Below are positions 1 through 64,000 of a DNA stretch of 64,000 nucleotides, one piece after another (position 1 is the first letter of the stretch; every line of letters starts with the position of its first letter). The notes below the pieces were generated by a model. It searched no databases. It saw nothing but the letters and a program-made list of their open reading frames with translations, and was not told the origin of the DNA. This DNA is from Moorella sp. E308F (lineage in GTDB: Bacteria > Bacillota > DSM-521 > Neomoorellales > Neomoorellaceae): contig NZ_BJKN01000002.1 of the NCBI RefSeq assembly GCF_006538365.1, forward strand, positions 523,119 through 587,118, in the 5' to 3' direction. The position numbers were made by a program, and so were the translations under genes.

Positions 1-1815
1 CATCCCGTTGCATTCGATTTCCACCGCCGCCGGGAGGCAGTCAAACTCGATCTTCGCCGCCCGCGCGAGGCGGTTTTTATAAATCAGATTCGCCAAAATC
101 TCCCTCAGCGGTAGCAGCACCGCCGCGTCCAGCCCGGCGTACCGGAGTTGCCTTTCGGTAAGCTCGGGGGCCGACCAATCGCTGGCCTGCTCCTCTTTGT
201 CCAGGACCACCTCTAAATGCCGGTGGGCGATTTCTTTCAAACTGTGGGTCGGGTAGACCGGCCTTATCTTCTTCTGTGTGTCGCGCTCAAACTTTATTTC
301 GTGCCCGTGGCGATCGTAGTACCGTGTCGGCCCGTTGCCTTCCTTGACTATATGCACGCCGTGCTCCTCACGCCATTTGGAGAATTGGGCCTCGGGGATA
401 AAGTCGCCCGCCGTAACCAGTTGGCTGGCGAGCATGGTGTCGAAAAGCCGTTCGCACGGGAGCCGCTTCCCCGGCCAGCAGGGCTTGCCTTCGGCCGCCG
501 CCAGGGCCGACCGCAAGAATTTCAAATCGAATTTCAAGTTGTGCCCGGCGAAGCTCACTTCCGGGTCGGCCATCAAACCGACCACCCCGTCGAGCATCTC
601 ACGGCGGTCTTCCTTACCGAACCGCCACAGGTCGGCCACGTAGGCCACCGCGTTGCCTCCCGACTCCGGCCCTTTGCCGTCCTCGGCGACCAGGTTTTTC
701 TTTCCGGCCGGGTAGACGGGCACGGCCAATTGCAAGAGGCGTATTTCATTCACGAAGGGGTCCAGCCCGGTCGTCTCGGTGTCGAAGCCGCACACCCCGG
801 CGTCCCTGGCGGCGGCCAGGGCGGAACGCCACGTCTCCACGTCTTCCACGACTACGATTTTCACCCGATCGAGCCATTCCTGCCACAATGTCGGGGCGGG
901 CTCTGCGGCAAAGGGGAGCCGGGGCGGGGCCGGGCTTCTGTCCTTTTCCCCGACCGTGCCCATTTCAGGAAAAAGGACGGTTTGGACGGGATCCGAGGAG
1001 GCCTCGTCCTGGCGTTCTGCTTTTACAGACATATCGTTTAGTGAAGTTTGCCCATCACCCCTCACAGAACCGCCGCTGCGGCCTTTATTTTGGCCTATAA
1101 GGGGCCGATCTCCCGCGGTAGGTAGTTTCCTACCACCACCGTCACGCGGTGTATACCCTCCGATCTTTTCGCCGCTTGATTCTGAAGGCATTTCGCCGTC
1201 TGCTGCCGTCTTTCCGTCGGCTATGGCCGCCGCTTTTGCCACTGTCTGGCTTGTATTTACCGTATGAGCAACGCCGCCGTTTTTATACCCATCCCCGGTA
1301 TCTCCGGGGCACGGAAAACCCTCCCCAGCTCCCGCCGTGTCCGCACCTAGAGTCCGGCCGTCCTGGTGGGGCCGGCCGGCTTCCGCCGCTTTTTTGTAAG
1401 CCTCGAATACGGCCCTCCAGGCCGCCTCGTAGTCGCCCAAAGCCAATTCGAAGACCAGCGCGTCGTTGTCGGCCGCGGCCTCGTCCAAAAGAGCGGCGGC
1501 CTTGTCTACATTGGCCATTAAATCGGGCCGGTTCGCCGCGGCCCACTCCACGGCGCCGGGAGGGGCGGCGGCGTTGAGGCGGGCGGCGGTCTTCGACATG
1601 GCGGCGTCGAAGTCGAAGGGTTCTTCCTTCCTGCGGGCAGCCGCGCAGGCGAATACGGCTTCTACTGAAGCCGTGCCGCGTTTTGCCGTGTCAGCCGGGC
1701 CGGGCGTTTCGCCGCCTGGCGACACGGCGGCGGGTTTTTCTACAACCCCGGACAGAATGGATTCTGCCGGGTTAGGTCCAACGAAATCGCTGAAATGGAA
1801 TCCTTTCTCAAACAT
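1..1815 (-). CDS. Family A DNA polymerase, N-terminal part (runs off the left edge)
   Basis: The minus frame stays open for 605 codons from an ATG at 1815 to the window edge. Residues 1 to about 285 are Ala/Gly/Pro-rich and low in complexity. After that comes a DnaQ-like 3'-5' exonuclease domain: Exo I FDTETTGL, Exo II FAGHNLKFDLKFL and Exo III YAGLDAAVLLPL. The last visible residues (AAVEIECNGM) resemble the start of the family A polymerase domain, where Pol I has a similar A-x-x-E-x-x-G segment. The polymerase domain itself must lie outside the window. The role is therefore inferred: replicative polymerase of the mobile element. The gene follows the UvrD helicase by 25 bp in the same orientation, so they probably share a transcript. 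The long low-complexity N-terminus is unusual for Pol I. Confident about the exonuclease domain, fairly confident about family A. Confidence 0.85.
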   Translation of the reverse strand, partial: MFEKGFHFSDFVGPNPAESILSGVVEKPAAVSPGGETPGPADTAKRGTASVEAVFACAAARRKEEPFDFDAAMSKTAARLNAAAPPGAVEWAAANRPDLMANVDKAAALLDEAAADNDALVFELALGDYEAAWRAVFEAYKKAAEAGRPHQDGRTLGADTAGAGEGFPCPGDTGDGYKNGGVAHTVNTSQTVAKAAAIADGKTAADGEMPSESSGEKIGGYTPRDGGGRKLPTAGDRPLIGQNKGRSGGSVRGDGQTSLNDMSVKAERQDEASSDPVQTVLFPEMGTVGEKDRSPAPPRLPFAAEPAPTLWQEWLDRVKIVVVEDVETWRSALAAARDAGVCGFDTETTGLDPFVNEIRLLQLAVPVYPAGKKNLVAEDGKGPESGGNAVAYVADLWRFGKEDRREMLDGVVGLMADPEVSFAGHNLKFDLKFLRSALAAAEGKPCWPGKRLPCERLFDTMLASQLVTAGDFIPEAQFSKWREEHGVHIVKEGNGPTRYYDRHGHEIKFERDTQKKIRPVYPTHSLKEIAHRHLEVVLDKEEQASDWSAPELTERQLRYAGLDAAVLLPLREILANLIYKNRLARAAKIEFDCLPAAVEIECNGM

Positions 1816-1840
1816 TTCTACCGCTTTCCTTCGTTAAAAT

Positions 1841-3859
1841 TTAAAGTTCCGCCGCAATGCGATCTGTCCACCTCGTGCCGGGGAGCCTCCGCTTTTCGAA
1901 AGAAGAATTGACCTCAAATCCCATCTCTTTCAAAAAACGCGACGGCCTGTTCCACGCCGTCCGGCCCCAGTTAGTCCTTTCGCGGCACCAGGTGACGTAT
2001 AGGCAATCCTTCGCGCGGGTCGCGCCTACGAAACAAAGGCGTCTCTCCTCTTCCAGCGCCGGGCCGTAGCCGCTCTGATAATGCGGCAGATAACCTTCCT
2101 CCGCGGCGACCAGAAAGACCGTGTGGAATTCCAGGCCTTTCGCCTTGTGCAAAGTCATCAGCCGCACCGCGTCTTTCCCGCCGCCGTCGTCGCTGTCGCC
2201 GGACGCCAGGGCGGCCCTTTCCAAAAGCTCCGCCACGCCGCCGCCGGAAGCGTCTATCTCCGCCGCCGCGGAAATGAGGGCGCCGACGTTGGCGACCCGC
2301 TCCTGGCCCTCTTCGGACCGATCTTTGGCCAGCTTCGCCATATAGCCGGTCGATTCGGCAGCATACATGCAGAGTTCGGCCGCAGGTTTCTTTTCCCTGA
2401 TGCCTGTTTCCAAAACCTCCAGGGTTTTTGCCAACCGGGCGAGAGACGAACGCGCCTTTTTACCGATACCAGGTTTTGCGGCCGCGCCCGATAGGGCTTC
2501 TGCCGGCGGGCGGCCGGCGAGAACGAGAGCCGCGACCTGGGCGGCGGTGGCTTCGCCCACGCCCGGCTGGAGGAAGCATATCCGACGCAGGGAAACGACG
2601 TCTTTCGGATTCACGGCTACCCGCAGATGGGCCAGGACGTCTTTTATTTCCCTGCGGCCCCAGAAACCCACGGAACCGACCACCACGTAGGGGACGCCGC
2701 GTTTCGCCAGCGCTTCCTCGTATGTCCAGCTCAAAGCGTTGACGCGGTAGAGCACCGCGAAGTCCGACCAGGAAAGGCCCTGGCCGCTGTGCAGGGCGGA
2801 AATTTTTTCCGCCAGGAATTCAGCTTCCGCGCGTTCGTCCGGGAAAGACAGGCATTGAGCCTCGCCGCCGTCCGGGCGGACAGGCAACAAGGTTTTTTCT
2901 TCGCGCCGGGTGTTGTGCCGGATAAGCCTGTCCGCCAGGGACGTCACCGCCGGCACGGAGCGGTAGTTTTTCTCCAGGGCGACTACTTTCGCTTCCGGGA
3001 AGTCTTCTTTAAAACGCAGGATGTTTTCGACGTCGGCGGCCCGCCAGCCGTAAATGCTCTGGTCGGGGTCGCCGACAGCGGTGACGTTGCGGCGCTTTTT
3101 TACCAATAACTGCAGCCATTCGTATTGCGCCCGGTTGGTGTCCTGGTACTCGTCGACCAGGACCCATTTCCAGATTTCCGCCCATTTCCGGGCCACGTCG
3201 GGCCTTTCCCGGAAGAGGCGGACGGCCTCAAACAACAGGTCGTCGAAGTCCAGGCCGTTTACTTTTTTTAACATCTCCTGGTACGCGGCGTAGACTTCCG
3301 GCACGGCGTCCTCGCAGCCGGAAACGGCTTCTGCCATTTTCTGAGACAGCAGGCTCCCTTCGCCGATCTTTTCCGCCATCCATTTTGAAAATTCGTCCGG
3401 CCCGACCAGACAGTTTTTCGCGAAGGATATCGCCTTTCCGGCGGCGGCCGCGTCCGGCGGGTCCAGGCGGAACTCTTTGGCGGCTTTCACCAGCAATTCG
3501 CGGCGTGCCTCTTCGTCGACGACGGCGAATTTAGGGTCTATTCCGATTTTCGTGCCGTCCCGGCGTAAGACGTAAAGGCACGCCGAGTGGAACGTCTGGG
3601 CGCGCACGCCGCCGGTTTCCCCCAGCAAATTCCTAATACGCTGCTTCATCTCGCCGGCCGCCTTGTTCGTGAAAGTGACGGCCAGGATTTCTTCCGGGCG
3701 GGCCAACCCCGACGTCACCAGCCACGCCACGCGGTGGGTCAGCACGCGCGTTTTGCCGCTCCCTGGCCCCGCCAATACTAAAAGGGGGCCGGGGCCGTGA
3801 GAGACGGCTTCTTTTTGGGCGTCGTTGAGGCCGGACAGAATTTTTGATTCGCGCGTCAT
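1841..3859 (-). CDS. UvrD/PcrA-type superfamily 1 DNA helicase
   Basis: This 672-residue protein is a 3'-5' SF1A helicase of the UvrD/Rep/PcrA family. In order it has a Q-motif (LNDAQKEAVSHG), Walker A (GPGSGKTRVLTHR), motif Ia region, Walker B (VLVDEYQDTNRAQY), motif III (GDPDQSIYGWRAA), motif IV (LEKNYRS), motif V (LMTLHKAKGLEFHTVFL) and motif VI (VGATRAKD). The length is slightly short of chromosomal PcrA (about 720) and the C-terminus lacks an obvious RNAP-interacting Tudor tail. It sits between a small DNA-replication-related gene and a family A polymerase, which suggests it unwinds DNA for replication of the integrated element rather than being the host repair helicase. Codon use is GC-rich like the rest of the element. 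Confidence 0.93.
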   Translation of the reverse strand: MTRESKILSGLNDAQKEAVSHGPGPLLVLAGPGSGKTRVLTHRVAWLVTSGLARPEEILAVTFTNKAAGEMKQRIRNLLGETGGVRAQTFHSACLYVLRRDGTKIGIDPKFAVVDEEARRELLVKAAKEFRLDPPDAAAAGKAISFAKNCLVGPDEFSKWMAEKIGEGSLLSQKMAEAVSGCEDAVPEVYAAYQEMLKKVNGLDFDDLLFEAVRLFRERPDVARKWAEIWKWVLVDEYQDTNRAQYEWLQLLVKKRRNVTAVGDPDQSIYGWRAADVENILRFKEDFPEAKVVALEKNYRSVPAVTSLADRLIRHNTRREEKTLLPVRPDGGEAQCLSFPDERAEAEFLAEKISALHSGQGLSWSDFAVLYRVNALSWTYEEALAKRGVPYVVVGSVGFWGRREIKDVLAHLRVAVNPKDVVSLRRICFLQPGVGEATAAQVAALVLAGRPPAEALSGAAAKPGIGKKARSSLARLAKTLEVLETGIREKKPAAELCMYAAESTGYMAKLAKDRSEEGQERVANVGALISAAAEIDASGGGVAELLERAALASGDSDDGGGKDAVRLMTLHKAKGLEFHTVFLVAAEEGYLPHYQSGYGPALEEERRLCFVGATRAKDCLYVTWCRERTNWGRTAWNRPSRFLKEMGFEVNSSFEKRRLPGTRWTDRIAAEL

Positions 3860-3874
3860 TTTCAGAACCTTCTT

Positions 3875-4381
3875 TCAATCTTTCTGCGGGATAGGGATAT
3901 TTACGGTTTCAGCCTTTACCGCCAAGCACCACTCCAGTGTACCGTTAAGCCTCAGCCGGACAGCGTTGCGGCTCCCTCTCCCGGTTGTCAATAGTGCACC
4001 TTTTTCCTTGAGACGTTCAACGCCGCCAGCGTAATCAAAACCTTTATCCTTAAAAGCCTTCCGCACGATAGAGGTGGGAATGGCGACGTACCGCACGCCG
4101 TCCTCCACGATAAGTTTGCCTTTCACCCAAGAAAGGTTTTCATTGCCTACCAGCCCCCCGATATATTTGATATTATCCACGACCACGGAGCGGAACACGT
4201 TTACGGCGTCGTAGGAATCAGGTTTTATGAGGCGGCGTTTTTTGGCTTTCTTATCTTTTTCTTCTGGGGGATTATATTTTAAATCGCCGTAAATGTAGGC
4301 GCGGCTGTTGAATTTTTTCTTGTATCGTTCCACCTTTTTGTCATCGAGATTACCGTGGATAAGGTCTAATAGAATTCCCAT
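3875..4381 (-). CDS. Small protein resembling the C-terminal domain of the primase-helicase
   Basis: This is a 168-residue protein. An RBS (AAGGGGATG) lies 7 nt before the ATG at 4381. Residues 1 to 70 are very basic (KKVERYKKKF, KKAKKRRL). From about residue 80 on it aligns by eye with the last 110 residues of the element's own primase-helicase: SWVKGKLIVEDGVRYVAI against RWVGKIVRRDGKKYVALY, then RKAFKDKG, LKEKGALL, and VRLRLNGTLEWCLAVKAE against SLRFGGGKREWCLLVDAE. I know no characterised family for it. The gene lies directly beside the mirror-symmetric AT-rich region and upstream of the helicase and polymerase genes. A basic stand-alone copy of a replication-protein domain next to the presumed origin could be an initiator or loader, but that is inference. 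Coding status is well supported. Confidence 0.75.
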   Translation of the reverse strand: MGILLDLIHGNLDDKKVERYKKKFNSRAYIYGDLKYNPPEEKDKKAKKRRLIKPDSYDAVNVFRSVVVDNIKYIGGLVGNENLSWVKGKLIVEDGVRYVAIPTSIVRKAFKDKGFDYAGGVERLKEKGALLTTGRGSRNAVRLRLNGTLEWCLAVKAETVNIPIPQKD

Positions 4382-4456
4382 CTATTTACATCCCCTTTAG
4401 TCAAATGGATTTCTCTGCCTTTTTGAAAGCGGTCTTTCCGTGTAGATATATACCCG

Positions 4457-4501
4457 ACAAAAATCGTCAACATTTAAAACCGCTGTTTTTGACGATTTTC
4501 T
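4457..4501. repeat. Hairpin in the AT-rich intergenic region
   Basis: AAAATCGTCAA (4459-4469) is repeated inverted as TTGACGATTTT (4489-4499) around a 19-nt loop. It lies between the small replication gene and the large mirror-symmetric region. It could be a terminator or part of the origin; there is no clear T-tract on either side. Confidence 0.5.
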
Positions 4502-4753
4502 TCTCTCTTGACAGAGGTCTGGGAAAATGTGGTTTTTTTAGTGAGAACGGATTTTCCTTGATTCTTCGTTCGGGCCAAAAAAATTACAAATTCTCCCTGA
4601 GAACGGTTTTTCCTTGATTTTACGTTGACAAAATTTTACTGGGAACAGATTTTTGATTTAAGATAGATAAACGAGGAAAAATCATAAAGGGTTAAACAAG
4701 ATTTTTCAACGGTTTTTAAATATGAGAACGGATTTTTAAAAAATAGCTCTAGG

Positions 4754-4895
4754 GTGTCATACCTAGATGAATTAAGATTTTACAAAGATTAATTCGTTCT
4801 CATTTTTATTTACGTATGACATCGTATGACATCCGTATGACACCCTTAAATGTTGATATACCTATAAAAACGCGATCTGTCATACCGTCATACCT
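4754..4895 (+). repeat. Left iteron group (CGTATGACA family)
   Basis: Six copies of CGTATGACA or its complement TGTCATACC occur here: one at 4754-4764, three nearly contiguous copies at 4813-4843, and two at 4877-4895. The triplet has a period of about 10 bp, one helical turn, as expected for protein-binding iterons. Confidence 0.75.
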
Positions 4896-5045
4896 AAAAA
4901 AAATTTTCCCTAAAGGGAGGAAAGAAAAAAATGCACGTTTTTTAAAAAGGCATTAAAATCCCTACTTATTAACTCGGATATTTTTGACTTTCTTTGACCA
5001 AAAACTCGTGCAAAAAAAAATCCCCTTTTAGGGAAAAAAAAATTT

Positions 5046-5190
5046 AGGTATGACGGTATGACAGATCGCCTCATCCTTAGAGTATCAAGGCTGGGGGGTG
5101 TCATACGGATGTCATACGGTGTCATACCAAAATGAACTTGAGAACATACTATCCCCTGTAAAACCTTAATTCATCTACGTATGACACCTA
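5046..5190 (-). repeat. Right iteron group (mirror copy)
   Basis: This holds the mirror image of the left group: two copies at 5046-5064, three at 5097-5128 and one at 5177-5190, in opposite orientation. Group sizes (2, 3, 1) and spacing follow the left side in reverse order. Confidence 0.75.
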
Positions 5191-5423
5191 AGAACATTTT
5201 ATTCGGGAGCCGTTCTCACCATCAAAAAACCCAAGAAAATCAAAAGGAAAATCAGGTTAAATTAAAATCTACTTTATCATTATTATTCAAAAATCCGTTC
5301 CCAGGAAAAACATTCCAACGTAAAATCAAGGAAAACCCGTTCCCAGGGAGAATTTGTTAATTTTTTAGCCCCGACGAAGAATCAAGCAAAATCCGTTCCC
5401 ACTTAACCCTCCTCCTTCCCGTC

Positions 5424-8400
5424 CTAAAGTTCCACCCCGTCTTCTATCCCGGTGTCGTTTTCAGACATCAAATCTATTTCTTCCGCCCACATATCCGCGT
5501 CGTCTTCCAATAAGGCTTCCGCATCGACTAAAAGGCACCATTCCCTTTTTCCTCCGCCGAACCTCAACGAAGTGACATTTTTGTGTTTCTCCTTCATCTT
5601 TTCCGGGACCCATACCAGCCCCGCGTTCTTCAACGCCTTGGCTGCCGTCTCGTACTCGACGTCCGCGTTCTTCTTCAAAGCGTCCCGAACGGCATTGGCG
5701 TATAAGGCTACATACTTTTTGCCGTCCCGGCGTACTATTTTCCCCACCCACCGGGGCGGCTTGCCTTCCGCTTCCCGTAAGCCGTCGATGAGCTCGCGGT
5801 TCTCGGCCACGAACGAGCGCAAGACGTCCAGCACCGTGGCCAGCAGCGCCCGCCCGCTGGTGTTTGTCACGACGTTTTCCCACGCCGCGTCCAGGGCGGC
5901 GGCCGTGATCTCCGTGGCCTTTTCCCCGTCTTCGCCCAGGGAGCGCAGCAGCAGTTCCAGCCCGGCGCCGCACGCGGCCGCCCGCTTGGCCAGGCGTTTC
6001 AGGGTCTGGTTTTTTTCCGACGAACCGTCCAGGGCGTTCCCCGTGGCCGGGGAAACCCTGTCGGTCACCCGGTCGAGGGCGTCTTTCCACCGCCGGTAAG
6101 TCGCCACAATAATTTTCCGCCGCGCGTCTTCGGGGAACGAGAGCAGCCACTGCACGTACCGCCGCCCGAGGTGGCCGTAGTCGGCGGCCAAATCTTTGGC
6201 GATCTGCTCCGCCTCGACGCGGAACTGTTCCCGCTTCGCCGGGAACAGCGGCGGGAACGACAGCACCCGGTCGAACACGCCCTGCCGCCCCCGCACGACG
6301 TCCAGGATCGACCGCTCGGCGCTCACGACCAGCACCGAATACCACCGCCGCGTCTTGCGGGAGCCGCCGCTCTTCGCCCCACGCTCCTTGCCCATGCCGA
6401 GGGCGAGCGAATACACTATTTCCGCGACGGCGTCGGCGTACCGCACCAGCTGGCTCTCGTCGATGTGGGCGGAAATGTCGCAGTGTACGGAAAACAGTAT
6501 CTCCGAATGCACCGTGGTCCGGTTGGCCGTCCTGATCATGTCGCCCAGGGTCGGCCTCCCCCAGAGGCCGGCGGGGAACATGTTGAGGGTGGTCTTGCCG
6601 CGGCCGCTCTCCGGGTCGGTCGATTCCACCACGAAGCCGCAGACGTCCGATTCCCCTTCTTCCACCAGGTAGCGTATCAAAGGCCCGGCCGCTCCGGCGC
6701 CCGTGAAGAAAGCCGCCAGGGGGTATTTCTCGAAGTATTTGAGGTACGTCCGCTTCTGGCCATCCAGGGTGCCGCGGGCCGTTATGGCCGCGAGCATCTG
6801 CTTTTCGCCGGCACCTATGCCGGACGACCACTCGCTCAAAGGGTGGTCCGATTCGGGCGCGTCGGCGGTTTCCCCCGCTTCGCCGTCCACCCGCCCGGCG
6901 GTCGTGAAGATGTCCCGCCCCACGGCAAACATTTCGCCCTTTATCCGCTCGCCCTGGGGCTTGTGCCAGCCGGAGCGCGCCACCAGGATTTTGACGGGGA
7001 GCGGGTGGTCGGGGTGGGTGAAGGTGTAGTCACGCAGCGCCCCCAGCCAGGTGATGACTTTCATGATGTTGGTGGAATCTACTGGCATCCCTAAATTTGC
7101 CAGGAAATCGACAGCTTTCGACACGTTGAAAAGCATGCCGCCGGCGGCCTGGATTTTGTTCCAACCGCCGTCTTTGTACCACCAGAGGTCGTATATCGTG
7201 TCTTCCCCCTGGTCGGCGGGGACCATTATCCCGGCCAGGGCCACGACGCACGCGATGACCGGATCGGCCTCGCTTTCCCCCGTTTCTTCGTCGAAAGTCT
7301 GGGTGCATATCTGCCCCAGGCTGTCGATCGTCCACCCTTCCGGCACGGGGAAATCGGCAAAGGGCGTCCCGGCGGCGGGCGGGAAGAGCTCGGCGATGGT
7401 TTTGACCTGCGGTTCGGGCTCCGGCTCTTCGGGTTCCGGCGGCCTCCGCGGCTCCTGCCGCTCCCGCGCCTGCGACAGGACCCTTCTGGCCCCGTCGAGT
7501 ATGTCCTTGTGGTACCGTCTGATCCCCGCTCTCTTGAGCCTGGCCTTCACCACCGGCTCACTCTTCAGCAGCCCCAGCAGGGCCGCCGCACCCAGGATCT
7601 GCCGCTCTATGTCGCCGCTGGCGAGCTCCCGTGCCGCGAACGCCTCGGCACCGGCGCCGACCGGCAGCCACGCCGGGGCGTGCTCGACGAGGGAACGGAA
7701 CCTGGCCGCGCCGTCTTCCCCGGCCCGTTTGTAGGCCACGAGGTAGTCGTCCAGCCCGACTTTTCCGTCTACGGCTTCCAGCTTCGGGAGGGTGATTATT
7801 TTGACCTCTTTTGCCCCTAAGCGGTACAGCTGCTCGGCCAGCTCCGGGAAAGCCGCCCAACGCTTGTGCCGCTGGTCGATGTCCGAATCGTAGACCAGGA
7901 CGACCCTCTGGCCGCCCCAGTCGCGCTTCAACCGGCCAAGCAGCGCCTCGTCCGGCGGCAATTGCTCCCCTACAGCACTGCGTTCGCGCCAGGAATCGAT
8001 GCCGGACACGCCGAAGCAGTTTATGCCGTTGTTAACGGCACAGAGGGCTTTCTTTTCGCCCTCGGTTATGACCACTTCCGGGGCGGTCATGTCGGCCCCC
8101 GGCGGCACGTAGAGGCGGCATCCGGCCCTGCGCGGCGAGACGTATTTCATGTCGCCCTTCGGCCGGTCGAGCCGCACCCGCACGAAGCCGTCCGGCTCTC
8201 CGGGGTACGGTATGGCGATACCTCCGCTCTCGACGTGCACGCCGGTCATGCGGCTCGCCTCTTCGGCCGTCACCCAGTAAAGCCCGGCGGCGTCGGCCAG
8301 GGCCGGAGGTATGTCGGATTCAGTCATGAGCTTGTGCTTTATGGCATCAGGCAGCGTCCGGCGAGGGGCACCGACCGGGGTGTCGCCGCTGTCACGGATG

Positions 8401-8471
8401 ACAGTATTTGGATTGGAAGGCGTTTCGATACCACCAGTATTTGGATTGCTGTTGTTCGGGTAATCAGGCAT
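5424..8471 (-). CDS. TOPRIM-DUF927 primase-helicase
   Basis: A 1015-residue replication protein. Residues about 40-270 form a DUF3854/TOPRIM-like domain (VVITEGEKKALC with the catalytic Glu near 130, and VLVYDSDIDQRHKRW near 190). A Pro/Glu-rich linker lies around 335-360. Residues about 365-830 match the DUF927 ATPase family. Its P-loop variant is SGRGKTTLNMF (near 595) and its Walker B-like segment is AHIDESQL. A C-terminal domain (about 895-990) has a relative encoded as a separate small gene across the AT-rich region. Proteins of this build act as primase-helicases in phages, plasmids and ICEs. It probably opens and primes the adjacent origin. Transcription runs leftward into the origin-like DNA. 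Domain naming is from recalled family features, not from a search. Confidence 0.85.
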   Translation of the reverse strand: MPDYPNNSNPNTGGIETPSNPNTVIRDSGDTPVGAPRRTLPDAIKHKLMTESDIPPALADAAGLYWVTAEEASRMTGVHVESGGIAIPYPGEPDGFVRVRLDRPKGDMKYVSPRRAGCRLYVPPGADMTAPEVVITEGEKKALCAVNNGINCFGVSGIDSWRERSAVGEQLPPDEALLGRLKRDWGGQRVVLVYDSDIDQRHKRWAAFPELAEQLYRLGAKEVKIITLPKLEAVDGKVGLDDYLVAYKRAGEDGAARFRSLVEHAPAWLPVGAGAEAFAARELASGDIERQILGAAALLGLLKSEPVVKARLKRAGIRRYHKDILDGARRVLSQARERQEPRRPPEPEEPEPEPQVKTIAELFPPAAGTPFADFPVPEGWTIDSLGQICTQTFDEETGESEADPVIACVVALAGIMVPADQGEDTIYDLWWYKDGGWNKIQAAGGMLFNVSKAVDFLANLGMPVDSTNIMKVITWLGALRDYTFTHPDHPLPVKILVARSGWHKPQGERIKGEMFAVGRDIFTTAGRVDGEAGETADAPESDHPLSEWSSGIGAGEKQMLAAITARGTLDGQKRTYLKYFEKYPLAAFFTGAGAAGPLIRYLVEEGESDVCGFVVESTDPESGRGKTTLNMFPAGLWGRPTLGDMIRTANRTTVHSEILFSVHCDISAHIDESQLVRYADAVAEIVYSLALGMGKERGAKSGGSRKTRRWYSVLVVSAERSILDVVRGRQGVFDRVLSFPPLFPAKREQFRVEAEQIAKDLAADYGHLGRRYVQWLLSFPEDARRKIIVATYRRWKDALDRVTDRVSPATGNALDGSSEKNQTLKRLAKRAAACGAGLELLLRSLGEDGEKATEITAAALDAAWENVVTNTSGRALLATVLDVLRSFVAENRELIDGLREAEGKPPRWVGKIVRRDGKKYVALYANAVRDALKKNADVEYETAAKALKNAGLVWVPEKMKEKHKNVTSLRFGGGKREWCLLVDAEALLEDDADMWAEEIDLMSENDTGIEDGVEL

Positions 8472-8511
8472 ACTACCGTCCCTTTCCGGGGTAATGGCAA
8501 AGGTAATGGCG

Positions 8512-8543
8512 AAAAAGCGGCCCTCCGGTTGCCCGGGGCCGCC
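8512..8543 (-). terminator. Intrinsic terminator, minus strand
   Basis: On the minus strand GCGGCCC and GGGCCGC form a stem followed by TTTTTC. It lies just upstream of the primase-helicase gene. Confidence 0.6.
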
Positions 8544-8582
8544 TAAAAAATTTGGCCCGGCCGCTCGCCGAGCCGCCGGGCC
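8544..8582 (-). terminator. Intrinsic terminator, minus strand
   Basis: Perfect 8-bp stem (GGCCCGGC/GCCGGGCC) followed on the minus strand by AAATTTTTTA. The block is repeated with variation about 85 bp further on, including the trailing CCGGAAAGGGARGCTAA segment. Confidence 0.6.
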
Positions 8583-8628
8583 GTACCGGAAAGGGAAGCT
8601 AAAAACGGTGCCTGATCCGTCTTTAGCC

Positions 8629-8667
8629 TAAAAAATTTGACCCGGCCGCAAGTCGTACAGCCGGGTC
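8629..8667 (-). terminator. Intrinsic terminator, minus strand (second copy of the block)
   Basis: Stem GACCCGGC/GCCGGGTC with a minus-strand T-tract (AAATTTTTTA). It shares flanks with the previous terminator, so the two are a tandem duplication of about 85 bp. With the terminator at 8512-8543 and the toxin-antitoxin control site, they account for most of the gene-free stretch 8472-8835. Confidence 0.6.
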
Positions 8668-8763
8668 CCGGAAAGGGAGGCTAAAGTTTACAACCCTTTC
8701 AAAAAGTAGAAACTAAACTACGCCGCCCTTTCCCCTAAAAAAGCATCCAGCCTTATGACGATA

Positions 8764-8816
8764 TTGATTTTTCTTTGGCGGCGTGTTATCTTTTAATAGT
8801 AATACTAAGTAATACT
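8764..8816 (+). promoter_or_regulatory. Promoter and direct-repeat operator of the toxin-antitoxin pair
   Basis: A -35 TTGATT (8764-8769) and -10 TATCTT (8787-8792) are 17 bp apart. Directly downstream, AGTAATACT occurs twice (8798-8806 and 8808-8816). Short tandem or inverted repeats of this kind are usual operators for ribbon-helix-helix antitoxins, here placed to block the promoter. Confidence 0.55.
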
Positions 8817-8835
8817 CCGACAGAGGTGACCAAAA

Positions 8836-9072
8836 ATGCGTGAAACTGTTATTTGGACGATCTCCCTCCCTCCCCAGATAGCTCAAAAGGCGATGGAAAC
8901 CGCCAAGAGAGAAAACCGTACTCGCAGCGAGCTTGTGAGGGAAGCTTTGCGCCGGTATATGGCGGCAACGGAATGGGAACGGGCGCAGGCCAAAGTTTCG
9001 CTCAGGGCCAGGGAAATAGGTATTTTAAACGATGCTGACGTTGAAAATGTAATTGACGAAATAAGGAAATAA
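8836..9072 (+). CDS. Ribbon-helix-helix (CopG-type) antitoxin
   Basis: This 78-residue protein starts at an ATG preceded by AGAGGTGACC. The N-terminus (TVIWTISLPPQIAQKAMETAK followed by NRTRSELVREALRRYM) is a ribbon-helix-helix DNA-binding fold: a beta strand, then two helices with the usual RSELVREAL pattern. The remaining 30 residues would bind the toxin. It is followed after 3 bp by a PIN-domain toxin gene, so the two form a VapBC-like module. It runs opposite to the surrounding genes and has its own promoter with a repeat operator, which fits autoregulation. Such modules stabilise mobile elements. Confidence 0.88.
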   Translation: MRETVIWTISLPPQIAQKAMETAKRENRTRSELVREALRRYMAATEWERAQAKVSLRAREIGILNDADVENVIDEIRK

Positions 9073-9075
9073 CCT

Positions 9076-9504
9076 ATGAGAGCGACGTTGGACACTAACG
9101 TATTGATATCCGCACTTATTTTTCCGGGTGGCATTCCTGATCAAATTTTTAGGGCCGCCTTAGAAGGAAAGTATGAGCTTGTGATGAGCCCTTTCATATT
9201 ACAAGAATTTGCCCGTATACTCCAGCAAAAATTTAAGTATTCGGAAGACGAAGCGATGAGCGTAACAGTATTGGTGCGAGATGCGGCTTCGTTAATTATA
9301 GAGCCGAAGACAATTCCGAAATTGGTCGCTTCTAAAGATGACGACAATCATATTTTGGCCTGTGCTCAAGCGGCCAACGTCGATTACCTCGTGACTGGAG
9401 ATATGAAGCACATATACCCATTGGGAACAATAGGCAATACTAAAATTGTTACGCCCGCTGAATTTCTGCGAGAATTGGAAAAAAGCAAACACCCGGACAG
9501 TTGA
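9076..9504 (+). CDS. PIN-domain toxin (putative ribonuclease)
   Basis: A 142-residue PIN-domain protein of the COG1569 type. The N-terminal acidic motif is LDTNVLISAL (Asp 5). Further conserved acids appear in FILQEFARIL (Glu), KDDDNHILACA and YLVTGDMKHI. These acids bind Mg2+ or Mn2+ in PIN ribonucleases. The C-terminus KIVTPAEFLREL is typical of the family. It starts 3 bp after the RHH antitoxin gene, so translation is probably coupled. The predicted role is a VapC-like toxin that cleaves RNA when the antitoxin is lost, stabilising the element. The target RNA cannot be told from sequence. Confidence 0.88.
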   Translation: MRATLDTNVLISALIFPGGIPDQIFRAALEGKYELVMSPFILQEFARILQQKFKYSEDEAMSVTVLVRDAASLIIEPKTIPKLVASKDDDNHILACAQAANVDYLVTGDMKHIYPLGTIGNTKIVTPAEFLRELEKSKHPDS

Positions 9505-9531
9505 GGAAGGAGTGCTGCTTGGGCCGTCTTG

Positions 9532-9567
9532 AAAAAAATGTGCCCGGCTGGAACGACGCCAGCCGGG
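9532..9567 (-). terminator. Intrinsic terminator, minus strand
   Basis: CCCGGCTGG/CCAGCCGGG, a 9-bp stem with a 7-nt loop, is followed on the minus strand by CACATTTTTTTC. It lies just after the toxin gene, facing it. Confidence 0.6.
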
Positions 9568-9601
9568 TTAAATTGTGATGAGGTGAGTTGGTGAGTTGCC
9601 C

Positions 9602-9634
9602 AAAAAAAATCCCGGCCGGAGGTTTCCAGCCGGG
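9602..9634 (-). terminator. Intrinsic terminator, minus strand
   Basis: CCCGGCTGG/CCGGCCGGG stem with a 6-nt loop, followed by ATTTTTTTTG on the minus strand. The stem resembles the one 60 bp away. Confidence 0.6.
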
Positions 9635-9718
9635 TTCCAGGGAAGGAGAGGAAAACGTGGGGTGCCTGGCCGCACGGGCGGGACGGGTGAGTTGAGGCAT
9701 CCACGCCCGTGCGGCCGC

Positions 9719-9759
9719 AAAAAATAAAAGCCCCGCCTGTGACGCGGGCGGAGGGGCTT
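9719..9759 (-). terminator. Intrinsic terminator, minus strand
   Basis: On the minus strand AAGCCCC(T)CCGCC pairs with GGCGGGGCTT, followed by TTATTTTTT. A separate hairpin with a 14-bp perfect stem (about 9670-9714, GCCGCACGGGCG and its complement) lies beside it without a T-tract. Confidence 0.55.
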
Positions 9760-9790
9760 GCTATCTGTTCTTAAACTGTTCTTAAAAATA

Positions 9791-9899
9791 ACTGGTAAAA
9801 CTGGTAAAACTGGTAAAACCCTTGATTTTATTGGATTTTTTAAGTTCTTTGCTCTGGTTTAGATCTGGTAAAACTGGTAAAGTCCTTTATTTTTGATTT
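9791..9899 (+). repeat. Short tandem repeats capped by ACCCTTGATTTT (site A)
   Basis: ACTGGTAAA is repeated three times without gaps (9791-9817) and runs directly into ACCCTTGATTTT (9818-9829). After 34 bp a second group follows (TCTGGTAAA, ACTGGTAAA at 9864-9881), followed by GTCCTTTATTTTTGATTT, a looser match of the same cap. This lies in the 489-bp gene-free stretch 9505-9993, whose other content is three terminators and hairpins. The same layout with a different repeat unit occurs elsewhere in the element. Confidence 0.8.
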
Positions 9900-9993
9900 A
9901 AGAAGTATTCTTGAGTATTTATACCACACTTCTTAAACCACTGCAACCCCTAATCGTAGCCCGCGCCCCGAAAAAGGCGCGGGCCGCCTTACG

Positions 9994-10413
9994 TCAAAGC
10001 GGGATATTTTCCGCTTCCGCTTCCTGGCTCGCCCGTTCGGCCAGCTGGGCTTCGACTTCCGGCTTCAGCTGGGCCTTCACCACATAATACCGCCGGCCCT
10101 GCTTGGACCGTACCTGTTGGAACGTCAGCGTCAATACGTCCCAATCGAGGCCGTCTTCGTCCAGCCCTTCCTGGAGGTCCTTGAGCTGGGCCACTACCGT
10201 CTCGCCGCCCGTGCGGTAGAAATGGGCGGCGTCGCCTTCGACGGTGAAGACGGCGTTTTCCTTCCCCTCGTAGAAGCGCGAGTCCAAAATGGCGATGTTT
10301 TCAATGGTCACCGGGCGGTTCAGCAAAGTGTCGAACTCGCCCTTTTCGCGGTTTTTGGTAAACTCCAGCCCGCCGCCCTCGTTCACCTTTTTGACGGCTT
10401 CATAAATGCCCAT
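9994..10413 (-). CDS. Hypothetical protein of the mobile element
   Basis: A 139-residue protein with RBS (AAGGGGGA) 9 nt before the ATG. I do not recognise the family. It is rich in charged residues and predicted beta strands (VTIENIAILDSRFYEGKENAVFTVEG, split by turns) and ends in an acidic tail (EAEAENIPL). A compact beta-rich fold with an acidic C-terminus next to replication genes would suit an OB-fold ssDNA-binding protein, but I see no SSB signature, so this is only a thought. It is the last gene of a minus-strand run that starts near 12048; terminators follow it. Coding status is supported by the RBS and GC-rich codon use. Confidence 0.65.
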   Translation of the reverse strand: MGIYEAVKKVNEGGGLEFTKNREKGEFDTLLNRPVTIENIAILDSRFYEGKENAVFTVEGDAAHFYRTGGETVVAQLKDLQEGLDEDGLDWDVLTLTFQQVRSKQGRRYYVVKAQLKPEVEAQLAERASQEAEAENIPL

Positions 10414-10443
10414 TGAATTATTCCCCCTTAAATTTAATAAAAT

Positions 10444-10959
10444 TTAAATCGCCAATTCTACAGACGCTTTAACCAGCTTCCATCCCTTTTTCCCCTCGTC
10501 GTAGGCAAAAAACAAATGCACGTCCCGCACGACCCTCCCCTCCTCAGCACGTATTCTCGCCACCACGCCCTGGGCGCCGTCCGGGCCGCGCAGGGTGTCC
10601 GGGTCGCAAACTGCCGCCCAGTGTGCCAGGTACGTCCGGACGACGCCTTCGTGGCGGACGCCGGCCGCCGCGAGCAGGAATTCGGCTTCACTTTTGGTGA
10701 AAGGGCGGGCGTAGTAAGGATTCCCGGACACGGGTACCGGCCCCCTGGTCCTGATGCGGATTACCACTTTATCCCTGGCAGGTATGGTTTCCCCCGCCTC
10801 CCGCCCTGGCTGGACGGGGCGGCTCCGGGGCGGGGCGCCCAGGCGGTCTACGACACGGTCGAATTCCGCCTGGGCGTCCCAGTCTACCGCTTCAACCAGC
10901 GGGCCGGACGGTTCGGGGTAATCGTCTGTCAGCCATTTGCCGAAGGTAGGATTTCGCAT
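10444..10959 (-). CDS. Hypothetical protein of the mobile element
   Basis: A 171-residue protein with a GGGGGAAG RBS 6 nt before the ATG at 10959. The family is not recognised. The first half is Pro/Arg-rich (GAPPRSRPVQPGREAG). The second half looks like a folded domain (FTKSEAEFLLAAAGV, VRTYLAHWAAV, VVRDVHLFFAYDEGKKGWK). There are no cysteine clusters, transmembrane segments or nucleotide-binding motifs. It lies between two other unrecognised genes in the same orientation with short gaps, so it probably shares their transcript. Confidence 0.6.
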   Translation of the reverse strand: MRNPTFGKWLTDDYPEPSGPLVEAVDWDAQAEFDRVVDRLGAPPRSRPVQPGREAGETIPARDKVVIRIRTRGPVPVSGNPYYARPFTKSEAEFLLAAAGVRHEGVVRTYLAHWAAVCDPDTLRGPDGAQGVVARIRAEEGRVVRDVHLFFAYDEGKKGWKLVKASVELAI

Positions 10960-10982
10960 TATTTTCTTCCCCCAGAGAAAGG

Positions 10983-11330
10983 TTAGGCCGTGCCGGAAGA
11001 GGCTTCGGTCCGGCCCGGCGTATATTCGTCAATTAGATCAAGGATTGTCCCGGCGATTTTATGGGCCGCTTCCGCGTGTTCCTCAGTCAGGTCTTTCGCC
11101 GCGTGGACCCGGAGCGCAGCGCGAATGACGGTGGAAATCGCCATGATGATCTGGTATTGCGTCTGTGTATTGAATTTTCCGGCTAATCGTTTTTCGGCTT
11201 CCGCCCGGACGCTCCCCCACACACCCGGCCTGGGCGGCGGGCTCGGCACGAAGCGGACTTGCTGCTTCAGTTCTGCCAGGATTTCTGCCCGTAATTCTTC
11301 TTTGAGCTGCTGCAGTTCGGCGTCGGTCAT
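10983..11330 (-). CDS. Hypothetical coiled-coil-like protein of the mobile element
   Basis: The start is placed at the ATG at 11330 because GGAGGAGGTGA lies 7 nt before it and overlaps the stop of the upstream gene. A longer reading frame would overlap that gene heavily. The product is 115 residues. Residues 1-25 are a charged amphipathic helix (AELQQLKEELRAEILAELKQ), likely a coiled coil, followed by a Pro-rich hinge and a helical domain (IIMAISTVIRAALRVHAAKDL). The family is not recognised. Tight coupling to the upstream gene suggests a functional pair. Confidence 0.6.
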   Translation of the reverse strand: MTDAELQQLKEELRAEILAELKQQVRFVPSPPPRPGVWGSVRAEAEKRLAGKFNTQTQYQIIMAISTVIRAALRVHAAKDLTEEHAEAAHKIAGTILDLIDEYTPGRTEASSGTA

Positions 11331-11334
11331 GATC

Positions 11335-12048
11335 TTAGTCACCTCCTCCGCTGGAACCGTAAGTAATAAGCAGTTTTTGCCCTTTCTGCCCCATCTCCGC
11401 GGCCCTAAGCCGGTTCCCGGAGTCTTCCATGCCGCGGCTGACCTCCTCTTCGAGAATGCCGGCCACCTCGCGGTCGGGCTCCCAATCGTCGTCCTCTCTT
11501 TTCGGTTCGTGGACGACGACTTTCCACCTCCCGGCCGGGCGGGTCGGGAGCTCGACGGGGCGGTATTCCGCCTCTTCAAGGATGCCCGGCCCGAGGCCCA
11601 GGGCGAGGAGGACGGCGTTCTGCTGCTCTTCCGGCAAAGTCATCAGCGGAACGAAGGAGCGGCAGGTTCTCCGCGCCACCTCGCGGCGGGCTTTGTCCAG
11701 CTCGGCTTCCAGGAGCCGCCGGTTTTCTGTTCGGACGACGTATTCGAGATCGGTGGTTAAGGCTTCCGCTTCGGCGTCGTAATAGCTGGTTGTGCGGCCG
11801 GCACGGAGGTCGTATTTGCATATTTGCGATGCTGACGCAGGGTAGGTTTGTTTAATGGATTTTTGATTATTGAATTCTTTTAATTTATTCCTCAATAGTC
11901 GAAGGGTTGGATCGACTTTTTCGGCGAATGATAGTTTGGACGATAGGCTGGAGGTAAATCTGCCGAGCACGTTCGTATGTACGTTCGAAACGAAAGGGTT
12001 TATAATTTTAGCCTTTGAAGAAGCATGTCGTTTCGCATGCCAGCCCAT
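11335..12048 (-). CDS. Hypothetical protein of the mobile element
   Basis: A 237-residue protein starting at an ATG with AGAGGGG 8 nt upstream. The N-terminal 80 residues are basic and Ser/Asn-rich, the remainder acidic and helical (ALTTDLEYVVRTENRRLLEAELDKARREVARR, broken at several points). No family is recognised and no enzymatic motif is visible. Base composition shifts within the gene: the first 230 bp are AT-rich and the rest GC-rich, so the two halves may have different origins. It is the first gene of the run down to 9994 and lies directly downstream of the tandem-repeat region at 12085-12184, which may hold its promoter. Confidence 0.55.
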   Translation of the reverse strand: MGWHAKRHASSKAKIINPFVSNVHTNVLGRFTSSLSSKLSFAEKVDPTLRLLRNKLKEFNNQKSIKQTYPASASQICKYDLRAGRTTSYYDAEAEALTTDLEYVVRTENRRLLEAELDKARREVARRTCRSFVPLMTLPEEQQNAVLLALGLGPGILEEAEYRPVELPTRPAGRWKVVVHEPKREDDDWEPDREVAGILEEEVSRGMEDSGNRLRAAEMGQKGQKLLITYGSSGGGD

Positions 12049-12084
12049 CTTTTTCCCCTCTGCGACAGTAAATTTTTTTAAAAA

Positions 12085-12184
12085 ATGTGTAAGATGTGTG
12101 AGACCCTTGATTTTGCTAGGTTTTCAATGTGTGAGGAATGAGTGAGGAATGTGTAAGATGTGTAAGACCCTTGATTTTGCTAGG
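12085..12184 (+). repeat. Short tandem repeats capped by ACCCTTGATTTTGCTAGG (site B, two caps)
   Basis: Two 9-bp units (ATGTGTAAG, ATGTGTGAG at 12085-12102) run directly into ACCCTTGATTTTGCTAGG. Four more units follow (12127-12135, 12138-12146, 12149-12157, 12158-12166), and again the same cap (12167-12184). The caps are identical to each other over 18 bp. The unit sequence is unrelated to the unit of site A, but the cap is shared. Confidence 0.85.
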
Positions 12185-12213
12185 TTTTTTTACGGAAAAC
12201 ATGATAAAACTAG

Positions 12214-12915
12214 TTATGTTGTTAGGTTATCTTTAGGAATAGAAATGACATAAACCCGACGTGATTTTTGCATCAATGCGTCCCAGTATGTAGAACTATA
12301 TCGATGTCGCTCACCTGGCTTAAGCCAGCCTTTCGTTTTCCAAAATTTTAATACCGCCCGACGTTCAGCTTCGTTCTTAATCCTTATATCCGCAAAAAAC
12401 TTCGCGAAAGCTGCCACGTAAACTATAACTTTTATTTCTTCGTTTGAGCTTTCATCTAACTGACCCCAGAATCCTTCATCAAATTCTTTCTTGTTAACAA
12501 ATACCCATTCGCAAAATTTCTCATAAATAGAGATCGCTTCTGGGTCAATCCCGGTCTCTCCCTCTTCATACGAACGGATATTTTGGATTAATTCCCTCCA
12601 TCGGGTGGCTAGAATCTCATCAAAATACGCTCCCAGTTTTTTAGCGTTGGTCCATACCCCCGCCATCGCCACTGCGCGAGCAATCCCCAGCCCTCCTTCA
12701 TGCACGGGGCTGCGGACTTCGCGGTTTATTGGCTCCCCAATTTGGGCAACATACCAATATCGGTCGCGTTCGCGATCTACTTCGAGCGCGGTAATTTCTA
12801 CCGAGACCGGGCAGACGCATTGTCGGTTGCCGTCTTCGTCTTCTATCCAGATGCCATTTGTTTCTTTAGCATTAAGAGTATCGATATTGTAGGAGTTTTC
12901 AGCGAGGGTTTCCAT
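12214..12915 (-). CDS. Hypothetical protein, possibly related to part of DUF927 proteins
   Basis: The start is set at the ATG at 12915, which has GGGAGG 9 nt upstream; an in-frame ATG 10 codons earlier lacks an RBS. The product is 233 residues. The N-terminal part (GIWIEDEDGNRQCVCPVSVE, then LEVDRERDRYWYVAQI) resembles the opening beta-rich segment of DUF927 proteins as I remember it. The C-terminus (FWKTKGWLKPGERHRYSS) looks like a winged-helix/DUF927 tail. The ATPase core is absent. Codon use is closer to AT-balanced than in the replication genes. It sits between the HTH regulator and the hypothetical gene run. The family link is tentative. Confidence 0.55.
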   Translation of the reverse strand: METLAENSYNIDTLNAKETNGIWIEDEDGNRQCVCPVSVEITALEVDRERDRYWYVAQIGEPINREVRSPVHEGGLGIARAVAMAGVWTNAKKLGAYFDEILATRWRELIQNIRSYEEGETGIDPEAISIYEKFCEWVFVNKKEFDEGFWGQLDESSNEEIKVIVYVAAFAKFFADIRIKNEAERRAVLKFWKTKGWLKPGERHRYSSTYWDALMQKSRRVYVISIPKDNLTT

Positions 12916-12937
12916 CAATAGATGCCTCCCTAAAAAC

Positions 12938-13168
12938 TTAAGCAATATTTTCCTTGTGTATTTCGTTTGAAGGAGAATTAATGTTTGAGAAAAGATCTTC
13001 TACAGAAGAATTAAAGAATGCGGCTATACGCAAAGCTAATGCTAGAGATGGATCGGTAGTGCCGCATTCAATTTTGCAATAAGCTGGTCTACTAATATTT
13101 AAAGCATTAGCTACCTCTTCTTGAGTAAGGTGAGCTTCTTTCCTTTTATTTCGTAGAGCGTATCGCAT
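12938..13168 (-). CDS. Small XRE-family HTH regulator
   Basis: The start is at the ATG at 13168 (RYALRNKRKE), with GGGAGGGG 5 nt upstream. The product is 76 residues, almost only a helix-turn-helix domain: LRNKRKEAHLTQEEVANALN, then ISRPAYCKIECGTTDPSLALALRIAAFF. This is the classic Cro/C1-type fold with the final LFSNIN tail. It is transcribed away from a second HTH gene, from a strong promoter (13191-13220). In ICEBs1- and lambda-like systems such divergent HTH pairs control the choice between integration and excision. It probably acts as a Cro-like or excision-promoting regulator; which of the two pair members is the repressor is inferred from its neighbours. Confidence 0.85.
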   Translation of the reverse strand: MRYALRNKRKEAHLTQEEVANALNISRPAYCKIECGTTDPSLALALRIAAFFNSSVEDLFSNINSPSNEIHKENIA

Positions 13169-13190
13169 GGGTTCCCCTCCCTTCAACCTT

Positions 13191-13220
13191 ATTATACGTG
13201 GGGATACAGAACAAAGTCAA
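13191..13220 (-). promoter_or_regulatory. Promoter of the small HTH regulator
   Basis: On the minus strand TTGACT and TATAAT are separated by 18 bp, close to the sigma-A consensus, with the RBS shortly after. Confidence 0.7.
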
Positions 13221-13298
13221 TAGTTGTGGCTTAAATAGAACGTGCTAAATCAGAACATATATGATATAATCTCCTTAGATGTTCACATTAAGAACATG
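13207..13298. promoter_or_regulatory. Divergent control region with repeated GAAC boxes
   Basis: Between the two HTH genes, GAAC or its complement GTTC appears five times: near 13209, 13238, 13253, and as the palindrome GTTCACATTAAGAAC at 13281-13295. A -10 TATAAT for the rightward gene lies at 13265-13270. The boxes flank or overlap both promoters, as expected for an ImmR/CI-type operator array. Confidence 0.55.
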
Positions 13299-13311
13299 GA
13301 GGGATTTGGTA

Positions 13312-13794
13312 ATGCCAACTTTTGGACAAAGATTAAAACTGCTAAGAAAGGAGAATGGTTGGACACAAGACGTTTTAGCCGAAAAGCTTGGCTTAACTAG
13401 ATCGGCTATTGCCGGTTATGAATCCCCTAGTAAAGGTTATATTCCCTCTCCAGATATTTTAAAAAGACTAGCTGAATGTTTTGGGGTATCGGTAGATTAT
13501 CTTTTAGGCCATACTGACGATAGAACACCTTATACTCCTATTCCTGAAACTATCTCCCTCGAAGAAGCTCTCCAAGAGCTCTTAAACTCCGACCACGTCA
13601 TGTTTAACGGCCTCCCCGTCGGCGAACTCGACGAAGAAACCAAAGAAGACCTCAAAACCGCCGTCCTCGCCATCATGGAATATAAAGCTAAACACGGAAA
13701 ATCCCAGCAGCAGCCAAAAAAAGCCGCGGCCGCGGCCAGAAAAAACGCGATGGTTGACGGCGGTACCATTCTTCTGTCCGCGGCCGTGTCCTAA
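13312..13794 (+). CDS. XRE-family HTH repressor (ImmR-like)
   Basis: The start is chosen at ATG 13312, which has GGAGGG 8 nt upstream; an earlier in-frame ATG lacks an RBS. It is a 160-residue protein. Residues 1-65 are an XRE helix-turn-helix (FGQRLKLLRKENGWTQDVLA, then LGLTRSAIAGYE and DILKRLAECFGVSVDYLLG). The tail is charged, with a run of Lys/Ala/Gln (SQQQPKKAAAAARK). The next gene downstream encodes an ImmA-type metallopeptidase, the usual partner that cleaves such repressors. Expected role: repressor keeping the element integrated, binding the GAAC boxes upstream. From about 13,560 the codons become C/G-ending and GC-rich, a visible composition break within the gene. Confidence 0.85.
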   Translation: MPTFGQRLKLLRKENGWTQDVLAEKLGLTRSAIAGYESPSKGYIPSPDILKRLAECFGVSVDYLLGHTDDRTPYTPIPETISLEEALQELLNSDHVMFNGLPVGELDEETKEDLKTAVLAIMEYKAKHGKSQQQPKKAAAAARKNAMVDGGTILLSAAVS

Positions 13795-13840
13795 TAAATG
13801 TTAAAGAAATACATAAGCTTGCGGCAAAGAAGGTGATCGG

Positions 13841-14299
13841 ATGGCTGTAGTGGAGAAAATAATCCAAAAAGTTAACGAAACTGTTGATAAACACGGGTTA
13901 TTGAGTCCGGAGAATCTTGCAGATAAATTGTTCGAAGCTGTTTTAAAGGTTTCCATGCCCAACGGCAAAATTCGCGGGGTGATTTACAATAATCTTCTAA
14001 TTTTAAATCAGAATCAACCTTCATGGTACTTGAACGGCTCAATAATCCATGAAATCGGCCATCACGAACTCCATGCCGGGATTAATCAAATGTTTTACCA
14101 TAACTATACATATTTTACCAACGGCCGTTACGAACTAGAAGCTGACATTTACGGGCTTATCTATGCCATTCGCTGGTATGAATACGGGTTAGAAGGTTTC
14201 GCCAGCAATTTGTACGATTTCGCCAAACTGCTGGGGTTTCAACCCTATGCGGCTCACATGCTGGTAGAGCATTGTGCCCAAGGCAAACGGTTGTGGTGA
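13841..14299 (+). CDS. ImmA/IrrE-family metallopeptidase
   Basis: A 152-residue protein with GAAGGTGAT before the ATG. The zinc motif HEIGHHELH (HExxH, about residues 70-78) and the downstream glutamate in RYELEADIYGL are those of the ImmA/IrrE (DUF955) family. Members cleave an HTH repressor after DNA damage or quorum signals and so trigger excision of ICEs and prophages. It lies 46 bp after the ImmR-like gene and before the integrase, the order found in ICEBs1-type elements. The substrate is inferred from this arrangement. Confidence 0.9.
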   Translation: MAVVEKIIQKVNETVDKHGLLSPENLADKLFEAVLKVSMPNGKIRGVIYNNLLILNQNQPSWYLNGSIIHEIGHHELHAGINQMFYHNYTYFTNGRYELEADIYGLIYAIRWYEYGLEGFASNLYDFAKLLGFQPYAAHMLVEHCAQGKRLW

Positions 14300-14347
14300 G
14301 CTTGAAGGTAAATTGAATTAATTGGTGTGCAGAGGGGAGAACCTGAA

Positions 14348-15559
14348 TTGGCAAGAAAACGCGGCAACAACGAAGGCACTATAAGCAAGCGCAAGGACGG
14401 GAGGTGGTGCGCGGCAATTACTGTGGGAAGAACAGAGGAAGGTAAGCAAAAAAGGATTTTTTTCTATGGTAAAACCAGGCAAGAAGTCGCTGATAAGTTG
14501 GCAAAAGCCTTAAATGATATTAAGCAGGGAACCTTCGTAGAACCGGATAAGTTAACTGTAGGGGAATGGCTGGATACTTGGCTTAATGAATACGTAAAGC
14601 CTCATGTTCGACCCACGACCTGGGGAGGGTATGAATATATTGTTCGCCAGCATCTTAAACCGGCTTTAGGAAAAATACGTTTGAAAGATTTACGGCCGGA
14701 CCATTTACAAAAGCTGTATAATGAAAAGCTGGCGGGCGGGCGTGTTGACGGCCAGGGGCAGCTTTCTAACCGAACGGTGCGGCTTATGCATGTAGTTATA
14801 CATGCAGCCCTCAAACAGGCTATGAAGAATCAATTAGTGATTCGCAATGTGGCCGACGCTACTAAACCGCCAAGTTTAAAGAAAAAAGAAATTCGGGTGC
14901 TTTCCCCCGAAGAACAGGCCAGGTTTATAAGCATTTTAAAGGATGATCGGTTAGGGGCGGCTTTCCTTTTGGATCTGGCCACCGGCTTGCGGCGTGGCGA
15001 ACTTTTAGGGTTGCGCTGGCGGGACGTAAATCTCGAAGAAGGGACCATCACTATAAACCAGTCCTTGGTTGAAGTCAGGACCGGTAACGCAGAAGGTAAA
15101 AAGACTATGCTTATGTTCCAGGAGCCAAAGACCAAACAAAGCAAGCGGACGATACCAATTCCTAAAAGTATCTTGACAGAACTAAAAGCCCATAAGATCC
15201 GGCAGGATCATGAGAAATCGCAGGCAGGCCCGAAGTACCAAGATAACGATTTAGTTTTTGCCACGGCTGAAGGGAAGCCGATTAATCCTCGAAACTTTAA
15301 TCGTAGTTTCTACCGATTGGTAAAGAAGGCCGGACTACCGCCTATAAATCCCCACGCTTTGAGGCATACCTTTGCCACCAGGTTGTTGGAAGCTGACGAA
15401 CATCCTAAAGTAGTACAGGACCTACTGGGCCATTCCCAAATCAGCCTGACGTTGGATACTTATTCCCACGCGAGCATGGATCTGAAACGTCGGGCGGCCG
15501 AAAAACTTGATAAGATCCTAGAGGTAAAGAAAAATTCCTCCGACGAAACGGAGGAATAG
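14348..15559 (+). CDS. int: Tyrosine integrase (phage/ICE type)
   Basis: A tyrosine recombinase of about 403 residues. The TTG at 14348 is preferred because AGAGGGGAGA lies 8 nt upstream; a GTG at 14327 has no RBS. The N-terminus holds an arm-binding domain (NNEGTISKRKDGRWCAAI, then KTRQEVADKL) and a SAM-like core-binding domain (TVGEWLDTWLNEYVKPHV). The catalytic domain shows the first Arg in ATGLRRGELLGLRW, H-x-x-R in HALRHTFATRL, the GHS motif in LLGHSQISLTLDTYSH and the nucleophilic Tyr within TLDTYSH. It is the last gene of the element and its 3' end faces a tRNA-Lys gene, the probable attachment site. An intrinsic terminator follows. Confidence 0.95.
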   Translation: MARKRGNNEGTISKRKDGRWCAAITVGRTEEGKQKRIFFYGKTRQEVADKLAKALNDIKQGTFVEPDKLTVGEWLDTWLNEYVKPHVRPTTWGGYEYIVRQHLKPALGKIRLKDLRPDHLQKLYNEKLAGGRVDGQGQLSNRTVRLMHVVIHAALKQAMKNQLVIRNVADATKPPSLKKKEIRVLSPEEQARFISILKDDRLGAAFLLDLATGLRRGELLGLRWRDVNLEEGTITINQSLVEVRTGNAEGKKTMLMFQEPKTKQSKRTIPIPKSILTELKAHKIRQDHEKSQAGPKYQDNDLVFATAEGKPINPRNFNRSFYRLVKKAGLPPINPHALRHTFATRLLEADEHPKVVQDLLGHSQISLTLDTYSHASMDLKRRAAEKLDKILEVKKNSSDETEE

Positions 15560-15583
15560 AAAAAGGGCGCTTGACTTAAACAA

Positions 15584-15618
15584 ATGCCGGGGTAATTATC
15601 CCCGGCAAATTTATTTTT
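15584..15618 (+). terminator. Terminator after the integrase
   Basis: TGCCGGGG/CCCCGGCA stem with a 7-nt loop followed by AAATTTATTTTT. Confidence 0.75.
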
Positions 15619-15624
15619 AGGGCC

Positions 15625-15689
15625 GGTAGTAGTAGGGTAGTAGTAAATCGCTTTTTCGTGGTACCCTCCTAAACCCGCGAACCCTTGAT

Positions 15690-15697
<8 letters not shown>
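15625..15697 (+). repeat. Tandem repeat with CCTTGATTTT cap at the element end (site C)
   Basis: GGTAGTAGTA occurs twice (15625-15634, 15636-15645). ACCCTTGATTTTCTTGG (15681-15697) follows 36 bp later; its last bases are the complement of the tRNA-Lys CCA end. The same cap sequence appears at sites A and B inside the element. Here it touches the presumed attachment site. Confidence 0.7.
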
Positions 15698-15770
<73 letters not shown>

Positions 15771-15775
15771 ATAGA

Positions 15776-15852
15776 TGGCGCGCCCGGCAGGATTCGAACC
15801 TGCGGCCTCCGGACTCGGATTCCGTTACTCTATCCACCTGAGCTACGGGCGC
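15776..15852 (-). tRNA. tRNA-Arg (anticodon CCG)
   Basis: Acceptor GCGCCCG/CGGGCGC, D-arm, anticodon loop ATCCGAG (anticodon CCG), T-arm GGTTCGAATCC, discriminator G, encoded CCA. It is only 5 bp upstream of tRNA-Lys, so the two form one operon. Confidence 0.95.
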
Positions 15853-15870
15853 TCACCAATTGCAATTGTT

Positions 15871-15899
15871 ATTATAGTACAGAACGCAATGGAAGTCAA
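15871..15899 (-). promoter_or_regulatory. Promoter of the tRNA operon
   Basis: TTGACT and TATAAT on the minus strand are 17 bp apart, 19 bp before the tRNA-Arg 5' end. Near-consensus sigma-A promoter. Confidence 0.8.
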
Positions 15900-15963
15900 C
15901 AATTTGTGGGCTCTATAATAAAAAAGTATGGGATAGGATGGGTAGAGATGGAAGGACAGGGTC

Positions 15964-16297
15964 TTATTTGCTGCCTATCAGGAGCAGGCACCGGATACCC
16001 AGGTAAAAAGCTATAGCTGCAGCCATAATACCAAAAACTAATCCCACCTAGCCAATACCGGTGGCCAGTCCCAGGGCCACCTGGATATTCTTGTAGGTCA
16101 TGTAGGCGCTCAGGCTTAGAATAAAGATCTTCAGGATCAGCAGGCTACACAACGTTACCATACGCACTGCCTCGGCCGTTGCCGGCTGGATCTTTTTTCT
16201 TTCCTTCTCCGGCGCACTTATAATCCGGCGGGGGTCGTCCACGGCGGCTATCCAGAGGGAAATGCCGGCAAACAGGAGATATATGACAACCCCCAGC
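15964..16297 (-). pseudogene. Remnant of a small membrane protein with an internal stop
   Basis: A minus-strand frame encodes three hydrophobic segments: VVIYLLFAGISLWIAAV, then LLILKIFILSLSAYMTY, then VGLVFGIMAAAIAFYLGI. Between the second and third a TAG stop (about 16048) interrupts the frame, and no start codon precedes the first segment. Upstream, around 16297, it is fused out of frame to a fragment of a membrane fusion protein. It reads as the C-terminal remains of a membrane protein after a deletion. The original family is not recognised. Confidence 0.55.
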
Positions 16298-16590
16298 CGT
16301 CAACAATGCGGTAAACATAACGCTGGCCCTTTTCTTCCTGGACGGCTTCGAAGGGGATGGTCAGGGCCCGGGGTTTGCTGGCGGTAGTAACTTTTAGGTC
16401 GACACTATGACCGGGTTTGAGCAGGGGCGCCGGCCCGGCCAGGGCGATAACGACCTCCACCGTCGTCTCCGAACTCTGCTGGGACTGCCGAGTCACCGCC
16501 GCCGCCGGGGCCACCCGAGCTACTTTTCCCGTGTAGGTCGTGCCCCAGAAGGCGCGGCCGGTGATGGCCACCATCTGTTCGGCTAACGCA
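16298..16590 (-). pseudogene. Fragment of an HlyD/RND-type membrane fusion protein
   Basis: The frame encodes about 95 residues typical of the C-terminal half of periplasmic adaptor proteins: GRAFWGTTYTGKVARVAPAA, then VEVVIALAGPAPLLKPGHSV and ALTIPFEAVQEEKGQRYVY. It has no start of its own, begins inside the stop region of the ABC permease gene and is cut off near 16297, where the frame turns into unrelated sequence. It is therefore the scar of a deletion that removed most of an efflux adaptor gene and joined it to another gene's tail. Confidence 0.65.
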
Positions 16591-17257
16591 TCTCCCGGCG
16601 GACAAAGGCCCGCCGGGCCAGGACCAGGAAAAAGACAAAGCAGGCCACTGTCAGCAAGGCCAGGAGTACCCCGGCTGCTACCAGGGATAAAGGAAACGGC
16701 CCCATAGAACCCATGTAGAGCTTTTGCCAGAGGGTGACGATGGTAAACCTTTGCCAGAGGGTGACGATGCCAAACCAAAAGGCAAACCAGGTGATAAAGG
16801 AAGCGATCCTGGCAGCCTGCATACCGAAACGGAAGAATAGCCACAGGGTTGGACTGTAAACAATAGTAATAATAGCCAGGGAAGAGATAATGCCCCAAAT
16901 GACCTCCGGACCGGTAATTGTTTTTAAGCCAGTGACACTAATAAAGGCTACTATAACTAATCCACAGACTTCACCCAGGAGACCCCCCAGCACCAGTTGC
17001 ATAAATTTGGCATCCACTATCGCCCTGGCCGGCATGGGTAAGAGCCGTAAGAAGCTGAGACTATTGTTTTTATCCTCGATTGACAGGGAACTGAGGACCA
17101 GGAGATAGGCGGTGATCCCGCTGCTAATGGTCAGGACCGCCGCCGCTCCGCCACGGAAGCCGAAAAAGTAGCTAAAAAATAGCAGAACTAAAACCCACCA
17201 GGCCTGCCGCCGTAAGAGATAATAATCCTTCGTTACTAATCCCCACATAATTATCAT
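16583..17257 (-). CDS. ABC-2 type transporter permease
   Basis: A 224-residue membrane protein with about six hydrophobic segments (for example WWVLVLLFFSYFFGF, IISSLAIITIVYSPTLWLFF and LVAAGVLLALLTVACFVFF). The loop EDKNNSLSFLRLLPM is typical of ABC-2 permeases of the bacitracin/YtrCD type. AGGAGG lies 5 nt before the ATG and overlaps the stop of the ATPase gene, so the two are translationally coupled. A 27-bp direct duplication produces the repeated TIVTLWQ segment near residue 165. The C-terminus ends where an adaptor-protein fragment begins, so the locus has been rearranged on that side. Substrate unknown. Confidence 0.82.
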   Translation of the reverse strand: MIIMWGLVTKDYYLLRRQAWWVLVLLFFSYFFGFRGGAAAVLTISSGITAYLLVLSSLSIEDKNNSLSFLRLLPMPARAIVDAKFMQLVLGGLLGEVCGLVIVAFISVTGLKTITGPEVIWGIISSLAIITIVYSPTLWLFFRFGMQAARIASFITWFAFWFGIVTLWQRFTIVTLWQKLYMGSMGPFPLSLVAAGVLLALLTVACFVFFLVLARRAFVRREMR

Positions 17258-18166
17258 CTAAGCCTCCTCTGCCTTCGGCCGCTCGTTACCAGCCAGGATA
17301 AGCATAATCTCTTCCAGGCCCAAAGGCCGGCGGGTAACCTCGCCTACCGCTAAAAGCCGCAGTTCCTGCAGCAAGCGCGGGTTGTAAGCGCCGGTAACGG
17401 CCGCTACCTCCAGGCCGCTTTCTTTAACGTAGGGCACCAGGCGCTGCACCTGCCGGAGCAGGTCGGCGTCTTTTAACCGGAAAGTAAGCTCCTGCCACTG
17501 CTCCAAGATGGTTTCCTTGTCGCCGGCTAGGGCTATCCGGCCACCTGCGATATAGGTCACCCGGTCGGCCACCTTCTCGATATCCTCGATAATATGGGAG
17601 GAAAAGAACACCCCCCGGGTCTCGTCCTGAATTACTTCCAGCAGTTCTTGCACCAGGGTATGACGCACCACCGGATCCACCCCGGAGGTGGGTTCATCCA
17701 GGATTAAAACCTCGGGCCGGTGGGCCAGGGCCAGGGCTACCGCCAGCTTGGTACGGTTGCCCTTGGAGAGCTGCTTGACTGTTTTATTGCCGGGAACATG
17801 GAATTTTTCCAGCAGGATGCGGAAAAAGGCGTCGTCCCAGGTGGGATAATAGCGGCCCAGGAAATTGCCCAGCCAGTAACCGGTGGCTTCTTCGTACAGC
17901 TGGTTATCCTCCGGGACATAACCCAGGCGGGACTTGATGGCCACCTCGTCCCGGTCCCAGGTCCGCCCCAGCACCTCTACCCTGCCGCCGTCCGGCCGGA
18001 TCAGGTTGGTGATAATACGGATGGTGGTAGTCTTCCCGGCGCCGTTGGGACCGGCGAAGCCCAGGATACATCCCGGTGGTAATTCCAGGTTAATGTCCTG
18101 GAGCTGGAAACCGGGATACCCCTTGCTTACTCCCGACAGGCGGATAAGCGGTTGCGTTGCACTCAA
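17258..18166 (-). CDS. ABC transporter ATP-binding protein
   Basis: A 302-residue ATPase with Walker A (GPNGAGKTTTIRII), Q-loop (LGYVPEDNQLYEE), signature (QLSKGNRTKLAVALAL, a degenerate form of LSGGQ), Walker B (LILDEPTSGVDPVV) and the H-loop His (FFSSHIIEDIEKVAD). The roughly 90-residue C-terminal extension is typical of regulators of ABC-2 exporters such as YtrB and BcrA. The TTG at 18166 is preferred: GGGAAGGT lies 8 nt upstream, whereas the in-frame GTG at 18175 overlaps that RBS. It follows a GntR/YtrA-type regulator and precedes its permease, as in the B. subtilis ytr operon. It probably exports a lipid or peptide-like compound; the substrate is not visible. Confidence 0.9.
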   Translation of the reverse strand: MSATQPLIRLSGVSKGYPGFQLQDINLELPPGCILGFAGPNGAGKTTTIRIITNLIRPDGGRVEVLGRTWDRDEVAIKSRLGYVPEDNQLYEEATGYWLGNFLGRYYPTWDDAFFRILLEKFHVPGNKTVKQLSKGNRTKLAVALALAHRPEVLILDEPTSGVDPVVRHTLVQELLEVIQDETRGVFFSSHIIEDIEKVADRVTYIAGGRIALAGDKETILEQWQELTFRLKDADLLRQVQRLVPYVKESGLEVAAVTGAYNPRLLQELRLLAVGEVTRRPLGLEEIMLILAGNERPKAEEA

Positions 18167-18284
18167 ATCAGGCACCTTCCCTTAATCGAATAGTCATTTT
18201 TGCCACTCACCCTGTCCTCCCACCGGGATTGCCGGAGGGCCGCAGGGTGGTACGTGGTAATAGGAGCATTTGACTTTGCTGCCT

Positions 18285-18674
18285 TTACCCTGGTGGTTCC
18301 CCTCCCCATTCAAGAAGTTCCTCCAAGAGTGCCCGGAGCTCTTGATCCTGCATACCTACCCGCCTGGCTTCCTGGATGGCGGCCTGGAGGTGTTCCTTTA
18401 CCCGGGCCTGCTTCAGGGAGGCTACCATCTCCGGCCGGACCCCGGCTACAAAGGTCCCCAGGCCCGGGCGGGTAATAAGCAGGCCTTCCTTTTCCAGCTC
18501 CAGGTAGGCGCGTTTGGTGGTGATCATGCTGGTGGTCAGCTCTTTAGCCAGCTCGCGGATGGAGGGCAGCTGGCTGCCAGGGGGGAGTTCACCGGCCAAA
18601 ATTTTGGCTCGTATCTGTTCCACTATTTGCTGATAGAGGGGAACCGGGTTCCGTGGTGAAATGGAAAATAGCAT
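18285..18674 (-). CDS. GntR-family regulator (YtrA type)
   Basis: A 129-residue regulator. The winged helix-turn-helix occupies residues 1-75 (PLYQQIVEQIRAKILAGELP, then QLPSIRELAKELTTSMITTK and LEKEGLLITRPGLGTFVAG). Only about 50 residues follow, the short effector-free tail characteristic of the YtrA subfamily, which governs ABC transporter operons. The two downstream genes are just such a transporter. A palindrome in the promoter region (18723-18744) is the likely operator. The regulator is expected to repress its own operon until an envelope-active compound is sensed; the ligand is unknown. Confidence 0.9.
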   Translation of the reverse strand: MLFSISPRNPVPLYQQIVEQIRAKILAGELPPGSQLPSIRELAKELTTSMITTKRAYLELEKEGLLITRPGLGTFVAGVRPEMVASLKQARVKEHLQAAIQEARRVGMQDQELRALLEELLEWGGEPPG

Positions 18675-18722
18675 CTTTTTTACCTGCCCGCTTTATTCTA
18701 ACCCTGTTATCTGTATAGCACC

Positions 18723-18744
18723 GTGTATATTATATATATACATT
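18723..18744. promoter_or_regulatory. Probable GntR operator
   Basis: GTGTATAT and ATATACAT are arranged as an inverted repeat with a 5-6 bp AT spacer upstream of the GntR gene. It resembles the AGTGTA/TACACT half-sites of YtrA-type operators. Confidence 0.5.
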
Positions 18745-18792
18745 ATAGCTAAAAAAATAGCCCTGTCAAGGGGGGAACGGATAACTAGAAAC

Positions 18793-19356
18793 CTAAAAGA
18801 TACTTTCTACTTGCACTTCCAACCCGGCTATCACCCGCGACCTTACCGTCCCCTGCTGCTCCGCTTCCTGGTCCAGGACGAACTTCCCGTCCCGCAAACA
18901 AAAGACTTGCACCGATTTTTGCTGGGGATCGACAATCCAGTATTCCCTGACACCACTCTTTTCATAAACCTTATATTTACTGCGCAGGTCGTAATAGCCG
19001 GTACCGGGGGAAAGAATCTCCACCACCAGATCCGGGGCGCCTTTAATGCGCTTCTCTTCTATAATGTCCAGCCTCGAGTTGGCAATGAAAATAATGTCCG
19101 GTTGGTAGGTTTCTTCTTCATCCAGGTAGACATCAACCGGGGCATCTAGAACAATACCCAGTCCTTTATCCAGGACAAATCCTGCCATTTGTAATTCCAG
19201 TTTTATGGATACCATCTGGTGATAGGGTGTCGGTGAAGGCGTCATTACCAGTTCCCCCCCGATTAACTGATAGGGTGACCCTTCCGGTAAGCGGCAATAA
19301 TCCTCATAGGTATACCGTTTCCGGCCTGCCGCCAGTTCCGCCAGGGTAAGGCTCAT
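18793..19356 (-). CDS. Uma2-family (DUF820) putative nuclease
   Basis: The start is at the ATG at 19356, with GGAGGT 7 nt upstream. The product is about 187 residues with the PD-(D/E)xK features of the Uma2 family: a YEDYCRLPEGSPYQLIGGEL opening, a YQPDIIFIAN strand, and the core PDLVVEILSPGTGYYDLRSK with Asp, Glu and Lys. The end of the core is YEKSGVREYWIVDP. The family is common in cyanobacteria and thermophilic Firmicutes, often in many copies. The in vivo role is not established; a link to mobile DNA or restriction-like functions is speculation. It stands alone between divergent neighbours. Confidence 0.88.
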   Translation of the reverse strand: MSLTLAELAAGRKRYTYEDYCRLPEGSPYQLIGGELVMTPSPTPYHQMVSIKLELQMAGFVLDKGLGIVLDAPVDVYLDEEETYQPDIIFIANSRLDIIEEKRIKGAPDLVVEILSPGTGYYDLRSKYKVYEKSGVREYWIVDPQQKSVQVFCLRDGKFVLDQEAEQQGTVRSRVIAGLEVQVESIF

Positions 19357-19591
19357 CTCCTGCACCTCCTCATCTGGTAGTTGATTTTATTCCTGGTAGC
19401 TTTTTCTTTATTTTACTACGGGGGTTAGCAAACAGGCAAGGGATAAAGGGGCGTGGTGGCAGCGGTAGGTTTTATCCTGGGTCTGAATAGCAAGGACTTG
19501 GGGTCAGGCCTAGTATCTGGTATAATGAGGCCTTGAAAACGATGCAAACAATTCTAAGATGCCCACTCGGAATGGAGAAAGGCAGACCGTC

Positions 19592-20377
19592 GTGTTTAAA
19601 ATATATGAGACCGCCTGTCGCAGCGCCCTCAACCGTTCCCGCATTCCAGGCATTGATTACTGTTTGAACCCTTACACCGGGTGCAGCCATAGGTGCATCT
19701 ATTGTTACGCCAGTTGCATGGCACGCTTCAGTGGCCATCAGGAAAAATGGGGTTCCTTCGTCCAGGTCAAGACGAATTTTATCGAAGTACTGGCCGCCCA
19801 GTTACGGCGGCCTAAAAAGGGAAAGGTTATGCTGGCCAGCGTTACCGATGCCTACCAGGCTATCGAAAGAAAATATGGCCTGACGCAAAGGTGTTTGGAA
19901 TTATTAACCGCGAGTGGATTGGAAGTATCTATCCTTACCAAGTCCGACCTGGTCCTCAGAGATGCAGAGCTTTTAAAAGCAATGCCCGCCGAGGTCGGCT
20001 TTACTATTACTACCCTGGATGACAAACTGGCCCGGCTGTTGGAGCCCGGCGCGCCGCTTCCCTCCCGGCGCCTGGCGGCCCTGGAAAAGCTGGCCAGGGC
20101 CGGCATCAGGACCTGGGTTTTTGTCGCCCCGGTGATACCCGGCCTGACGGATGCTCCTGAAGACCTGGCCGCCATAACAAAAGCGGCCACCAGGGCCGGC
20201 GCGCAGGAAGTAGACTTTGACCCGTTAAATTTTTACCCTGCAGCCGTATCTGGTATAAGAGAACTCATTTCCAGGTACTGGCCCCAGGCTAAGAGCGCTT
20301 TTGATCATGCTTGCCGCCACCCGGCTGCCTATCGGCAGCTGCTAAAAGAGATAATCAAGCATAGCAAATCCTGTTGA
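19592..20377 (+). CDS. Radical SAM protein of the SPL (spore photoproduct lyase-like) group
   Basis: The GTG at 19592 is preferred: GGAGAAAGG lies 9 nt upstream, and the product then begins just before the conserved CRSALNRSRIPGIDYCLNPY, where homologues start. The radical SAM cluster motif is CSHRCIYC (C-x3-C-x2-C). TILTKS-like (SILTKSDLVLRD) and GFTITTLDD segments match the Rv2578c/COG1533 family. The protein is about 261 residues, shorter than true spore photoproduct lyase (about 340), so DNA repair is not certain. The family reaction is unknown. It stands alone, with no partner gene. Confidence 0.85.
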   Translation: MFKIYETACRSALNRSRIPGIDYCLNPYTGCSHRCIYCYASCMARFSGHQEKWGSFVQVKTNFIEVLAAQLRRPKKGKVMLASVTDAYQAIERKYGLTQRCLELLTASGLEVSILTKSDLVLRDAELLKAMPAEVGFTITTLDDKLARLLEPGAPLPSRRLAALEKLARAGIRTWVFVAPVIPGLTDAPEDLAAITKAATRAGAQEVDFDPLNFYPAAVSGIRELISRYWPQAKSAFDHACRHPAAYRQLLKEIIKHSKSC

Positions 20378-20642
20378 TAGGTGCCGCAGCGCCTTTTTAA
20401 AACGTGGTATCGGCAGGGATATCACCCCTGTACCTGCGGAGCCCCGGATGGTTTTCCATCCGAAGCCGGGGGTGTCAGGGGTACTTCAGGAGCCGCCAGG
20501 GCCTCGTCCTGCAATTTTCCACGAAACTGACGAACTGCCCACCGTCGCCGCCGCTCTGTATGCCGTTATTTAATAATTACCTCACCTCTCTACGGTTGCC
20601 AGTAGGTCTTGAAGTCATATCATGGTACAACTGGCACCCCAA
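20378..20642. other. Gene-free gap between convergent genes
   Basis: I see no gene. The stretch contains a hairpin GGATGG-TTTT-CCATCC (about 20446-20461) flanked by CCCCG/CGGGG, but no T-tract. It separates the radical SAM gene from the end of the asr operon. Confidence 0.5.
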
Positions 20643-21626
20643 CTATTTGCTCCACAGCAAGTCGCGGTCGTAGCTGTAGCCGTAAAAGGGCAATTCCCGG
20701 GCCACCCGGCCTTTCGGACCCAGATCAACACCATCCAGGAGTTCATCCCTAAAGACCTGGTAGCCCGTGCGGTCGACGATATAGCCAACGTGCTCCTTGG
20801 GCAGGGAGCGATCAATGTGCCGCTCAATGTAACGGTACAGGTTGGCGATTACCTGCAGGACGGCCTTTTCATCAATCCATTCCAGGAAGTTGGCCGCTAG
20901 GCGCGGGCTCTTTTTCCCGGTGCGACCCAGGGCCACGATCCGGTAGTACTGGCGCCCCCTGGTCCAGGCCGCCATGGGACATTGCAGGATACACTCGCCG
21001 CAGCCCAGGCAGCGCTTGCCGTCGCGTTCCACCTGGTAATTGACCAGCTCCAGGGCGCCGACGATAAACTGGCGGCAGTTCTTGACACAAGCCTGGCAGG
21101 CGATACAGCGGCCGGGATCATACTCCGGCTCCACCTGGCCGATGATGCCGATGTCCTGGAGGTGGGCCTTGATGCAGTCGTTGGGGCAACCGGTAATGGC
21201 AATCTTGACGTGGTAGTGGTTGGGATAGATGAGACCTTCGATTTTTTGCGCCAGGGCCGTGGTGTCAAAGTTGGCAAAGGGGCAGACTCTGCTGCCAATG
21301 CAGGCCGTGACGTTCCGGGTGCCCGCCGCCGGGTAACCGGCATGGATATTCTCGATGGCCACTCCCAGGGCGGCCTCTTGTTGCAACATAGGTGCCAGCA
21401 GTTGGTTTACCTCCGGTACTTTGTCAAGGGGTATGCCGGGGATTTCAAAACCCTGGCGGGTAGTCAGATGAACGGTACCGTTGCCGTAGCGCCGGGCTAT
21501 ATCCTGGATTAAGCCTAAATATTCGGCCGCCAGGTGCCCGCCGGGCACCCGGAGACGCAGGGCCGTATAACCCCTGCGGCTGGTAATGCGGTAGGCGTTC
21601 TTGATCAATTCTTTCGTATTATACAT
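20643..21626 (-). CDS. asrC: Anaerobic sulfite reductase subunit C
   Basis: A 327-residue siroheme-type sulfite reductase subunit. The N-terminal half has the nitrite/sulfite reductase ferredoxin-like domain (HLTTRQGFEIPGIPL) and the cluster/siroheme cysteine motifs TACIGSRVCPFAN and ITGCPNDC. Two ferredoxin motifs follow (CIACQACVKNC and CLGCGECILQCP). AsrC carries out the six-electron reduction of sulfite to sulfide, with electrons from AsrA and AsrB. It is the last gene of asrABC; the gap to asrB is 14 bp. An acetogen could use it for sulfite detoxification, sulfur assimilation or as an electron sink. Confidence 0.94.
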   Translation of the reverse strand: MYNTKELIKNAYRITSRRGYTALRLRVPGGHLAAEYLGLIQDIARRYGNGTVHLTTRQGFEIPGIPLDKVPEVNQLLAPMLQQEAALGVAIENIHAGYPAAGTRNVTACIGSRVCPFANFDTTALAQKIEGLIYPNHYHVKIAITGCPNDCIKAHLQDIGIIGQVEPEYDPGRCIACQACVKNCRQFIVGALELVNYQVERDGKRCLGCGECILQCPMAAWTRGRQYYRIVALGRTGKKSPRLAANFLEWIDEKAVLQVIANLYRYIERHIDRSLPKEHVGYIVDRTGYQVFRDELLDGVDLGPKGRVARELPFYGYSYDRDLLWSK

Positions 21627-21640
21627 GGCTCCCTCCTCCT

Positions 21641-22441
21641 TCAGTCGACCAGGTCCCGGGCCCGGCTATAGTTAAACACCGGCCCTTCCAGGCAAACGTA
21701 TACGTCGTTGATCTTGCAGTGACCGCACTTGCCCAGGCCGCAGTGCATCCGCCGCTCCAGGGAGACCCAGATTTGCTCCGGTTTGATCTGGCATTTAATA
21801 AATTCGGCCACGGTAAATTTAATCATCAGAGGCGGCCCAACGACAATAATCCTGGCATCATTTTTCAGGGGGATTTCCTTAACGAATTCCGTTACCAGGC
21901 CCACCTTACCCAACCAGCCGGCCTGGCCCTGATCAACCGTGAGGATGGTGGGAAAAAGGCCTTGCCAGCGTTCAATATCCGTGCGGAACAGGATATCAGC
22001 CGGCGTTTTGAAGCCCAGGAGAAGGTTAAGGCCAGCCAGCTCTCCCGGGTGGCCCGCATAGTAGTTGATTAAGCCCTTCACCGGGGCTACCCCGGTACCA
22101 CCGGCGGCAACCACCAACTGGTGCCCGGCAAATTCATCCCTAGGGAAGCCGCTGCCATAGGGCCCGCGGAGGTAGACGGTATCTCCCGGTTTTAGTTGGT
22201 GTAAAGCAGTGGTTACCTTGCCCACCCGGCGGATAGTTAGCTCAATATAGCCCGGACCGGCGTCGCTGACGGATATAGGTGCCTCCCCAACCCCCGGCAA
22301 GGAAATCTCCACGAACTGCCCCCAGGCCGGTTCTATATCCGTGGCCAGCCGGAAGGTATAGTCCACGCCGGTCTGGGGCTGGATGGCTAACACCTGCGCA
22401 GGTGCGGGAAGATAAGGATTGGCAATCTGGTTGGCAATCAC
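21641..22441 (-). CDS. asrB: Anaerobic sulfite reductase subunit B (FAD/NAD-binding)
   Basis: A 266-residue ferredoxin-NADP reductase-like protein. It has the FAD-binding barrel (GQFVEISLPGVGEAPISVSD), the NAD-binding domain (LVVAAGGTGVAPVKGLINYY) and a C-terminal [2Fe-2S] motif of the DHOD/AsrB type (RRMHCGLGKCGHCKIND with a further Cys in VYVCLEG). It oxidises NAD(P)H and passes electrons to AsrA/AsrC. The start overlaps the asrA stop by 4 bp, so translation is coupled. Dihydroorotate dehydrogenase electron-transfer subunits are similar, but the asr neighbours settle the assignment. Confidence 0.93.
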   Translation of the reverse strand: MIANQIANPYLPAPAQVLAIQPQTGVDYTFRLATDIEPAWGQFVEISLPGVGEAPISVSDAGPGYIELTIRRVGKVTTALHQLKPGDTVYLRGPYGSGFPRDEFAGHQLVVAAGGTGVAPVKGLINYYAGHPGELAGLNLLLGFKTPADILFRTDIERWQGLFPTILTVDQGQAGWLGKVGLVTEFVKEIPLKNDARIIVVGPPLMIKFTVAEFIKCQIKPEQIWVSLERRMHCGLGKCGHCKINDVYVCLEGPVFNYSRARDLVD

Positions 22442-23460
22442 GCCCCGGCACCTCCGTTCATTAACTGGCTTAAAGTATTGACACAGCGAGCGAAAGAGAT
22501 GTATTCCGGGCAGACTTCTTCACAGCGGCCGCAGCCGACGCACATATTGATCCCAAACCGGCGGCGGAAGTCATCGATTTTATGCAAGACTTTGAAGCGC
22601 ATGCGTTCGCCCCGGTCCTCCCGTACTTTGTGGCCGCCAGCCATATCGGTAAAGCCGTCGATCTGACAACTCGCCCAGACCCGCCGGCGTTCCCCCCGTT
22701 CCGGGTTATCCCGATAAAATATATCCTGGACGGAAAAGCAGCTACAGGTTGGGCAGGAGAGGGTGCAACGGCCGCAGGCGATACAGCGGGAGCTATATTC
22801 CCGCCAAAGTTCGTGTTGAAAAAGGCTGGTATCGACTCGGTCCGGCACTTTAACAGTCAGGGAATTCTTCTGCACCCAAACCGGTTCTACATCAGCCGGC
22901 TGGCCGTAGCGCTCCCCCAGGGAAAGCCACGGCTCGGCCAGGGCCTGGAGTAGGTAATAACCGCCTTCCGGGCGCAGGGCCGCCTGGTGGCCGGTAGCCC
23001 TGTTCGTGCCCATAGAGACACAGAAACAACCTGGGAAGCTCTCCTGGCATTCCATCAGTACAAAATGGGTGTGCTGGCGCCGCCGGGCATAATAATTGTC
23101 CGCTGCGGGGCCGTTTTCCAGGAAGATTTTATCCAGACGGGTAACGGCGTTGAGGTCGCAGGCGCGGAGAAAAACCACAGTTTCCAATATTTCTGAGGCT
23201 TTCAGGGCGGATTCGGTTATTTCCCCATGGGAGAAATAAAAGAGGCTCTCTTTAACCGGAAAGAATACTTCCTTGGGCGAGAAAGTTGTCCTGGCATCCC
23301 AGACCACATCGGCCAGGCCCTTTACCGGGCCATAAGTAATTAGATCCGTACCGGCCAGGCGGCCTTTACCGGCGTAACGTACCGGCCCGAAAACCCGTCT
23401 GCTGGTAACCAGTTCGTCCAGCAGGGCCGCTAACCCCGCCGGCGTTAATTTGTACCCCAT
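22438..23460 (-). CDS. asrA: Anaerobic sulfite reductase subunit A (4Fe-4S)
   Basis: A 340-residue iron-sulfur protein of the AsrA / hydrogenase beta-subunit family. Two C-terminal ferredoxin motifs (CIACGRCTLSCPTC and CVGCGRCEEVCPEY) bind two [4Fe-4S] clusters. The N-terminal domain includes FLRACDLNAVTRLD. It relays electrons between the flavin of AsrB and the siroheme of AsrC. It is the first gene of the operon. A CRP/FNR-like palindrome lies about 90 bp upstream. A second, fragmentary copy of its first 19 codons sits about 350 bp further upstream. Confidence 0.93.
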   Translation of the reverse strand: MGYKLTPAGLAALLDELVTSRRVFGPVRYAGKGRLAGTDLITYGPVKGLADVVWDARTTFSPKEVFFPVKESLFYFSHGEITESALKASEILETVVFLRACDLNAVTRLDKIFLENGPAADNYYARRRQHTHFVLMECQESFPGCFCVSMGTNRATGHQAALRPEGGYYLLQALAEPWLSLGERYGQPADVEPVWVQKNSLTVKVPDRVDTSLFQHELWREYSSRCIACGRCTLSCPTCSCFSVQDIFYRDNPERGERRRVWASCQIDGFTDMAGGHKVREDRGERMRFKVLHKIDDFRRRFGINMCVGCGRCEEVCPEYISFARCVNTLSQLMNGGAGA

Positions 23461-23543
23461 GTCTCACTCCCCCGAAAATATGGTGCTGTTTGAGCTGATT
23501 TTGTTCTGTTCCCATTGTAATCCAGAAGGTACCCATATAAAAA

Positions 23544-23557
23544 TGATGTATATCACA
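23544..23557 (-). promoter_or_regulatory. CRP/FNR-like site upstream of asrA
   Basis: On the minus strand TGTGATATACATCA matches the TGTGA-N6-TCACA type of the Crp/Fnr superfamily closely, differing only in the last half-site. Its position before an anaerobic respiratory operon suits a redox-sensing Crp/Fnr activator. Prediction only. Confidence 0.45.
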
Positions 23558-23632
23558 AATCGTAAAAATAATCCTTGCCCGGCCGGAACTCCTTAAGTAA
23601 AATCATGAAAAGAAAAACAGGAGAAACCGCCA

Positions 23633-23700
23633 ATGCCCGTTGATCACGACCGCCTGTTCAAGGAACTGCTGACCACACTTTTTCCGATCCTTGCAAGAGA
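23633..23700 (+). pseudogene. Truncated N-terminus of an Rpn/PD-(D/E)xK transposase-like nuclease
   Basis: An ATG with AGGAGA upstream opens the frame PVDHDRLFKELLTTLFP, the typical opening of Rpn-family (recombination-promoting nuclease, DUF4351-type) proteins, DHDxLFKELL. After about 22 codons the similarity ends and the frame runs into a duplicated asrA fragment. It is a gene relic. The surrounding stretch 23461-23914 otherwise holds the asrA promoter region and the asrA-like fragment. Confidence 0.5.
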
Positions 23701-23753
23701 AGTTGTCGGTAGAACTCCAACCCGAGGAGGTGCAAAGGGTCAGTGCATGCGGG

Positions 23754-23827
23754 TGGTAACCAGTTCGTCCAGCAAGGCCGCCAACCCCGCAGGCGTTAAT
23801 TTGTACCCCATGTCTCACCTCCCCGAA
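23754..23827 (-). pseudogene. Remnant of a second asrA gene (first 19 codons)
   Basis: This segment is a near copy of 23402-23475, the start of asrA with its RBS. It encodes the same first 19 residues (GYKLTPAGLAALLDELVT after the Met), then leaves the frame and stops. The differences inside the coding part are mostly silent third-position changes. That suggests the fragment comes from a diverged but functional second asrA rather than from a fresh duplication. Confidence 0.6.
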
Positions 23828-23914
23828 ATGGGAAATGTGAGGTAGCAGTCCATATCAAGGACGGCGATGGTACCCTCTCCCCTGCTGACGAATGAGGTAT
23901 CAAACTGGAAATCG

Positions 23915-24700
23915 TCAGCGCTGGGACGGCGGTTTCAGCTGGTGGTTGGGCGTAAAGTAATAGCGGTAGGCCAGCAGGGTGGCGGTAATGGTAGTCAGGG
24001 CCGTAGCGGCGGCAACCATATAAGTGACGACGACCTGGTACCTGACAGCTGCCGCCGGGCTGGCACCGGCAATGATCTGACCGCTCATCATTCCTGGCAA
24101 CTGGACAATACCCACCGTCATCATAGTGCTGATGGTCGGTAACATGGCCGCTCGCAGGGCCGAACGCAGGTAAGGCAGGACTGCCAGGTAGGCAGTCGCC
24201 CCCAGGGATAGGGCCGCCTCGATCTCCTCCCGGTGGGCATTGATCTCCCTTGTTAAACGGTTGATGGCCAGGGCGGCACCGATCATAGCGTTGCCCACAA
24301 TCATCCCGGCGATAGGGATAATATACTGGGGCTGATACCATGGTTTTACCTTTAAAACAATACCGATGACAATGGCCAGGGTTATAATCCCGCCCAGAGC
24401 TATGGCCAGGAGCATAATGAAAAATAAGCCGGGCCAGCGCTCCTGTTGCCGGCGGTAGGCGTTGGCGGCAGCCACCAGTAACATGATGCCTAAGGCCAGT
24501 ATCACCAGATACCAGCGGTTAAGGTTAAAGATCACCTGCAAAAGGTAACCGACGGCCGTGAGCTGGACAAAAGTCCTGAGGGTACCGATAAATAGATCCC
24601 CGTGGAGGTCCAGGCGCTGCCACAAGGAAACGGCCAGGGTAATTCCTACGAGGATCAGGGCTAGGAGGAGATCGCCGTAGCCGATATTGATATACTGCAT
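23915..24700 (-). CDS. ABC permease of the UPF0014/FetB family
   Basis: A 261-residue integral membrane protein with about seven hydrophobic segments. Family motifs: RTFVQLTAVGYLLQ near residue 45, PIAGMIVGNAM near 135, EEIEAALSLGATAYLAVLPYLRSALRAAM as a cytoplasmic coupling region (given here only as its span, about residues 160-188), and GIVQLPGMMSGQIIAGASP near 205. E. coli FetB of this family takes part in iron export, but substrates of most members are unknown. The start is 2 bp after the ATPase gene's stop. A SAM riboswitch heads the operon, pointing to a sulfur, methionine or SAM-related role here. The ATPase partner is frameshifted, so the transporter may be dead. Confidence 0.85.
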   Translation of the reverse strand: MQYINIGYGDLLLALILVGITLAVSLWQRLDLHGDLFIGTLRTFVQLTAVGYLLQVIFNLNRWYLVILALGIMLLVAAANAYRRQQERWPGLFFIMLLAIALGGIITLAIVIGIVLKVKPWYQPQYIIPIAGMIVGNAMIGAALAINRLTREINAHREEIEAALSLGATAYLAVLPYLRSALRAAMLPTISTMMTVGIVQLPGMMSGQIIAGASPAAAVRYQVVVTYMVAAATALTTITATLLAYRYYFTPNHQLKPPSQR

Positions 24701-24702
24701 CC

Positions 24703-25459
24703 TTATCCCTCCAACTGCCCGGACAGGAAAAGCCTGCTGCGGGGGTTTTGCGGGGCAGTAAAAAACTGCTGGGCCGGAGCTGCCTCGACTACTTCGCCGT
24801 GATGCAAAAAAAGGACTTCATCGGCAACCTGGCGAGCCTGGTCCAGGAGGTGGGTAACGAAGATGATGGTCAGTCCCAGGCGAGTTTTTAGGTCGACCAT
24901 CAGGTGCAAGATGTTGGCCGCCGCTGTGGGGTCGAGGGCCGACGTCGGCTCATCAAGGAGCAAAACCTCCGGTTCGTTGGCCAGGGTCCGGGCCAGGGAA
25001 ACCCGCTGCTGCTGGCCGATGGAAAGGCTGTCGGCCCGGCGGTTCAGGAATTCTGTTCCCAGGCCTACCATCTGGATTAATTCCTCGCTCCTGGTCCGGG
25101 ACAGCGAGATGCCCCGCAGGCGAGGACCGTAGCTGATGTTCTCCAGCACCGTGCCGGGAAAGAGGGTGGGTAGCTGCCAGACCATTCCCACCCGCCGGCG
25201 CAGGGTAAATATATTGAGGCTCTTTAAGTCCTGGCCATCAAGGGTAATACGGCCGGCAGCCGGATCCTCCAACCGGTTTAGAAGCTTGAGCAGGCTGGAT
25301 TTACCGGAACCGGAGGGCCCGAGAACGGCGGTGATTTTCCCTTTAAGACAAGGATGTAGTTATTCTGTTCAGGATAATGATAGTCGTTACGTCCCCGGCG
25401 GTATTACGGCCGGGACGCTTCAGGGTTACCTCACTTAGCTCAAATTTTGCTTCCCCCAT
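24703..25459 (-). pseudogene. ABC transporter ATPase (FetA-like), frameshifted
   Basis: The gene starts at ATG 25459 (RBS AGGGAG) with GEAKFELSEVTLKRPG and reads on to ILNRITTSLS. It then hits TAA near 25341. The continuation LKGKITAVLGPSGSGKSSLL (Walker A) is in another frame and carries on without interruption to the stop at 24703, with the signature SIGQQQRVSLARTL, Walker B VLLLDEPTSALDP and the H-loop IIFVTHLLDQA. Loss of two bases at TCTT (about 25346) explains the break. Either the gene is inactive or the assembly has an error; a TTG at 25272 could start only a product lacking Walker A. Partner: the UPF0014 permease immediately downstream. Confidence 0.8.
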
Positions 25460-25597
25460 ATATACTCCCTTCCCTGGGGACCGCTTCGTCCCGGGCAAAA
25501 GTTCTCCCCCACCAATTATAAATACAGTTCAGGAGATCTTCCACTCCGGGGTAAAATAAAAACCCCTTCCCGGATTTAAGAAGAGGTTGGACAAGGG

Positions 25598-25708
25598 TCA
25601 ATTTATCTTCCAGGAGGTTTCCTGAGGCACCTGGCACCTTCCGGTTAAATGCCGAGGTTGCCGGGTTTCTTTGTGGCCCTCCCTCCACCTCTCGCGATAA
25701 GCCGTGGG
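25598..25708 (-). ncRNA. SAM-I riboswitch (S-box)
   Basis: The minus strand carries the S-box core: CTTATCGCGAGAGGTGGAGG, then GGGCC, then GAAACCCGGCAACCT, then AAGGTGCCA, and a closing GATAA that pairs with the opening TTATC (P1). These are the conserved P1-P3 elements of the SAM-I class. It lies about 140 bp before the start of the frameshifted ABC ATPase gene and reads toward it. A GGGG-TTTTTATTTTA-CCCC stem follows (about 25548-25567) and may be part of the expression platform. In Firmicutes such riboswitches switch off methionine and sulfur genes when SAM is plentiful. Confidence 0.85.
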
Positions 25709-25961
25709 ACGATTTGCGGTTTTGCTAATGAATTAATACCATTACCTGGTTGCAGTGTCAAGATACCTTCGGGGGAACTATCCCTCCATCTCACATTGGA
25801 TGGGCTGAGAAAACTTTAACCTGCCCGCCTTAAGCTGCAAAACTATTCAAGGGTGCGGAATATAGGCAGCGACTTAAATTACCGGCTGGGAGCTTTTTAT
25901 CCGAAGGCGGGAAAAACAAAACAGCCGTAGGCTCAGATCGTGAAGGGCCTAACCCCTCTAT
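25709..25961. other. Gene-free gap between bioA and the SAM riboswitch
   Basis: No gene recognised. On the minus strand, TTGACA near 25760 and TTGCTA or similar AT-rich steps could form the promoter for the riboswitch transcript, but the -10 is unclear. Confidence 0.4.
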
Positions 25962-27329
25962 TTACCTGCCCGTTACTGTGGCGATAGATTCATAGGTGAT
26001 TTCTAAAACCCGGTTAAGCTCCGCGTCAGACATCGACAGCACGGGCATGAGGACAATTACATTATCCAGTGGGCGTATAACGAGCCCTCTTCGCCGGGCC
26101 TCCATAATAACCCGGTGACCTATCTGCTCCTTCATAGCATAAGGCTCCCTGGTCTCTTTATCCACCACCAGTTCAATGCCTACCATCATCCCGCGCTGGC
26201 GGATATCTCCCACGTGGGGTAAATCCAAAAAGTTCTGCAGGCCCCGGCGCAATAGCTCTATTTTGGACTGCAGCGAGGCCAGCAGGCCTGTTTTTTCAAA
26301 GAGTTCAATACTGGCCAGGGCCGCTGCACAGGCTAGGGGATTGCCTGTGTAGGTGTGCCCGTGGTAAAAGGTCTTGCATTCCTCCGGCGCCCCCAAAAAG
26401 GCCTCGTAGATCTCGTCGCTGGCCAGGGTGGCGGCCAGAGGAAGGTATCCCCCAGTTATTCCCTTGGCCAGACACATTAAGTCGGGGGTGACGTCTTCGT
26501 GTTCGCAGGCGAAGAGACGGCCCGTGCGGCCAAACCCCACTGCTACCTCGTCGGCAATAAGCAGGACGTTGTATTTTGAACATAAGTCCCGTACCCGGCG
26601 AAGGAAACCGTTTGGAGCGGTGATCATGCCCGCCGCCCCCTGGACAAGGGGCTCGATGATGAGGGCAGCAACCTCCTCACAGTGCTTTTCCAGCAACCCC
26701 TCTAGCTGGTTGAGGCAGGCCATTTTACAGCTTTCTTCTTCCAGGCCCAGCGGGCATCGGTAACAATATGGTGCCGGGGCGTGCAAGCATTCAAAAAGTA
26801 AGGGCTTGAAAATACTGTGGAAAAGAGGTATGCCCCCTACACTTACTGAGCCGACAGTGTCGCCGTGGTAGGCGTTAACTAGCGAGATGAACCTGGTTTT
26901 TTTATGATAGCGCCCACCCTCTTTTTGTTGCCAGTATTGAAAGGCCATTTTGAGGGCAATTTCCACTGCTGTGGCCCCGCTGTCAGAGTAAAAGACTTTG
27001 TTTAACCCCGGTGGAGTAATTTCCACCAATTTCCTGGCCAGCAATATGGAAGGTACATTGGCAAGTCCCAGAAGGGTGGAATGGGCAATACGATCCAGTT
27101 GCTCCTTGATGGCCTGGTTTAACACCGGGTGGCAGTGGCCGTGGACGGTAACCCAAAGGGAGGATATACCGTCCAAATAGCGGTTTCCCTCAACATCGAT
27201 CAGGTAGCTACCTTCCCCCCGCATGATGATCAGGGGCTTTTCCTCAAGGTATTGCTGCATTGGGGTAAAAGGATGCCAGACATACTGCTTATCCCATTGT
27301 TCGAGGAGTGAGGGATCGTAGCTGCTCAA
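25962..27329 (-). CDS. bioA: Adenosylmethionine-8-amino-7-oxononanoate aminotransferase
   Basis: A class III PLP aminotransferase of about 455 residues. Motifs: [14 protein letters not shown] at the N-terminus (typical BioA), [20 protein letters not shown] for the phosphate cup, [20 protein letters not shown] with the PLP-binding Asp, and [15 protein letters not shown] with the catalytic Lys. It transfers the amino group of SAM (or Lys in BioK types) to 8-amino-7-oxononanoate (KAPA), giving diaminopelargonate (DAPA). The start is set at the TTG at 27329 with GGAGGT 7 nt upstream; an in-frame upstream TTG overlaps that RBS. It is the last gene of the biotin operon, 27 bp after bioD. Confidence 0.93.
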
Positions 27330-27355
27330 CAGGAGCACCTCCAAATCTTTTATGT

Positions 27356-28093
27356 TTAAGGTTTAAGCCAGGGAACCAGTTGACGCCAGGAAAGGGACTC
27401 CTCCACAGCTGCCAAAAGTCCCTCCGCAACCCCGCCTTCCACGCTTATCCCAGTGAGGTGGGGCAAAATACCCAGCACCGGCACGCCGGTCATCCGGGCT
27501 ACAACTTCGGGATTGTCCCTTTCAGCGGGACCTAATTCTTGCTGCTTTAAGCCATTAAAAACTATCCCTGCTATTTCTAGTCCGAGGCTTTTGGCGTAAG
27601 CCAACGTGAGCACCGTGTGATTGATGGTACCTAAACCTATTCTAGCCACCACAATTAGGGGCAAGGAAAGTTCGCGGGCCAGGTCGGCCATGGTAAAGTC
27701 AGGGCCAGAGAGGGGCACACACAGACCCCCGGCCCCCTCAATGAGAGTCAACTGGTGGCGCAGAAGAGCCCGCCGGCAAAAATCTATTACTTTTGGGGGC
27801 TCTATCTTTTCCCCGCAAAGCTTGGCCGCCAGGTGAGGTGATAACGCCGGAGTAAAGCGATAAAGGTTTAACTGGTAAAGGGGCTGGGAAAGGCCGGCTG
27901 CCACCCGGTAAAAATAAGCATCTTCAGGAACTAGTTCCCCATTTCTAGCAAGCGCCCCGGTTTGCACCGGTTTGATGGCCACGGCCTCAATACCATGCCG
28001 GCGGAGAACGCCCGCCAGACCGGCGGTTACTATCGTTTTTCCCACGCCGGTATCCGTTCCGGTTATAAAGTAACCTTTTCTGGCATACTCCAT
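27356..28093 (-). CDS. bioD: Dethiobiotin synthetase
   Basis: A 245-residue P-loop enzyme. FITGTDTGVGKTIVTAGL is the BioD P-loop, VAIKPVQTG binds the carbamate or nucleotide, and LIEGAGGLCVPL is the third conserved motif with its acidic residue. It makes dethiobiotin from DAPA, CO2 and ATP. The RBS (GGAGGAG) and start lie inside the end of bioW (31-bp overlap), so the two are translationally coupled. Confidence 0.94.
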   Translation of the reverse strand: MEYARKGYFITGTDTGVGKTIVTAGLAGVLRRHGIEAVAIKPVQTGALARNGELVPEDAYFYRVAAGLSQPLYQLNLYRFTPALSPHLAAKLCGEKIEPPKVIDFCRRALLRHQLTLIEGAGGLCVPLSGPDFTMADLARELSLPLIVVARIGLGTINHTVLTLAYAKSLGLEIAGIVFNGLKQQELGPAERDNPEVVARMTGVPVLGILPHLTGISVEGGVAEGLLAAVEESLSWRQLVPWLKP

Positions 28094-28983
28094 TGGCTAT
28101 TCTCCTCCAGTATTGAGGTAAGGTCTGTTACTCCATTTATAGTGCTGATGTGCGTTATCAAAACGGGTTCCTCCTGCAGCCTGGTGAGGTACTCTGCAAA
28201 ATTTATATCCTGGATACGGACAAAGAACACCCGACCTCCTTTAAAGGAAGGGTGCTTCAAATAAGGTATGCGTACATAGCCCAGGGACCGGGAGGAAACA
28301 TAACCAGTGGTATAATGGGGGTCGTCCGAACAACATATTTCGGCCAGGGTTCCGGCCCAGATCACCTTGGAGGCCAGGGCCAGGGCTTCCTTAATCCGGA
28401 AATGGTTTAAACCCAACTGTTCCAAGAGGCGCGATAACTCTTTAGCCGCCCGGAGAGTATAATCCATGCGGGAGACGCGCACTCCCCGCCACGAGTCGGG
28501 CTCCAGCCGCCTGCAGCTGTGGGCATCCATGATCACCGCCCCTCGCATGTTGCCACCGCCAGGCGCAGGACCCCGGGCGAGGAGACTTATGGCTTCGTCC
28601 ACAGCCTGCTCCCATACCCCGCTGGCCAAAAGAAGCTGGCGGGCGCAGGAGAGCGCCTGCTCATTATTGCCAGCTTTTACCGTGACCAGCGGCAGGGCGG
28701 TAATCCCCTTTATTTTAGAAGCCTGCAAACGCTCGATGCTGATATTGATAAAATCAGGTTTGCCGAGGGCATGGTTTCTGGCCCGGCAAAGCATTTGCCG
28801 GACGGCAGCAGCCACCTGCTGCGAGGAGACTATCCTTTCCGCCCCCGATATGTGCCGGCCCTCCTTATCGTGGGGAGCCCCCTGGGCAGCCCTCATCCGG
28901 ACGCTATATACCTCTTCCTGCAGAAGCAATCCCTCCCTCAATTTGCGTCTTAGTTTTAGCTGTGATTTTCCCATCATCCCCAT
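28063..28983 (-). CDS. bioW: 6-carboxyhexanoate-CoA ligase (pimeloyl-CoA synthetase)
   Basis: A 306-residue protein of the BioW family. Visible conserved stretches: YSVRMRAAQGAPHDKEGRHISGAER (about residues 26-50, including the RAA-x(6)-HISGAE-like ligand region), INISIERLQ, and VRVSRMDYT, with the GGGNMRGAV loop between them. It activates pimelate with ATP and CoA to pimeloyl-CoA, the entry to biotin in organisms that lack BioC/BioH. No bioC or bioH lies near. It sits between bioF and bioD and overlaps bioD. The length is a little over the common 250-260 because of the N-terminal extension; an alternative start a few codons later is possible since no strong RBS is seen. Confidence 0.88.
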   Translation of the reverse strand: MGMMGKSQLKLRRKLREGLLLQEEVYSVRMRAAQGAPHDKEGRHISGAERIVSSQQVAAAVRQMLCRARNHALGKPDFINISIERLQASKIKGITALPLVTVKAGNNEQALSCARQLLLASGVWEQAVDEAISLLARGPAPGGGNMRGAVIMDAHSCRRLEPDSWRGVRVSRMDYTLRAAKELSRLLEQLGLNHFRIKEALALASKVIWAGTLAEICCSDDPHYTTGYVSSRSLGYVRIPYLKHPSFKGGRVFFVRIQDINFAEYLTRLQEEPVLITHISTINGVTDLTSILEENSQWSMPEKVTL

Positions 28984-28989
28984 GCATTT

Positions 28990-30165
28990 TTAAATGAGTC
29001 CCAACATTTTTCCCGCCGACAGAAATGCTTCTAGTGCCCTTTGCAGTTCTTCCGGTTTATGGGTGGCCATGACGGTAATCCTTAAACGGCTGGTGCCTTC
29101 CGGCACCGTAGGCGGACGAATGGCCGGCACAAACACGCCCTTTTTCGCCAGGGCTGCCGCAAGGACCATAGCGTGGTGGGCATCCCCTACCATCAGGGGA
29201 ATAATGGCTGATGCCGTGGGCAAAACCCTGAAGCCCATTTCTTTCAAGCCTCTGTAAAGCCGCTGGACGTTGGCGTGAAGCTGGTCGAGAAGGTGGGGTT
29301 CTTCTTCCAGGACTTCCAGGGCCGCCATGGCCGCAGCAACTACTGGCGGGGAAGGGGCGGTGGAAAAGATAAAGCTACGGGCGCGGTTACGCAGGTAATC
29401 AACTAAAATGGCATTACCGGCTACATAGCCGCCCTCACTGCCGAGGGCTTTGCTTAAAGTGCCCATTTGGATGATGCCCCGGCCTTCCAGGCCGAAATGT
29501 TCCACCGTTCCTGCCCCCTTTTTGCCCAAAACCCCGGTGGCATGGGCGTCATCTACCATGAGCAGGGCCTGGAACTCTTCGGCCAACTGCAGCAATTGGG
29601 GCAGGGGAGCTATATCTCCGTCCATACTAAAAACTCCGTCGGTAACGATAAGGCACCGGCGGTGTGATTTGCGTTCGGCCAAGAGAATATCCCTTAAATG
29701 GGCTGTGTCCCTATGGTGGAAAACTTTAACCGTGGCCCGGCTCAAGCGGCAACCGTCGATTATGCTGGCATGGTTTAACTCGTCGCTGAGCACCAGGTCC
29801 CCCCGACCCACCAGGGCCGAAATAACCCCCAGGTTGGCCAGGAAACCGGAACTAAAGACAATGGCATCTTCCGTACCCTTGAACCTGGCAATGCGCTCCT
29901 CCAACTGGCGGTGCAAAACAAAATTACCAGAGGTCAGGCGGGAACCTCCGCTTCCCGTCCCCCACCTTTCCACCGCTTCTACGGCCGTAGCCTTGACACG
30001 GGGATGTTGGGCCAGGCCCAGGTAATTGTTGGAGGAAAAGAGCAGTACATCATGTCCGTTTATGATCGTTCCTGGTCGAGGGGGCTTCTCCAGTGGCCCG
30101 GGTAACCGGCGATAAAGGTGGATCGCCTTTAACAGCTCCAGTTCTTTAGCTAGAAAATCAACCAA
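28990..30165 (-). CDS. bioF: 8-amino-7-oxononanoate synthase
   Basis: A PLP-dependent alpha-oxoamine synthase of about 391 residues. Motifs: LYRRLPGPLEKPP at the N-terminus, LLFSSNNYLGLAQHPRVK, GTGSGGSRLTSGN, LMVDDAHATGVLG with the PLP-contacting Asp and His, and MGTLSKALGSEGGYVAG with the catalytic Lys. It condenses pimeloyl-CoA with alanine to KAPA. The TTG at 30165 has GAGGG 6 nt upstream; the in-frame GTG at 30195 lacks an RBS and lies against the BirA-like operator. The operator between bioB and bioF suggests a second, separately controlled transcript. Confidence 0.93.
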   Translation of the reverse strand: MVDFLAKELELLKAIHLYRRLPGPLEKPPRPGTIINGHDVLLFSSNNYLGLAQHPRVKATAVEAVERWGTGSGGSRLTSGNFVLHRQLEERIARFKGTEDAIVFSSGFLANLGVISALVGRGDLVLSDELNHASIIDGCRLSRATVKVFHHRDTAHLRDILLAERKSHRRCLIVTDGVFSMDGDIAPLPQLLQLAEEFQALLMVDDAHATGVLGKKGAGTVEHFGLEGRGIIQMGTLSKALGSEGGYVAGNAILVDYLRNRARSFIFSTAPSPPVVAAAMAALEVLEEEPHLLDQLHANVQRLYRGLKEMGFRVLPTASAIIPLMVGDAHHAMVLAAALAKKGVFVPAIRPPTVPEGTSRLRITVMATHKPEELQRALEAFLSAGKMLGLI

Positions 30166-30196
30166 ATCTATCCCTCGCCTGGCAGGTTTATTCACT

Positions 30197-30231
30197 ATTG
30201 TAAACTGCTATTCATTATCAATGTTGACATT
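30197..30231 (-). promoter_or_regulatory. BirA-type operator before bioF
   Basis: Half-sites ATGTCAAC and GTTTACAAT on the minus strand are separated by 17 bp, close to the BirA operator pattern TTGTAAAC-N(15-17)-GTTTACAA. It lies directly upstream of bioF. Confidence 0.6.
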
Positions 30232-30316
30232 TCCTGCATAGGAAAAGCCGCAAACAGCGCCTATCCTGGGCATACCCGCGGCATTCAATTATAGCTCCTA
30301 CCTATATTTCGGTATA

Positions 30317-31303
30317 TCAGTATTCTAATTGCAGATCCTCCAGCATTTGTAAGTCCTTATTAGCACCTTGGCCCGGCGTCGTCAGGTAGTTTCCTATAAG
30401 CATCCCGTTTAACCCGGCGATAAACCCCAACGGCTGCAGGCTCCTCAGGTTAACCTCCCTACCACCTGCATATCTTATGTTCTTGTCCGGTAAAATGAAC
30501 CTTATTATTGCGAAGGTCTTAATTATTTCCATTGCTGATAAAGGTTTTGCGCCTTCTAGCCTTGTACCTTTAATTGGATTTAATACATTTACAGGTACTG
30601 CGTCCACATCCAATTCTTTTAACAAAAACGTATGCTCGATCCGCTGTTCCATGCTCTCGCCCATGCCGATTATCATGCCGGAACAGACTTCCATTCCCGC
30701 TTCTTTAGCATATCTGATGGTCTCAATCCTCTCGTCATACGTATGGGTTGTAACTATATTATGGAAAAAACTCCTCGCCGTTTCTAAGTTGTGGTTATAG
30801 CGCACCACCCCTGCTGCCGCTAACTTTTTTGCCGCCTTCCTTGTAAGGGTGCCAAGGCATGCGCACAGTTTAAGATTGGTCTTCTCTTTCATTTTTGTAA
30901 ATGCTCTTATGATTGCCTCGAACTCTTCTTCATCGCCGTTATACCCCAAACCGCTGGTAGCTATATCACAGTGTTTAGCTCCGTTCTTTTCCTTTTGAAT
31001 GGCCTGTTCTACAATCTCGTCTTCGCTCATTAAAGGGTAACGACTTATATCGGTGTTATGATGGGCCGACTGCGAGCAAAATGCGCAGTCTTCAGGGCAA
31101 TTGCCCGATTTAGCGTTGATCACGGAACACAGGTCTACCTTATTGCCGGCAAATTTCTCCCTTATCTCACTGGCAAATCCGCACAGCAAAAATATATCGC
31201 TGCCCCTGGCCTTACCCAGCAGGACGGCTTCTTCATATGTAATATCCCCACCTGCCAGTATCCTGTCACCGATCCTTATTATGTCGGAATAGTATTGTCC
31301 CAT
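30317..31303 (-). CDS. bioB: Biotin synthase
   Basis: A 328-residue radical SAM enzyme. The cluster motif is CPEDCAFCSQSAHH (C-x3-C-x2-C), preceded by NAKSGN. YNHNLETARSFF and GMIIGMGES are conserved in BioB. The auxiliary [2Fe-2S] ligands are supplied by later cysteines and by the Arg in IRYAGGREVNL. It inserts sulfur into dethiobiotin to give biotin. It is the first biotin gene and has its own promoter with a BirA-like operator. Codon use is more AT-rich than in the rest of the operon, so bioB may have a separate origin. Confidence 0.95.
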   Translation of the reverse strand: MGQYYSDIIRIGDRILAGGDITYEEAVLLGKARGSDIFLLCGFASEIREKFAGNKVDLCSVINAKSGNCPEDCAFCSQSAHHNTDISRYPLMSEDEIVEQAIQKEKNGAKHCDIATSGLGYNGDEEEFEAIIRAFTKMKEKTNLKLCACLGTLTRKAAKKLAAAGVVRYNHNLETARSFFHNIVTTHTYDERIETIRYAKEAGMEVCSGMIIGMGESMEQRIEHTFLLKELDVDAVPVNVLNPIKGTRLEGAKPLSAMEIIKTFAIIRFILPDKNIRYAGGREVNLRSLQPLGFIAGLNGMLIGNYLTTPGQGANKDLQMLEDLQLEY

Positions 31304-31329
31304 ATAAACCCCTCCTGTATTTTCTCTTG

Positions 31330-31358
31330 ATCATATAAGACCTTTTGATAATTGTCAA
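31330..31358 (-). promoter_or_regulatory. Promoter of bioB
   Basis: TTGACA and TATGAT on the minus strand with a 17-bp spacer, a near-consensus sigma-A promoter. The -35 lies within the BirA-like operator. Confidence 0.75.
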
Positions 31359-31383
31359 CTTAAAATGATGATTTGGTTTACAA
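31352..31383 (-). promoter_or_regulatory. BirA-type operator before bioB
   Basis: TTGTAAAC and GTTGACAA half-sites with 16 bp between them on the minus strand. One half contains the -35 box, so bound biotin-BirA would block RNA polymerase. Confidence 0.7.
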
Positions 31384-31510
31384 ATGGCCGCTCTCGTTCC
31401 AGCCGGCTTTTAATCGGCTGAGGCCGGCAATGATCTTCAGGCAGGTGGACTTACCGTCGCCGTTGGGTCCGGAGAGACCGGTGAGCTTGTAGGTGGGGTA
31501 AATTCATTCA
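31381..31510 (-). pseudogene. Fragment of an ABC transporter ATPase (Walker A region)
   Basis: The minus frame encodes YKLTGLSGPNGDGKSTCLKI followed by IAGLSRL and then a stop. This is the Walker A region of an ABC ATPase without start, signature or Walker B. It lies in the gap between the biotin operon and a methyltransferase gene and reads as a gene relic. The stretch 31304-31650 otherwise holds the bioB promoter and a terminator. Confidence 0.6.
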
Positions 31511-31582
31511 GGTCCCGGGTGAAGCCGAAGGTTCCCAACCCAGATCGGGAAAGGTGTCAAGGTTAAATAACTCCGAAAAGGC

Positions 31583-31625
31583 AAAAAAATACCCCCTCCG
31601 TGGAAGTATTCTAGAAGGGGTAATA
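31583..31625 (-). terminator. Terminator after the methyltransferase gene
   Basis: TACCCC/GGGGTA stem around a partly paired loop, followed by TATTTTTTTG on the minus strand, 26 bp after the methyltransferase stop. Confidence 0.6.
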
Positions 31626-31650
31626 CTTTGATGATCACTGCCCGGCATCT

Positions 31651-32343
31651 TTAGGCTTTATAACTCACCGCTACAATAAACCCGCCATCGGTGCGGCCTT
31701 CTTTAGCGGCGGCAGCTTCGATGGCCAGGGCCTCTTCTACTTTTGTGCCATCAAAGTCGGGACCGAAGAAGAGAACGGCTTTACCCTTAACGTTTTTACC
31801 GGGCATGGCAGCCAGGAGTTCGGGCAGGGTATAAAATTTTGCATACCGGAAGAGGCTGTCTGGCTCCCGGGCGGCCCGGGCCTCATAATGGCGGCTCCAG
31901 AGACTGTTGCCGCCGATGAGGCCGATGACCATCCTTCCCCCTGGCTTTAGCACGCGGTAACCCTCCGCCAGGGCGGCCTTTAAATCCGGCGCAAATTCCA
32001 GGGCCGTAACCGAAACTATCTTATCAAAGGTGTTATCGGCAAAGGGTAACTTCATGGCGTCGGCATGGAGAAATTCGATTTCCAGCCCTGCTGTAGCGGC
32101 CTTGCGACGCGCCGTGGCCAGCATGGGCTCGGAAATGTCTATGCCGGTCACCTTTACCCCCAACCGGGCCAGTTCTAAGGAAAAATTGCCGGTACCACAG
32201 CCGACATCGAGAATATGTTCACCAGCCCGGGGTTCTAAATAAGCATATACAGGCTCTTTTTCTATGCGGTCCACCAGGGCCCCCAGGGGACGGTTGTACC
32301 AATCGTCATAATCGCTGGCTTTATGATCAAAAATTTCAGCCAT
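31651..32343 (-). CDS. Class I SAM-dependent methyltransferase
   Basis: A 230-residue methyltransferase of the Methyltransf_11/UbiE-like type. Motif I is LDVGCGTGNFSLELARLG, with the acidic end of strand 2 in VTGIDISEPML; the motif II region is FLHADAMKLPFADNTFDKIV and motif III is RVLKPGGRMVIGLIG. The N-terminus (FDHKASDYDDWYNRPLG) is like that of UbiE or arsenite/quinone methyltransferases, but no substrate is evident. It is a single-gene transcript with its own terminator. Confidence 0.85.
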   Translation of the reverse strand: MAEIFDHKASDYDDWYNRPLGALVDRIEKEPVYAYLEPRAGEHILDVGCGTGNFSLELARLGVKVTGIDISEPMLATARRKAATAGLEIEFLHADAMKLPFADNTFDKIVSVTALEFAPDLKAALAEGYRVLKPGGRMVIGLIGGNSLWSRHYEARAAREPDSLFRYAKFYTLPELLAAMPGKNVKGKAVLFFGPDFDGTKVEEALAIEAAAAKEGRTDGGFIVAVSYKA

Positions 32344-32447
32344 CGCCAGGCTCTCCTTTCCTAACTTAATTTATGGTATACCATATTCGCCATTAATGGC
32401 TATTTTCCTTTTTGTATTTAGTTTTTCTTTACCTGAACATCCACAAG

Positions 32448-32472
32448 AAAAGGACCCTTGCGGGTCCTTTTC
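32448..32472 (-). terminator. Terminator after the small hypothetical gene
   Basis: AAAAGGACCC-TTG-CGGGTCCTTTT, perfect stem with a T-tract in both directions, so it may end transcripts from either side. Confidence 0.75.
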
Positions 32473-32481
32473 CAAGCAACT

Positions 32482-32814
32482 TTAAGCCAGCTCCTGATTG
32501 ACAATAACCTGGTCTGCATCCAGCTGGACTTGATACTGACCTTTGTGAAATCCTCGCTCCACCAGCCACTGGGTCAGATGTTTGCCTCCTATTTCCCCGA
32601 TTTTACCTTGGGCTGCGAGCCTTAATTTTAAATTAGACGGGTCATCGCTCTTCTTTAAGATTAACTTCTTACCATCAACGCCAATCATAATGTATTGACT
32701 ACCACGTAAATGCTGGAAGGCAGCACCGCGGAGCCGGATACCGTTACTGGAAACGCTTAAATCACCTCTAGCGTTACGATTAAATCGACGGGCACGATAA
32801 ATTTCCACTAACAT
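32482..32814 (-). CDS. Small hypothetical protein
   Basis: A 110-residue protein; the start is at the ATG with GAGGAGGG upstream. I do not recognise the family. It is basic and beta-rich (RARRFNRNARGDLSVSSNGI, then SQYIMIGVDGKKLILKKSDD). The C-terminal half reads GGKHLTQWLVERGFHKGQYQ and could form a small nucleic-acid-binding or AbrB-like domain, but no firm match is seen. It is transcribed alone and ended by a strong terminator. Confidence 0.65.
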   Translation of the reverse strand: MLVEIYRARRFNRNARGDLSVSSNGIRLRGAAFQHLRGSQYIMIGVDGKKLILKKSDDPSNLKLRLAAQGKIGEIGGKHLTQWLVERGFHKGQYQVQLDADQVIVNQELA

Positions 32815-32904
32815 CAAACCCTCCTCTGGATAATTTCAGGTTTGATGTTAGTATTACCCAATTAAGCCCGTAAAATACCCTCAGCAATAAACCTTTATTA
32901 AAGT

Positions 32905-33687
32905 TTATCGATGTTGATAACCTAAATGCTGGCCAATTTGCAGGGCAACCTGAACAACAGCGGTAGCCAGTTTACCTGCCATCAACTCTGGCGGCATCCG
33001 GTTGGCTGGACCTGCAACACTTACGGCGGCTATAACTTTATTTTCATGGTTAAATACTGGGGCGGCAACGCAACGAACCCCTTCCTCCCTCTCCCCGTGA
33101 TCCAGGGCAAAGCCCTGGCGGCGGATTTTTTGCAACTCTTCCCGCAGCTGGATAGGATCGATGATTGTTGTGGCAGTATAAGGGAAGAGGGGAACTTCCC
33201 GGAGAAACATATTTAACTGGTTTTCACTTAAATAGGCGAGGAGGACTTTTCCTGCGCCGGTACAGTAAGCTGGGGCGCGGGTACCCGGCCGCGCCAGCAT
33301 CTTGATGATGTTACTGGACTCGACCTGGTCAATATAGACGACTTCATATTTATCTAAGATCGCCAGGTTGGCCGTTTCATTAAAATCGTCTACCAGCTGG
33401 TGTAATGCCGGCCGGGCTATGGACCGGATGTCCAGGCTGTAAAGGGCGCGGTTGCCAATCTCAAAGGCTCTGATTCCCAAGCGGTAGCGGCCCTGGTAAG
33501 GTTCCTGCTCAACCAGACCATGGGCCGCCAGGGCATTTAACAACCTGTGAACAGTACTTATATTCAGCCTGAGTTCGGCACTGATGGCCGAAAGCATCAT
33601 GGGGGAGCCTTCCCGGGCTAGGGTTTCCAGGATGGCCAGGGCCCGGTCAACGGCCTGGACTCCCTTTGTTTTATTAACCCTCGTCAC
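32905..33687 (-). CDS. IclR-family regulator
   Basis: A 260-residue regulator. The winged HTH is at residues 10-70 (QAVDRALAILETLAREGSPM, then ISAELRLNISTVHRLLNAL). The ligand-binding domain follows, with the family motifs GAGKVLLAYLSE, RRQGFALDHGEREEGVRCVA and VSVAGPANRMPPEL. It starts at a GTG with GGGGGG upstream. It is a close paralogue of the IclR gene at 35669-36478; the two flank an FMN enzyme gene and probably control it. Ligand unknown. Confidence 0.92.
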   Translation of the reverse strand: MTRVNKTKGVQAVDRALAILETLAREGSPMMLSAISAELRLNISTVHRLLNALAAHGLVEQEPYQGRYRLGIRAFEIGNRALYSLDIRSIARPALHQLVDDFNETANLAILDKYEVVYIDQVESSNIIKMLARPGTRAPAYCTGAGKVLLAYLSENQLNMFLREVPLFPYTATTIIDPIQLREELQKIRRQGFALDHGEREEGVRCVAAPVFNHENKVIAAVSVAGPANRMPPELMAGKLATAVVQVALQIGQHLGYQHR

Positions 33688-33808
33688 CGGTATATCCCCC
33701 CCATGTGAAGATTAACGCATCGGCATCCAAGATATTTCGACTATCTTTCCGTGTTTCCAGAAAACCAGAAACTCCGGTCGGACAACCCGAACAAAGCAGT
33801 ATTCTCTA

Positions 33809-35449
33809 CTAACTGAGCAGGATCTTTCGGGCAAACTCATCTTGGATATCGGTGATAAAAGGAATGCCGGTTTCGGCCTCAGTTTCCCGGTTAGCAGAAG
33901 CGATGTCATTCCTGGTGATCTGATCCAGAGAGAATTTGCGGGCTCCGGCCATTAATTGCTGCAATCCTGCTGTCAGCTTATCGGCCAGAGTCCAGAAGGC
34001 AATGGCACCGTAAGGAATATTTTTCATTTCTTCAGCGCCGACTTTCTTCTGAACATCATAGTAGCCGGCAAAAATCTCCTCAGCTTTCGTACCTAATTCA
34101 GCCACAGTTTTGGGTAGACTCTCCCAGTTACCGTTGACTTTTGCGCGTCTTTCGGGATGGAGTACACCTTCAATATTGGACCCGACAAAACCAGGAATCA
34201 TTAAGGCTCGTCCCATACATACCAGCTTAACGTAGGGCGCACCCAGAGCTAAAGCTTTGAAAATATGGTCTTCCCTGGCCAATCCGCCGGCAAAGGCCAT
34301 ATCGACAACTTTCTTACCCCTGGCAGCTAACAGGCTGGCATATTCATAGGCTTTAGAATGAAGCAGAATGGAGGGGACGCCCCAGGTCTCCATCATGTTC
34401 CACGGGCTCATTCCGGTACCGCCGCCTGAGCCGTCTACGGTAAGCAAATCAAGTTTCGCATCAGTAGCGAGCTTGATAGCCATAGCCAGGGCTTCCATAC
34501 CATAGGAACCGGTCTTCAAGGTAATCCGCTTGTAGCCCAACCCACGGAGGTACTCAATGGCTGCCATAAAGTTTTCTCTTACCTGGTCAAAGCTGGTGAG
34601 ATCTGTATAGCCTAGGCGGCTGTGGCGGGCGAATGATTTGAGGGCTCCACTCTTAAAGGCTTCTTGCACTTCCGGAACGGTCGGATCCGGATCGACTACA
34701 TAGCCCCTGTTCTTTAAGAAGATAGCATAGTCGAGATCGGTAACCTGAATTTCTCCGCCGATATCCTTGGCGCCCTGACCCCACTTCAGTTCCAGAATGA
34801 CCTTATCGCCGTATTTCTCAATGACGTATTCAGCAACACCGTTGCGGGTGTCTTCTACGTTCATTTGGACAATTATGGCGCCATATCCATCATAGTATTT
34901 CAAATAGGTCTGAATACGCCGATCTAATTCCGGGGCTTTAACAATCCTACCATTTTCAATAACGGCTTCCTTGTCAATCCCGACGACATTTTCCCCAATA
35001 ACGATCGGGATGCCCACTAAGGCAGCACCGATAGAAAAGGAATCCCAGTACTTCGCGGCGATAAAGGTAGAGCCTAATGCTCCCGTCATGATCGGGACTT
35101 TGACTTTGGTTTTTACCTCACTACCAAATTCTGTCTCCACGTTTACATTGGGGAAAATACAGTCATCCGCACTATTAGAGAGGCCCTTTGTCAGGCCGTA
35201 TGCGCCGTAGTTGTATCCAAGGATTCTCAAGGAGTTATAAGAAATTCCTACATGGGTTGTGTTTGAGCTTCCGGCCGTAACAGTACCAAAATCCCGCGGA
35301 TAGAGGAGCTTGCGTCCAACAATACTGGCCATCCAGGTCTCGCATTTCCCCTGGCAATCTGCCCGGCACAATGTACATAAACCTGATTCTGCCGGATTAC
35401 CGCGATTAACGGTTCCCAGGACATCATTTTGTTTTGGCCACTGAATCAT
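33809..35449 (-). CDS. FMN-binding glutamate-synthase-family protein
   Basis: A 546-residue protein. A cysteine cluster near the N-terminus (CTLCRADCQGKC) may bind an Fe-S cluster. The remainder is the glutamate synthase FMN/2-oxoglutarate domain: VPIMTGALGSTFIAAKYW, VDGSGGGTGMSPWNMMETWG as the FMN phosphate loop region, and AFAGGLAREDHIFKALALGA. It lacks the glutaminase domain. Relatives include the archaeal-type GltB central domain and methylamine-glutamate N-methyltransferase subunit C. The reaction here is not known. Neighbours are two IclR regulators, which suggests inducible use in catabolism of an N-containing or methylated compound; that is inference. Confidence 0.88.
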   Translation of the reverse strand: MIQWPKQNDVLGTVNRGNPAESGLCTLCRADCQGKCETWMASIVGRKLLYPRDFGTVTAGSSNTTHVGISYNSLRILGYNYGAYGLTKGLSNSADDCIFPNVNVETEFGSEVKTKVKVPIMTGALGSTFIAAKYWDSFSIGAALVGIPIVIGENVVGIDKEAVIENGRIVKAPELDRRIQTYLKYYDGYGAIIVQMNVEDTRNGVAEYVIEKYGDKVILELKWGQGAKDIGGEIQVTDLDYAIFLKNRGYVVDPDPTVPEVQEAFKSGALKSFARHSRLGYTDLTSFDQVRENFMAAIEYLRGLGYKRITLKTGSYGMEALAMAIKLATDAKLDLLTVDGSGGGTGMSPWNMMETWGVPSILLHSKAYEYASLLAARGKKVVDMAFAGGLAREDHIFKALALGAPYVKLVCMGRALMIPGFVGSNIEGVLHPERRAKVNGNWESLPKTVAELGTKAEEIFAGYYDVQKKVGAEEMKNIPYGAIAFWTLADKLTAGLQQLMAGARKFSLDQITRNDIASANRETEAETGIPFITDIQDEFARKILLS

Positions 35450-35481
35450 TGCTTTTTATCCCCCGCTTCCAATAGGTTTTT

Positions 35482-35521
35482 GCTTTCACCGCTCCGATGC
35501 CAATTATCATACGGTGAAAGC
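35482..35521. promoter_or_regulatory. Inverted repeat upstream of the FMN enzyme gene
   Basis: GCTTTCACCG (35482-35491) and CGGTGAAAGC (35512-35521) are perfect inverted copies with centres 30 bp apart, about three helical turns. They lie 33 bp before the FMN enzyme start. The half-site is related to TTTCACTATGT found at 35584 and 36551. Likely an IclR operator. Confidence 0.6.
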
Positions 35522-35668
35522 CGCTTTCGCAGCCTCCGGATTTAATTTTAGTAGGGGGGATCATGCTTGTCAATGAAAGATTCTTTCACTATGTAAAAAA
35601 GAAAAGTACCCAGAATATTGTATACATAATAGCTAAATTAAAACTGATTTAACCTATGAAACCAAATT

Positions 35669-36478
35669 TCATTTTAAATCATTACCTGCGTACCCCAAAC
35701 GTTTAGACATCTCCCGGGCTACGCTAAGGACGATATCTACCAGCTCATTATTTAAATAATAGTTTGTAATCCGGGTATCAGGCCCGGAGACACTGATGGC
35801 AGCTACCACTTTACCCTCATGGTTACGGATGGGCGCAGCCACACAGCGGACATTTTCATCCCTTTCCCCCAGGTCAATGGCATAACCCTGGCGCCGGATG
35901 CGCTGCAGTTCCTTTTTTAGGATGGCTACATCGGTAATTGTCTCACTTGTATACTGCTCCAGCTGGACGCCGGCAAAGAGCTTATCCAGCTCTTCATCAG
36001 TTAATGAACTGAGAAGCATTTTGCCGGAACCGGTGGCGTGGGCTGGACCACGGCTGCCCACCCTGGCAAACATGCGGACAATTACAATATTGTTGGATTC
36101 CACCTGGTCGATGTAAACTACGTCCCGGTCGTCGAGGATGGCCAGGTTGGCTGTTTCATTGCAGCGCCGTACCAGTTCTTCCAGGAAGGGCCGGCCGATG
36201 GTTTGCAGGTCCTGGGCATAGAGGGCGGTTTTACCCATGGCAAAGAGTTTTAAGCCCAGTTTGTAACGGCTTGTTTCTGGTTCCTGCTCGATGTAACCCT
36301 TGACGATAAGGGTGCTCAGTAGACGGTGGACGGTGCTTATATTTAACTGGACTTTATCAGCTAAGTCGCTAATGGCCATGGGTACGCCGGCTTCGGCCAA
36401 GGCATCCATAATGGCTAAAGCCCTTTCTACTGCCTGAACGGTCTTGCTCTCTTCAGCATTGTTTTTTTCTCTGGCCAT
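35669..36478 (-). CDS. IclR-family regulator (paralogue)
   Basis: A 269-residue regulator with the same order of features as the IclR protein at 32905-33687. HTH: QAVERALAIMDALAEAGVPM, then LADKVQLNISTVHRLLSTL. Effector domain: GSGKMLLSSLTDEEL, RRQGYAIDLGERDENVRCVA, ISVSGPDTRITNYYL. Many stretches are identical between the two. It is upstream of the FMN enzyme gene in the same orientation. A TTTCACTATGT box lies in its own promoter region (36551-36561), which fits autoregulation. Confidence 0.92.
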   Translation of the reverse strand: MAREKNNAEESKTVQAVERALAIMDALAEAGVPMAISDLADKVQLNISTVHRLLSTLIVKGYIEQEPETSRYKLGLKLFAMGKTALYAQDLQTIGRPFLEELVRRCNETANLAILDDRDVVYIDQVESNNIVIVRMFARVGSRGPAHATGSGKMLLSSLTDEELDKLFAGVQLEQYTSETITDVAILKKELQRIRRQGYAIDLGERDENVRCVAAPIRNHEGKVVAAISVSGPDTRITNYYLNNELVDIVLSVAREMSKRLGYAGNDLK

Positions 36479-36600
36479 TTAAATGATCTCCTTTAAAAGT
36501 AATATGATGGCAGTCTTATCAATAGTTATTTTTTAAATGATGAAAAAGGTTTTCACTATGTTTTAATTTTAGTTCGCTAGAGGTTAACATGTCAAGAGAA

Positions 36601-36627
36601 AAATAAAAAACCCGCTTACAGCGGGTT
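36601..36627 (-). terminator. Terminator after the zinc-ribbon gene
   Basis: AACCCGC-TGTAA-GCGGGTT on the minus strand followed by TTTTTATTT. It starts inside the last codon of the gene. Confidence 0.8.
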
Positions 36628-36823
36628 ATTTGCGGGTGAGAAGATCGCACTGAATCATGCCCTCATAACATTCGTTGCACAGGAACTGGCCGCAGGTTGG
36701 ACAGATACGCATATCAGGAGGATTGGTTTCCAGGCAGTCGTAACAATAAGCAGTATCGCAATGGTGACAGATAATACCCTCCACGTTCCTGGCTTTACAG
36801 CGGTCACAAACTGGTATCTTCAT
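36626..36823 (-). CDS. Small zinc-ribbon protein
   Basis: A 65-residue protein starting at the ATG at 36823 (GGAGGT 10 nt upstream). It has ten or more cysteines in paired CxxC motifs: CDRCKARN, CHHCDTAYCYDC, CPTCGQFLCNEC. The spacing suggests two or three treble-clef or RING-like zinc sites. No enzymatic part. Monocistronic, with a strong terminator. Function unknown; such proteins often mediate protein or RNA contacts. Confidence 0.75.
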   Translation of the reverse strand: MKIPVCDRCKARNVEGIICHHCDTAYCYDCLETNPPDMRICPTCGQFLCNECYEGMIQCDLLTRK

Positions 36824-36907
36824 AACTGACCGCACCTCCTTCTACATTATTTTTATTTCGCTGTAATGCTGTTAAGTTCCTGCCGGTAGCTATCAAACCC
36901 CGCAAAA

Positions 36908-36933
36908 ACAAAAAGCTCCTCTCAAGGAGCTTT
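36908..36933 (-). terminator. Terminator after pduL
   Basis: AAAGCTCC-TTGAGA-GGAGCTTT stem followed on the minus strand by TTGTTTTTG. Confidence 0.7.
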
Positions 36934-36969
36934 ACGAACCTTAATTTAAAGTTTACAGTCAAGCTGCTA

Positions 36970-37584
36970 TTAACCCACCATGCTTAGTACTTTTTCTCCT
37001 GCGGGGGCTAGCACCTGAACGATGTCGTCGTTATTTAACAGACAGGCGTTGGCTTCGTCGGTATCGACGTGGAACTCAAGACGGTAATTGGGATGGACAC
37101 GTACTAGGACGTTCTGGAAGACCAGCCCGCGTTCGCCTCCTACCCGTACATTTACCCTATCCTTATCCTTCAGACCATAACGCCTGGCTTCATTAGTGGG
37201 CATATGAATGTGGCGTAGGGCCATGATGACGCCGTGATTAAGGGTTACTACCCCTGCTGGTCCGACTAGGACACATCCGGGAGAACCTTCATGATCTCCT
37301 GAATCGCGAACGGGAGGGTTAACACCCAGTTTAAAACAATCGGTCCGGGATAATTCCACCTGGCTGTACGAACGAAGGGGACCGATGATCCGGACTTTTT
37401 CCAGCACACCCTTGGGTCCTACTACGGTAACTGTTTCTTTGGACGCAAATTCACCCGGTTGGACCAGATCCTTTACTTTCGTTAGTTCATAGCTTGGGCC
37501 AAAGAGAGTCTGGAGATGTTCCCTGGTGAGATGCACATGCCGTCCGGATACGCCTACCGGCACTTCAAACAGGAATTTTTGCAT
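36970..37584 (-). CDS. pduL: Phosphate acyltransferase PduL (phosphotransacetylase)
   Basis: A 204-residue PduL protein. The two beta-barrel repeats carry the family zinc ligands: VGVSGRHVHLTREHL near the N-terminus and ALRHIHMPTNEARRYGL in the middle, plus LEFHVDTDEAN near the C-terminus. It converts acetyl-CoA and phosphate to acetyl-phosphate and CoA. Moorella lacks a classical Pta and is known to use PduL proteins for this step of acetate formation. It has no N-terminal encapsulation peptide, so it is probably cytosolic and not tied to a microcompartment. No ack gene is adjacent. Transcribed alone. Confidence 0.93.
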   Translation of the reverse strand: MQKFLFEVPVGVSGRHVHLTREHLQTLFGPSYELTKVKDLVQPGEFASKETVTVVGPKGVLEKVRIIGPLRSYSQVELSRTDCFKLGVNPPVRDSGDHEGSPGCVLVGPAGVVTLNHGVIMALRHIHMPTNEARRYGLKDKDRVNVRVGGERGLVFQNVLVRVHPNYRLEFHVDTDEANACLLNNDDIVQVLAPAGEKVLSMVG

Positions 37585-37717
37585 TTTAACTCCTCCCCCT
37601 TACTCATCCCGGATGTCCGTAATAACCATTCGAGGCTAAAATTCTACCGTTCAACCTTATTATAGAACCATTCGGCGGCAGACGCAAGGGGGATGGTATA
37701 TATTCGCAATCTTAAAT

Positions 37718-37882
37718 TTATGTGGCCTTCTTTTTGGCTTGCCGGCCCTTTAAGATGCAACCCTGGCAGTGACCTTGACAGTTGCCGTTGAGCAGGGTCC
37801 GGCAGCGGGGGCAACGCATCAGCCGGGGGGTATGCACCGGGTAGCCGCACCGGGGGCATTTCTGGGAGCAACTTGTTACCAT
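37718..37882 (-). CDS. 54-residue cysteine-rich (zinc-ribbon) protein
   Basis: A short frame with GGAGG 8 nt before the ATG. The protein opens MVTSCSQKCPRCGYPVHTP, continues with MRCPRCRTLLNG, and has a third cluster CQGHCQGC before a basic tail (KGRQAKKKAT). Three Cys pairs suggest one or two zinc or Fe-S sites. It begins 37 bp after the feoB stop in the same direction. Small cysteine-rich proteins encoded after feoB are known in Firmicutes as Feo accessory proteins, but this one has no transmembrane segment, so the function is only suggested by position. Confidence 0.75.
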   Translation of the reverse strand: MVTSCSQKCPRCGYPVHTPRLMRCPRCRTLLNGNCQGHCQGCILKGRQAKKKAT

Positions 37883-37918
37883 ATCTCATTCCTCCTTACC
37901 GGCTGGCTTACTGGCTGG

Positions 37919-39763
37919 TTAAATCAAAATCTGGGATATTAGTCCACCAATCAGGAAGGCCAGGAAGAGGATTGACGGCCAGATAATGATTCCTTCACGC
38001 CAGCCGCGCTCTTTAAAAATGACCAGGGCCGAGGCAATACAGGGGACGAAGATAGTGATGGTCACCAGGGCTACCAGGGACTGGGGCGGTGTCAGAGGAA
38101 GGCTATATAGACCGGCAGCCCCGAAATCCCGACGGACAAAACCCATGATAAAGGCGGTGGCCGTTTCTTTGGGTAGTTGCAGCCAGTTTACGGTAAGGGG
38201 CGAAAGCCAATTTTGCAAAGTATCTAAAAGGCCGGTAACCTGCAAAATACCGATGAGAAGGGCACCGCCGGCAAATAAGGGGGTAGCTTCCTGGATAAAG
38301 TTCCTGGTCCGGGTTGCCGTCTTTTTCAGGACATTAACAGGCTGGGGTAACCTTAGGGGCGGTATGTCAATTAAAAGATCGCTGGGTTTCCCGGGCAACA
38401 GCCGGTTTAAAACCGTCCCGGCGAGAACCAGAATGCTGGCCACGATGATGACATACAGGAAGGTATAGCCGGGTCCCAGGCGTCCCAGCATGCTGGTGAT
38501 TACCGCCAGTTGGGCTGAACAGGGTATGGCCATGGCCAACAAGAAGGTGGCAATGCGGCGTTCCCTTGGACTGGCCAACAAACGAGTGGTAATGGTAGCC
38601 GCGGTGACACAGCCAAAGCCCAGGATTATGGGAATAATCCCGCGACCATTTAATCCCAGGCGCATGAGCACCCGGTCCACCAGGACGGCTATCCGGGGCA
38701 GGTAACCGGAATCCTCCAGGGCCGACAGGCTCAGGTAAAATCCCAGGACCAGGGGAAGCAGCAGGCCCAGGATATAAGTTACCGTCATGGTAAGGATACC
38801 AAATTCACCTATTAAAAGGGTTCCCAGGATGGAAGATAGTGGTATCCTGGAACCAATAAAATTACGGATAAATGGTTCATAATAGCCCTGCATGATGCCC
38901 TCTTCAGTGATGCCCACCACTGTCTGGGCCACAAAGACGCCGATAAATTCATAGAGTATCCACAGGGTTAAAATTAACAAAGGAATACCCGTAATGGGCA
39001 GCATCATCCAGCGGCTGAGGCGGGTACTCCAGGAAGCCCCGGCGTTAGTTTCCTGGACTACTGCTGCTACTATGGCATCAACCCGGCGCCGCCGGGCCAG
39101 GTAGATCTCTTCCTGCCTGTCCATGGGTTTCACCCGGTGGCGGGCGGCAACAAAGGGGTCGCCTTCAAGGATAAGTAAAGCTTCCGCACGGTTGCGGGTC
39201 TTCTTTTCCAGCAGGGGCAACATTTTTTCCAGCTCGGGCAGGCTGTGGCCTTTGCGGGCGCGAGCAACGGCCTGTTTGATTTCCTCAAACCCCTGCTTTT
39301 TTATCGCTACCGTAGGGATAACGGGTACCCCCAGCAACTCCTCCATTTTCTGAACATCGATCTTGATTCCCTGCCGGGCGGCTTCATCGATCATGTTCAG
39401 GGCGACTACCATGGGAATACCCATGTCAATGATCTGCTGGGTGAGGAAAAGGTCCCGGTCCAGGTGGACGGCATCAACGACATTAATGACGATGTCGGCT
39501 GCCAGGATGACGTCCCGGGCCACTTTTTCTTCTTCATTAAAGGAAGAAACGCCGTAGACGCCGGGCGTGTCCAAAATAAAGTCATTCCCTATCCGGGCAT
39601 GACTGATTCCCAGGGTGGTGCCGGGAAAGTTGGAAACATCCACGTAAAGGCCGGTGAAGGCATTGAAGAAGACCGATTTGCCGACATTAGGATTACCGGC
39701 CAGGACTATCTTGCGCGCGCCTGCGGGTATATTTAACTCACAATTAAGATCGTGGCAGGCCAT
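37919..39763 (-). CDS. feoB: Ferrous iron transporter FeoB
   Basis: A protein of about 614 residues. The N-terminal G domain has G1 GNPNVGKS, G2 NFPGTTLG, G3 DTPGVYG and G4 NMID. A helical GDI-like spacer follows. The membrane part has the Gate motifs PCIASALV and AIPCSAQLAVI with about nine hydrophobic segments. It imports Fe(II), driven or gated by GTP. It starts at the ATG at 39763 with GGAGG 7 nt upstream and overlaps the end of feoA by 20 bp. At about 614 residues it is a short FeoB variant. Fur-like boxes lie upstream of feoA. Confidence 0.94.
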   Translation of the reverse strand: MACHDLNCELNIPAGARKIVLAGNPNVGKSVFFNAFTGLYVDVSNFPGTTLGISHARIGNDFILDTPGVYGVSSFNEEEKVARDVILAADIVINVVDAVHLDRDLFLTQQIIDMGIPMVVALNMIDEAARQGIKIDVQKMEELLGVPVIPTVAIKKQGFEEIKQAVARARKGHSLPELEKMLPLLEKKTRNRAEALLILEGDPFVAARHRVKPMDRQEEIYLARRRRVDAIVAAVVQETNAGASWSTRLSRWMMLPITGIPLLILTLWILYEFIGVFVAQTVVGITEEGIMQGYYEPFIRNFIGSRIPLSSILGTLLIGEFGILTMTVTYILGLLLPLVLGFYLSLSALEDSGYLPRIAVLVDRVLMRLGLNGRGIIPIILGFGCVTAATITTRLLASPRERRIATFLLAMAIPCSAQLAVITSMLGRLGPGYTFLYVIIVASILVLAGTVLNRLLPGKPSDLLIDIPPLRLPQPVNVLKKTATRTRNFIQEATPLFAGGALLIGILQVTGLLDTLQNWLSPLTVNWLQLPKETATAFIMGFVRRDFGAAGLYSLPLTPPQSLVALVTITIFVPCIASALVIFKERGWREGIIIWPSILFLAFLIGGLISQILI

Positions 39764-40022
39764 AGGCACGCCTCCTTACCGGGGATTTGACCGGATACGG
39801 GGCGGAGACAGGTTCAACGGTTATCTTTTGGGCCAGGCCCCTGCCGATGGCTATTTCTTGGCGGTTTTTGGCCACGATAATGGGGCCGCCAGGAATGACA
39901 CTGGTACAGGTGATGAGTTCCCCTTCACTGATGCCGAAACGGATGGCCTGGGCGCGAATGCCCCGCCCCGGCAGGGACAGGATGCGACAACGTTGTCCTT
40001 CCCGTGCTTCATCCAGAGTCAT
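39744..40022 (-). CDS. feoA: FeoA domain protein
   Basis: A 92-residue SH3-like FeoA protein (LDEAREGQRCRILSLPGRGI, then ISEGELITCTSVIPGGPIIV and EIAIGRGLAQKI). It assists FeoB in Fe(II) uptake in the cytosol. RBS GGGAGGG; it overlaps feoB, so both are translated together. First gene of feoAB plus the small Cys-rich gene. Confidence 0.9.
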   Translation of the reverse strand: MTLDEAREGQRCRILSLPGRGIRAQAIRFGISEGELITCTSVIPGGPIIVAKNRQEIAIGRGLAQKITVEPVSAPYPVKSPVRRRAYGLPRS

Positions 40023-40083
40023 GATCTTTCCCTCCCTGCTACCAATTTTTATGCGCGAATCCCTGCTTGATGCTGTCCGAGTA

Positions 40084-40146
40084 AATGATAAAGATTATCA
40101 ATGGGCTTCTATAAATATCTTAAGACAAATGAGAATCAATGTCAAT
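40084..40146. promoter_or_regulatory. Fur-like boxes before feoA
   Basis: AATGATAAAGATTATCAATG (40084-40103) is nearly palindromic and similar to the Fur box. A second AATGAGAATCAATGTCAAT segment follows at about 40128-40146. Both lie upstream of feoA, where iron repression would be expected. Confidence 0.5.
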
Positions 40147-40166
40147 GGGGTGGCAAAGAAAAAGGC

Positions 40167-40979
40167 TCACTTTTTGGTGACGCCTTCGCGGCTGATAACA
40201 CAGCGGATGTCTTCAGCCACAGGTAAGTGATAGGACTGGCAGAGCTGGACCAGGCGGGAAGTTGTCCGTTCCCCCAGGTAATCTTCCAGAGCCTTTAAGT
40301 CGAGATTGCTGGTTATTACTGTCGGTAGTTCGTTGATTAAACGATAGTTTATCAAGGAATAAATTTTATTACATGTCCACTCGGTATAATTATGGGCACC
40401 CAGGTCGTCTAGGATCAGGACAGCCACTTTCCGGGCCGTATCGATGAGTTCCAGCTCCGTCTGGTTGCCTTCCTGGGGCCGGCGGTCATAGGTGGCCCGG
40501 ATGGCATCCAGCAAATCAGGAACAACGGTAAAAAGAACTTCTCGGCCAGCAGCCGTTAAAGCATTGGCAATGGCAGCTGCCAGGAAGGTTTTGCCGCTCC
40601 CTACGGGTCCAAAGATAAAGAGGCCGCGACCACGGGTTTCCTGGCGGTAGGTGGCGACAAAACGCCGGGCAGCTTCCAAGCAGCGACGGGCGCTTTCGTA
40701 GTAAGTGGTACCCGTAAGTTCGTCGTTTAAGGTACGGGAGTAATACTTAAGGTCAAAGTTTTGAAAGGTATACCTGCTCAACTGGGGTGCCAGGTTGGCT
40801 GCCCGCAGGCGGTTTTGCCAGGCCCTTTGCTGCATGCAGCGGCAGCGATAAGCCCGGCCGTCGCGGATGATAAGGCCCCGGTCCTGGCACAGGGGGCACT
40901 GGAAAGTCGGTAACTCCACTGGTCCTTCCTGGCCTTTATTTTTAGTTATTAATTGAGGGGGAATATGTATCCTTTCCAT
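40167..40979 (-). CDS. DnaC/DnaI-like helicase loader ATPase
   Basis: A 270-residue AAA+ protein. The N-terminal zinc-binding part reads FQCPLCQDRGLIIRDGRAYRCRCMQQ. The ATPase has Walker A GPVGSGKTFLAAAIANAL, Walker B VAVLILDDLGAHN, sensor-like VITSNLDLKAL and an Arg finger region ERTTSRL. It probably loads the replicative helicase DnaB, as DnaI does in B. subtilis. A DnaD-like gene precedes it by 27 bp, forming a two-gene primosomal operon. The host context (not the mobile element) argues for a chromosomal role. Confidence 0.88.
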   Translation of the reverse strand: MERIHIPPQLITKNKGQEGPVELPTFQCPLCQDRGLIIRDGRAYRCRCMQQRAWQNRLRAANLAPQLSRYTFQNFDLKYYSRTLNDELTGTTYYESARRCLEAARRFVATYRQETRGRGLFIFGPVGSGKTFLAAAIANALTAAGREVLFTVVPDLLDAIRATYDRRPQEGNQTELELIDTARKVAVLILDDLGAHNYTEWTCNKIYSLINYRLINELPTVITSNLDLKALEDYLGERTTSRLVQLCQSYHLPVAEDIRCVISREGVTKK

Positions 40980-41006
40980 GGGCTGGCCTGTACCCCTCCC
41001 TTAACT

Positions 41007-41747
41007 TTACGGGTTAAGCCGGTAGAGCTCACGGTATTTATCCTTCCGGGTGGATGAGCTGGAAGGGCGGGTAGAACGGGTTTTCTTTGTTTTTAGTTTT
41101 TCATCGTAGGCCATAGCTTCGGCAACGGTACGGATATTATGGCGTTGCCAGTCCTTTAAAATGGAGTCAATATAACGAAAGTTAAGGATGCCTCGCAATA
41201 CAGCCCGTCGCAGGGCTTCCTGTAATAATTCAATGGGTATCTGGTCGTCCTGGCACCAGGCTTTCAGTTGCTCGCTTTCCAGGGGAGACAGGGGGCGGCC
41301 GAACTCCTTTTCAAAGGCTTGGTACAATTCTCCCTGCCGGGCAGCTGTGGCAGTCGTTTCCTTTTGTACCTCTGTAACTGTGTTGTAATCATCCAAAGCT
41401 ACTTGAATTAATTTAGTCCAGAGGGGTGTAAAGGAAAAGATATTTTGCCAGCGGCCCAGGGAATGATGGTAATAGGGTTCGACAGCTAGGAGTTTTTTTT
41501 CAATAATAGAAGCGATTAAATTCTTTACTTCTTCACTATCCAGGTTCATGTACTGGCTGATTTTTTCCGGGGTGGGAAAACGTTCATCTTCCACCTGGCG
41601 CCAGTGCAGGAGATGGATTAAAACCATCATTTCCGCTTCTGTCAGGCCCAACCGGGCATAAAACTTGATAAGCAGGTCAGGGATAACCAGGCTGCCTGCT
41701 TCTAACAGGGCTGTTGCCAGCGTCTGGAAATTATTATTACTAGCCAT
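41007..41747 (-). CDS. DnaD-domain primosome protein
   Basis: The start is at the ATG at 41747 with GGGGGAGGGTAGGT just upstream. The product is about 246 residues. The N-terminal winged helix (LTEAEMMVLIHLLHW, then TPEKISQYMNLDSEEVKNLI) is followed by the DnaB_2/DnaD C-terminal domain (LYQAFEKEFGRPLSPLESEQ, ending in YIDSILKDWQRHNI with the YxxxIL-W motif). The basic Ser/Thr tail may bind DNA. It works with the downstream helicase loader in replication initiation or restart. Confidence 0.88.
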   Translation of the reverse strand: MASNNNFQTLATALLEAGSLVIPDLLIKFYARLGLTEAEMMVLIHLLHWRQVEDERFPTPEKISQYMNLDSEEVKNLIASIIEKKLLAVEPYYHHSLGRWQNIFSFTPLWTKLIQVALDDYNTVTEVQKETTATAARQGELYQAFEKEFGRPLSPLESEQLKAWCQDDQIPIELLQEALRRAVLRGILNFRYIDSILKDWQRHNIRTVAEAMAYDEKLKTKKTRSTRPSSSSTRKDKYRELYRLNP

Positions 41748-41894
41748 ACCTACCCTCCCCCTGGTAACTCCTAGCAGTACTCTATTATACCATCGACCAA
41801 TACTTCTGGCCAAATTTAATCAGGGATTGTTAAAGGCATTGCTCATAGCTAAATATGGATTATAATTATCTTAGTTAAGTGGAGGTAAAATCCC

Positions 41895-42728
41895 ATGGAA
41901 GTTGTTGCCCTCATTGGTCCCAGCGGCAGCGGCAAAAGTCACCGCGCCCTGGCAGTTGCCCGGGATTATGCCGCCGAAGCCATAATTGACGACGGCTTGC
42001 TTATCCAGGGGAGTCGTATTCTGGCGGGAGTTTCAGCCAAAGAACAGCCGACGCGGGTAGGGGCTATTAGAACGGCTCTATTTAGCGACCTTGACCACGC
42101 CCGGGAAGTCCGGGAGAGGCTGGCGGCCATTGCTCCCCGCCGCCTCCTAGTGATCAGCACCTCCCGGGAAATGGCAGAGCGCATAACCAGCCGCCTGCAG
42201 CTGCCGCCGCCGTCCGTCTGGGTGGATATCACCGAAGTGGCCACGCCGAAAGAGATTGCCCGCGCACAGCAGATTCGTAACCAACTTGGAAAACACGTCA
42301 TCCCGGCACCCACGGTGGAGGTCAAACCGCGTTTTAACGGGCCTTTCATCGAACCGTTAAAAACTTTTTTGCGCCGGCGCCAGGCACCGCCGGGTAAAAA
42401 GAAAAACCTTTGGGTGGAACAGACCACCGTTAGGCCGACTTTTAACTCCCTGGGCCACTTCTATATTGCCCATAATGCCGTGGGGCAACTTGCCGCTTAT
42501 CTTGTTACCGCTGCCGGGCTGGCCAACCCCCGCGTCCAAGTGGAAAGCAGGAATGGCAATTTGGTTTTAAACCTGGAGGTTGCCGCCCCTTACGGTGTTT
42601 ACTGGCCCCCTCTTCTACAGACTGCGCAAAAACGGGTAAAAGCAATGATTACCAATATGACGGCCCTGGAAGTTGAGGCTGTCAACATTACGGTCCGCGG
42701 GATTAAATTTGCTGGCGACCGGCTCTAG
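41895..42728 (+). CDS. P-loop ATPase fused to an Asp23/Gls24 domain
   Basis: A 277-residue protein with RBS GGAGG. Residues 1-150 form a P-loop domain (VALIGPSGSGKSHRALAVAR, then a Walker B-like LLVISTSREMAER). Residues about 170-275 match an Asp23/Gls24-type domain (LGHFYIAHNAVGQLAAYLVT, then VYWPPLLQTAQKRVKAMI and EVEAVNITVRGIKF). I know the two domains well separately; the fusion occurs in clostridial thermophiles, and its function is not established. The stop overlaps the stop of the convergent beta-CASP gene by 4 bp. Confidence 0.78.
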   Translation: MEVVALIGPSGSGKSHRALAVARDYAAEAIIDDGLLIQGSRILAGVSAKEQPTRVGAIRTALFSDLDHAREVRERLAAIAPRRLLVISTSREMAERITSRLQLPPPSVWVDITEVATPKEIARAQQIRNQLGKHVIPAPTVEVKPRFNGPFIEPLKTFLRRRQAPPGKKKNLWVEQTTVRPTFNSLGHFYIAHNAVGQLAAYLVTAAGLANPRVQVESRNGNLVLNLEVAAPYGVYWPPLLQTAQKRVKAMITNMTALEVEAVNITVRGIKFAGDRL

Positions 42729-44335
42729 CTGGCTTCTTCCTCCAGGTCCTGGTTTAAAAGAGCCGCTATTTGTTGCAGTTTATGATTGACGGCGGCGTAT
42801 TCCTGCCGGGCAAAACCAGCTTCTATAAGGGCTTTGAGCTGCACCAGGATGCGCTGGTAGGTGGCTTCGGCTTCGGCGGCTGCAGCGCGGGCCGCCAGGG
42901 TAGCCGGCGAGGCTGCCGGCAGACTTTCCGCTAGCGGCAGGAGCCGGGCGGCAGCCAGCCATGACGGGACTTCTGTTGCCAGGCCCAGCTCGGCATTTAC
43001 CAGCCTTGCGAACTCCCTGGCTGCTTCTTCTTCCCCGTGGGTTATAAAAACTTTGCGGGGGGGTCGGGCAAAGGATTTAAGCCATTTTAATAAACCTGCC
43101 TGGTCAGCATGGGCGGAAAAGCCGTCAAGACTGACAATTTCAGCCCGTACGGCAATTTCTTCGCCGTGGATGCGCACCCGCTTTTCTCCGTCGAGCAGGC
43201 GCCGCCCCAGGGTACCTGCTGCCTGGTAGCCCACCAGGAGGACTGTACTTTCCGGCCGCCAGAGGTTGTGCTTCAGGTGGTGCTTGATGCGGCCGGCGTC
43301 GCACATGCCGCTAGCGGCAATGATGATGGCTCCTCCCTGGATCTTATTGATAGCCATGGATTCCTCGGCGGTGCGGCTTAAGTGCAGCCCCGGCAGATAG
43401 AAGGGACAGGTGGCGCCGTTATTACTTAACTCCTTGGTTTCCGCGTCAAAATAATCCTGGTGGCGGCAGAAGATCTCGGTGGCCGCCACTGCCAGGGGGC
43501 TATCGAGAAAAATTTTGTCTACTTTAATGGCTCCCTGACGCAGGAGGACATTAAGGGCATAGAGGAGGTCCTGGGTACGCTCTACGGCAAAGGCCGGGAT
43601 AACCAGGTTGCCTCCCTTTTTCATGGCCTTGTTAATTACTTCTTTGAGACGCTCAATTTTGTCCCCCTGGACGTTATGGTGGCGGTTGCCGTAAGTAGAC
43701 TCCATGACCAGATAATCGGTGGACTCAATGGGCGCCGGGTCATTGACAATGGGTTGTCCCGGGTTACCTAAATCGCCGGAAAAGGTAACCTTGACTTCTT
43801 GGTCCCCATCGCGCACCCAGATTTCCGCTATCGCTGAACCCAGGATATGACCGGCGTCCTGGAGGCGCAGGCGAAAGCCCGGTAAAATCTCCTTTTCTTC
43901 TTGATAATCCAGGGTATGAAAATGCTCCAGGCAGGCAGCGGCCTGGGCGGCGGTATAGATAGGGGTTAAAAGGGGCAGGCCGGCGCGGCTGTTTTTCCGG
44001 TTTTTGCGTTCAACTTCCATTTCCTGAATATGGCCGCTGTCCGGCAACAGGACGCCGGCCAGCTCAGCACTGACCGGCGTAGTAAATACCGGTCCCTGGA
44101 AGCCTTGCAGGTAAAGTTTGGGGATCAGACCGCAGTGGTCGATGTGGGCGTGGGTCAGGACCAGGGCATCGATAGTGGCCGGATTAAAGGGAAAAGGGCC
44201 GTAGTTGCGTTCTTTAACGGCTTTGGAACCCTGGAAAAGCCCGCAGTCAATAAGGAGGCGGTGCCGTCCGTTATCGATAAGGTAACAGGAGCCTGTTACC
44301 GTCCCGGCAGCCCCGTAGAAATGTAAATTGATCAT
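42725..44335 (-). CDS. Metallo-beta-lactamase/beta-CASP ribonuclease
   Basis: A 536-residue protein of the COG1236 group. The MBL motifs are LTHAHIDHCGLIPKLY (HxHxDH) and a His in FSGDLGN-type strand context (DAGHILGSA, TFSGDLGNPG). The beta-CASP part has VIPAFAVERTQDLLYAL, IAASGMCDAGRIKHHL and VSLDGFSAHADQ as motifs A-C. The C-terminal 110 residues are an Ala-rich helical tail. Relatives are the archaeal/eukaryotic CPSF-like RNases and bacterial TTHA0252-type endoribonucleases. The likely role is RNA processing or decay in the cytosol. It starts with GAGAGGAAAA before the ATG. Confidence 0.9.
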   Translation of the reverse strand: MINLHFYGAAGTVTGSCYLIDNGRHRLLIDCGLFQGSKAVKERNYGPFPFNPATIDALVLTHAHIDHCGLIPKLYLQGFQGPVFTTPVSAELAGVLLPDSGHIQEMEVERKNRKNSRAGLPLLTPIYTAAQAAACLEHFHTLDYQEEKEILPGFRLRLQDAGHILGSAIAEIWVRDGDQEVKVTFSGDLGNPGQPIVNDPAPIESTDYLVMESTYGNRHHNVQGDKIERLKEVINKAMKKGGNLVIPAFAVERTQDLLYALNVLLRQGAIKVDKIFLDSPLAVAATEIFCRHQDYFDAETKELSNNGATCPFYLPGLHLSRTAEESMAINKIQGGAIIIAASGMCDAGRIKHHLKHNLWRPESTVLLVGYQAAGTLGRRLLDGEKRVRIHGEEIAVRAEIVSLDGFSAHADQAGLLKWLKSFARPPRKVFITHGEEEAAREFARLVNAELGLATEVPSWLAAARLLPLAESLPAASPATLAARAAAAEAEATYQRILVQLKALIEAGFARQEYAAVNHKLQQIAALLNQDLEEEAS

Positions 44336-44394
44336 TTTTCCTCTCCCTGTTTTAATTATTTGCCGGTCCCTAATTACCCTGCCGCCAATCTTTG

Positions 44395-45609
44395 TTAGGC
44401 GTGGGCAGCGGCCCGGTGCTTGAAGGCCAGGCGCCGGGCGACAAAGCGTTCCATACGGTTCATGGCTTCCATCAATTCGGCCAGGGAAGTGGCGTAGGAA
44501 CAGCGGATAAAGCCTTCCCCGCTGCTGCCGAAGGCCGGGCCTGGGACCACGGCCACCTTTTCTTCTTTCAGGAGTTCTTCGGCAAATTGGGTGGAAGTTA
44601 AACCCGTAACTTTAATAGATGGGAAAACGTAGAATGCGCCCCGGGGTTCAAAACACTCCAGGCCCATTTCCCGCAGGCGACTGACGACCAAGCGACGGCG
44701 CCGGTCATACTCGGCCACCATCCGCTCCACATCCTGGCGCCCGTGGCGCAGGGCCTCCAGGGCTGCCATCTGTCCCATCACCGGGGCACAGAGGATGGTA
44801 TACTGGTGGATCTTGACCATAGCGGCCAGGAAGTCGGGGTGGGCCGCCACATAACCCACCCGCCAGCCGGTCATGGCAAAGGCCTTGGAAAAGCCGCTGA
44901 CCAGGATGGTCCGTTCCTGCATGCCCGGGAGAGCGGCAAAGGAGCGGGGCGGGCCGTCATAGCGCAGCTCGGCATAGATCTCATCGCTGATTACCAGCAG
45001 GTTATACTTCTTCACCAGAGCGGCAATGGCCTGCATTTCGGCATCGTTAAGGACGGCACCGGTGGGATTGTTGGGAAAACACAGGATCAGGACCTTGGTA
45101 CGGGGTGTGATATATTTTTCCAGGCGCGCCGCCGTTATAGCAAATTCATCCTCCATGGTGGTGGGCACCGTGACGGGTACGCCGCCGGCCATCTGGACGA
45201 TGGGCTGGTAGGAAACATAACACGGCTCGGGGATCAGGACTTCGTCGCCAGGATTGATGACCGTCCTTAAGGCCAGGTCAACAGCTTCGCTGGCACCAAT
45301 GGTGACCATGACTTGCTTCTGGGGATCGTAACTTAAGCCAAAACGTTCCGCCAGGTAGCCGGCTATAGCCTGGCGTAATTCGGGCAGGCCATAGTTGGAG
45401 GTATACATGGTATAACCCCGCTCCAGGGATTGGACGCAGGCTTCCCGGATATGCCAGGGGGTGACAAAATCCGGTTCCCCCACGCCCAGGGAAATCACCC
45501 CCCGGGTGCTGGCTACCAGGTCAAAGAAGCGGCGGATACCAGATGGTGGTAGACTTTTGACCGTGGGATTAATAAAGCGCTGGGCCTCAAAACCGCAGGT
45601 AATGGTCAT
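44395..45609 (-). CDS. Class I/II PLP aminotransferase
   Basis: A 404-residue fold type I aminotransferase. Key segments: VISLGVGEPDFVTPWHIREA, YTSNYGLPELRQAIAGYL, CFPNNPTGAVL, VISDEIYAELRYDG, and SGFSKAFAMTGWRVGYVAAH with the catalytic Lys, plus the substrate Arg in FIRCSYATS. The family covers aspartate, alanine and aromatic enzymes; the specific substrate is not clear. It overlaps the Lrp-type regulator gene by 4 bp, and the pair stands behind a T-box leader, so expression follows the charging level of one tRNA. Confidence 0.9.
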   Translation of the reverse strand: MTITCGFEAQRFINPTVKSLPPSGIRRFFDLVASTRGVISLGVGEPDFVTPWHIREACVQSLERGYTMYTSNYGLPELRQAIAGYLAERFGLSYDPQKQVMVTIGASEAVDLALRTVINPGDEVLIPEPCYVSYQPIVQMAGGVPVTVPTTMEDEFAITAARLEKYITPRTKVLILCFPNNPTGAVLNDAEMQAIAALVKKYNLLVISDEIYAELRYDGPPRSFAALPGMQERTILVSGFSKAFAMTGWRVGYVAAHPDFLAAMVKIHQYTILCAPVMGQMAALEALRHGRQDVERMVAEYDRRRRLVVSRLREMGLECFEPRGAFYVFPSIKVTGLTSTQFAEELLKEEKVAVVPGPAFGSSGEGFIRCSYATSLAELMEAMNRMERFVARRLAFKHRAAAHA

Positions 45610-46088
45610 GGTTGCAACACCTGCCTCCGGTCTGCTTCTTGATCCTCAAAAATTACCCCATCCTGTTTATACCTTTTCAGGATAAAGTGGGTCACTGTAC
45701 TCTGGACGTGTTCCAGGGTAGCCAGCTTCTGGGAGACAAAGGTGGCCACTTCCTTGAGACTCTTTCCCTGGACCAGGACGGAAAGGTCATAGCTGCCGGA
45801 CATGAGGAAAACGGATTTTACTTCCGGGTAACGGTAGATACGGCCGGCTATCTCGTCAAAGCCCACATCCTGCTGGGGTGTTACCTTGACATCGATTAAG
45901 GCCGCTACCTCCTCTTCGCCGGCCTTTTCCCAGTTAATCAAGGTGTGATAGCGCAAGATGATTTTTTCTTCCTCCATGGCGGCAATTTCTTTAGCCACCT
46001 GGTCTGCCGGCAGGGCCAGCATGATAGCTATCTCTTTAGCGTTTAATTTGCCGTTATTTTCCAGGAGCTCAAGTATTTTTTTACGCAT
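45606..46088 (-). CDS. Lrp/AsnC-family regulator
   Basis: A 160-residue regulator with an N-terminal HTH (KILELLENNGKLNAKEIAIM, then LPADQVAKEIAAMEEEKII) and the RAM domain (VAALIDVKVTPQQDVGFDEI, then VKSVFLMSGSYDLSVLVQGK and VQSTVTHFILKRY). RAM domains bind amino acids. It is co-translated with the aminotransferase gene. A T-box leader precedes it, so amino-acid supply is sensed twice: by the leader RNA and possibly by this protein. Confidence 0.9.
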   Translation of the reverse strand: MRKKILELLENNGKLNAKEIAIMLALPADQVAKEIAAMEEEKIILRYHTLINWEKAGEEEVAALIDVKVTPQQDVGFDEIAGRIYRYPEVKSVFLMSGSYDLSVLVQGKSLKEVATFVSQKLATLEHVQSTVTHFILKRYKQDGVIFEDQEADRRQVLQP

Positions 46089-46112
46089 GGTTAAACCTCC
46101 GTATGATATATG

Positions 46113-46372
46113 AAAACCTCCCGCCCCGGAAAGGGACGGGAGGTTTATTCCCGCGGTACCACCCTCATTGGTCGTACGACCCTACTCTGTAGCGCCTTTA
46201 TTAGTGCGCTTTGGCCGTTAACGGGGCCAGCGTCCTGCCTTAATGGGGAACCCCTTCAGGCGGCGGCTCCAGGGTGGCTTTCGACAGGTCTGCTACCGGG
46301 CTTGCACCCTCCCCGGTTCGCTGGCGAGCAGGGGGCCTGCCTACTCTTCCCTTCACTGCCTTTAAACTTGCT
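46113..46372 (-). ncRNA. T-box leader
   Basis: The minus strand contains the T-box sequence AGGGTGGTACCGCGG (46150-46164) followed by a terminator (AAACCTCCCG/CGGGAGGTTT, 46114-46146, T-tract beyond). Upstream is a long structured Stem I with GGAAGAGTAGG and the apical GGGTGCAAGCCCGG. The specifier loop is probably at GAAAGCCACCCTGGAG (about 46267-46282), where either AGC (Ser) or GCC (Ala) could be the codon; I cannot decide by eye. It controls the Lrp and aminotransferase genes by tRNA-dependent antitermination. With the promoter region it fills the gap 46089-46424. Confidence 0.88.
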
Positions 46373-46424
46373 ATAAATTTTAATGCTATTTTAGCACCGG
46401 CCCGGCTTTGGTGTCAATAATAAA

Positions 46425-47300
46425 TTAAGTTAGCTGGTGCCAGCCGGCTTCCCTTCGCAGGCGGCGGGCCAGGTAGACCGGATTGGCCAGTTCATCGGCG
46501 GCGACTTTGCGGATGCTTATTCCCTGCTGGCGGCAGTAAAATTCATGGCGCCAATCGTAGTGCGTACCGGCCGGTGCAAAACCCAGCTGCAGGCGGGGCA
46601 GGAAAAAGGGAATTTTTCCTCCCCGGGTTTCATAGTTGATGACAAGTTCTTCGTCAGGGTAGGCCTGGAGGAGAGCCAGACGCAGGGTCTCCATGGCCTG
46701 ACTTAAGGGATCTGCTGCCGTAGTTTGCTCCGGGAAGGACTTTCCCTCTTCCCCTTCACTGATGACTGGCAGCGTTTTATCTTCCACGACACTTTCAGGT
46801 TTTAGACCCGGTTCCTTTACCGGTTCTTCTGACATATTGCCAGCTGTAGCTTCAAGCGGAAACTGGTCGGTATCTATCTGCCCCGCTTGGGCGGCCGATG
46901 ATACCGTATTTGCAACATCAACTGCTTCCCCGGGTGCAAGGGGTACACTTTCCTCAGAGGAAGTCTTTTCCTTTTCTTCCCTGGTCTTTAAGTAACGTGC
47001 TATACCCTCGCTGATTATATACTGGATGTCGCGGGGAAAGTTGCCAAAGCTCTGCAGGATACGACGGTCGGGTAGACGCTGGGCCACCAGCTGCTCAAGT
47101 ATAGCCTGGAGATGTTGCTCCCGTCCTTCCAGGACTTCCAGGAGCAAGTCGCCCATTTTCTGAACCATGTCTATACCGCGGGCCAGCTGTTCGGCCCGGG
47201 TGGATTCGTCTTTAAGGCTTATGGATATGGCACACTGAACCAGTTCATCGACACGCTGCAGGATTTCATTTTCCAGCCGGTTATTGCGCAATATCCCCAC
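46425..47300 (-). CDS. Hypothetical protein
   Basis: A 291-residue protein; family not recognised. Residues 1-115 are helical and charged (NEILQRVDELVQCAISISLK, then DLLLEVLEGREQHLQAILEQ). Residues about 115-200 are an acidic, Ser/Pro/Glu-rich linker. The last 90 residues look like a compact domain (YPDEELVINYETRGGKIPFF, then HYDWRHEFYCRQQGISI and VYLARRLRREAGW). No signal peptide, transmembrane segment or catalytic motif. It stands between the T-box operon and the metF terminator and seems to be transcribed alone. Confidence 0.7.
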   Translation of the reverse strand: MGILRNNRLENEILQRVDELVQCAISISLKDESTRAEQLARGIDMVQKMGDLLLEVLEGREQHLQAILEQLVAQRLPDRRILQSFGNFPRDIQYIISEGIARYLKTREEKEKTSSEESVPLAPGEAVDVANTVSSAAQAGQIDTDQFPLEATAGNMSEEPVKEPGLKPESVVEDKTLPVISEGEEGKSFPEQTTAADPLSQAMETLRLALLQAYPDEELVINYETRGGKIPFFLPRLQLGFAPAGTHYDWRHEFYCRQQGISIRKVAADELANPVYLARRLRREAGWHQLT

Positions 47301-47363
47301 CTCCTGGCAGCTCTTCCTCCCAACAATATATGCGGGTAGGTCGCCGGAAAGAACTGCAGGGTG

Positions 47364-47389
47364 AAAAAAAACCGGGGTGCAAACCCGGT
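47364..47389 (-). terminator. Terminator of the Wood-Ljungdahl/met cluster
   Basis: ACCGGG-TTTGCA-CCCGGT stem followed by TTTTTTTTC on the minus strand, 9 bp after the metF stop. It closes the long leftward cluster. Confidence 0.8.
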
Positions 47390-47397
47390 GTCAAAAT

Positions 47398-48321
47398 TTA
47401 TTCCACCTTGGGCCGGGGGTAGAGGCCGGCTTCCTTGACGATGGTGGGGATAATCTCTTCCCACATTACAGCCATTATGTGTACACCGGCTACCCCTTCA
47501 ATAGTCTTGAGGTGTTTAATCTGTTCGACACAGATGGCCACCCCTTCGGCCCTGGGGTCGGCAGCTTTTTCCATCCGGTTGACAATCTCATCGGGAACAA
47601 TCATCCCGGCCACCGACTGCTGCATATATTTGGCGGCTTTAGCCGACTTCAGGGGCATGACGCCGGCAATGATATGGGCTCTTTTGTGCAGGCCTCTCTC
47701 CCTGACCAGAGCCATGAAGCGCTCGAAACGCTCCATATCAAATATGCACTGGGTCTGGATGAAGTCGGCGCCGGCGTTGATTTTCTTTTCTAGGCGCAGG
47801 ACCCGGAACTCAAAGGGATCGGCGAAGGGATTGGCAGCGGCGCCGATGAAAAACCGCGGTTCATTGCCCTTCAGTTCTTCCCCGCAGGCAAATTTTTTCT
47901 CGTCCCGCAAGTCCTTGACGATTTTAATGAGCTGGATGGAATCCACATCATGCACGTTTTTGGCCGTCGGGTGGTTGCCGAAAGACTGGTGGTCCCCCGA
48001 CAGGCAGAGGACGTTACGCATTCCCAGGCTATAGGCCCCGAGGAGGTCGCTCTGCAGGGCGATGCGGTTGCGGTCCCGGACCGTCATCTGGATAATGGGC
48101 TCGCCCCCCGCCTGGAGGACATGGACGCCGGCGGCTATACTCGAGAGGCGGACAATGGCCGTCTGGTTGTCCGTCAAGTTCATGGCATCAACATAGTCTT
48201 TTAACAGGGCGGTATGTTTTTTAATACCCTCGGGGTTGGCATGTTTGGGCGGGCCTATTTCGCCGCTGACCACAAAATGACCCTGGGAAAGGATTTTTTC
48301 CAGTTTGCTTTCTGTTTTCAT
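47398..48321 (-). CDS. metF: Methylenetetrahydrofolate reductase, large subunit
   Basis: A 307-residue TIM-barrel flavoprotein (FVVSGEIGPPKHANPEGIKK, then LCLSGDHQSFGNHPTAKNVH and DFIQTQCIFDMERFERFM). It reduces 5,10-methylene-THF to 5-methyl-THF in the methyl branch. Together with MetV, HdrABC and MvhD it forms the complex described in M. thermoacetica. It overlaps metV by 4 bp and is the last gene of the cluster. Confidence 0.95.
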   Translation of the reverse strand: MKTESKLEKILSQGHFVVSGEIGPPKHANPEGIKKHTALLKDYVDAMNLTDNQTAIVRLSSIAAGVHVLQAGGEPIIQMTVRDRNRIALQSDLLGAYSLGMRNVLCLSGDHQSFGNHPTAKNVHDVDSIQLIKIVKDLRDEKKFACGEELKGNEPRFFIGAAANPFADPFEFRVLRLEKKINAGADFIQTQCIFDMERFERFMALVRERGLHKRAHIIAGVMPLKSAKAAKYMQQSVAGMIVPDEIVNRMEKAADPRAEGVAICVEQIKHLKTIEGVAGVHIMAVMWEEIIPTIVKEAGLYPRPKVE

Positions 48322-48989
48322 GCCAGCCTCACATCCTCTCGTACCACTTTCCGGGGACCACCGTCCCGGGACTTGGACCAGTCCTTGGGTGGCTGAATTT
48401 CCATAAGGAGATCAAGTTTACCCAGGGCCTGCATCCGGTCGTAGATGAGCTGCCAGGCACAGGGGATTTCCGGGTTAACTTCACACTTACCATTCTGGGA
48501 ACCGCCGCAGGGACCGTTTAAAATGCTCTTGGAGCAGCGGATAATAGGGCAAATACCCCCTGTTTTATAGAGGATACACTCACCGCAGAGGCCGCAGCGT
48601 TCTTCCCAGACGCCGTGTTCCACGGTCCCACCGGCAAACTTGGTGTTCAGGGCCGGCACTACCCACTTGTTATAGCGTTCAGCCAGGAACTGGACGCCGA
48701 CACCGCAGGCCAGGGAGACAATGGCTTCAACATCGTCAGTGACATATTTAGCCAACATCTCTACATATTCCGGGTCACACTGGCGGGTCAGGGTAACCTC
48801 CACCGTCTCCAGGGGATTGCCTTCCTTTTGCCTCAGCATCCGCAAAGCGGCGGCCAGGATCCCCGTTTCTTTCTCCCCACCGGCCAGGCAAACGGTCACG
48901 CAGCCGCCGCAACCGACTACCAGTACCTTTCTGGCCCCTTGAATCAACCCGGCAACTTCAGCCAGGGGTTTACCCTCGGCGATAATCAT
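48318..48989 (-). CDS. metV: Methylenetetrahydrofolate reductase C-terminal domain protein
   Basis: A 223-residue protein. N-terminal cysteines (VGCGGCVTVCLAGG) are followed by a Rossmann-like part and the MTHFR C-terminal cysteine pattern: CGLCGECILYKTGGICPI, then CSKSILNGPCGGSQNGKCE. These likely bind [4Fe-4S] clusters and zinc. MetV links MetF to the Hdr-type electron carrier. It overlaps both neighbours by 4 bp, so it is translated as one unit with them. Confidence 0.94.
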   Translation of the reverse strand: MIIAEGKPLAEVAGLIQGARKVLVVGCGGCVTVCLAGGEKETGILAAALRMLRQKEGNPLETVEVTLTRQCDPEYVEMLAKYVTDDVEAIVSLACGVGVQFLAERYNKWVVPALNTKFAGGTVEHGVWEERCGLCGECILYKTGGICPIIRCSKSILNGPCGGSQNGKCEVNPEIPCAWQLIYDRMQALGKLDLLMEIQPPKDWSKSRDGGPRKVVREDVRLA

Positions 48990-49468
48990 TCCTGCTCACC
49001 TGCTTTCATCGAATTTGCAGCCTGCCGGCCGTCCTCTCCTTGCCTGGAGGAAGCATAATTCTTGTTTAACGGGCTGGGACCTAATTTGCGGATACGCTCG
49101 GTAAACTCCCGGGCAATTTCCGCGAAACGCGGTCCCATGGCCGCCGAGAGGTTGTACATCTCCAAGCGCTCACCACCGATACCGATCTCGTCCAGGATTT
49201 TTTTCGCCTGCTGGACCCGGCGTTTGGCCCGGAAATTCCCCTTCAGGAAGTGACAATCGCCTTCCATGCAGCCCAGGACATAGACACCGTCGGCGCCATC
49301 TTCAAAGGCTTCCAACAACACCCGGACGTCGGTTTTACCAGAACAGGGCATTTCAATCACCCGGATATTGGCCGGGTACTGCAGGCGTAAGGAACCGGCC
49401 AGGTCGGCGGCGGAATAGGCGCAGTAGAAGCAACAGAAGGCTATAATTTTCGGTTCAAACTCCTGCAA
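48986..49468 (-). CDS. mvhD: MvhD-type hydrogenase iron-sulfur subunit
   Basis: The start is set at the TTG at 49468, with GGGGAGGTG 7 nt upstream; a longer frame would run into hdrA. The product is 160 residues, longer than the typical 140, because of a charged tail. The [2Fe-2S] ligands are in AFCCFYCAYSAADLAG, then MPCSGKTDV and GCMEGDCHFLKGN. It passes electrons between HdrA and partner enzymes. It lies between hdrA and metV. Confidence 0.93.
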   Translation of the reverse strand: MQEFEPKIIAFCCFYCAYSAADLAGSLRLQYPANIRVIEMPCSGKTDVRVLLEAFEDGADGVYVLGCMEGDCHFLKGNFRAKRRVQQAKKILDEIGIGGERLEMYNLSAAMGPRFAEIAREFTERIRKLGPSPLNKNYASSRQGEDGRQAANSMKAGEQE

Positions 49469-49472
49469 GCGG

Positions 49473-52400
49473 TTACACCTCCCCGAAGAGGCCGGCCACC
49501 TTGGCCAGCAGCTGGTCGTCTTTATAGAATTGGAGCTGGATGGCTTTGGCCGGGCATTCACCGGCGCAGGTGCCGCAGCCCATACATTGGACGGCATTGA
49601 TCTCGGCTACGTTGCGTTCATTAATGCGCGGGACGCTGTAGGGGCAGACCCGCACACAGGTCAGGCAGGCAGCGCACTTGTTTGCATCGACCACGGCTAC
49701 CACGCCGCCCACCATCAGGTTTTCCCGGCTCAAGACTGTACAGGCCCGGGCCACGGCACCTTCGGCCTGGGCAATGGCTTCACTGGCAAATTTGGGCGCA
49801 TGACCGGCACCGCAGAGGAAAATCCCGGCCGAGGGGAAGTCAATGGGCGCCAGCTTGGCATGGGTTTCAACGTAGAATTTATCTTCGTTTAGAGGCAGTT
49901 TCAGCATGGTAGCCAGTTTTTCCACCCCATCCGGGGCTACGGCACCTGTGGCCAGGACCAGTTGATCGGGCCAGAGGACCAGGTCTTTGCCGGAGTCGGG
50001 GTCCTTAACTAATACCTCCAGCAGGCCGATGTCCCGCCGGCGTACCTCAGGTGGTCTTTCTGGCTCATAGTGGATAAAGAGGACGCCCTGCTCCCGGGCC
50101 TGGCGATAATAGTCCTCCATGAAGGCATAGGTGCGGATGTCCCGGTAAAGGATGTAAATTGAAGCCTCGGGATTACGCGCTTTAATGGCCAGGGCGTTTT
50201 TAATGGTCTGGGCGCAGCAGGTGCGGCTGCAGTAGGGGTGCTCGCCATCCCGGGAGCCCACGCATTGGATAAAGACCACCTGTTTGTTCTTGCCGGCATC
50301 CCAGTGGCCGTCGGCAAGGGCCTGCTCCAGCTGGGTATTTGTTACGACCCGCTCGTCCTGGCCATAGAGATAGGCGTCGGTTTTTAATTCCTGGCTGCCG
50401 GTAGCGACGATTACCACGCCGTGTTCCAGTTGCAGGGTACGGCGTACGTGTTCTTTTCCGGGTTCACTAAGGGATATGGTGGTGGTAAAGTGTCCCTGGT
50501 GGCCGCCAAAGTCTTCCAGGTGGGCACCAGTGAACACCTGGATACGGGGGTTGGCCCGGACTCTGGCGATCAGGTCTTTTAAGAGGGCCTGCAGGTCTTC
50601 CCCTTCCAGGGTGTTCCGTAAATACCGTACCTGCCCGCCCAGCTCGGCTTCTCGCTCGACGATAATGGCGTCAAATCCCTGCTCGGCGATATTTAATGCT
50701 GCCGTCAAACCGGCGATGCCACCGCCGATGATCAGGGCCTTCTGGACAACCGGTACCGGTTGCAGGTGCAGGGCTTCGTGGCGTTTGACCTTGGCCACGG
50801 CCATGCGCACCAGGTCAATAGCTTTTAAAGTTGCATTGGCCGGTTCGTTGCGGTGCACCCAGGAACACTGGTCGCGGATATTGGCCATTTCAAAGTAGAA
50901 CGGGTTTAAACCGGCCTCCTTTAAGGCTTCCCGGAAAAGGGGCTGGTGGGTGCGAATGGTGCAGGAGGCCACTACCACCCGGTTCAGGTTATATTCCTGG
51001 ATGGCGGCTTTAATCTTGTTCAGGGTGTCCTGGGAACAGGTGTAGAGGTTATCCTCGGCATGGACCACTCCCGGGAGTTTGGCGGCAGCCTCAACTACTG
51101 CCTTGACATCGACTACACCAGCGATATTAATGCCGCAGTGGCAGATAAAGACACCTACCCGCGGTTCTTCCCGGCTGACGTCCCTTTCCGGCGGGTATTC
51201 CTTGGGCGTTACCAGAGTGTTGCGGCCCGAAGCTATGGCGGCACCGGCTAAAGAGGCGGCAGCGCTGGCATTGACCACCGTTTCCGGGATGTCCCGGGGA
51301 CCCTGGAAGACGCCGGCCACATAAACGCCCGGCCGGGTAGTGGCTACCGGCTGGAAGGGCAAGGTCTTAGCAAAGCCATAAAGATTAAGCTCAATACCGG
51401 CAGCAGCCGCCAGCTTTTCCGCCCCGGCCGGCGGCCTGACACCAACCGCTAGCACCACCATATCAAACTCTTCCCGGGTTATCCTGCCGTCGGCATAGTA
51501 CTGGATGGTAAGGTTTTTGGTCTGCGGATCTTCTTCCACCCGGGAAATCATAGCCCGCACATAACGTACGCCGGCGGCTTTAGCCGCCTCGACGTAGCGA
51601 TCGAAGTTTTTACCGTAGGCGCGGATATCCAGGTAGAAGATGGTCGGCTCAATATTGGCGTCATGTTCCCGGGCAATAATGGCTTCTTTGGTGGAATACA
51701 TGCAGCAGATGGCTGAGCAGTAAGGACTGCCTTCCCCCTCGCAATCCCGGGAACCCACGCACTGGATGAAGGCCACCTTTTTGGGCGGCCGCTGATCGGA
51801 AGGCCGTACCACGTGGCTTTCCGTGGGGCCGGTGGCGCTGAGCAGCCGCTCAAACTCCAGGCTGGTCACCACATTGGCATAATAACCGTAACCGTATTCG
51901 CCGGCCAGGGTGGCATCAAAGAGTTCATAGCCGGGGGCCAAGACCAGGGAGCCAACCTTGAGTTCCACCACCTTTTCCTGCTGCCAGTGCTCCACAGCCT
52001 TCTTTTTACAAACAGCTTCACACTGGAGACATTCCGAGCAAATGCCGCAGTTCAGGCAGCGTTTGGCCTCCTCGATGGCTTCTTCCGGGGTAAAGCCCTG
52101 GTAGACTTCGCGGAAATCCTGGATGCGCTCTGCTACCGGCGCCATGGCCTGGATTTTGCGCCGGCCGGGGAAGGGTATAACATTGGGCGGCGGGTCCAGC
52201 TTGGGTTCCTTTGCCAGGGAACGGCCGGCAGCCAGGTCTTCACCCTCGAGGTAGCGTTTCACGGATTCCGCTGCTTCGTGGCCGCTGGCTACGGCTTCTA
52301 CTACCGAGGCAGGCCCGCGGACGATATCGCCGCAGGCAAAGATGCCGGGTACGCTGGTAGCCAGGGTCAGGGGATCAGCGGCAATCAGGCCGCGGCTGGT

Positions 52401-53936
52401 AGCTATGTTACCGTGTTCGCCTAAGAAAGAAAGATCGGCAACCTGGCCGATGGCCAGAATAACGGTGTCGGCAGCAAGGGTTTGGTTAACTTCGGGATTA
52501 TACTGGGGATTAAAACGGCCTTGTTCATCGAAAACCCGGGTACACTGCATTAGTTCAATACCCGTGACCCGGCCGCCTTCGCCGAGGAAACGTTTGGGGC
52601 CCCAGGAAGGATGGATGATAACGCCTTCTTCCAGGGCTTCTTCGACTTCCCATGGATGGGCCGGCATCTCATTTCTGGATTCCAAGCAGGCCAGGTGAAC
52701 TTCCTTAGCCCCCAGGCGCAGGGCCGTCCGGGCCACGTCGATGGCTACATTACCGCCGCCGATGACGACAACCCTTGCCCCTACTTCGGGCCGGCCGCCC
52801 AGGGCGGTTTCCCGCAAGAAAGCTACCCCCGGTAGAATACCCTTTAAATCGGCACCCTCAAGCTTAAGCATGCGGCTCTGCTGCAGGCCGGTGGCGATGA
52901 TAATGGCGTTGTACCGCTTTTGCAGTTCCGCCAGGGTAATATCTTTGCCGACAACGGTATTGGGTTCAAACTTAATCCCCAAAGCAAGGATGCGCCCGGT
53001 TTCCCGGTCGACTACCTCCAGGGGGAGGCGGTACCGGGGAATGCCCCCGCGCAGCATGCCGCCGGGCTGGCTCATAGCATCATAAATAGTAACCTGGTAG
53101 CCTGCCAGGGCCAGGTCCTGGGCGGCCGTAAGTCCTGCCGGTCCGGCGCCGATGATGGCTATTTTTTCCTGCCTGGCGGGAAGCTCTGGCCTCTGTTCCT
53201 GCTCCCGGGCGGCTTCAGCTTCCCAGCCGTAGTCATAGGCCGCCCTTTTCAGAGTCGCGATGGCAATGGGGTCGTCAAACTGCCCCCGATTACACTCGGT
53301 TTCGCAAGGGTGGTGACAGATGCGGCCGCAGATGCCGGCAAAGGGCATACGGCGATGGATTACTTCCAGAGCCTCAGCAAATTTACCCTGGGAGATCAGG
53401 GCCACATAACCCTGGGCATTAGTACCAGCCGGGCAAGTGCTGCGGCAGGGAGGTATACCCCTTTTGGTAATCAGGTATTTATTGGGCACCGCCTGGGGGA
53501 ACATCTTGTGGATGGCCTTCCGGCTGCCCATATTCTGATTGTACTCATTGGGTACCGATACCGGACAAACCTGCTCGCAGTCGCCGCAGGCAGTACATTC
53601 CTCGATATTAACATAGCGGGGCTTTTGACGGATCTGGACGGTAAAATTACCCTTTTCCCCTTCTACCTTTTCCAGGGAGGCGCAAGTATACAGGCGGATG
53701 TTGGGATGGTTCAAGGTATCTGTCATCCGGGGACCCAGCAAGCACATGGCACATTCGTTGGTGGGGAAGGTTTTGTCCAGCTGGGCCATACGACCGCCGA
53801 TGGAAGAACTTTCTGTCACCAGGTGTACCAGGTAGCCTGCATTAGCCAGATCAAGGGCCGACTGCATACCGGCAATACCGCCGCCGAGGACCAGGACCGC
53901 ACCTACGGCCGGGACATTTTCCTGTTTTTCCTTCAT
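49473..53936 (-). CDS. hdrA: HdrA-like flavoprotein, duplicated and with a GltD-type insert
   Basis: A 1487-residue protein, more than twice the methanogen HdrA (about 650). Order: FAD Rossmann motif (VLGGGIAGMQSALDLANAGY) with ferredoxin motif CTACGDCEQVCPV; a GltD-like module at about 155-620 (PCRSTCPAGTNAQGY, CGRICHHPCETECNRGQ, GAGPAGLTAAQDLALAGY, IGGGNVAIDVARTALRLGA); further Cys sites CLNCGICSECLQCEAVC; HdrA core (CVGSRDCEGEGSPYCS); then a second HdrA copy with FICHCGINIAGVVDV, IGGGIAGLTAALNIAEQGF and CVGSRDGEHPYCSRTC; and a C-terminal 2x[4Fe-4S] ferredoxin (CAACLTCVRVCP, CMGCGTCAGECP). It should bind several flavins and NAD(P)H and is the candidate bifurcation or electron-distribution hub for MetFV. 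Confidence 0.93.
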   Translation of the reverse strand: MKEKQENVPAVGAVLVLGGGIAGMQSALDLANAGYLVHLVTESSSIGGRMAQLDKTFPTNECAMCLLGPRMTDTLNHPNIRLYTCASLEKVEGEKGNFTVQIRQKPRYVNIEECTACGDCEQVCPVSVPNEYNQNMGSRKAIHKMFPQAVPNKYLITKRGIPPCRSTCPAGTNAQGYVALISQGKFAEALEVIHRRMPFAGICGRICHHPCETECNRGQFDDPIAIATLKRAAYDYGWEAEAAREQEQRPELPARQEKIAIIGAGPAGLTAAQDLALAGYQVTIYDAMSQPGGMLRGGIPRYRLPLEVVDRETGRILALGIKFEPNTVVGKDITLAELQKRYNAIIIATGLQQSRMLKLEGADLKGILPGVAFLRETALGGRPEVGARVVVIGGGNVAIDVARTALRLGAKEVHLACLESRNEMPAHPWEVEEALEEGVIIHPSWGPKRFLGEGGRVTGIELMQCTRVFDEQGRFNPQYNPEVNQTLAADTVILAIGQVADLSFLGEHGNIATSRGLIAADPLTLATSVPGIFACGDIVRGPASVVEAVASGHEAAESVKRYLEGEDLAAGRSLAKEPKLDPPPNVIPFPGRRKIQAMAPVAERIQDFREVYQGFTPEEAIEEAKRCLNCGICSECLQCEAVCKKKAVEHWQQEKVVELKVGSLVLAPGYELFDATLAGEYGYGYYANVVTSLEFERLLSATGPTESHVVRPSDQRPPKKVAFIQCVGSRDCEGEGSPYCSAICCMYSTKEAIIAREHDANIEPTIFYLDIRAYGKNFDRYVEAAKAAGVRYVRAMISRVEEDPQTKNLTIQYYADGRITREEFDMVVLAVGVRPPAGAEKLAAAAGIELNLYGFAKTLPFQPVATTRPGVYVAGVFQGPRDIPETVVNASAAASLAGAAIASGRNTLVTPKEYPPERDVSREEPRVGVFICHCGINIAGVVDVKAVVEAAAKLPGVVHAEDNLYTCSQDTLNKIKAAIQEYNLNRVVVASCTIRTHQPLFREALKEAGLNPFYFEMANIRDQCSWVHRNEPANATLKAIDLVRMAVAKVKRHEALHLQPVPVVQKALIIGGGIAGLTAALNIAEQGFDAIIVEREAELGGQVRYLRNTLEGEDLQALLKDLIARVRANPRIQVFTGAHLEDFGGHQGHFTTTISLSEPGKEHVRRTLQLEHGVVIVATGSQELKTDAYLYGQDERVVTNTQLEQALADGHWDAGKNKQVVFIQCVGSRDGEHPYCSRTCCAQTIKNALAIKARNPEASIYILYRDIRTYAFMEDYYRQAREQGVLFIHYEPERPPEVRRRDIGLLEVLVKDPDSGKDLVLWPDQLVLATGAVAPDGVEKLATMLKLPLNEDKFYVETHAKLAPIDFPSAGIFLCGAGHAPKFASEAIAQAEGAVARACTVLSRENLMVGGVVAVVDANKCAACLTCVRVCPYSVPRINERNVAEINAVQCMGCGTCAGECPAKAIQLQFYKDDQLLAKVAGLFGEV

Positions 53937-53956
53937 GGCGTCTCACAACCTTTCTG

Positions 53957-54829
53957 CTAGGAGGCTACCAGCAACCCCTGCTGCCGTATAAGGGGCAGGG
54001 GATCGACTAAATGTTTCTTCAACCAGGGAGCGGCATCCAGCCCCAGGGCCAGGCCGATGACTTCCGTGATGAAAAAGATGGGTAGCGGATCTTTCCCGGC
54101 CGGCTGGCGGCTGTCCAGGTTGGTCTGGCACAGGGGACAGGCCGTCACTATGGCTACAGCTCCGGCATGGCGGGCGGCGGCTACAATTTTTCCCACCAGT
54201 TGCTCTACGATTTGGGGCTGGGGGATGGCGAGACTGGCCCCGCAACACTCGTTTTTATGGGTCCAGGCTATCGGAGTGGCTCCACACCAGGCTAATAGCC
54301 GGTCCATCAGCTGGGGTTGTTCGGGATTGGCCTCAAAACTGGCTACTTTCGGCGGCCGGGTCAGCAGGCAGCCGTAGTAGGACGCCAGGGGGAGGCCGGC
54401 CAGGCTTTTCTTTACCTTCCCATCCAGCAGAGCCTGGATGCGGGGATCGGCCAGCATGTCGACGACATGACGCACCCGCACTTCTCCCCGGTATTCCCGT
54501 CCCAGGATTTGACCTGCCTGCCGGTTGAGCTGCCGGGCTTCCTGGCTGCCGCCGGCCATAAAGGTTTGGGCTGCTTTTAAGGAGTTATAACAGGCGGCGC
54601 AGGGTACCAGCAGATCGTTACCGGCAGCCTCGGCCAGGACCAGGTTATGCAACGGTAAGGCATGGCTCAGGTAACTGCTGAGGGAGTGGCCGGAGGTGGC
54701 GCCGCAACAGCACCAGTCTTCCAGTTCCTGCAACTCCACTCCCAGGGCTTTAAATACAGCTTCGGTGGAGGCGGAATATTCGGCCGCCGTTGCGTGCAGG
54801 GAACAGCCGGGGTAATAACTCAATTTCAT
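53957..54829 (-). CDS. hdrB: HdrB-like heterodisulfide reductase subunit
   Basis: A 290-residue protein starting at the ATG at 54829, which overlaps the hdrC stop by 4 bp. It has two CCG domains: CCCGATSGHSLSSYL with PCAACYNSLK, and KNECCGASLAI with TACPLCQTNLD. In methanogens these bind noncubane [4Fe-4S] clusters that cleave heterodisulfides. In acetogens no CoM-S-S-CoB exists, so the true electron acceptor here is unknown; coupling to MetFV is implied by the operon. Confidence 0.94.
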   Translation of the reverse strand: MKLSYYPGCSLHATAAEYSASTEAVFKALGVELQELEDWCCCGATSGHSLSSYLSHALPLHNLVLAEAAGNDLLVPCAACYNSLKAAQTFMAGGSQEARQLNRQAGQILGREYRGEVRVRHVVDMLADPRIQALLDGKVKKSLAGLPLASYYGCLLTRPPKVASFEANPEQPQLMDRLLAWCGATPIAWTHKNECCGASLAIPQPQIVEQLVGKIVAAARHAGAVAIVTACPLCQTNLDSRQPAGKDPLPIFFITEVIGLALGLDAAPWLKKHLVDPLPLIRQQGLLVAS

Positions 54830-55380
54830 ACCTGTCCCCCCTTTTCCCCTTGCCACAAGGACCGGAAGCGAGCTTTGTTTTTAAGCCCTTCGGGTAAAAG
54901 CCGCAGTTTACCGCGGCTAAGCATTTTCAGCCCTAGGGGAACATCCTGGAAGTAGGTACCTGTCTTCATTTTGAAGGCAATGATCATCCCCAGTTCATGG
55001 ACCCGACCCTTGCTTTTAACCGAAGCCAGGAAGGCCTGGTGGAAAGCAGCCACTTCCGGCAGGGCCGGCCGGACGCCTTTAGCCAGGGCCCGTTGCTTCA
55101 AAGCGTCATTAATGGCGGCAATGTCGATACCGTTGGGACAGCGGGATACACAGGTCCGGCAGCAAGCACATTGCCAGATAGTTTTGCTTTTTAAAAGTTC
55201 TTCTTCCAAACCTAGCTGGACAAAACGTACTACCTGGTGGGGCATCAGGTCCATGGCCATGGTTACCGGACAGCCGGCTGTGCATTTATGACACTGGTAA
55301 CAGCGGCTGACAGGTTGACCCGATTGCCTGGTCACGGCAGCAACAAGCTGGTGGGAAGGTATAATTTGTTGCTCAGCCAA
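54826..55380 (-). CDS. hdrC: HdrC-like iron-sulfur subunit
   Basis: A 184-residue protein with two ferredoxin motifs (CYQCHKCTAGCPVTMAMD and CACCRTCVSRCPNGIDI), each for one [4Fe-4S] cluster. It passes electrons between HdrA and HdrB. The RBS is AAAGGAGG. It is the first hdr gene, 165 bp after acsE; a terminator-like hairpin lies in that gap. Confidence 0.93.
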   Translation of the reverse strand: MAEQQIIPSHQLVAAVTRQSGQPVSRCYQCHKCTAGCPVTMAMDLMPHQVVRFVQLGLEEELLKSKTIWQCACCRTCVSRCPNGIDIAAINDALKQRALAKGVRPALPEVAAFHQAFLASVKSKGRVHELGMIIAFKMKTGTYFQDVPLGLKMLSRGKLRLLPEGLKNKARFRSLWQGEKGGQV

Positions 55381-55402
55381 TCCCCTTCCTCCTTTCTACC
55401 CT

Positions 55403-55452
55403 GAAAAAGAGAGGACCAGCGTTAAGACAATACGCCGGTACCTCTCTCTTTT
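55403..55452. terminator. Terminator-like hairpin between acsE and hdrC
   Basis: AGAGAGGTACC pairs with GGTCCTCTCT, and on the minus strand TTTTTC follows. The arrangement looks like an intrinsic terminator that would reduce transcription from the acs genes into the hdr-met genes. It has an AT-rich end on the other strand too. Confidence 0.6.
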
Positions 55453-55544
55453 CCCGCGCATATTCCTACAGGTATCAACGTATTCCTGTAACGCTGCTAT
55501 ATGGAGTTCCTCCCCAATAAGCTTCGACGTTGTTGATAAAAGTC

Positions 55545-56336
<792 letters not shown>

Positions 56337-56357
56337 TTAGACCTCCTTTTTACTTTA

Positions 56358-57326
56358 TTAATAAGCGTTGCTGGCCATTAGCTGGTCGATATTTTCCTTC
56401 ACTTTGGCCACGGCTTGCGGGTGACGCATGAGGAGAATATGGGCGCCGGCCTGGAGGAGGGCGGTGGCGGTAACGGCTTCCCAGAGGATACCACGCTCCA
56501 CCTCTTTACCCCAGCCGGGGTATTCGCTAACCGGAGCCACAGCTTCCTTGGCGCGCCAGGCCTCATATCCAACCGTACAGATTACCGGCATGGATAGCAT
56601 TTTATCACCTTGAAGGGCGCCCAGGCGGATGCGCTCCATAATGGAGTAGGCGTATTCTATCCCGTAACCCAGGCCGCCAATGGATGGGTCGATAACGATG
56701 CGGTCCAACCCCAGATTCATTTCGTTGATGAGGATGTTGAGCTGCTTGCAGATATTGATATCCAGGGGTGAACGGGCAATAATGTTGTGCTTGTGTACCA
56801 TGCAGGCCGCCGTCAGGGATTTGTAGTTGTCCTGCTCGGCGTTACCCAGGAGCAGGTTTTCCCCTGCTGCCGCTTCGGCCACTGCCTCCAGGACGTCGTG
56901 GTCTTTCTCCACGTCGCCGCAGCCGACGACAATCAGCGGCACGCCGACCGCCTGCAGGACTTCCTTGACGGTAGCCACACACTGGTCTACCGTGCGGTTG
57001 GCTCCCTCGGGATCGGCACCGTCGAGTTTCAGGTAAATCAGGTCGGCGCCGTATGCAGCTACGCATTTCTGCGCCCAGCGGCCGGGCTCATTGATTACAT
57101 CATTAAAGGGATCCTTCAAAACATCCGGCCAGTCGGGAACGATATCCTGGACTTCCATGGCAATGACGGGGCGGCTAACCTCGCCTTCAAAATGGTGGAA
57201 GGGAAGGGCGGCATCGCCGCCGACCACAACGGTGTGGCTCCGGGTACCGCCCTGCTCTTTGGTGGCACCCAGGACAACTTTTTGTACCGCGGCACGGCTG
57301 CGCTCACGTAAAATCTGGACGGCCAT
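56358..57326 (-). CDS. acsD: Corrinoid/iron-sulfur protein small subunit
   Basis: The start is at the ATG at 57326 with GGAAGGAG upstream. About 322 residues form a TIM barrel ([20 protein letters not shown], then [20 protein letters not shown] and [20 protein letters not shown]). It pairs with AcsC to hold the B12 cofactor. In the cluster it follows the cooC-like gene by 26 bp. Confidence 0.95.
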
Positions 57327-57352
57327 GAAAAACACTCCTTCCGCATAAATAG

Positions 57353-58102
57353 TTAAATACGGCACCTGCTAAGAATGGTATTGACTGCCTGCACGGCCGG
57401 GGCATCTGCCGGTAGGTCAAAAAGGGGTTTGCCGTAGGTGTCAAAAGCGACGACCTGTTCATCATAGGGAACCGTCCCGGCCAGGGGCAATCCTGTCCGC
57501 TCGATCTCTTCCCGGAGGGGACCAGGATCACCGGTAGTTTTGGTTACAACAAGGTACATATGGGGAATATCGAGCTGCAGTTCCCGGACCAATTCCCGTA
57601 CCCTCCCGGCGGAGCGAATCCCCCGCACCGAGGCATCGCTGATGACGAAAAGAACCCCTACATTCTGGATAACCCGCCTGCTGATATGCTCCAGGCCGGC
57701 TTCACTGTCAATAACCATATAATCATAGTTGGCGCTCAAAGTTTCCAGGTGCTTGCGCAAAAGGTCGTTGGGATAACAGTAACAGCCCGGCCCCTGGGGC
57801 CGGCCCATGGTTAACAGGTCAAAGCTTCTAGTTTCTACCAGGGCCTGGGCCAGCTGGTATTGGATGAACATATCCTTGCTCATGCCAGCGGGGATGGCCC
57901 GCGGGTTTTTGGTGGCGTCAAGGATATCGGCAATAACGGTATCGACTTTAACGCCCAGGGCTTCGTTTAAATTGGCGTTGGGGTCGGCGTCCACGGCCAG
58001 GATGCTCCCCTTATGGTTCAAAACCAGATAGCGTACCAACAGGGCGGCAAAGGTAGTCTTTCCTGTACCCCCTTTACCGGCAACGGCAATATGGCGGGCC
58101 AC
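57353..58102 (-). CDS. cooC: CooC/AcsF-type nickel-insertion ATPase
   Basis: A 249-residue MinD/ParA-like ATPase with a deviant Walker A ([20 protein letters not shown]), a switch II region and [16 protein letters not shown] with the two cysteines (CYC) typical of CooC proteins, which bind metal at the dimer interface. It matures CODH/ACS, probably by delivering nickel. GTG start directly after the activator gene's stop (TAA-GTG), RBS GGAGGG. Confidence 0.93.
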
Positions 58103-60010
58103 TTACCCTTCCCTCCTTTCCAGACCGGTTTCCCCGGTTACAGAGGGAAAGAGTTCCAGCCGGGTATGGGGCAGGAACAGGGCCGAGACAAATTCCTCCA
58201 TAAAGAGGTTGCCGGCGGAAAGTTCCAGATAGGTCATCTTGTGGCCCAGTTCCAGGGCTTCTTGCCAGGCCGGCCGGGAAAGGAGGGCCAGCTCGGCACC
58301 CTTGAGGGAAGTGTTGCCGGCAAAAATGTATTTTTCCGCCGGCAAATCGGGTAAGAGGCCGATTTCGACCGCATTGGGAACGTGCAGGTAATTGCCGAAA
58401 CCGCCGGCAATGATAATCCTGTCGACTGCTTCCAGGTCCAGGGAAACGGTCTTTAACAGGCTCTGGATACCGGCAAAGACGGCTCCCTTGGAGCGGATGA
58501 GATTTTTGATGTCGGCGGCGGTAATGACGATATCCTTGCCGTGGCTGCTTTCTGCCGCCCAGGCCAGGACAAACTCGTAGCCTTCATCAGTAAGCCTTAG
58601 CCGGGGTGTGGCTACTTCCTGGAAGTTACCGGTCCGGTCGATGATGCCGGCCCGCCTGAGCTTCGCCAGGCAGTCGATTAAACCGCTGCCGCACAGGCCG
58701 GCCGGGCGGCCGCCGCCGATTACCTCCAGCTCTACTTCAAAGGTTTCCGGGTCGATGGTTACTCCTTCAACCGCTCCTTCCATGGCCCGCATACCGCAAG
58801 TGATACCGCTGCCTTCAAAGGCTGGCCCCGCCGAACAGGCACAAGCGATGAGCCATTCTTTATTCCCCAGGACCATTTCCCCGTTGGTGCCGATGTCAAT
58901 GAAGAGGGTCAGTTCTTCTCCCCTGGCAAGGCGGGTAAAAAGGACGCCCGCGACAATATCGCCGCCCACATAGCTGGCAACGCTGGGGAAGACCTGGACG
59001 GTAGCCAGGGGATTAATGGCCAGCCCGATTTCCCCGGCAGTGAGGGCCGGCCACTCGGTAGCAGCAGGGATATAGGGTTGCAGGCGGATATACTTGGGAT
59101 TTACGCCCAGGAGCAGGTGGCTCATGGTAGTGTTGCCGGCGATGGCTGCCGCCGTCACCTCCGCCGGGTCAATCCCGTGTTTGGCCAGTAAAGAATTACT
59201 GATCTCGTTAATGGTGGCCAGGGCCGCCTGGCGCAGCTCCTCCAGGCCCCCATGGTTACTGGTGGCGTGGATGATGCGGGAAATGACATCATCACCATAC
59301 GCCGCCTGGCGGTTATAACTACCGCCCTGGCCAATCCTCCGGCCGTTACGCAGGTCCAGGAGGGAGACCACTACCGTCGTGGTGCCCAGGTCGATGGCCA
59401 GGCCGAAGCTCCTGCCTGACCCGGCAGGGGTAACCCGTAAGAGGCGGTTATCAGCCCTGGCCAGGGTGACATCAACCTGCCAGCCGGCCTGGCGCAAGCT
59501 CTCCGGCAAATCCTGGAGCAGGGCCAAGCTTACCTTCCCCTCCATCCCTTTTTCCCTGCGCAAAGCCGCCAGCAGGCGGCTGGCATCGCTGGTGTTTTCC
59601 GTCAGGGTAGGCTCGGCGAGATGCAGGGTTACGACTTCACAGGCAGCCTCCAGGGGATAGGAACCCGGTAAATCAGCCAGACCGTCCTGCAGCCGCCCCT
59701 TATCCTGGAGGAGCACCTGATGTTTGCCGAGAAGGGATTCTGCCGGGATCTCGATGGCTACATCACCCTGGATGATGGTCTGGCAGGCCAGGGTATAACC
59801 TTCTTCCTTCAATGCGGCCGGCAGGTGTCCTCCTTTTAACTGAACTTCTCCCCGGCAAATTTTAATGATACAGCGGCCGCAGGTACCGGCACCGCCGCAA
59901 GTACTTTTCAAGGGGAGGCCGGCCTTCTGGGCCGCCTCCAGGACGGTGGTGCCTGCCGTTACCAGAACAGTAATATCGGCGGGTAAAAAAGTAACGGAAC
60001 ACTGATTCAC
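58103..60010 (-). CDS. acsV: ASKHA-domain corrinoid activation protein (RACo-like)
   Basis: A 635-residue protein. The N-terminal [2Fe-2S] ferredoxin domain has CGGAGTCGRCIIKIC and a later Cys (ACQTI). Middle and C-terminal domains carry ASKHA features: GLAIDLGTTTVVVSLLDLRN, AIAGNTTMSHLLLGV, LFIDIGTNGEMVLGN and IIAGGFGNYLHVPNAVEIG. It belongs to the DUF4445 group that reductively reactivates Co(II) corrinoid to Co(I) with ATP hydrolysis. It lies between acsC and cooC, as the orf7 of the M. thermoacetica cluster. It starts at a GTG with GGGGAAG. Confidence 0.92.
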   Translation of the reverse strand: MNQCSVTFLPADITVLVTAGTTVLEAAQKAGLPLKSTCGGAGTCGRCIIKICRGEVQLKGGHLPAALKEEGYTLACQTIIQGDVAIEIPAESLLGKHQVLLQDKGRLQDGLADLPGSYPLEAACEVVTLHLAEPTLTENTSDASRLLAALRREKGMEGKVSLALLQDLPESLRQAGWQVDVTLARADNRLLRVTPAGSGRSFGLAIDLGTTTVVVSLLDLRNGRRIGQGGSYNRQAAYGDDVISRIIHATSNHGGLEELRQAALATINEISNSLLAKHGIDPAEVTAAAIAGNTTMSHLLLGVNPKYIRLQPYIPAATEWPALTAGEIGLAINPLATVQVFPSVASYVGGDIVAGVLFTRLARGEELTLFIDIGTNGEMVLGNKEWLIACACSAGPAFEGSGITCGMRAMEGAVEGVTIDPETFEVELEVIGGGRPAGLCGSGLIDCLAKLRRAGIIDRTGNFQEVATPRLRLTDEGYEFVLAWAAESSHGKDIVITAADIKNLIRSKGAVFAGIQSLLKTVSLDLEAVDRIIIAGGFGNYLHVPNAVEIGLLPDLPAEKYIFAGNTSLKGAELALLSRPAWQEALELGHKMTYLELSAGNLFMEEFVSALFLPHTRLELFPSVTGETGLERREG

Positions 60011-60044
60011 GGGCTTCTTCCCCTTCTTAAATAATAGAGATGAT

Positions 60045-61385
60045 TTAGGACGCTAAATTGGCCCGGGCAAAGGCCACGATACCGCTGGCTTCCCGGGGTC
60101 CTACCAGTACCTCCCAGCCGGTCAGGTCTTCCAGCTTGCCCTTCAGGACGGCCACTGCTCCGGGAATAATAATCCGGCGATGCTTGACTTTATTTTCCAG
60201 ACCAACTTTTTTCATCACGCTGGCAATTTTTTCAGCCTCAAACTTACCGTCGGCATAGGCCGTCAGCACGGACAGGCCATCGGTATCGACGGACAGCAGG
60301 TAACTGGGTATCTTGGTGCTTTCAATTTCTCCTTCTACCGAGTAATAGGTCAGGGAGAAGTTGGTGGTCACATAAACCGGTGAATTTTCATTAACGGCTC
60401 CTATTTCATTGAGTTTCTCCTCTACCCGGATAGGTACCTGCGGGTCGGTATAGAGATTCTGGCGCCAGGACAGCAGGGGCAACAGGTGTTCTTTGGCGGC
60501 GGTACGCAAGACTACCAGGCTGGCATACTTGCTGATATAGTTTGTAGCCTGGAGGATTTCCGCCAGGGGATCGCTTGCCGTCGTCAGGGCAATAATGGGA
60601 TAGCCGAAAGAGCGGAAGCGTTTTTTAATGGCCAGGCGGCGGATCTGGGTAAAGTCGGCAACGGCGCGTGAAGTTTCCCGGGCTCCGGGGTCGAGGACCA
60701 GCTGCTTGTGGCCCAGGGCGACGATTTTGTCCACTAAGCCGGCCAGTTCTTCCAGGCCGTTGCCGTATACCGCCAGGGGGCAATTAAACTCTTTTGCCAG
60801 GGCAGTCATGGCCTCGTAATTGGCAGCAGTGGCCGCATATAACAGGGGCTTGCGGTCGGCTACTCCCGCCAGGGCAGGTTTTATCACAGCGGCATCGTCA
60901 GCCATGAGAATAAGGTTTAACGAGGTGGCGGCAGCAACCCGAGCTACTGTTGCCTGAAAAGCGGCCGGGTCATCAGCATCGTGGCGGATGGCAATAGCCT
61001 GGATGGTATAATGCTGCCCCACCCGGTCAAACTGCAGCTCGTTAATAGCAGCAACTTTAGCCGTTAACTCTTCGGTGCTGAGGTTATCGCTTACCTGGAT
61101 GGCAATGGCCGTTTCATGATAGAAGCGCTTATCGTGGCGGAAGAGTTCGGTCTCATCCCCCATTTCTACTGCTGCCGAACCTGTGCCCAGGATCACCTTG
61201 GCAATGGGCGGGGCCGCGGCGGCATTAAGGGCCTCCCGGGCGGCTTCGGAAACGTAGGGACAAGAGTCCAGGCTGGCTTTACCGGCAGCCAGGTTCATGG
61301 CAAAGGCCAGGCAGGTAGGCGTACCGCATTCGCCACAGTTCTTTTTAGGCAGCTGCTTGTAAATTTCCAATCCCGTTAAAGCCAT
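60045..61385 (-). CDS. acsC: Corrinoid/iron-sulfur protein large subunit
   Basis: The start is at the ATG at 61385 with GGAAAGGAG upstream, giving 446 residues, the length of the M. thermoacetica protein. The N-terminal [4Fe-4S] domain has KKNCGECGTPTCLAFAMNLA and a fourth Cys in DSCPYVS. The barrel and the C-terminal B12 domain follow (GVLTAYADGKFEAEKIASV-like segment near residue 375). It carries the corrinoid that accepts the methyl group from AcsE and gives it to AcsB. Confidence 0.96.
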   Translation of the reverse strand: MALTGLEIYKQLPKKNCGECGTPTCLAFAMNLAAGKASLDSCPYVSEAAREALNAAAAPPIAKVILGTGSAAVEMGDETELFRHDKRFYHETAIAIQVSDNLSTEELTAKVAAINELQFDRVGQHYTIQAIAIRHDADDPAAFQATVARVAAATSLNLILMADDAAVIKPALAGVADRKPLLYAATAANYEAMTALAKEFNCPLAVYGNGLEELAGLVDKIVALGHKQLVLDPGARETSRAVADFTQIRRLAIKKRFRSFGYPIIALTTASDPLAEILQATNYISKYASLVVLRTAAKEHLLPLLSWRQNLYTDPQVPIRVEEKLNEIGAVNENSPVYVTTNFSLTYYSVEGEIESTKIPSYLLSVDTDGLSVLTAYADGKFEAEKIASVMKKVGLENKVKHRRIIIPGAVAVLKGKLEDLTGWEVLVGPREASGIVAFARANLAS

Positions 61386-61483
61386 AACTGTTAACTCCTT
61401 TCCTTCAAGATTTAAATATTCCGGGCCGGGTATATACAACGAACAGGCATATACCCGGCCTTACCAGCAACAGGGGGTAGAGC

Positions 61484-63673
61484 CTACATGATGGGATCCA
61501 AGCTCAGGGCCGGATGGCCCACCTCTTCCAGGTAGGGCAGGATTTCATCAACGGTGGTGCCTATGGTTTCATCGGCAATTTTATCGATAAAGTCCTCGCC
61601 CAGGCCTTCCTCGATGCTGCGCCGTACCAGATCTTCACGGAGGAAGTCCTTCAAAGCTTTGGGCATCCAGACAATGCGGGCGATACCGCCGTCGGCCTTA
61701 ATAAATTTTTTGCTGACAATATAGGTGCGGCCGATGCCCATAAAGCCGGGGGTCTGGACGCCGCCGCCGATCATACCGGCCAGGGTGGAGAAGGTCATCC
61801 CGGAAGGGGTCATACCGGGATGGTCCCGTGTGGTAATCATAATACCATTACATTCGGGTACAATGGCCATGATGGCCTCGAAACAACCGCAAGAGGTCAT
61901 GGGGTTCTCCATAAGGGTGTACAGGCAAACCTGTTCCAAGTTGCGGTTGGAAGCCGTGTAGAGGTAGTCGTTGACGCTCTTCCAGATGCCTTTAACGGGA
62001 TCAATCTCCCCTTGTTTAGGTATGGGCTGGTTGGGCCCGGCATGGTTGATTTCATAAGAAGCCTTGGCGTCCAGCCAGCTGACAGCGCCGCACAGGCCTA
62101 CCCGCTCGGGGGTGACAATACAGACATGATTGGGGGCAAAGGACTGGCACAGGACGCAGGAATAGAAAGTATCCACCGACTCGTCGGTCAGACCGCGCAT
62201 ACGGTCGTCGCGCTCTTTATATTTCTCCCGGGCAATGGCCAGGTACTCTTTCACTTTTGCTTCATCGGTAAAGATGGTTACCTGGACGCGGTCAACAATG
62301 GCCGGGAATTCTTCTTTCATTTTCGCCACCAGGATTTCTCCATAGTGCTTGAATCGGAACCCTTTGGCCACGGCATCTTTGCTCACCCGCAGCCAGTTGA
62401 TGGCGCGCTGGCCGGTGTGCCACAGGCCTTCACCGTAGTTAATGAAGTCATGGATTCTCCGTTCCAGGACCCCTTCAAAATCGGCCTGCATTTTACGGCC
62501 GTAAATATCCACCAGGATACCCAGGGGTAAAGTGCTGCCCTCCGGCACCTGGTCAATATCCGGGCCGACAAGCTCGATCTTACCGTCGGTAATCTCCGCC
62601 TCGGAAACGGTACGTACCAGTTCAAAGGCCGGGCTCCGGTTGCCGCCCATTTCGACATACATATCGTTCTTACGGATACTCTCCCCTTCAAAGGCCGGGC
62701 CGAAGTTGATGGGCAGGTCGAGCTTGATCTTGGTCAGCTTGATACCCCGGGTCTCCATAGCTATCTGGACTATTTTATCATAGTCTTCGACGCTGAAGAA
62801 CCAGTCGGGAATCTGCTTGTCTTCCGGCAGGGGTTGGTCGGTAATCACCGGGAAGCCGGTGAAAATGGCCCCGAAGGCGGCGGCCGTTTTGACCATGTCG
62901 TGTTCGCCCAGGTAAAGGACGAAAGCGCGGATGCGGCGCCGCTGGTAGTCGCGCTGCTCATCGCGCAGGCCCGGCGTTACGCCGCCGAACATCATCCCGG
63001 CCCGCAGGGCGTAGTTGGCGGCGTGGACGATCTGGGTGAAATTGCCCAAGGGGTAGGCGATGTAGTCGATACCCAGCTTGACGTTTTCCTCCAGCAGCTG
63101 TTCTACCGCCTCATCGCAGATGAAAAGCATAAAGCCCATACCCATGAGGTCCTTGACGATCTTCGCCAGAGCTTTGGAATCCCTGGCCCGGCCCATGATA
63201 ATGGCTTCTCCGGGAATGGTCCAGTCTACCATTTTAATACCAAAACGGCGGACGACCGGGTCGCCGATAAAGCCGGTCCAGGGCTCGGGCAAGAGCGGAT
63301 CTTCCGGTTTATATTTAAGATAACGCAGGGCTTCGATGATTTCAGCCGCGTACCAGGTGGCTTCTCCCGCCAGGCGGGCATTTTCAAAATTAAGCACCGG
63401 GCTTATTTGCGCCCGCTTGCGGTTGAGGATGGGCGGCAAGTCGCCGAGTTTCTTTACTTCTTCCCCGCTGTAGCAACGAATAACCGGTAAATAATAGGCG
63501 GTATCCGGATAACCGACGGGATGGTCGGGACCGTAGGTCCGGATGGCCTGGTTTAAAAGGATTTCCGCATAGCTGGTGGCTGTAATGGCGCCGTGATAAA
63601 CTTCGCGGAAAAGGGCTACAGGTTCTTTGCCTTCGGGAATGGCACCTTCAAAGATCTTGTCGAAATCAGTCAT
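61484..63673 (-). CDS. acsB: Acetyl-CoA synthase (ACS/CODH alpha subunit)
   Basis: The start is at the ATG at 63673 (TDFDKIFEGAIPEGKEPVAL), giving 729 residues, as in M. thermoacetica. The A-cluster ligands are visible as CVLCQSFAPNHVC with a further Cys in VGLCGAVSW, and the nickel-binding MTSCGCFEA. The N-terminal domain interacts with CODH and forms the CO channel. It joins CO, the methyl group from the corrinoid protein, and CoA into acetyl-CoA. By memory it differs from M. thermoacetica AcsB at a few percent of positions, so a different Moorella species is likely. The gap to acsA is 16 bp. Confidence 0.97.
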   Translation of the reverse strand: MTDFDKIFEGAIPEGKEPVALFREVYHGAITATSYAEILLNQAIRTYGPDHPVGYPDTAYYLPVIRCYSGEEVKKLGDLPPILNRKRAQISPVLNFENARLAGEATWYAAEIIEALRYLKYKPEDPLLPEPWTGFIGDPVVRRFGIKMVDWTIPGEAIIMGRARDSKALAKIVKDLMGMGFMLFICDEAVEQLLEENVKLGIDYIAYPLGNFTQIVHAANYALRAGMMFGGVTPGLRDEQRDYQRRRIRAFVLYLGEHDMVKTAAAFGAIFTGFPVITDQPLPEDKQIPDWFFSVEDYDKIVQIAMETRGIKLTKIKLDLPINFGPAFEGESIRKNDMYVEMGGNRSPAFELVRTVSEAEITDGKIELVGPDIDQVPEGSTLPLGILVDIYGRKMQADFEGVLERRIHDFINYGEGLWHTGQRAINWLRVSKDAVAKGFRFKHYGEILVAKMKEEFPAIVDRVQVTIFTDEAKVKEYLAIAREKYKERDDRMRGLTDESVDTFYSCVLCQSFAPNHVCIVTPERVGLCGAVSWLDAKASYEINHAGPNQPIPKQGEIDPVKGIWKSVNDYLYTASNRNLEQVCLYTLMENPMTSCGCFEAIMAIVPECNGIMITTRDHPGMTPSGMTFSTLAGMIGGGVQTPGFMGIGRTYIVSKKFIKADGGIARIVWMPKALKDFLREDLVRRSIEEGLGEDFIDKIADETIGTTVDEILPYLEEVGHPALSLDPIM

Positions 63674-63689
63674 GGCCTGACCCCCCCTT

Positions 63690-64000
63690 TTAGTAACCCT
63701 GGCAGAGTTTGGTTTCATAACGCTCAGCAACATTTTTGTGCACGCCCAGCTTCCAGGTGCGATATTCCAGGGCGTCGAGGATCTTCCGGGCAGCTACGTG
63801 GGGATCCATTTCAAACATAAAGTAACCGCCGTAAACGTCGCTGGCAATCTGGGTGAGGATACTGTAGATCAGGTCGCTGCCTTCCACCGGCGGCATGGTA
63901 CCGACGTGAGTCGGTACACCCAGGGATACCCACCAGGTGCCGATGGCTACCGCTTTGCCGCTCATGGCTTCCGGGGCCGAGGCTACGAAAGGAACTTTCG
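63690..64000 (-). CDS. acsA: CO dehydrogenase beta subunit, C-terminal end (runs off the right edge)
   Basis: The last 103 codons of the CODH catalytic subunit: VPFVASAPEAMSGKAVAIGT, then WWVSLGVPTHVGTMPPVEGS and SDVYGGYFMFEMDPHVAARK. The frame stays open to the window edge. The TMPP segment and the preceding GTW are conserved in CooS/AcsA. It reduces CO2 to CO at the Ni-Fe C-cluster (ligands outside the window) for AcsB. First gene, within the window, of the acs-hdr-met cluster. Confidence 0.95.
   Translation of the reverse strand, partial: KVPFVASAPEAMSGKAVAIGTWWVSLGVPTHVGTMPPVEGSDLIYSILTQIASDVYGGYFMFEMDPHVAARKILDALEYRTWKLGVHKNVAERYETKLCQGY

Follow-up and report, generated by a model that had tools for sequence, protein, structure and literature searches.

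The SaPIbov1 origin, the subject of a 2012 paper in Plasmid, is reported to carry two iteron sets placed symmetrically about an AT-rich region, the melting of which requires both sides to be bound. According to a published account, the origins of PICIs always have two iteron sets around an AT-rich region, and a pri-rep-ori segment supports plasmid replication (PMC6092414). In SaPI Rep the C-terminal domain recognises the origin, which directly follows rep (PMC7581432). Cch contains DUF927 and is related to SaPIbov1 Rep, while for Cch2, which has a helicase of another family, a putative origin with three short direct repeats lies directly 3′ of the helicase gene (PMC7581432).

The region described here lies within a window of 64,000 nucleotides from Moorella sp. 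E308F, the whole stretch of DNA analysed, and judged from sequence comparison is very probably the replication origin of a 181-kb integrated element, following the PICI/SaPI layout but enlarged to carry two box families. A sequence-only reading had proposed a replication origin of an undescribed type. That it is an origin is strongly supported, with the layout recurring 3′ of homologous primase-helicases and the putative initiator homologous to SaPI Rep/Cch. The type itself is not undescribed: for PICIs and SaPIs, an AT-rich core with an iteron set on each side, placed directly 3′ of rep, has already been published. The genes and element features of the window referred to below are:

4537..5406, no strand: whole mirror-symmetric region, the proposed ori, an inverted repeat 71-74% identical between arms
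5424..8471, minus strand: primase-helicase of 1015 aa, the proposed initiator (Rep), with DUF3854, a DUF927 helicase and a C-terminal winged-helix-like domain
3875..4381, minus strand: 168-aa stand-alone paralogue of the initiator C-terminal domain, a proposed second origin-binding protein
1841..3859, minus strand: UvrD-like helicase of the replication module (PF00580, E 5e-82)
14327..15559, plus strand: tyrosine integrase of the element (PF00589, E 1.6e-31)
15689..15739, plus strand: attR core at the 3′ end of tRNA-Lys, 98% identical to attL over 51 bp

The element (G000:C2:357918-538857) is integrated at tRNA-Lys, and its size of ~180.9 kb follows from the positions of this attR and of the attL copy (G000:C2:357918-357968) 181 kb to its left; the flanks match the chromosome of a relative (G004). 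Its cargo includes a TcpF/VirB4-like ATPase, type IV pilus-like genes, ParA/ParB-like proteins, a DnaN clamp, SbcCD-like proteins, a ribonucleotide reductase with an intein-like segment, an A-family polymerase and five tRNA genes, with no phage structural genes among the proteins sampled. The element is provisionally classed as integrative, self-replicating and probably of conjugative type, and at ~180.9 kb it is not the small phage-dependent island (~15 kb) that defines a PICI. Three 378-aa proteins of the element (L035:10592-11728, L003:1238-2374, L047:2846-3982) share a common start, MSNATSSLKETRNYKFRLYPNKEQ, and are probably of TnpB/IS605 type. Within the window, 8836-9504 encodes an RHH (CopG) protein and then a PIN-domain protein, likely a toxin-antitoxin pair adjoining the primase-helicase gene, and a 243-aa protein (12214-12945) that weakly matches the helix-turn-helix domain of Cch (PF18662) may be related to the replication module as well.

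On the minus strand the gene order is primase-helicase, the mirrored region, the 168-aa gene, the UvrD-like helicase and an A-family DNA polymerase, which begins at 1815 and extends past the window edge. The region fills the intergenic DNA immediately 3′ of the primase-helicase gene, whose stop lies at 5424, the region itself ending at 5406. The placement between a primase-helicase gene and the helicase/polymerase genes given earlier therefore stands on the first side and needs amending on the second, where the 168-aa gene intervenes before UvrD.

The whole region is a single imperfect inverted repeat of ~870 bp centred at 4970.5-4971.5. In an ungapped match over ±450 bp the palindrome centre at 4970.5 was the strongest in the 64-kb window (52% against a mean of 25%, SD 2.4%, or 11 SD above the mean), and gapped local alignment of the two halves scored 177, where 500 dinucleotide shuffles gave 12.2 ± 1.5 and never exceeded 18. 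The AT-rich mirror structure around one centre near 4972 that had been read from the letters is thus borne out. Comparison of the region with its own reverse complement, proposed at the same time as a check, detected the inverted repeat by BLAST of the genome (870 bp, 71%, E 3e-118), and gapped arm-to-arm identity was 74% (331/447 positions); BLAST found no further copy elsewhere in the genome. Between the arms the boxes are 91% identical and the spacers 68%, with all gaps in the spacers, the 91% flattering the boxes because the set was picked partly for being repeated. The boxes and the core are arranged as follows:

4543..4570, plus strand: outer box 1 left, GAGAACGGATTTT with CCTTGATTCTTCGTT
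4599..4626, plus strand: outer box 2 left, GAGAACGGTTTTT with CCTTGATTTTACGTT
4641..4653, plus strand: outer box 3 left, GGGAACAGATTTT
4724..4736, plus strand: outer box 4 left, GAGAACGGATTTT
4755..4763, minus strand: inner iteron 1 left, GGTATGACA
4813..4842, plus strand: inner iterons 2-4 left, CGTATGACA at 4813, 4823 and 4834
4878..4894, minus strand: inner tandem iteron pair left, 8 bp apart (4878, 4886)
4895..5046, no strand: AT-rich core, the proposed melting site, GC ~0.29, flanked by the innermost GTATGAC sites
5047..5063, plus strand: inner tandem iteron pair right, 8 bp apart (5047, 5055)
5099..5128, minus strand: inner iterons right at 5099, 5110 and 5120
5178..5186, plus strand: inner iteron right, outermost, CGTATGACA
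5210..5217, minus strand: outer box 4 right, GAGAACGG
5290..5302, minus strand: outer box 3 right, GGGAACGGATTTT
5317..5344, minus strand: outer box 2 right, GGGAACGGGTTTT with CCTTGATTTTACGTT
5373..5400, minus strand: outer box 1 right, GGGAACGGATTTT with GCTTGATTCTTCGTC

The inner family, GTATGAC, has 12 sites, six per arm, all six pairs being mirrored and in opposite orientation across the core at offsets from 4971.5 of -212.5/+210.5, -154.5/+152.5, -144.5/+142.5, -133.5/+131.5, -89.5/+87.5 and -81.5/+79.5. These positions confirm the 1-3-2 grouping on the left and 2-3-1 on the right that had been described from the sequence. Exact copies of GTATGACA occur ten times in 185 kb, all ten inside the region. 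In the outer family, G(A/G)GAACGG (GAGAACGG), pairs stand at exactly ±422.5, ±366.5 and ±324.5 from the same point, with a fourth pair at 4724 and 5210, and the mirrored distances of both families agree within 2 bp. GRGAACGG alone is not specific to the region, with 27 copies elsewhere in the 185 kb. The sequence-only reading had each of these boxes followed by a block; the boxes are there, and a CCTTGATT-like block trails only the two outermost on each side (positions 5373-5387 read GCTTGATTC), no such block following those at 4641, 4724, 5290 and 5210. Its description of a double-iteron region holds, two mirrored families being real and unusual among the relatives examined. With the main iteron masked, 120 inverted 9-mer matches were left in the region compared with at most 20 in any of 18 relatives, and in none of these 18 was there a second box family comparable to GAGAACGG.

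The gap separating the innermost GTATGAC sites is 154 bp with a GC of 0.29, and the core at 4895-5046 has a mean -dG of 1.20 against 1.49 element-wide. In the DNA stability calculation the region is unstable, the minimum of the element lying elsewhere. The AT-rich core is broad, and less stable sites exist in the element. Cumulative GC skew declines monotonically across the whole element, with no switch seen at the region or opposite it; this fits mostly passive replication within the chromosome, or a leftward fork, and is uninformative on fork direction. It is the mirror symmetry, and not the GC skew, that makes symmetric, bidirectional initiation plausible.

No close DNA relative of the region was found in 60 relatives, and degenerate-pattern scans of viral and genome contigs, made together with the primase, gave no match; position rather than sequence was therefore compared. 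Inverted 8-mers were counted in the 600 bp 3′ of the DUF927 gene and set against dinucleotide shuffles, with a threshold of z>4. An excess was present in the 3′ flanks of 17/24 relatives (effective n being slightly lower, as L085 and L086 are near-identical) and in 6/176 control 3′ flanks (Fisher p 1.5e-14), the controls coming from other genes in these loci and in the element. The 5′ flanks of the relatives' initiator genes gave 0/23, and a clear signal was absent from the 3′ flanks of 7/24 relatives. The search for the layout in related elements suggested by the sequence-only reading was thus answered among distant relatives, there being no close kin found. Where the layout recurs, mirrored iterons surround a usually AT-rich core, the iteron sequence being unrelated each time (TGTCTCCACTTTGTC in L034, TGTTCCCACT in L027, TGTTCCCC in L029, AGTGGTACA in L030, GGTTACC in L026, TATCGGGGGTA in L024 and CGGGACA in L084), and many loci share fine detail, with iterons paired in tandem at a spacing of 8-9 bp, cores mostly of 80-115 bp and orientation reversed across them.

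The same layout is found in Faecalibacterium phage FP_Epona, Anaerostipes phage AC844P1 and Ruminococcus phage phiRg507T2_3, gut phages in which mirrored iterons lie 3′ of the primase/helicase gene (L088 5783-6100, L089 5369-5688 and L090 5200-5420); these regions carry no origin annotation and are likely to be the replication origins of the three phages. That the mirrored layout keeps its position while its sequences are unrelated suggests that the layout itself is under selection, and links it to the initiator family. Since its carriers include a 181-kb element, ordinary phages and many distant genomes within one phylum, the layout appears to belong to the DUF927 initiator family and not to satellites.

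The 1015-aa primase-helicase matches PF12965 and PF06048, as well as phrog_8841, and its DUF3854 domain is TOPRIM-like. The helicase portion hits the model of SCCmec Cch1 with E 6.6e-12, far below the family cut-off, and among solved structures it matches Cch (5dgk) at E 3.4e-9 and SaPIbov1 Rep (8tch) at E 5.6e-4. A model of its last 175 residues (mean pLDDT 67, from a two-row alignment) had as best fold match residues 453-561 of SaPIbov1 Rep (8tch; Z 10.8, 2.7 Å over 105 residues), followed by Cch (5dgk, Z 9.9) and then winged-helix proteins including TcpK (Z 8.4). By sequence the putative initiator is homologous to Cch and SaPIbov1 Rep, and its C-terminal fold, as modelled, is alike. The 168-aa protein is 37% identical to the initiator C-terminus over 107 aa (E 8.5e-7; tblastn E 6e-8), and a profile of relatives' C-termini, built with both window proteins excluded, finds it at 27.7 bits. 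Among 27 loci there was no convincing stand-alone paralogue of the initiator C-terminus near the other origins. A candidate in L077 proved to match through a mere 21-residue repeat, and a 213-aa protein across the origin in L024, considered as a counterpart, showed no homology to the 168-aa protein.

The most serious rival is that the region is an origin of transfer, with the 168-aa protein a TcpK-like relaxosome accessory and the boxes its binding sites. The 168-aa model, of low confidence (pLDDT 61), is about as similar to Cch and SaPI Rep as to TcpK, and its fit to TcpK of pCW3 is no worse than that to Cch/SaPI Rep (E 1.8e-3 vs 3.8e-3). TcpK binds tandem GGAACTTTA boxes in oriT (PMC6137059), which bear a loose likeness to GGGAACGGATTTT, and the element encodes the TcpF/VirB4-like ATPase. 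That gene is, however, ~70 kb distant, TraD-type coupling-protein matches are on other contigs only, and the 168-aa sequence is a paralogue of the C-terminus of the adjacent initiator. An oriT would also leave the mirrored GTATGAC family unexplained, and many elements have the layout 3′ of their initiator, as do phages. Transfer is a highly improbable function for this region.

The remaining possibilities are weaker still. That the region regulates transcription of the replication genes and is not an origin would suit its position upstream of the 168-aa and UvrD genes, but mirror symmetry is not needed for such control because the flanking genes run the same way, and the pattern is in the 3′ flanks of the relatives' initiator genes and absent from their 5′ flanks; we consider this very improbable. 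A partition site (centromere) for the ParB-like protein is less probable again: the element encodes ParA- and ParB-like proteins and iteron arrays can be centromeres, but the ParB-like gene is more than 70 kb off, away from the site and outside the parAB adjacency expected, and across elements and phages the layout goes with the primase-helicase gene and has no such tie to par genes. Equally hard to credit is a functionless inverted duplication or foldback (MITE-like) insertion with the symmetry as its relic, for which one long inverted repeat with a single centre and no copy in close relatives could be cited; against it the boxes are conserved over the spacers, there is no second copy in the genome, and the layout recurs at the same place with unrelated sequences. 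The centromere, foldback and promoter readings are all disfavoured because the layout is tied to the 3′ end of the initiator gene. Transposon ends were also weighed and ranked low.

If the region is an origin, the primase-helicase would, after excision of the element, bind the mirrored GTATGAC sites through its C-terminal winged-helix domain, one initiator hexamer assembling on each side so that two stand opposed with the AT-rich core between them. Occupation of both arms would strain and melt the core, and two helicases would load head to head and depart in opposite directions, the fused TOPRIM-type primase domain priming both forks, to which the A-family polymerase, clamp and UvrD helicase of the element would be available. 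The 168-aa protein, a freed binding domain lacking the helicase, may occupy the outer GAGAACGG boxes and aid or limit assembly of the initiation complex. Of the elements examined, this one alone has an additional box family, and it alone has an additional copy of the binding domain; this co-occurrence in a single element suggests that the 168-aa protein serves the outer boxes. A two-protein origin, in which the full initiator takes the inner GTATGAC sites and its helicase-less paralogue the mirrored GAGAACGG array to switch or limit firing, is thus a real possibility, though one held tentatively and at somewhat less than even chances.

Such an origin would represent a duplicated-and-diverged origin-recognition pair inside one mirror origin, and the two-family form with its spare binding domain would offer a test case for origin regulation. 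The layout rule would help to locate origins in many uncharacterised phages and islands, with the relatives providing a panel of iteron-domain pairs for decoding how the binding domain reads its site.

Among the systems compared, phage P4 alpha is alike in combining primase, helicase and origin binding in one protein and in the use of iterons, with no match to alpha in the searches made. The P4 ori requires a second, distant site (crr), two separate sites in contrast to the one compact mirrored region here. The TcpK-oriT system of pCW3 shares a winged-helix fold near that of the 168-aa model and boxes starting GGAAC (PMC6137059), but its function is that of an oriT and TcpK is no paralogue of an initiator. 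The SCCmec Cch/Cch2 modules are closer, with a DUF927 helicase in Cch (5dgk), an A-family polymerase in the module and, for Cch2, the putative origin directly downstream of the helicase gene, the three short direct repeats of the latter contrasting with 12 mirrored inner iterons, outer boxes and a fused primase in the Moorella element. The PICI/SaPI origins likewise begin right after the 3′ end of the initiator gene and have an AT-rich region between two iteron sets, and SaPIbov1 Rep is a homologous initiator of like C-terminal fold. The Moorella region differs from them in its length of 870 bp and in the fusion of primase to helicase, and what is new is its host, a 181-kb element that is neither PICI nor satellite, together with the second outer box family and the stand-alone paralogue of the binding domain encoded across the origin.
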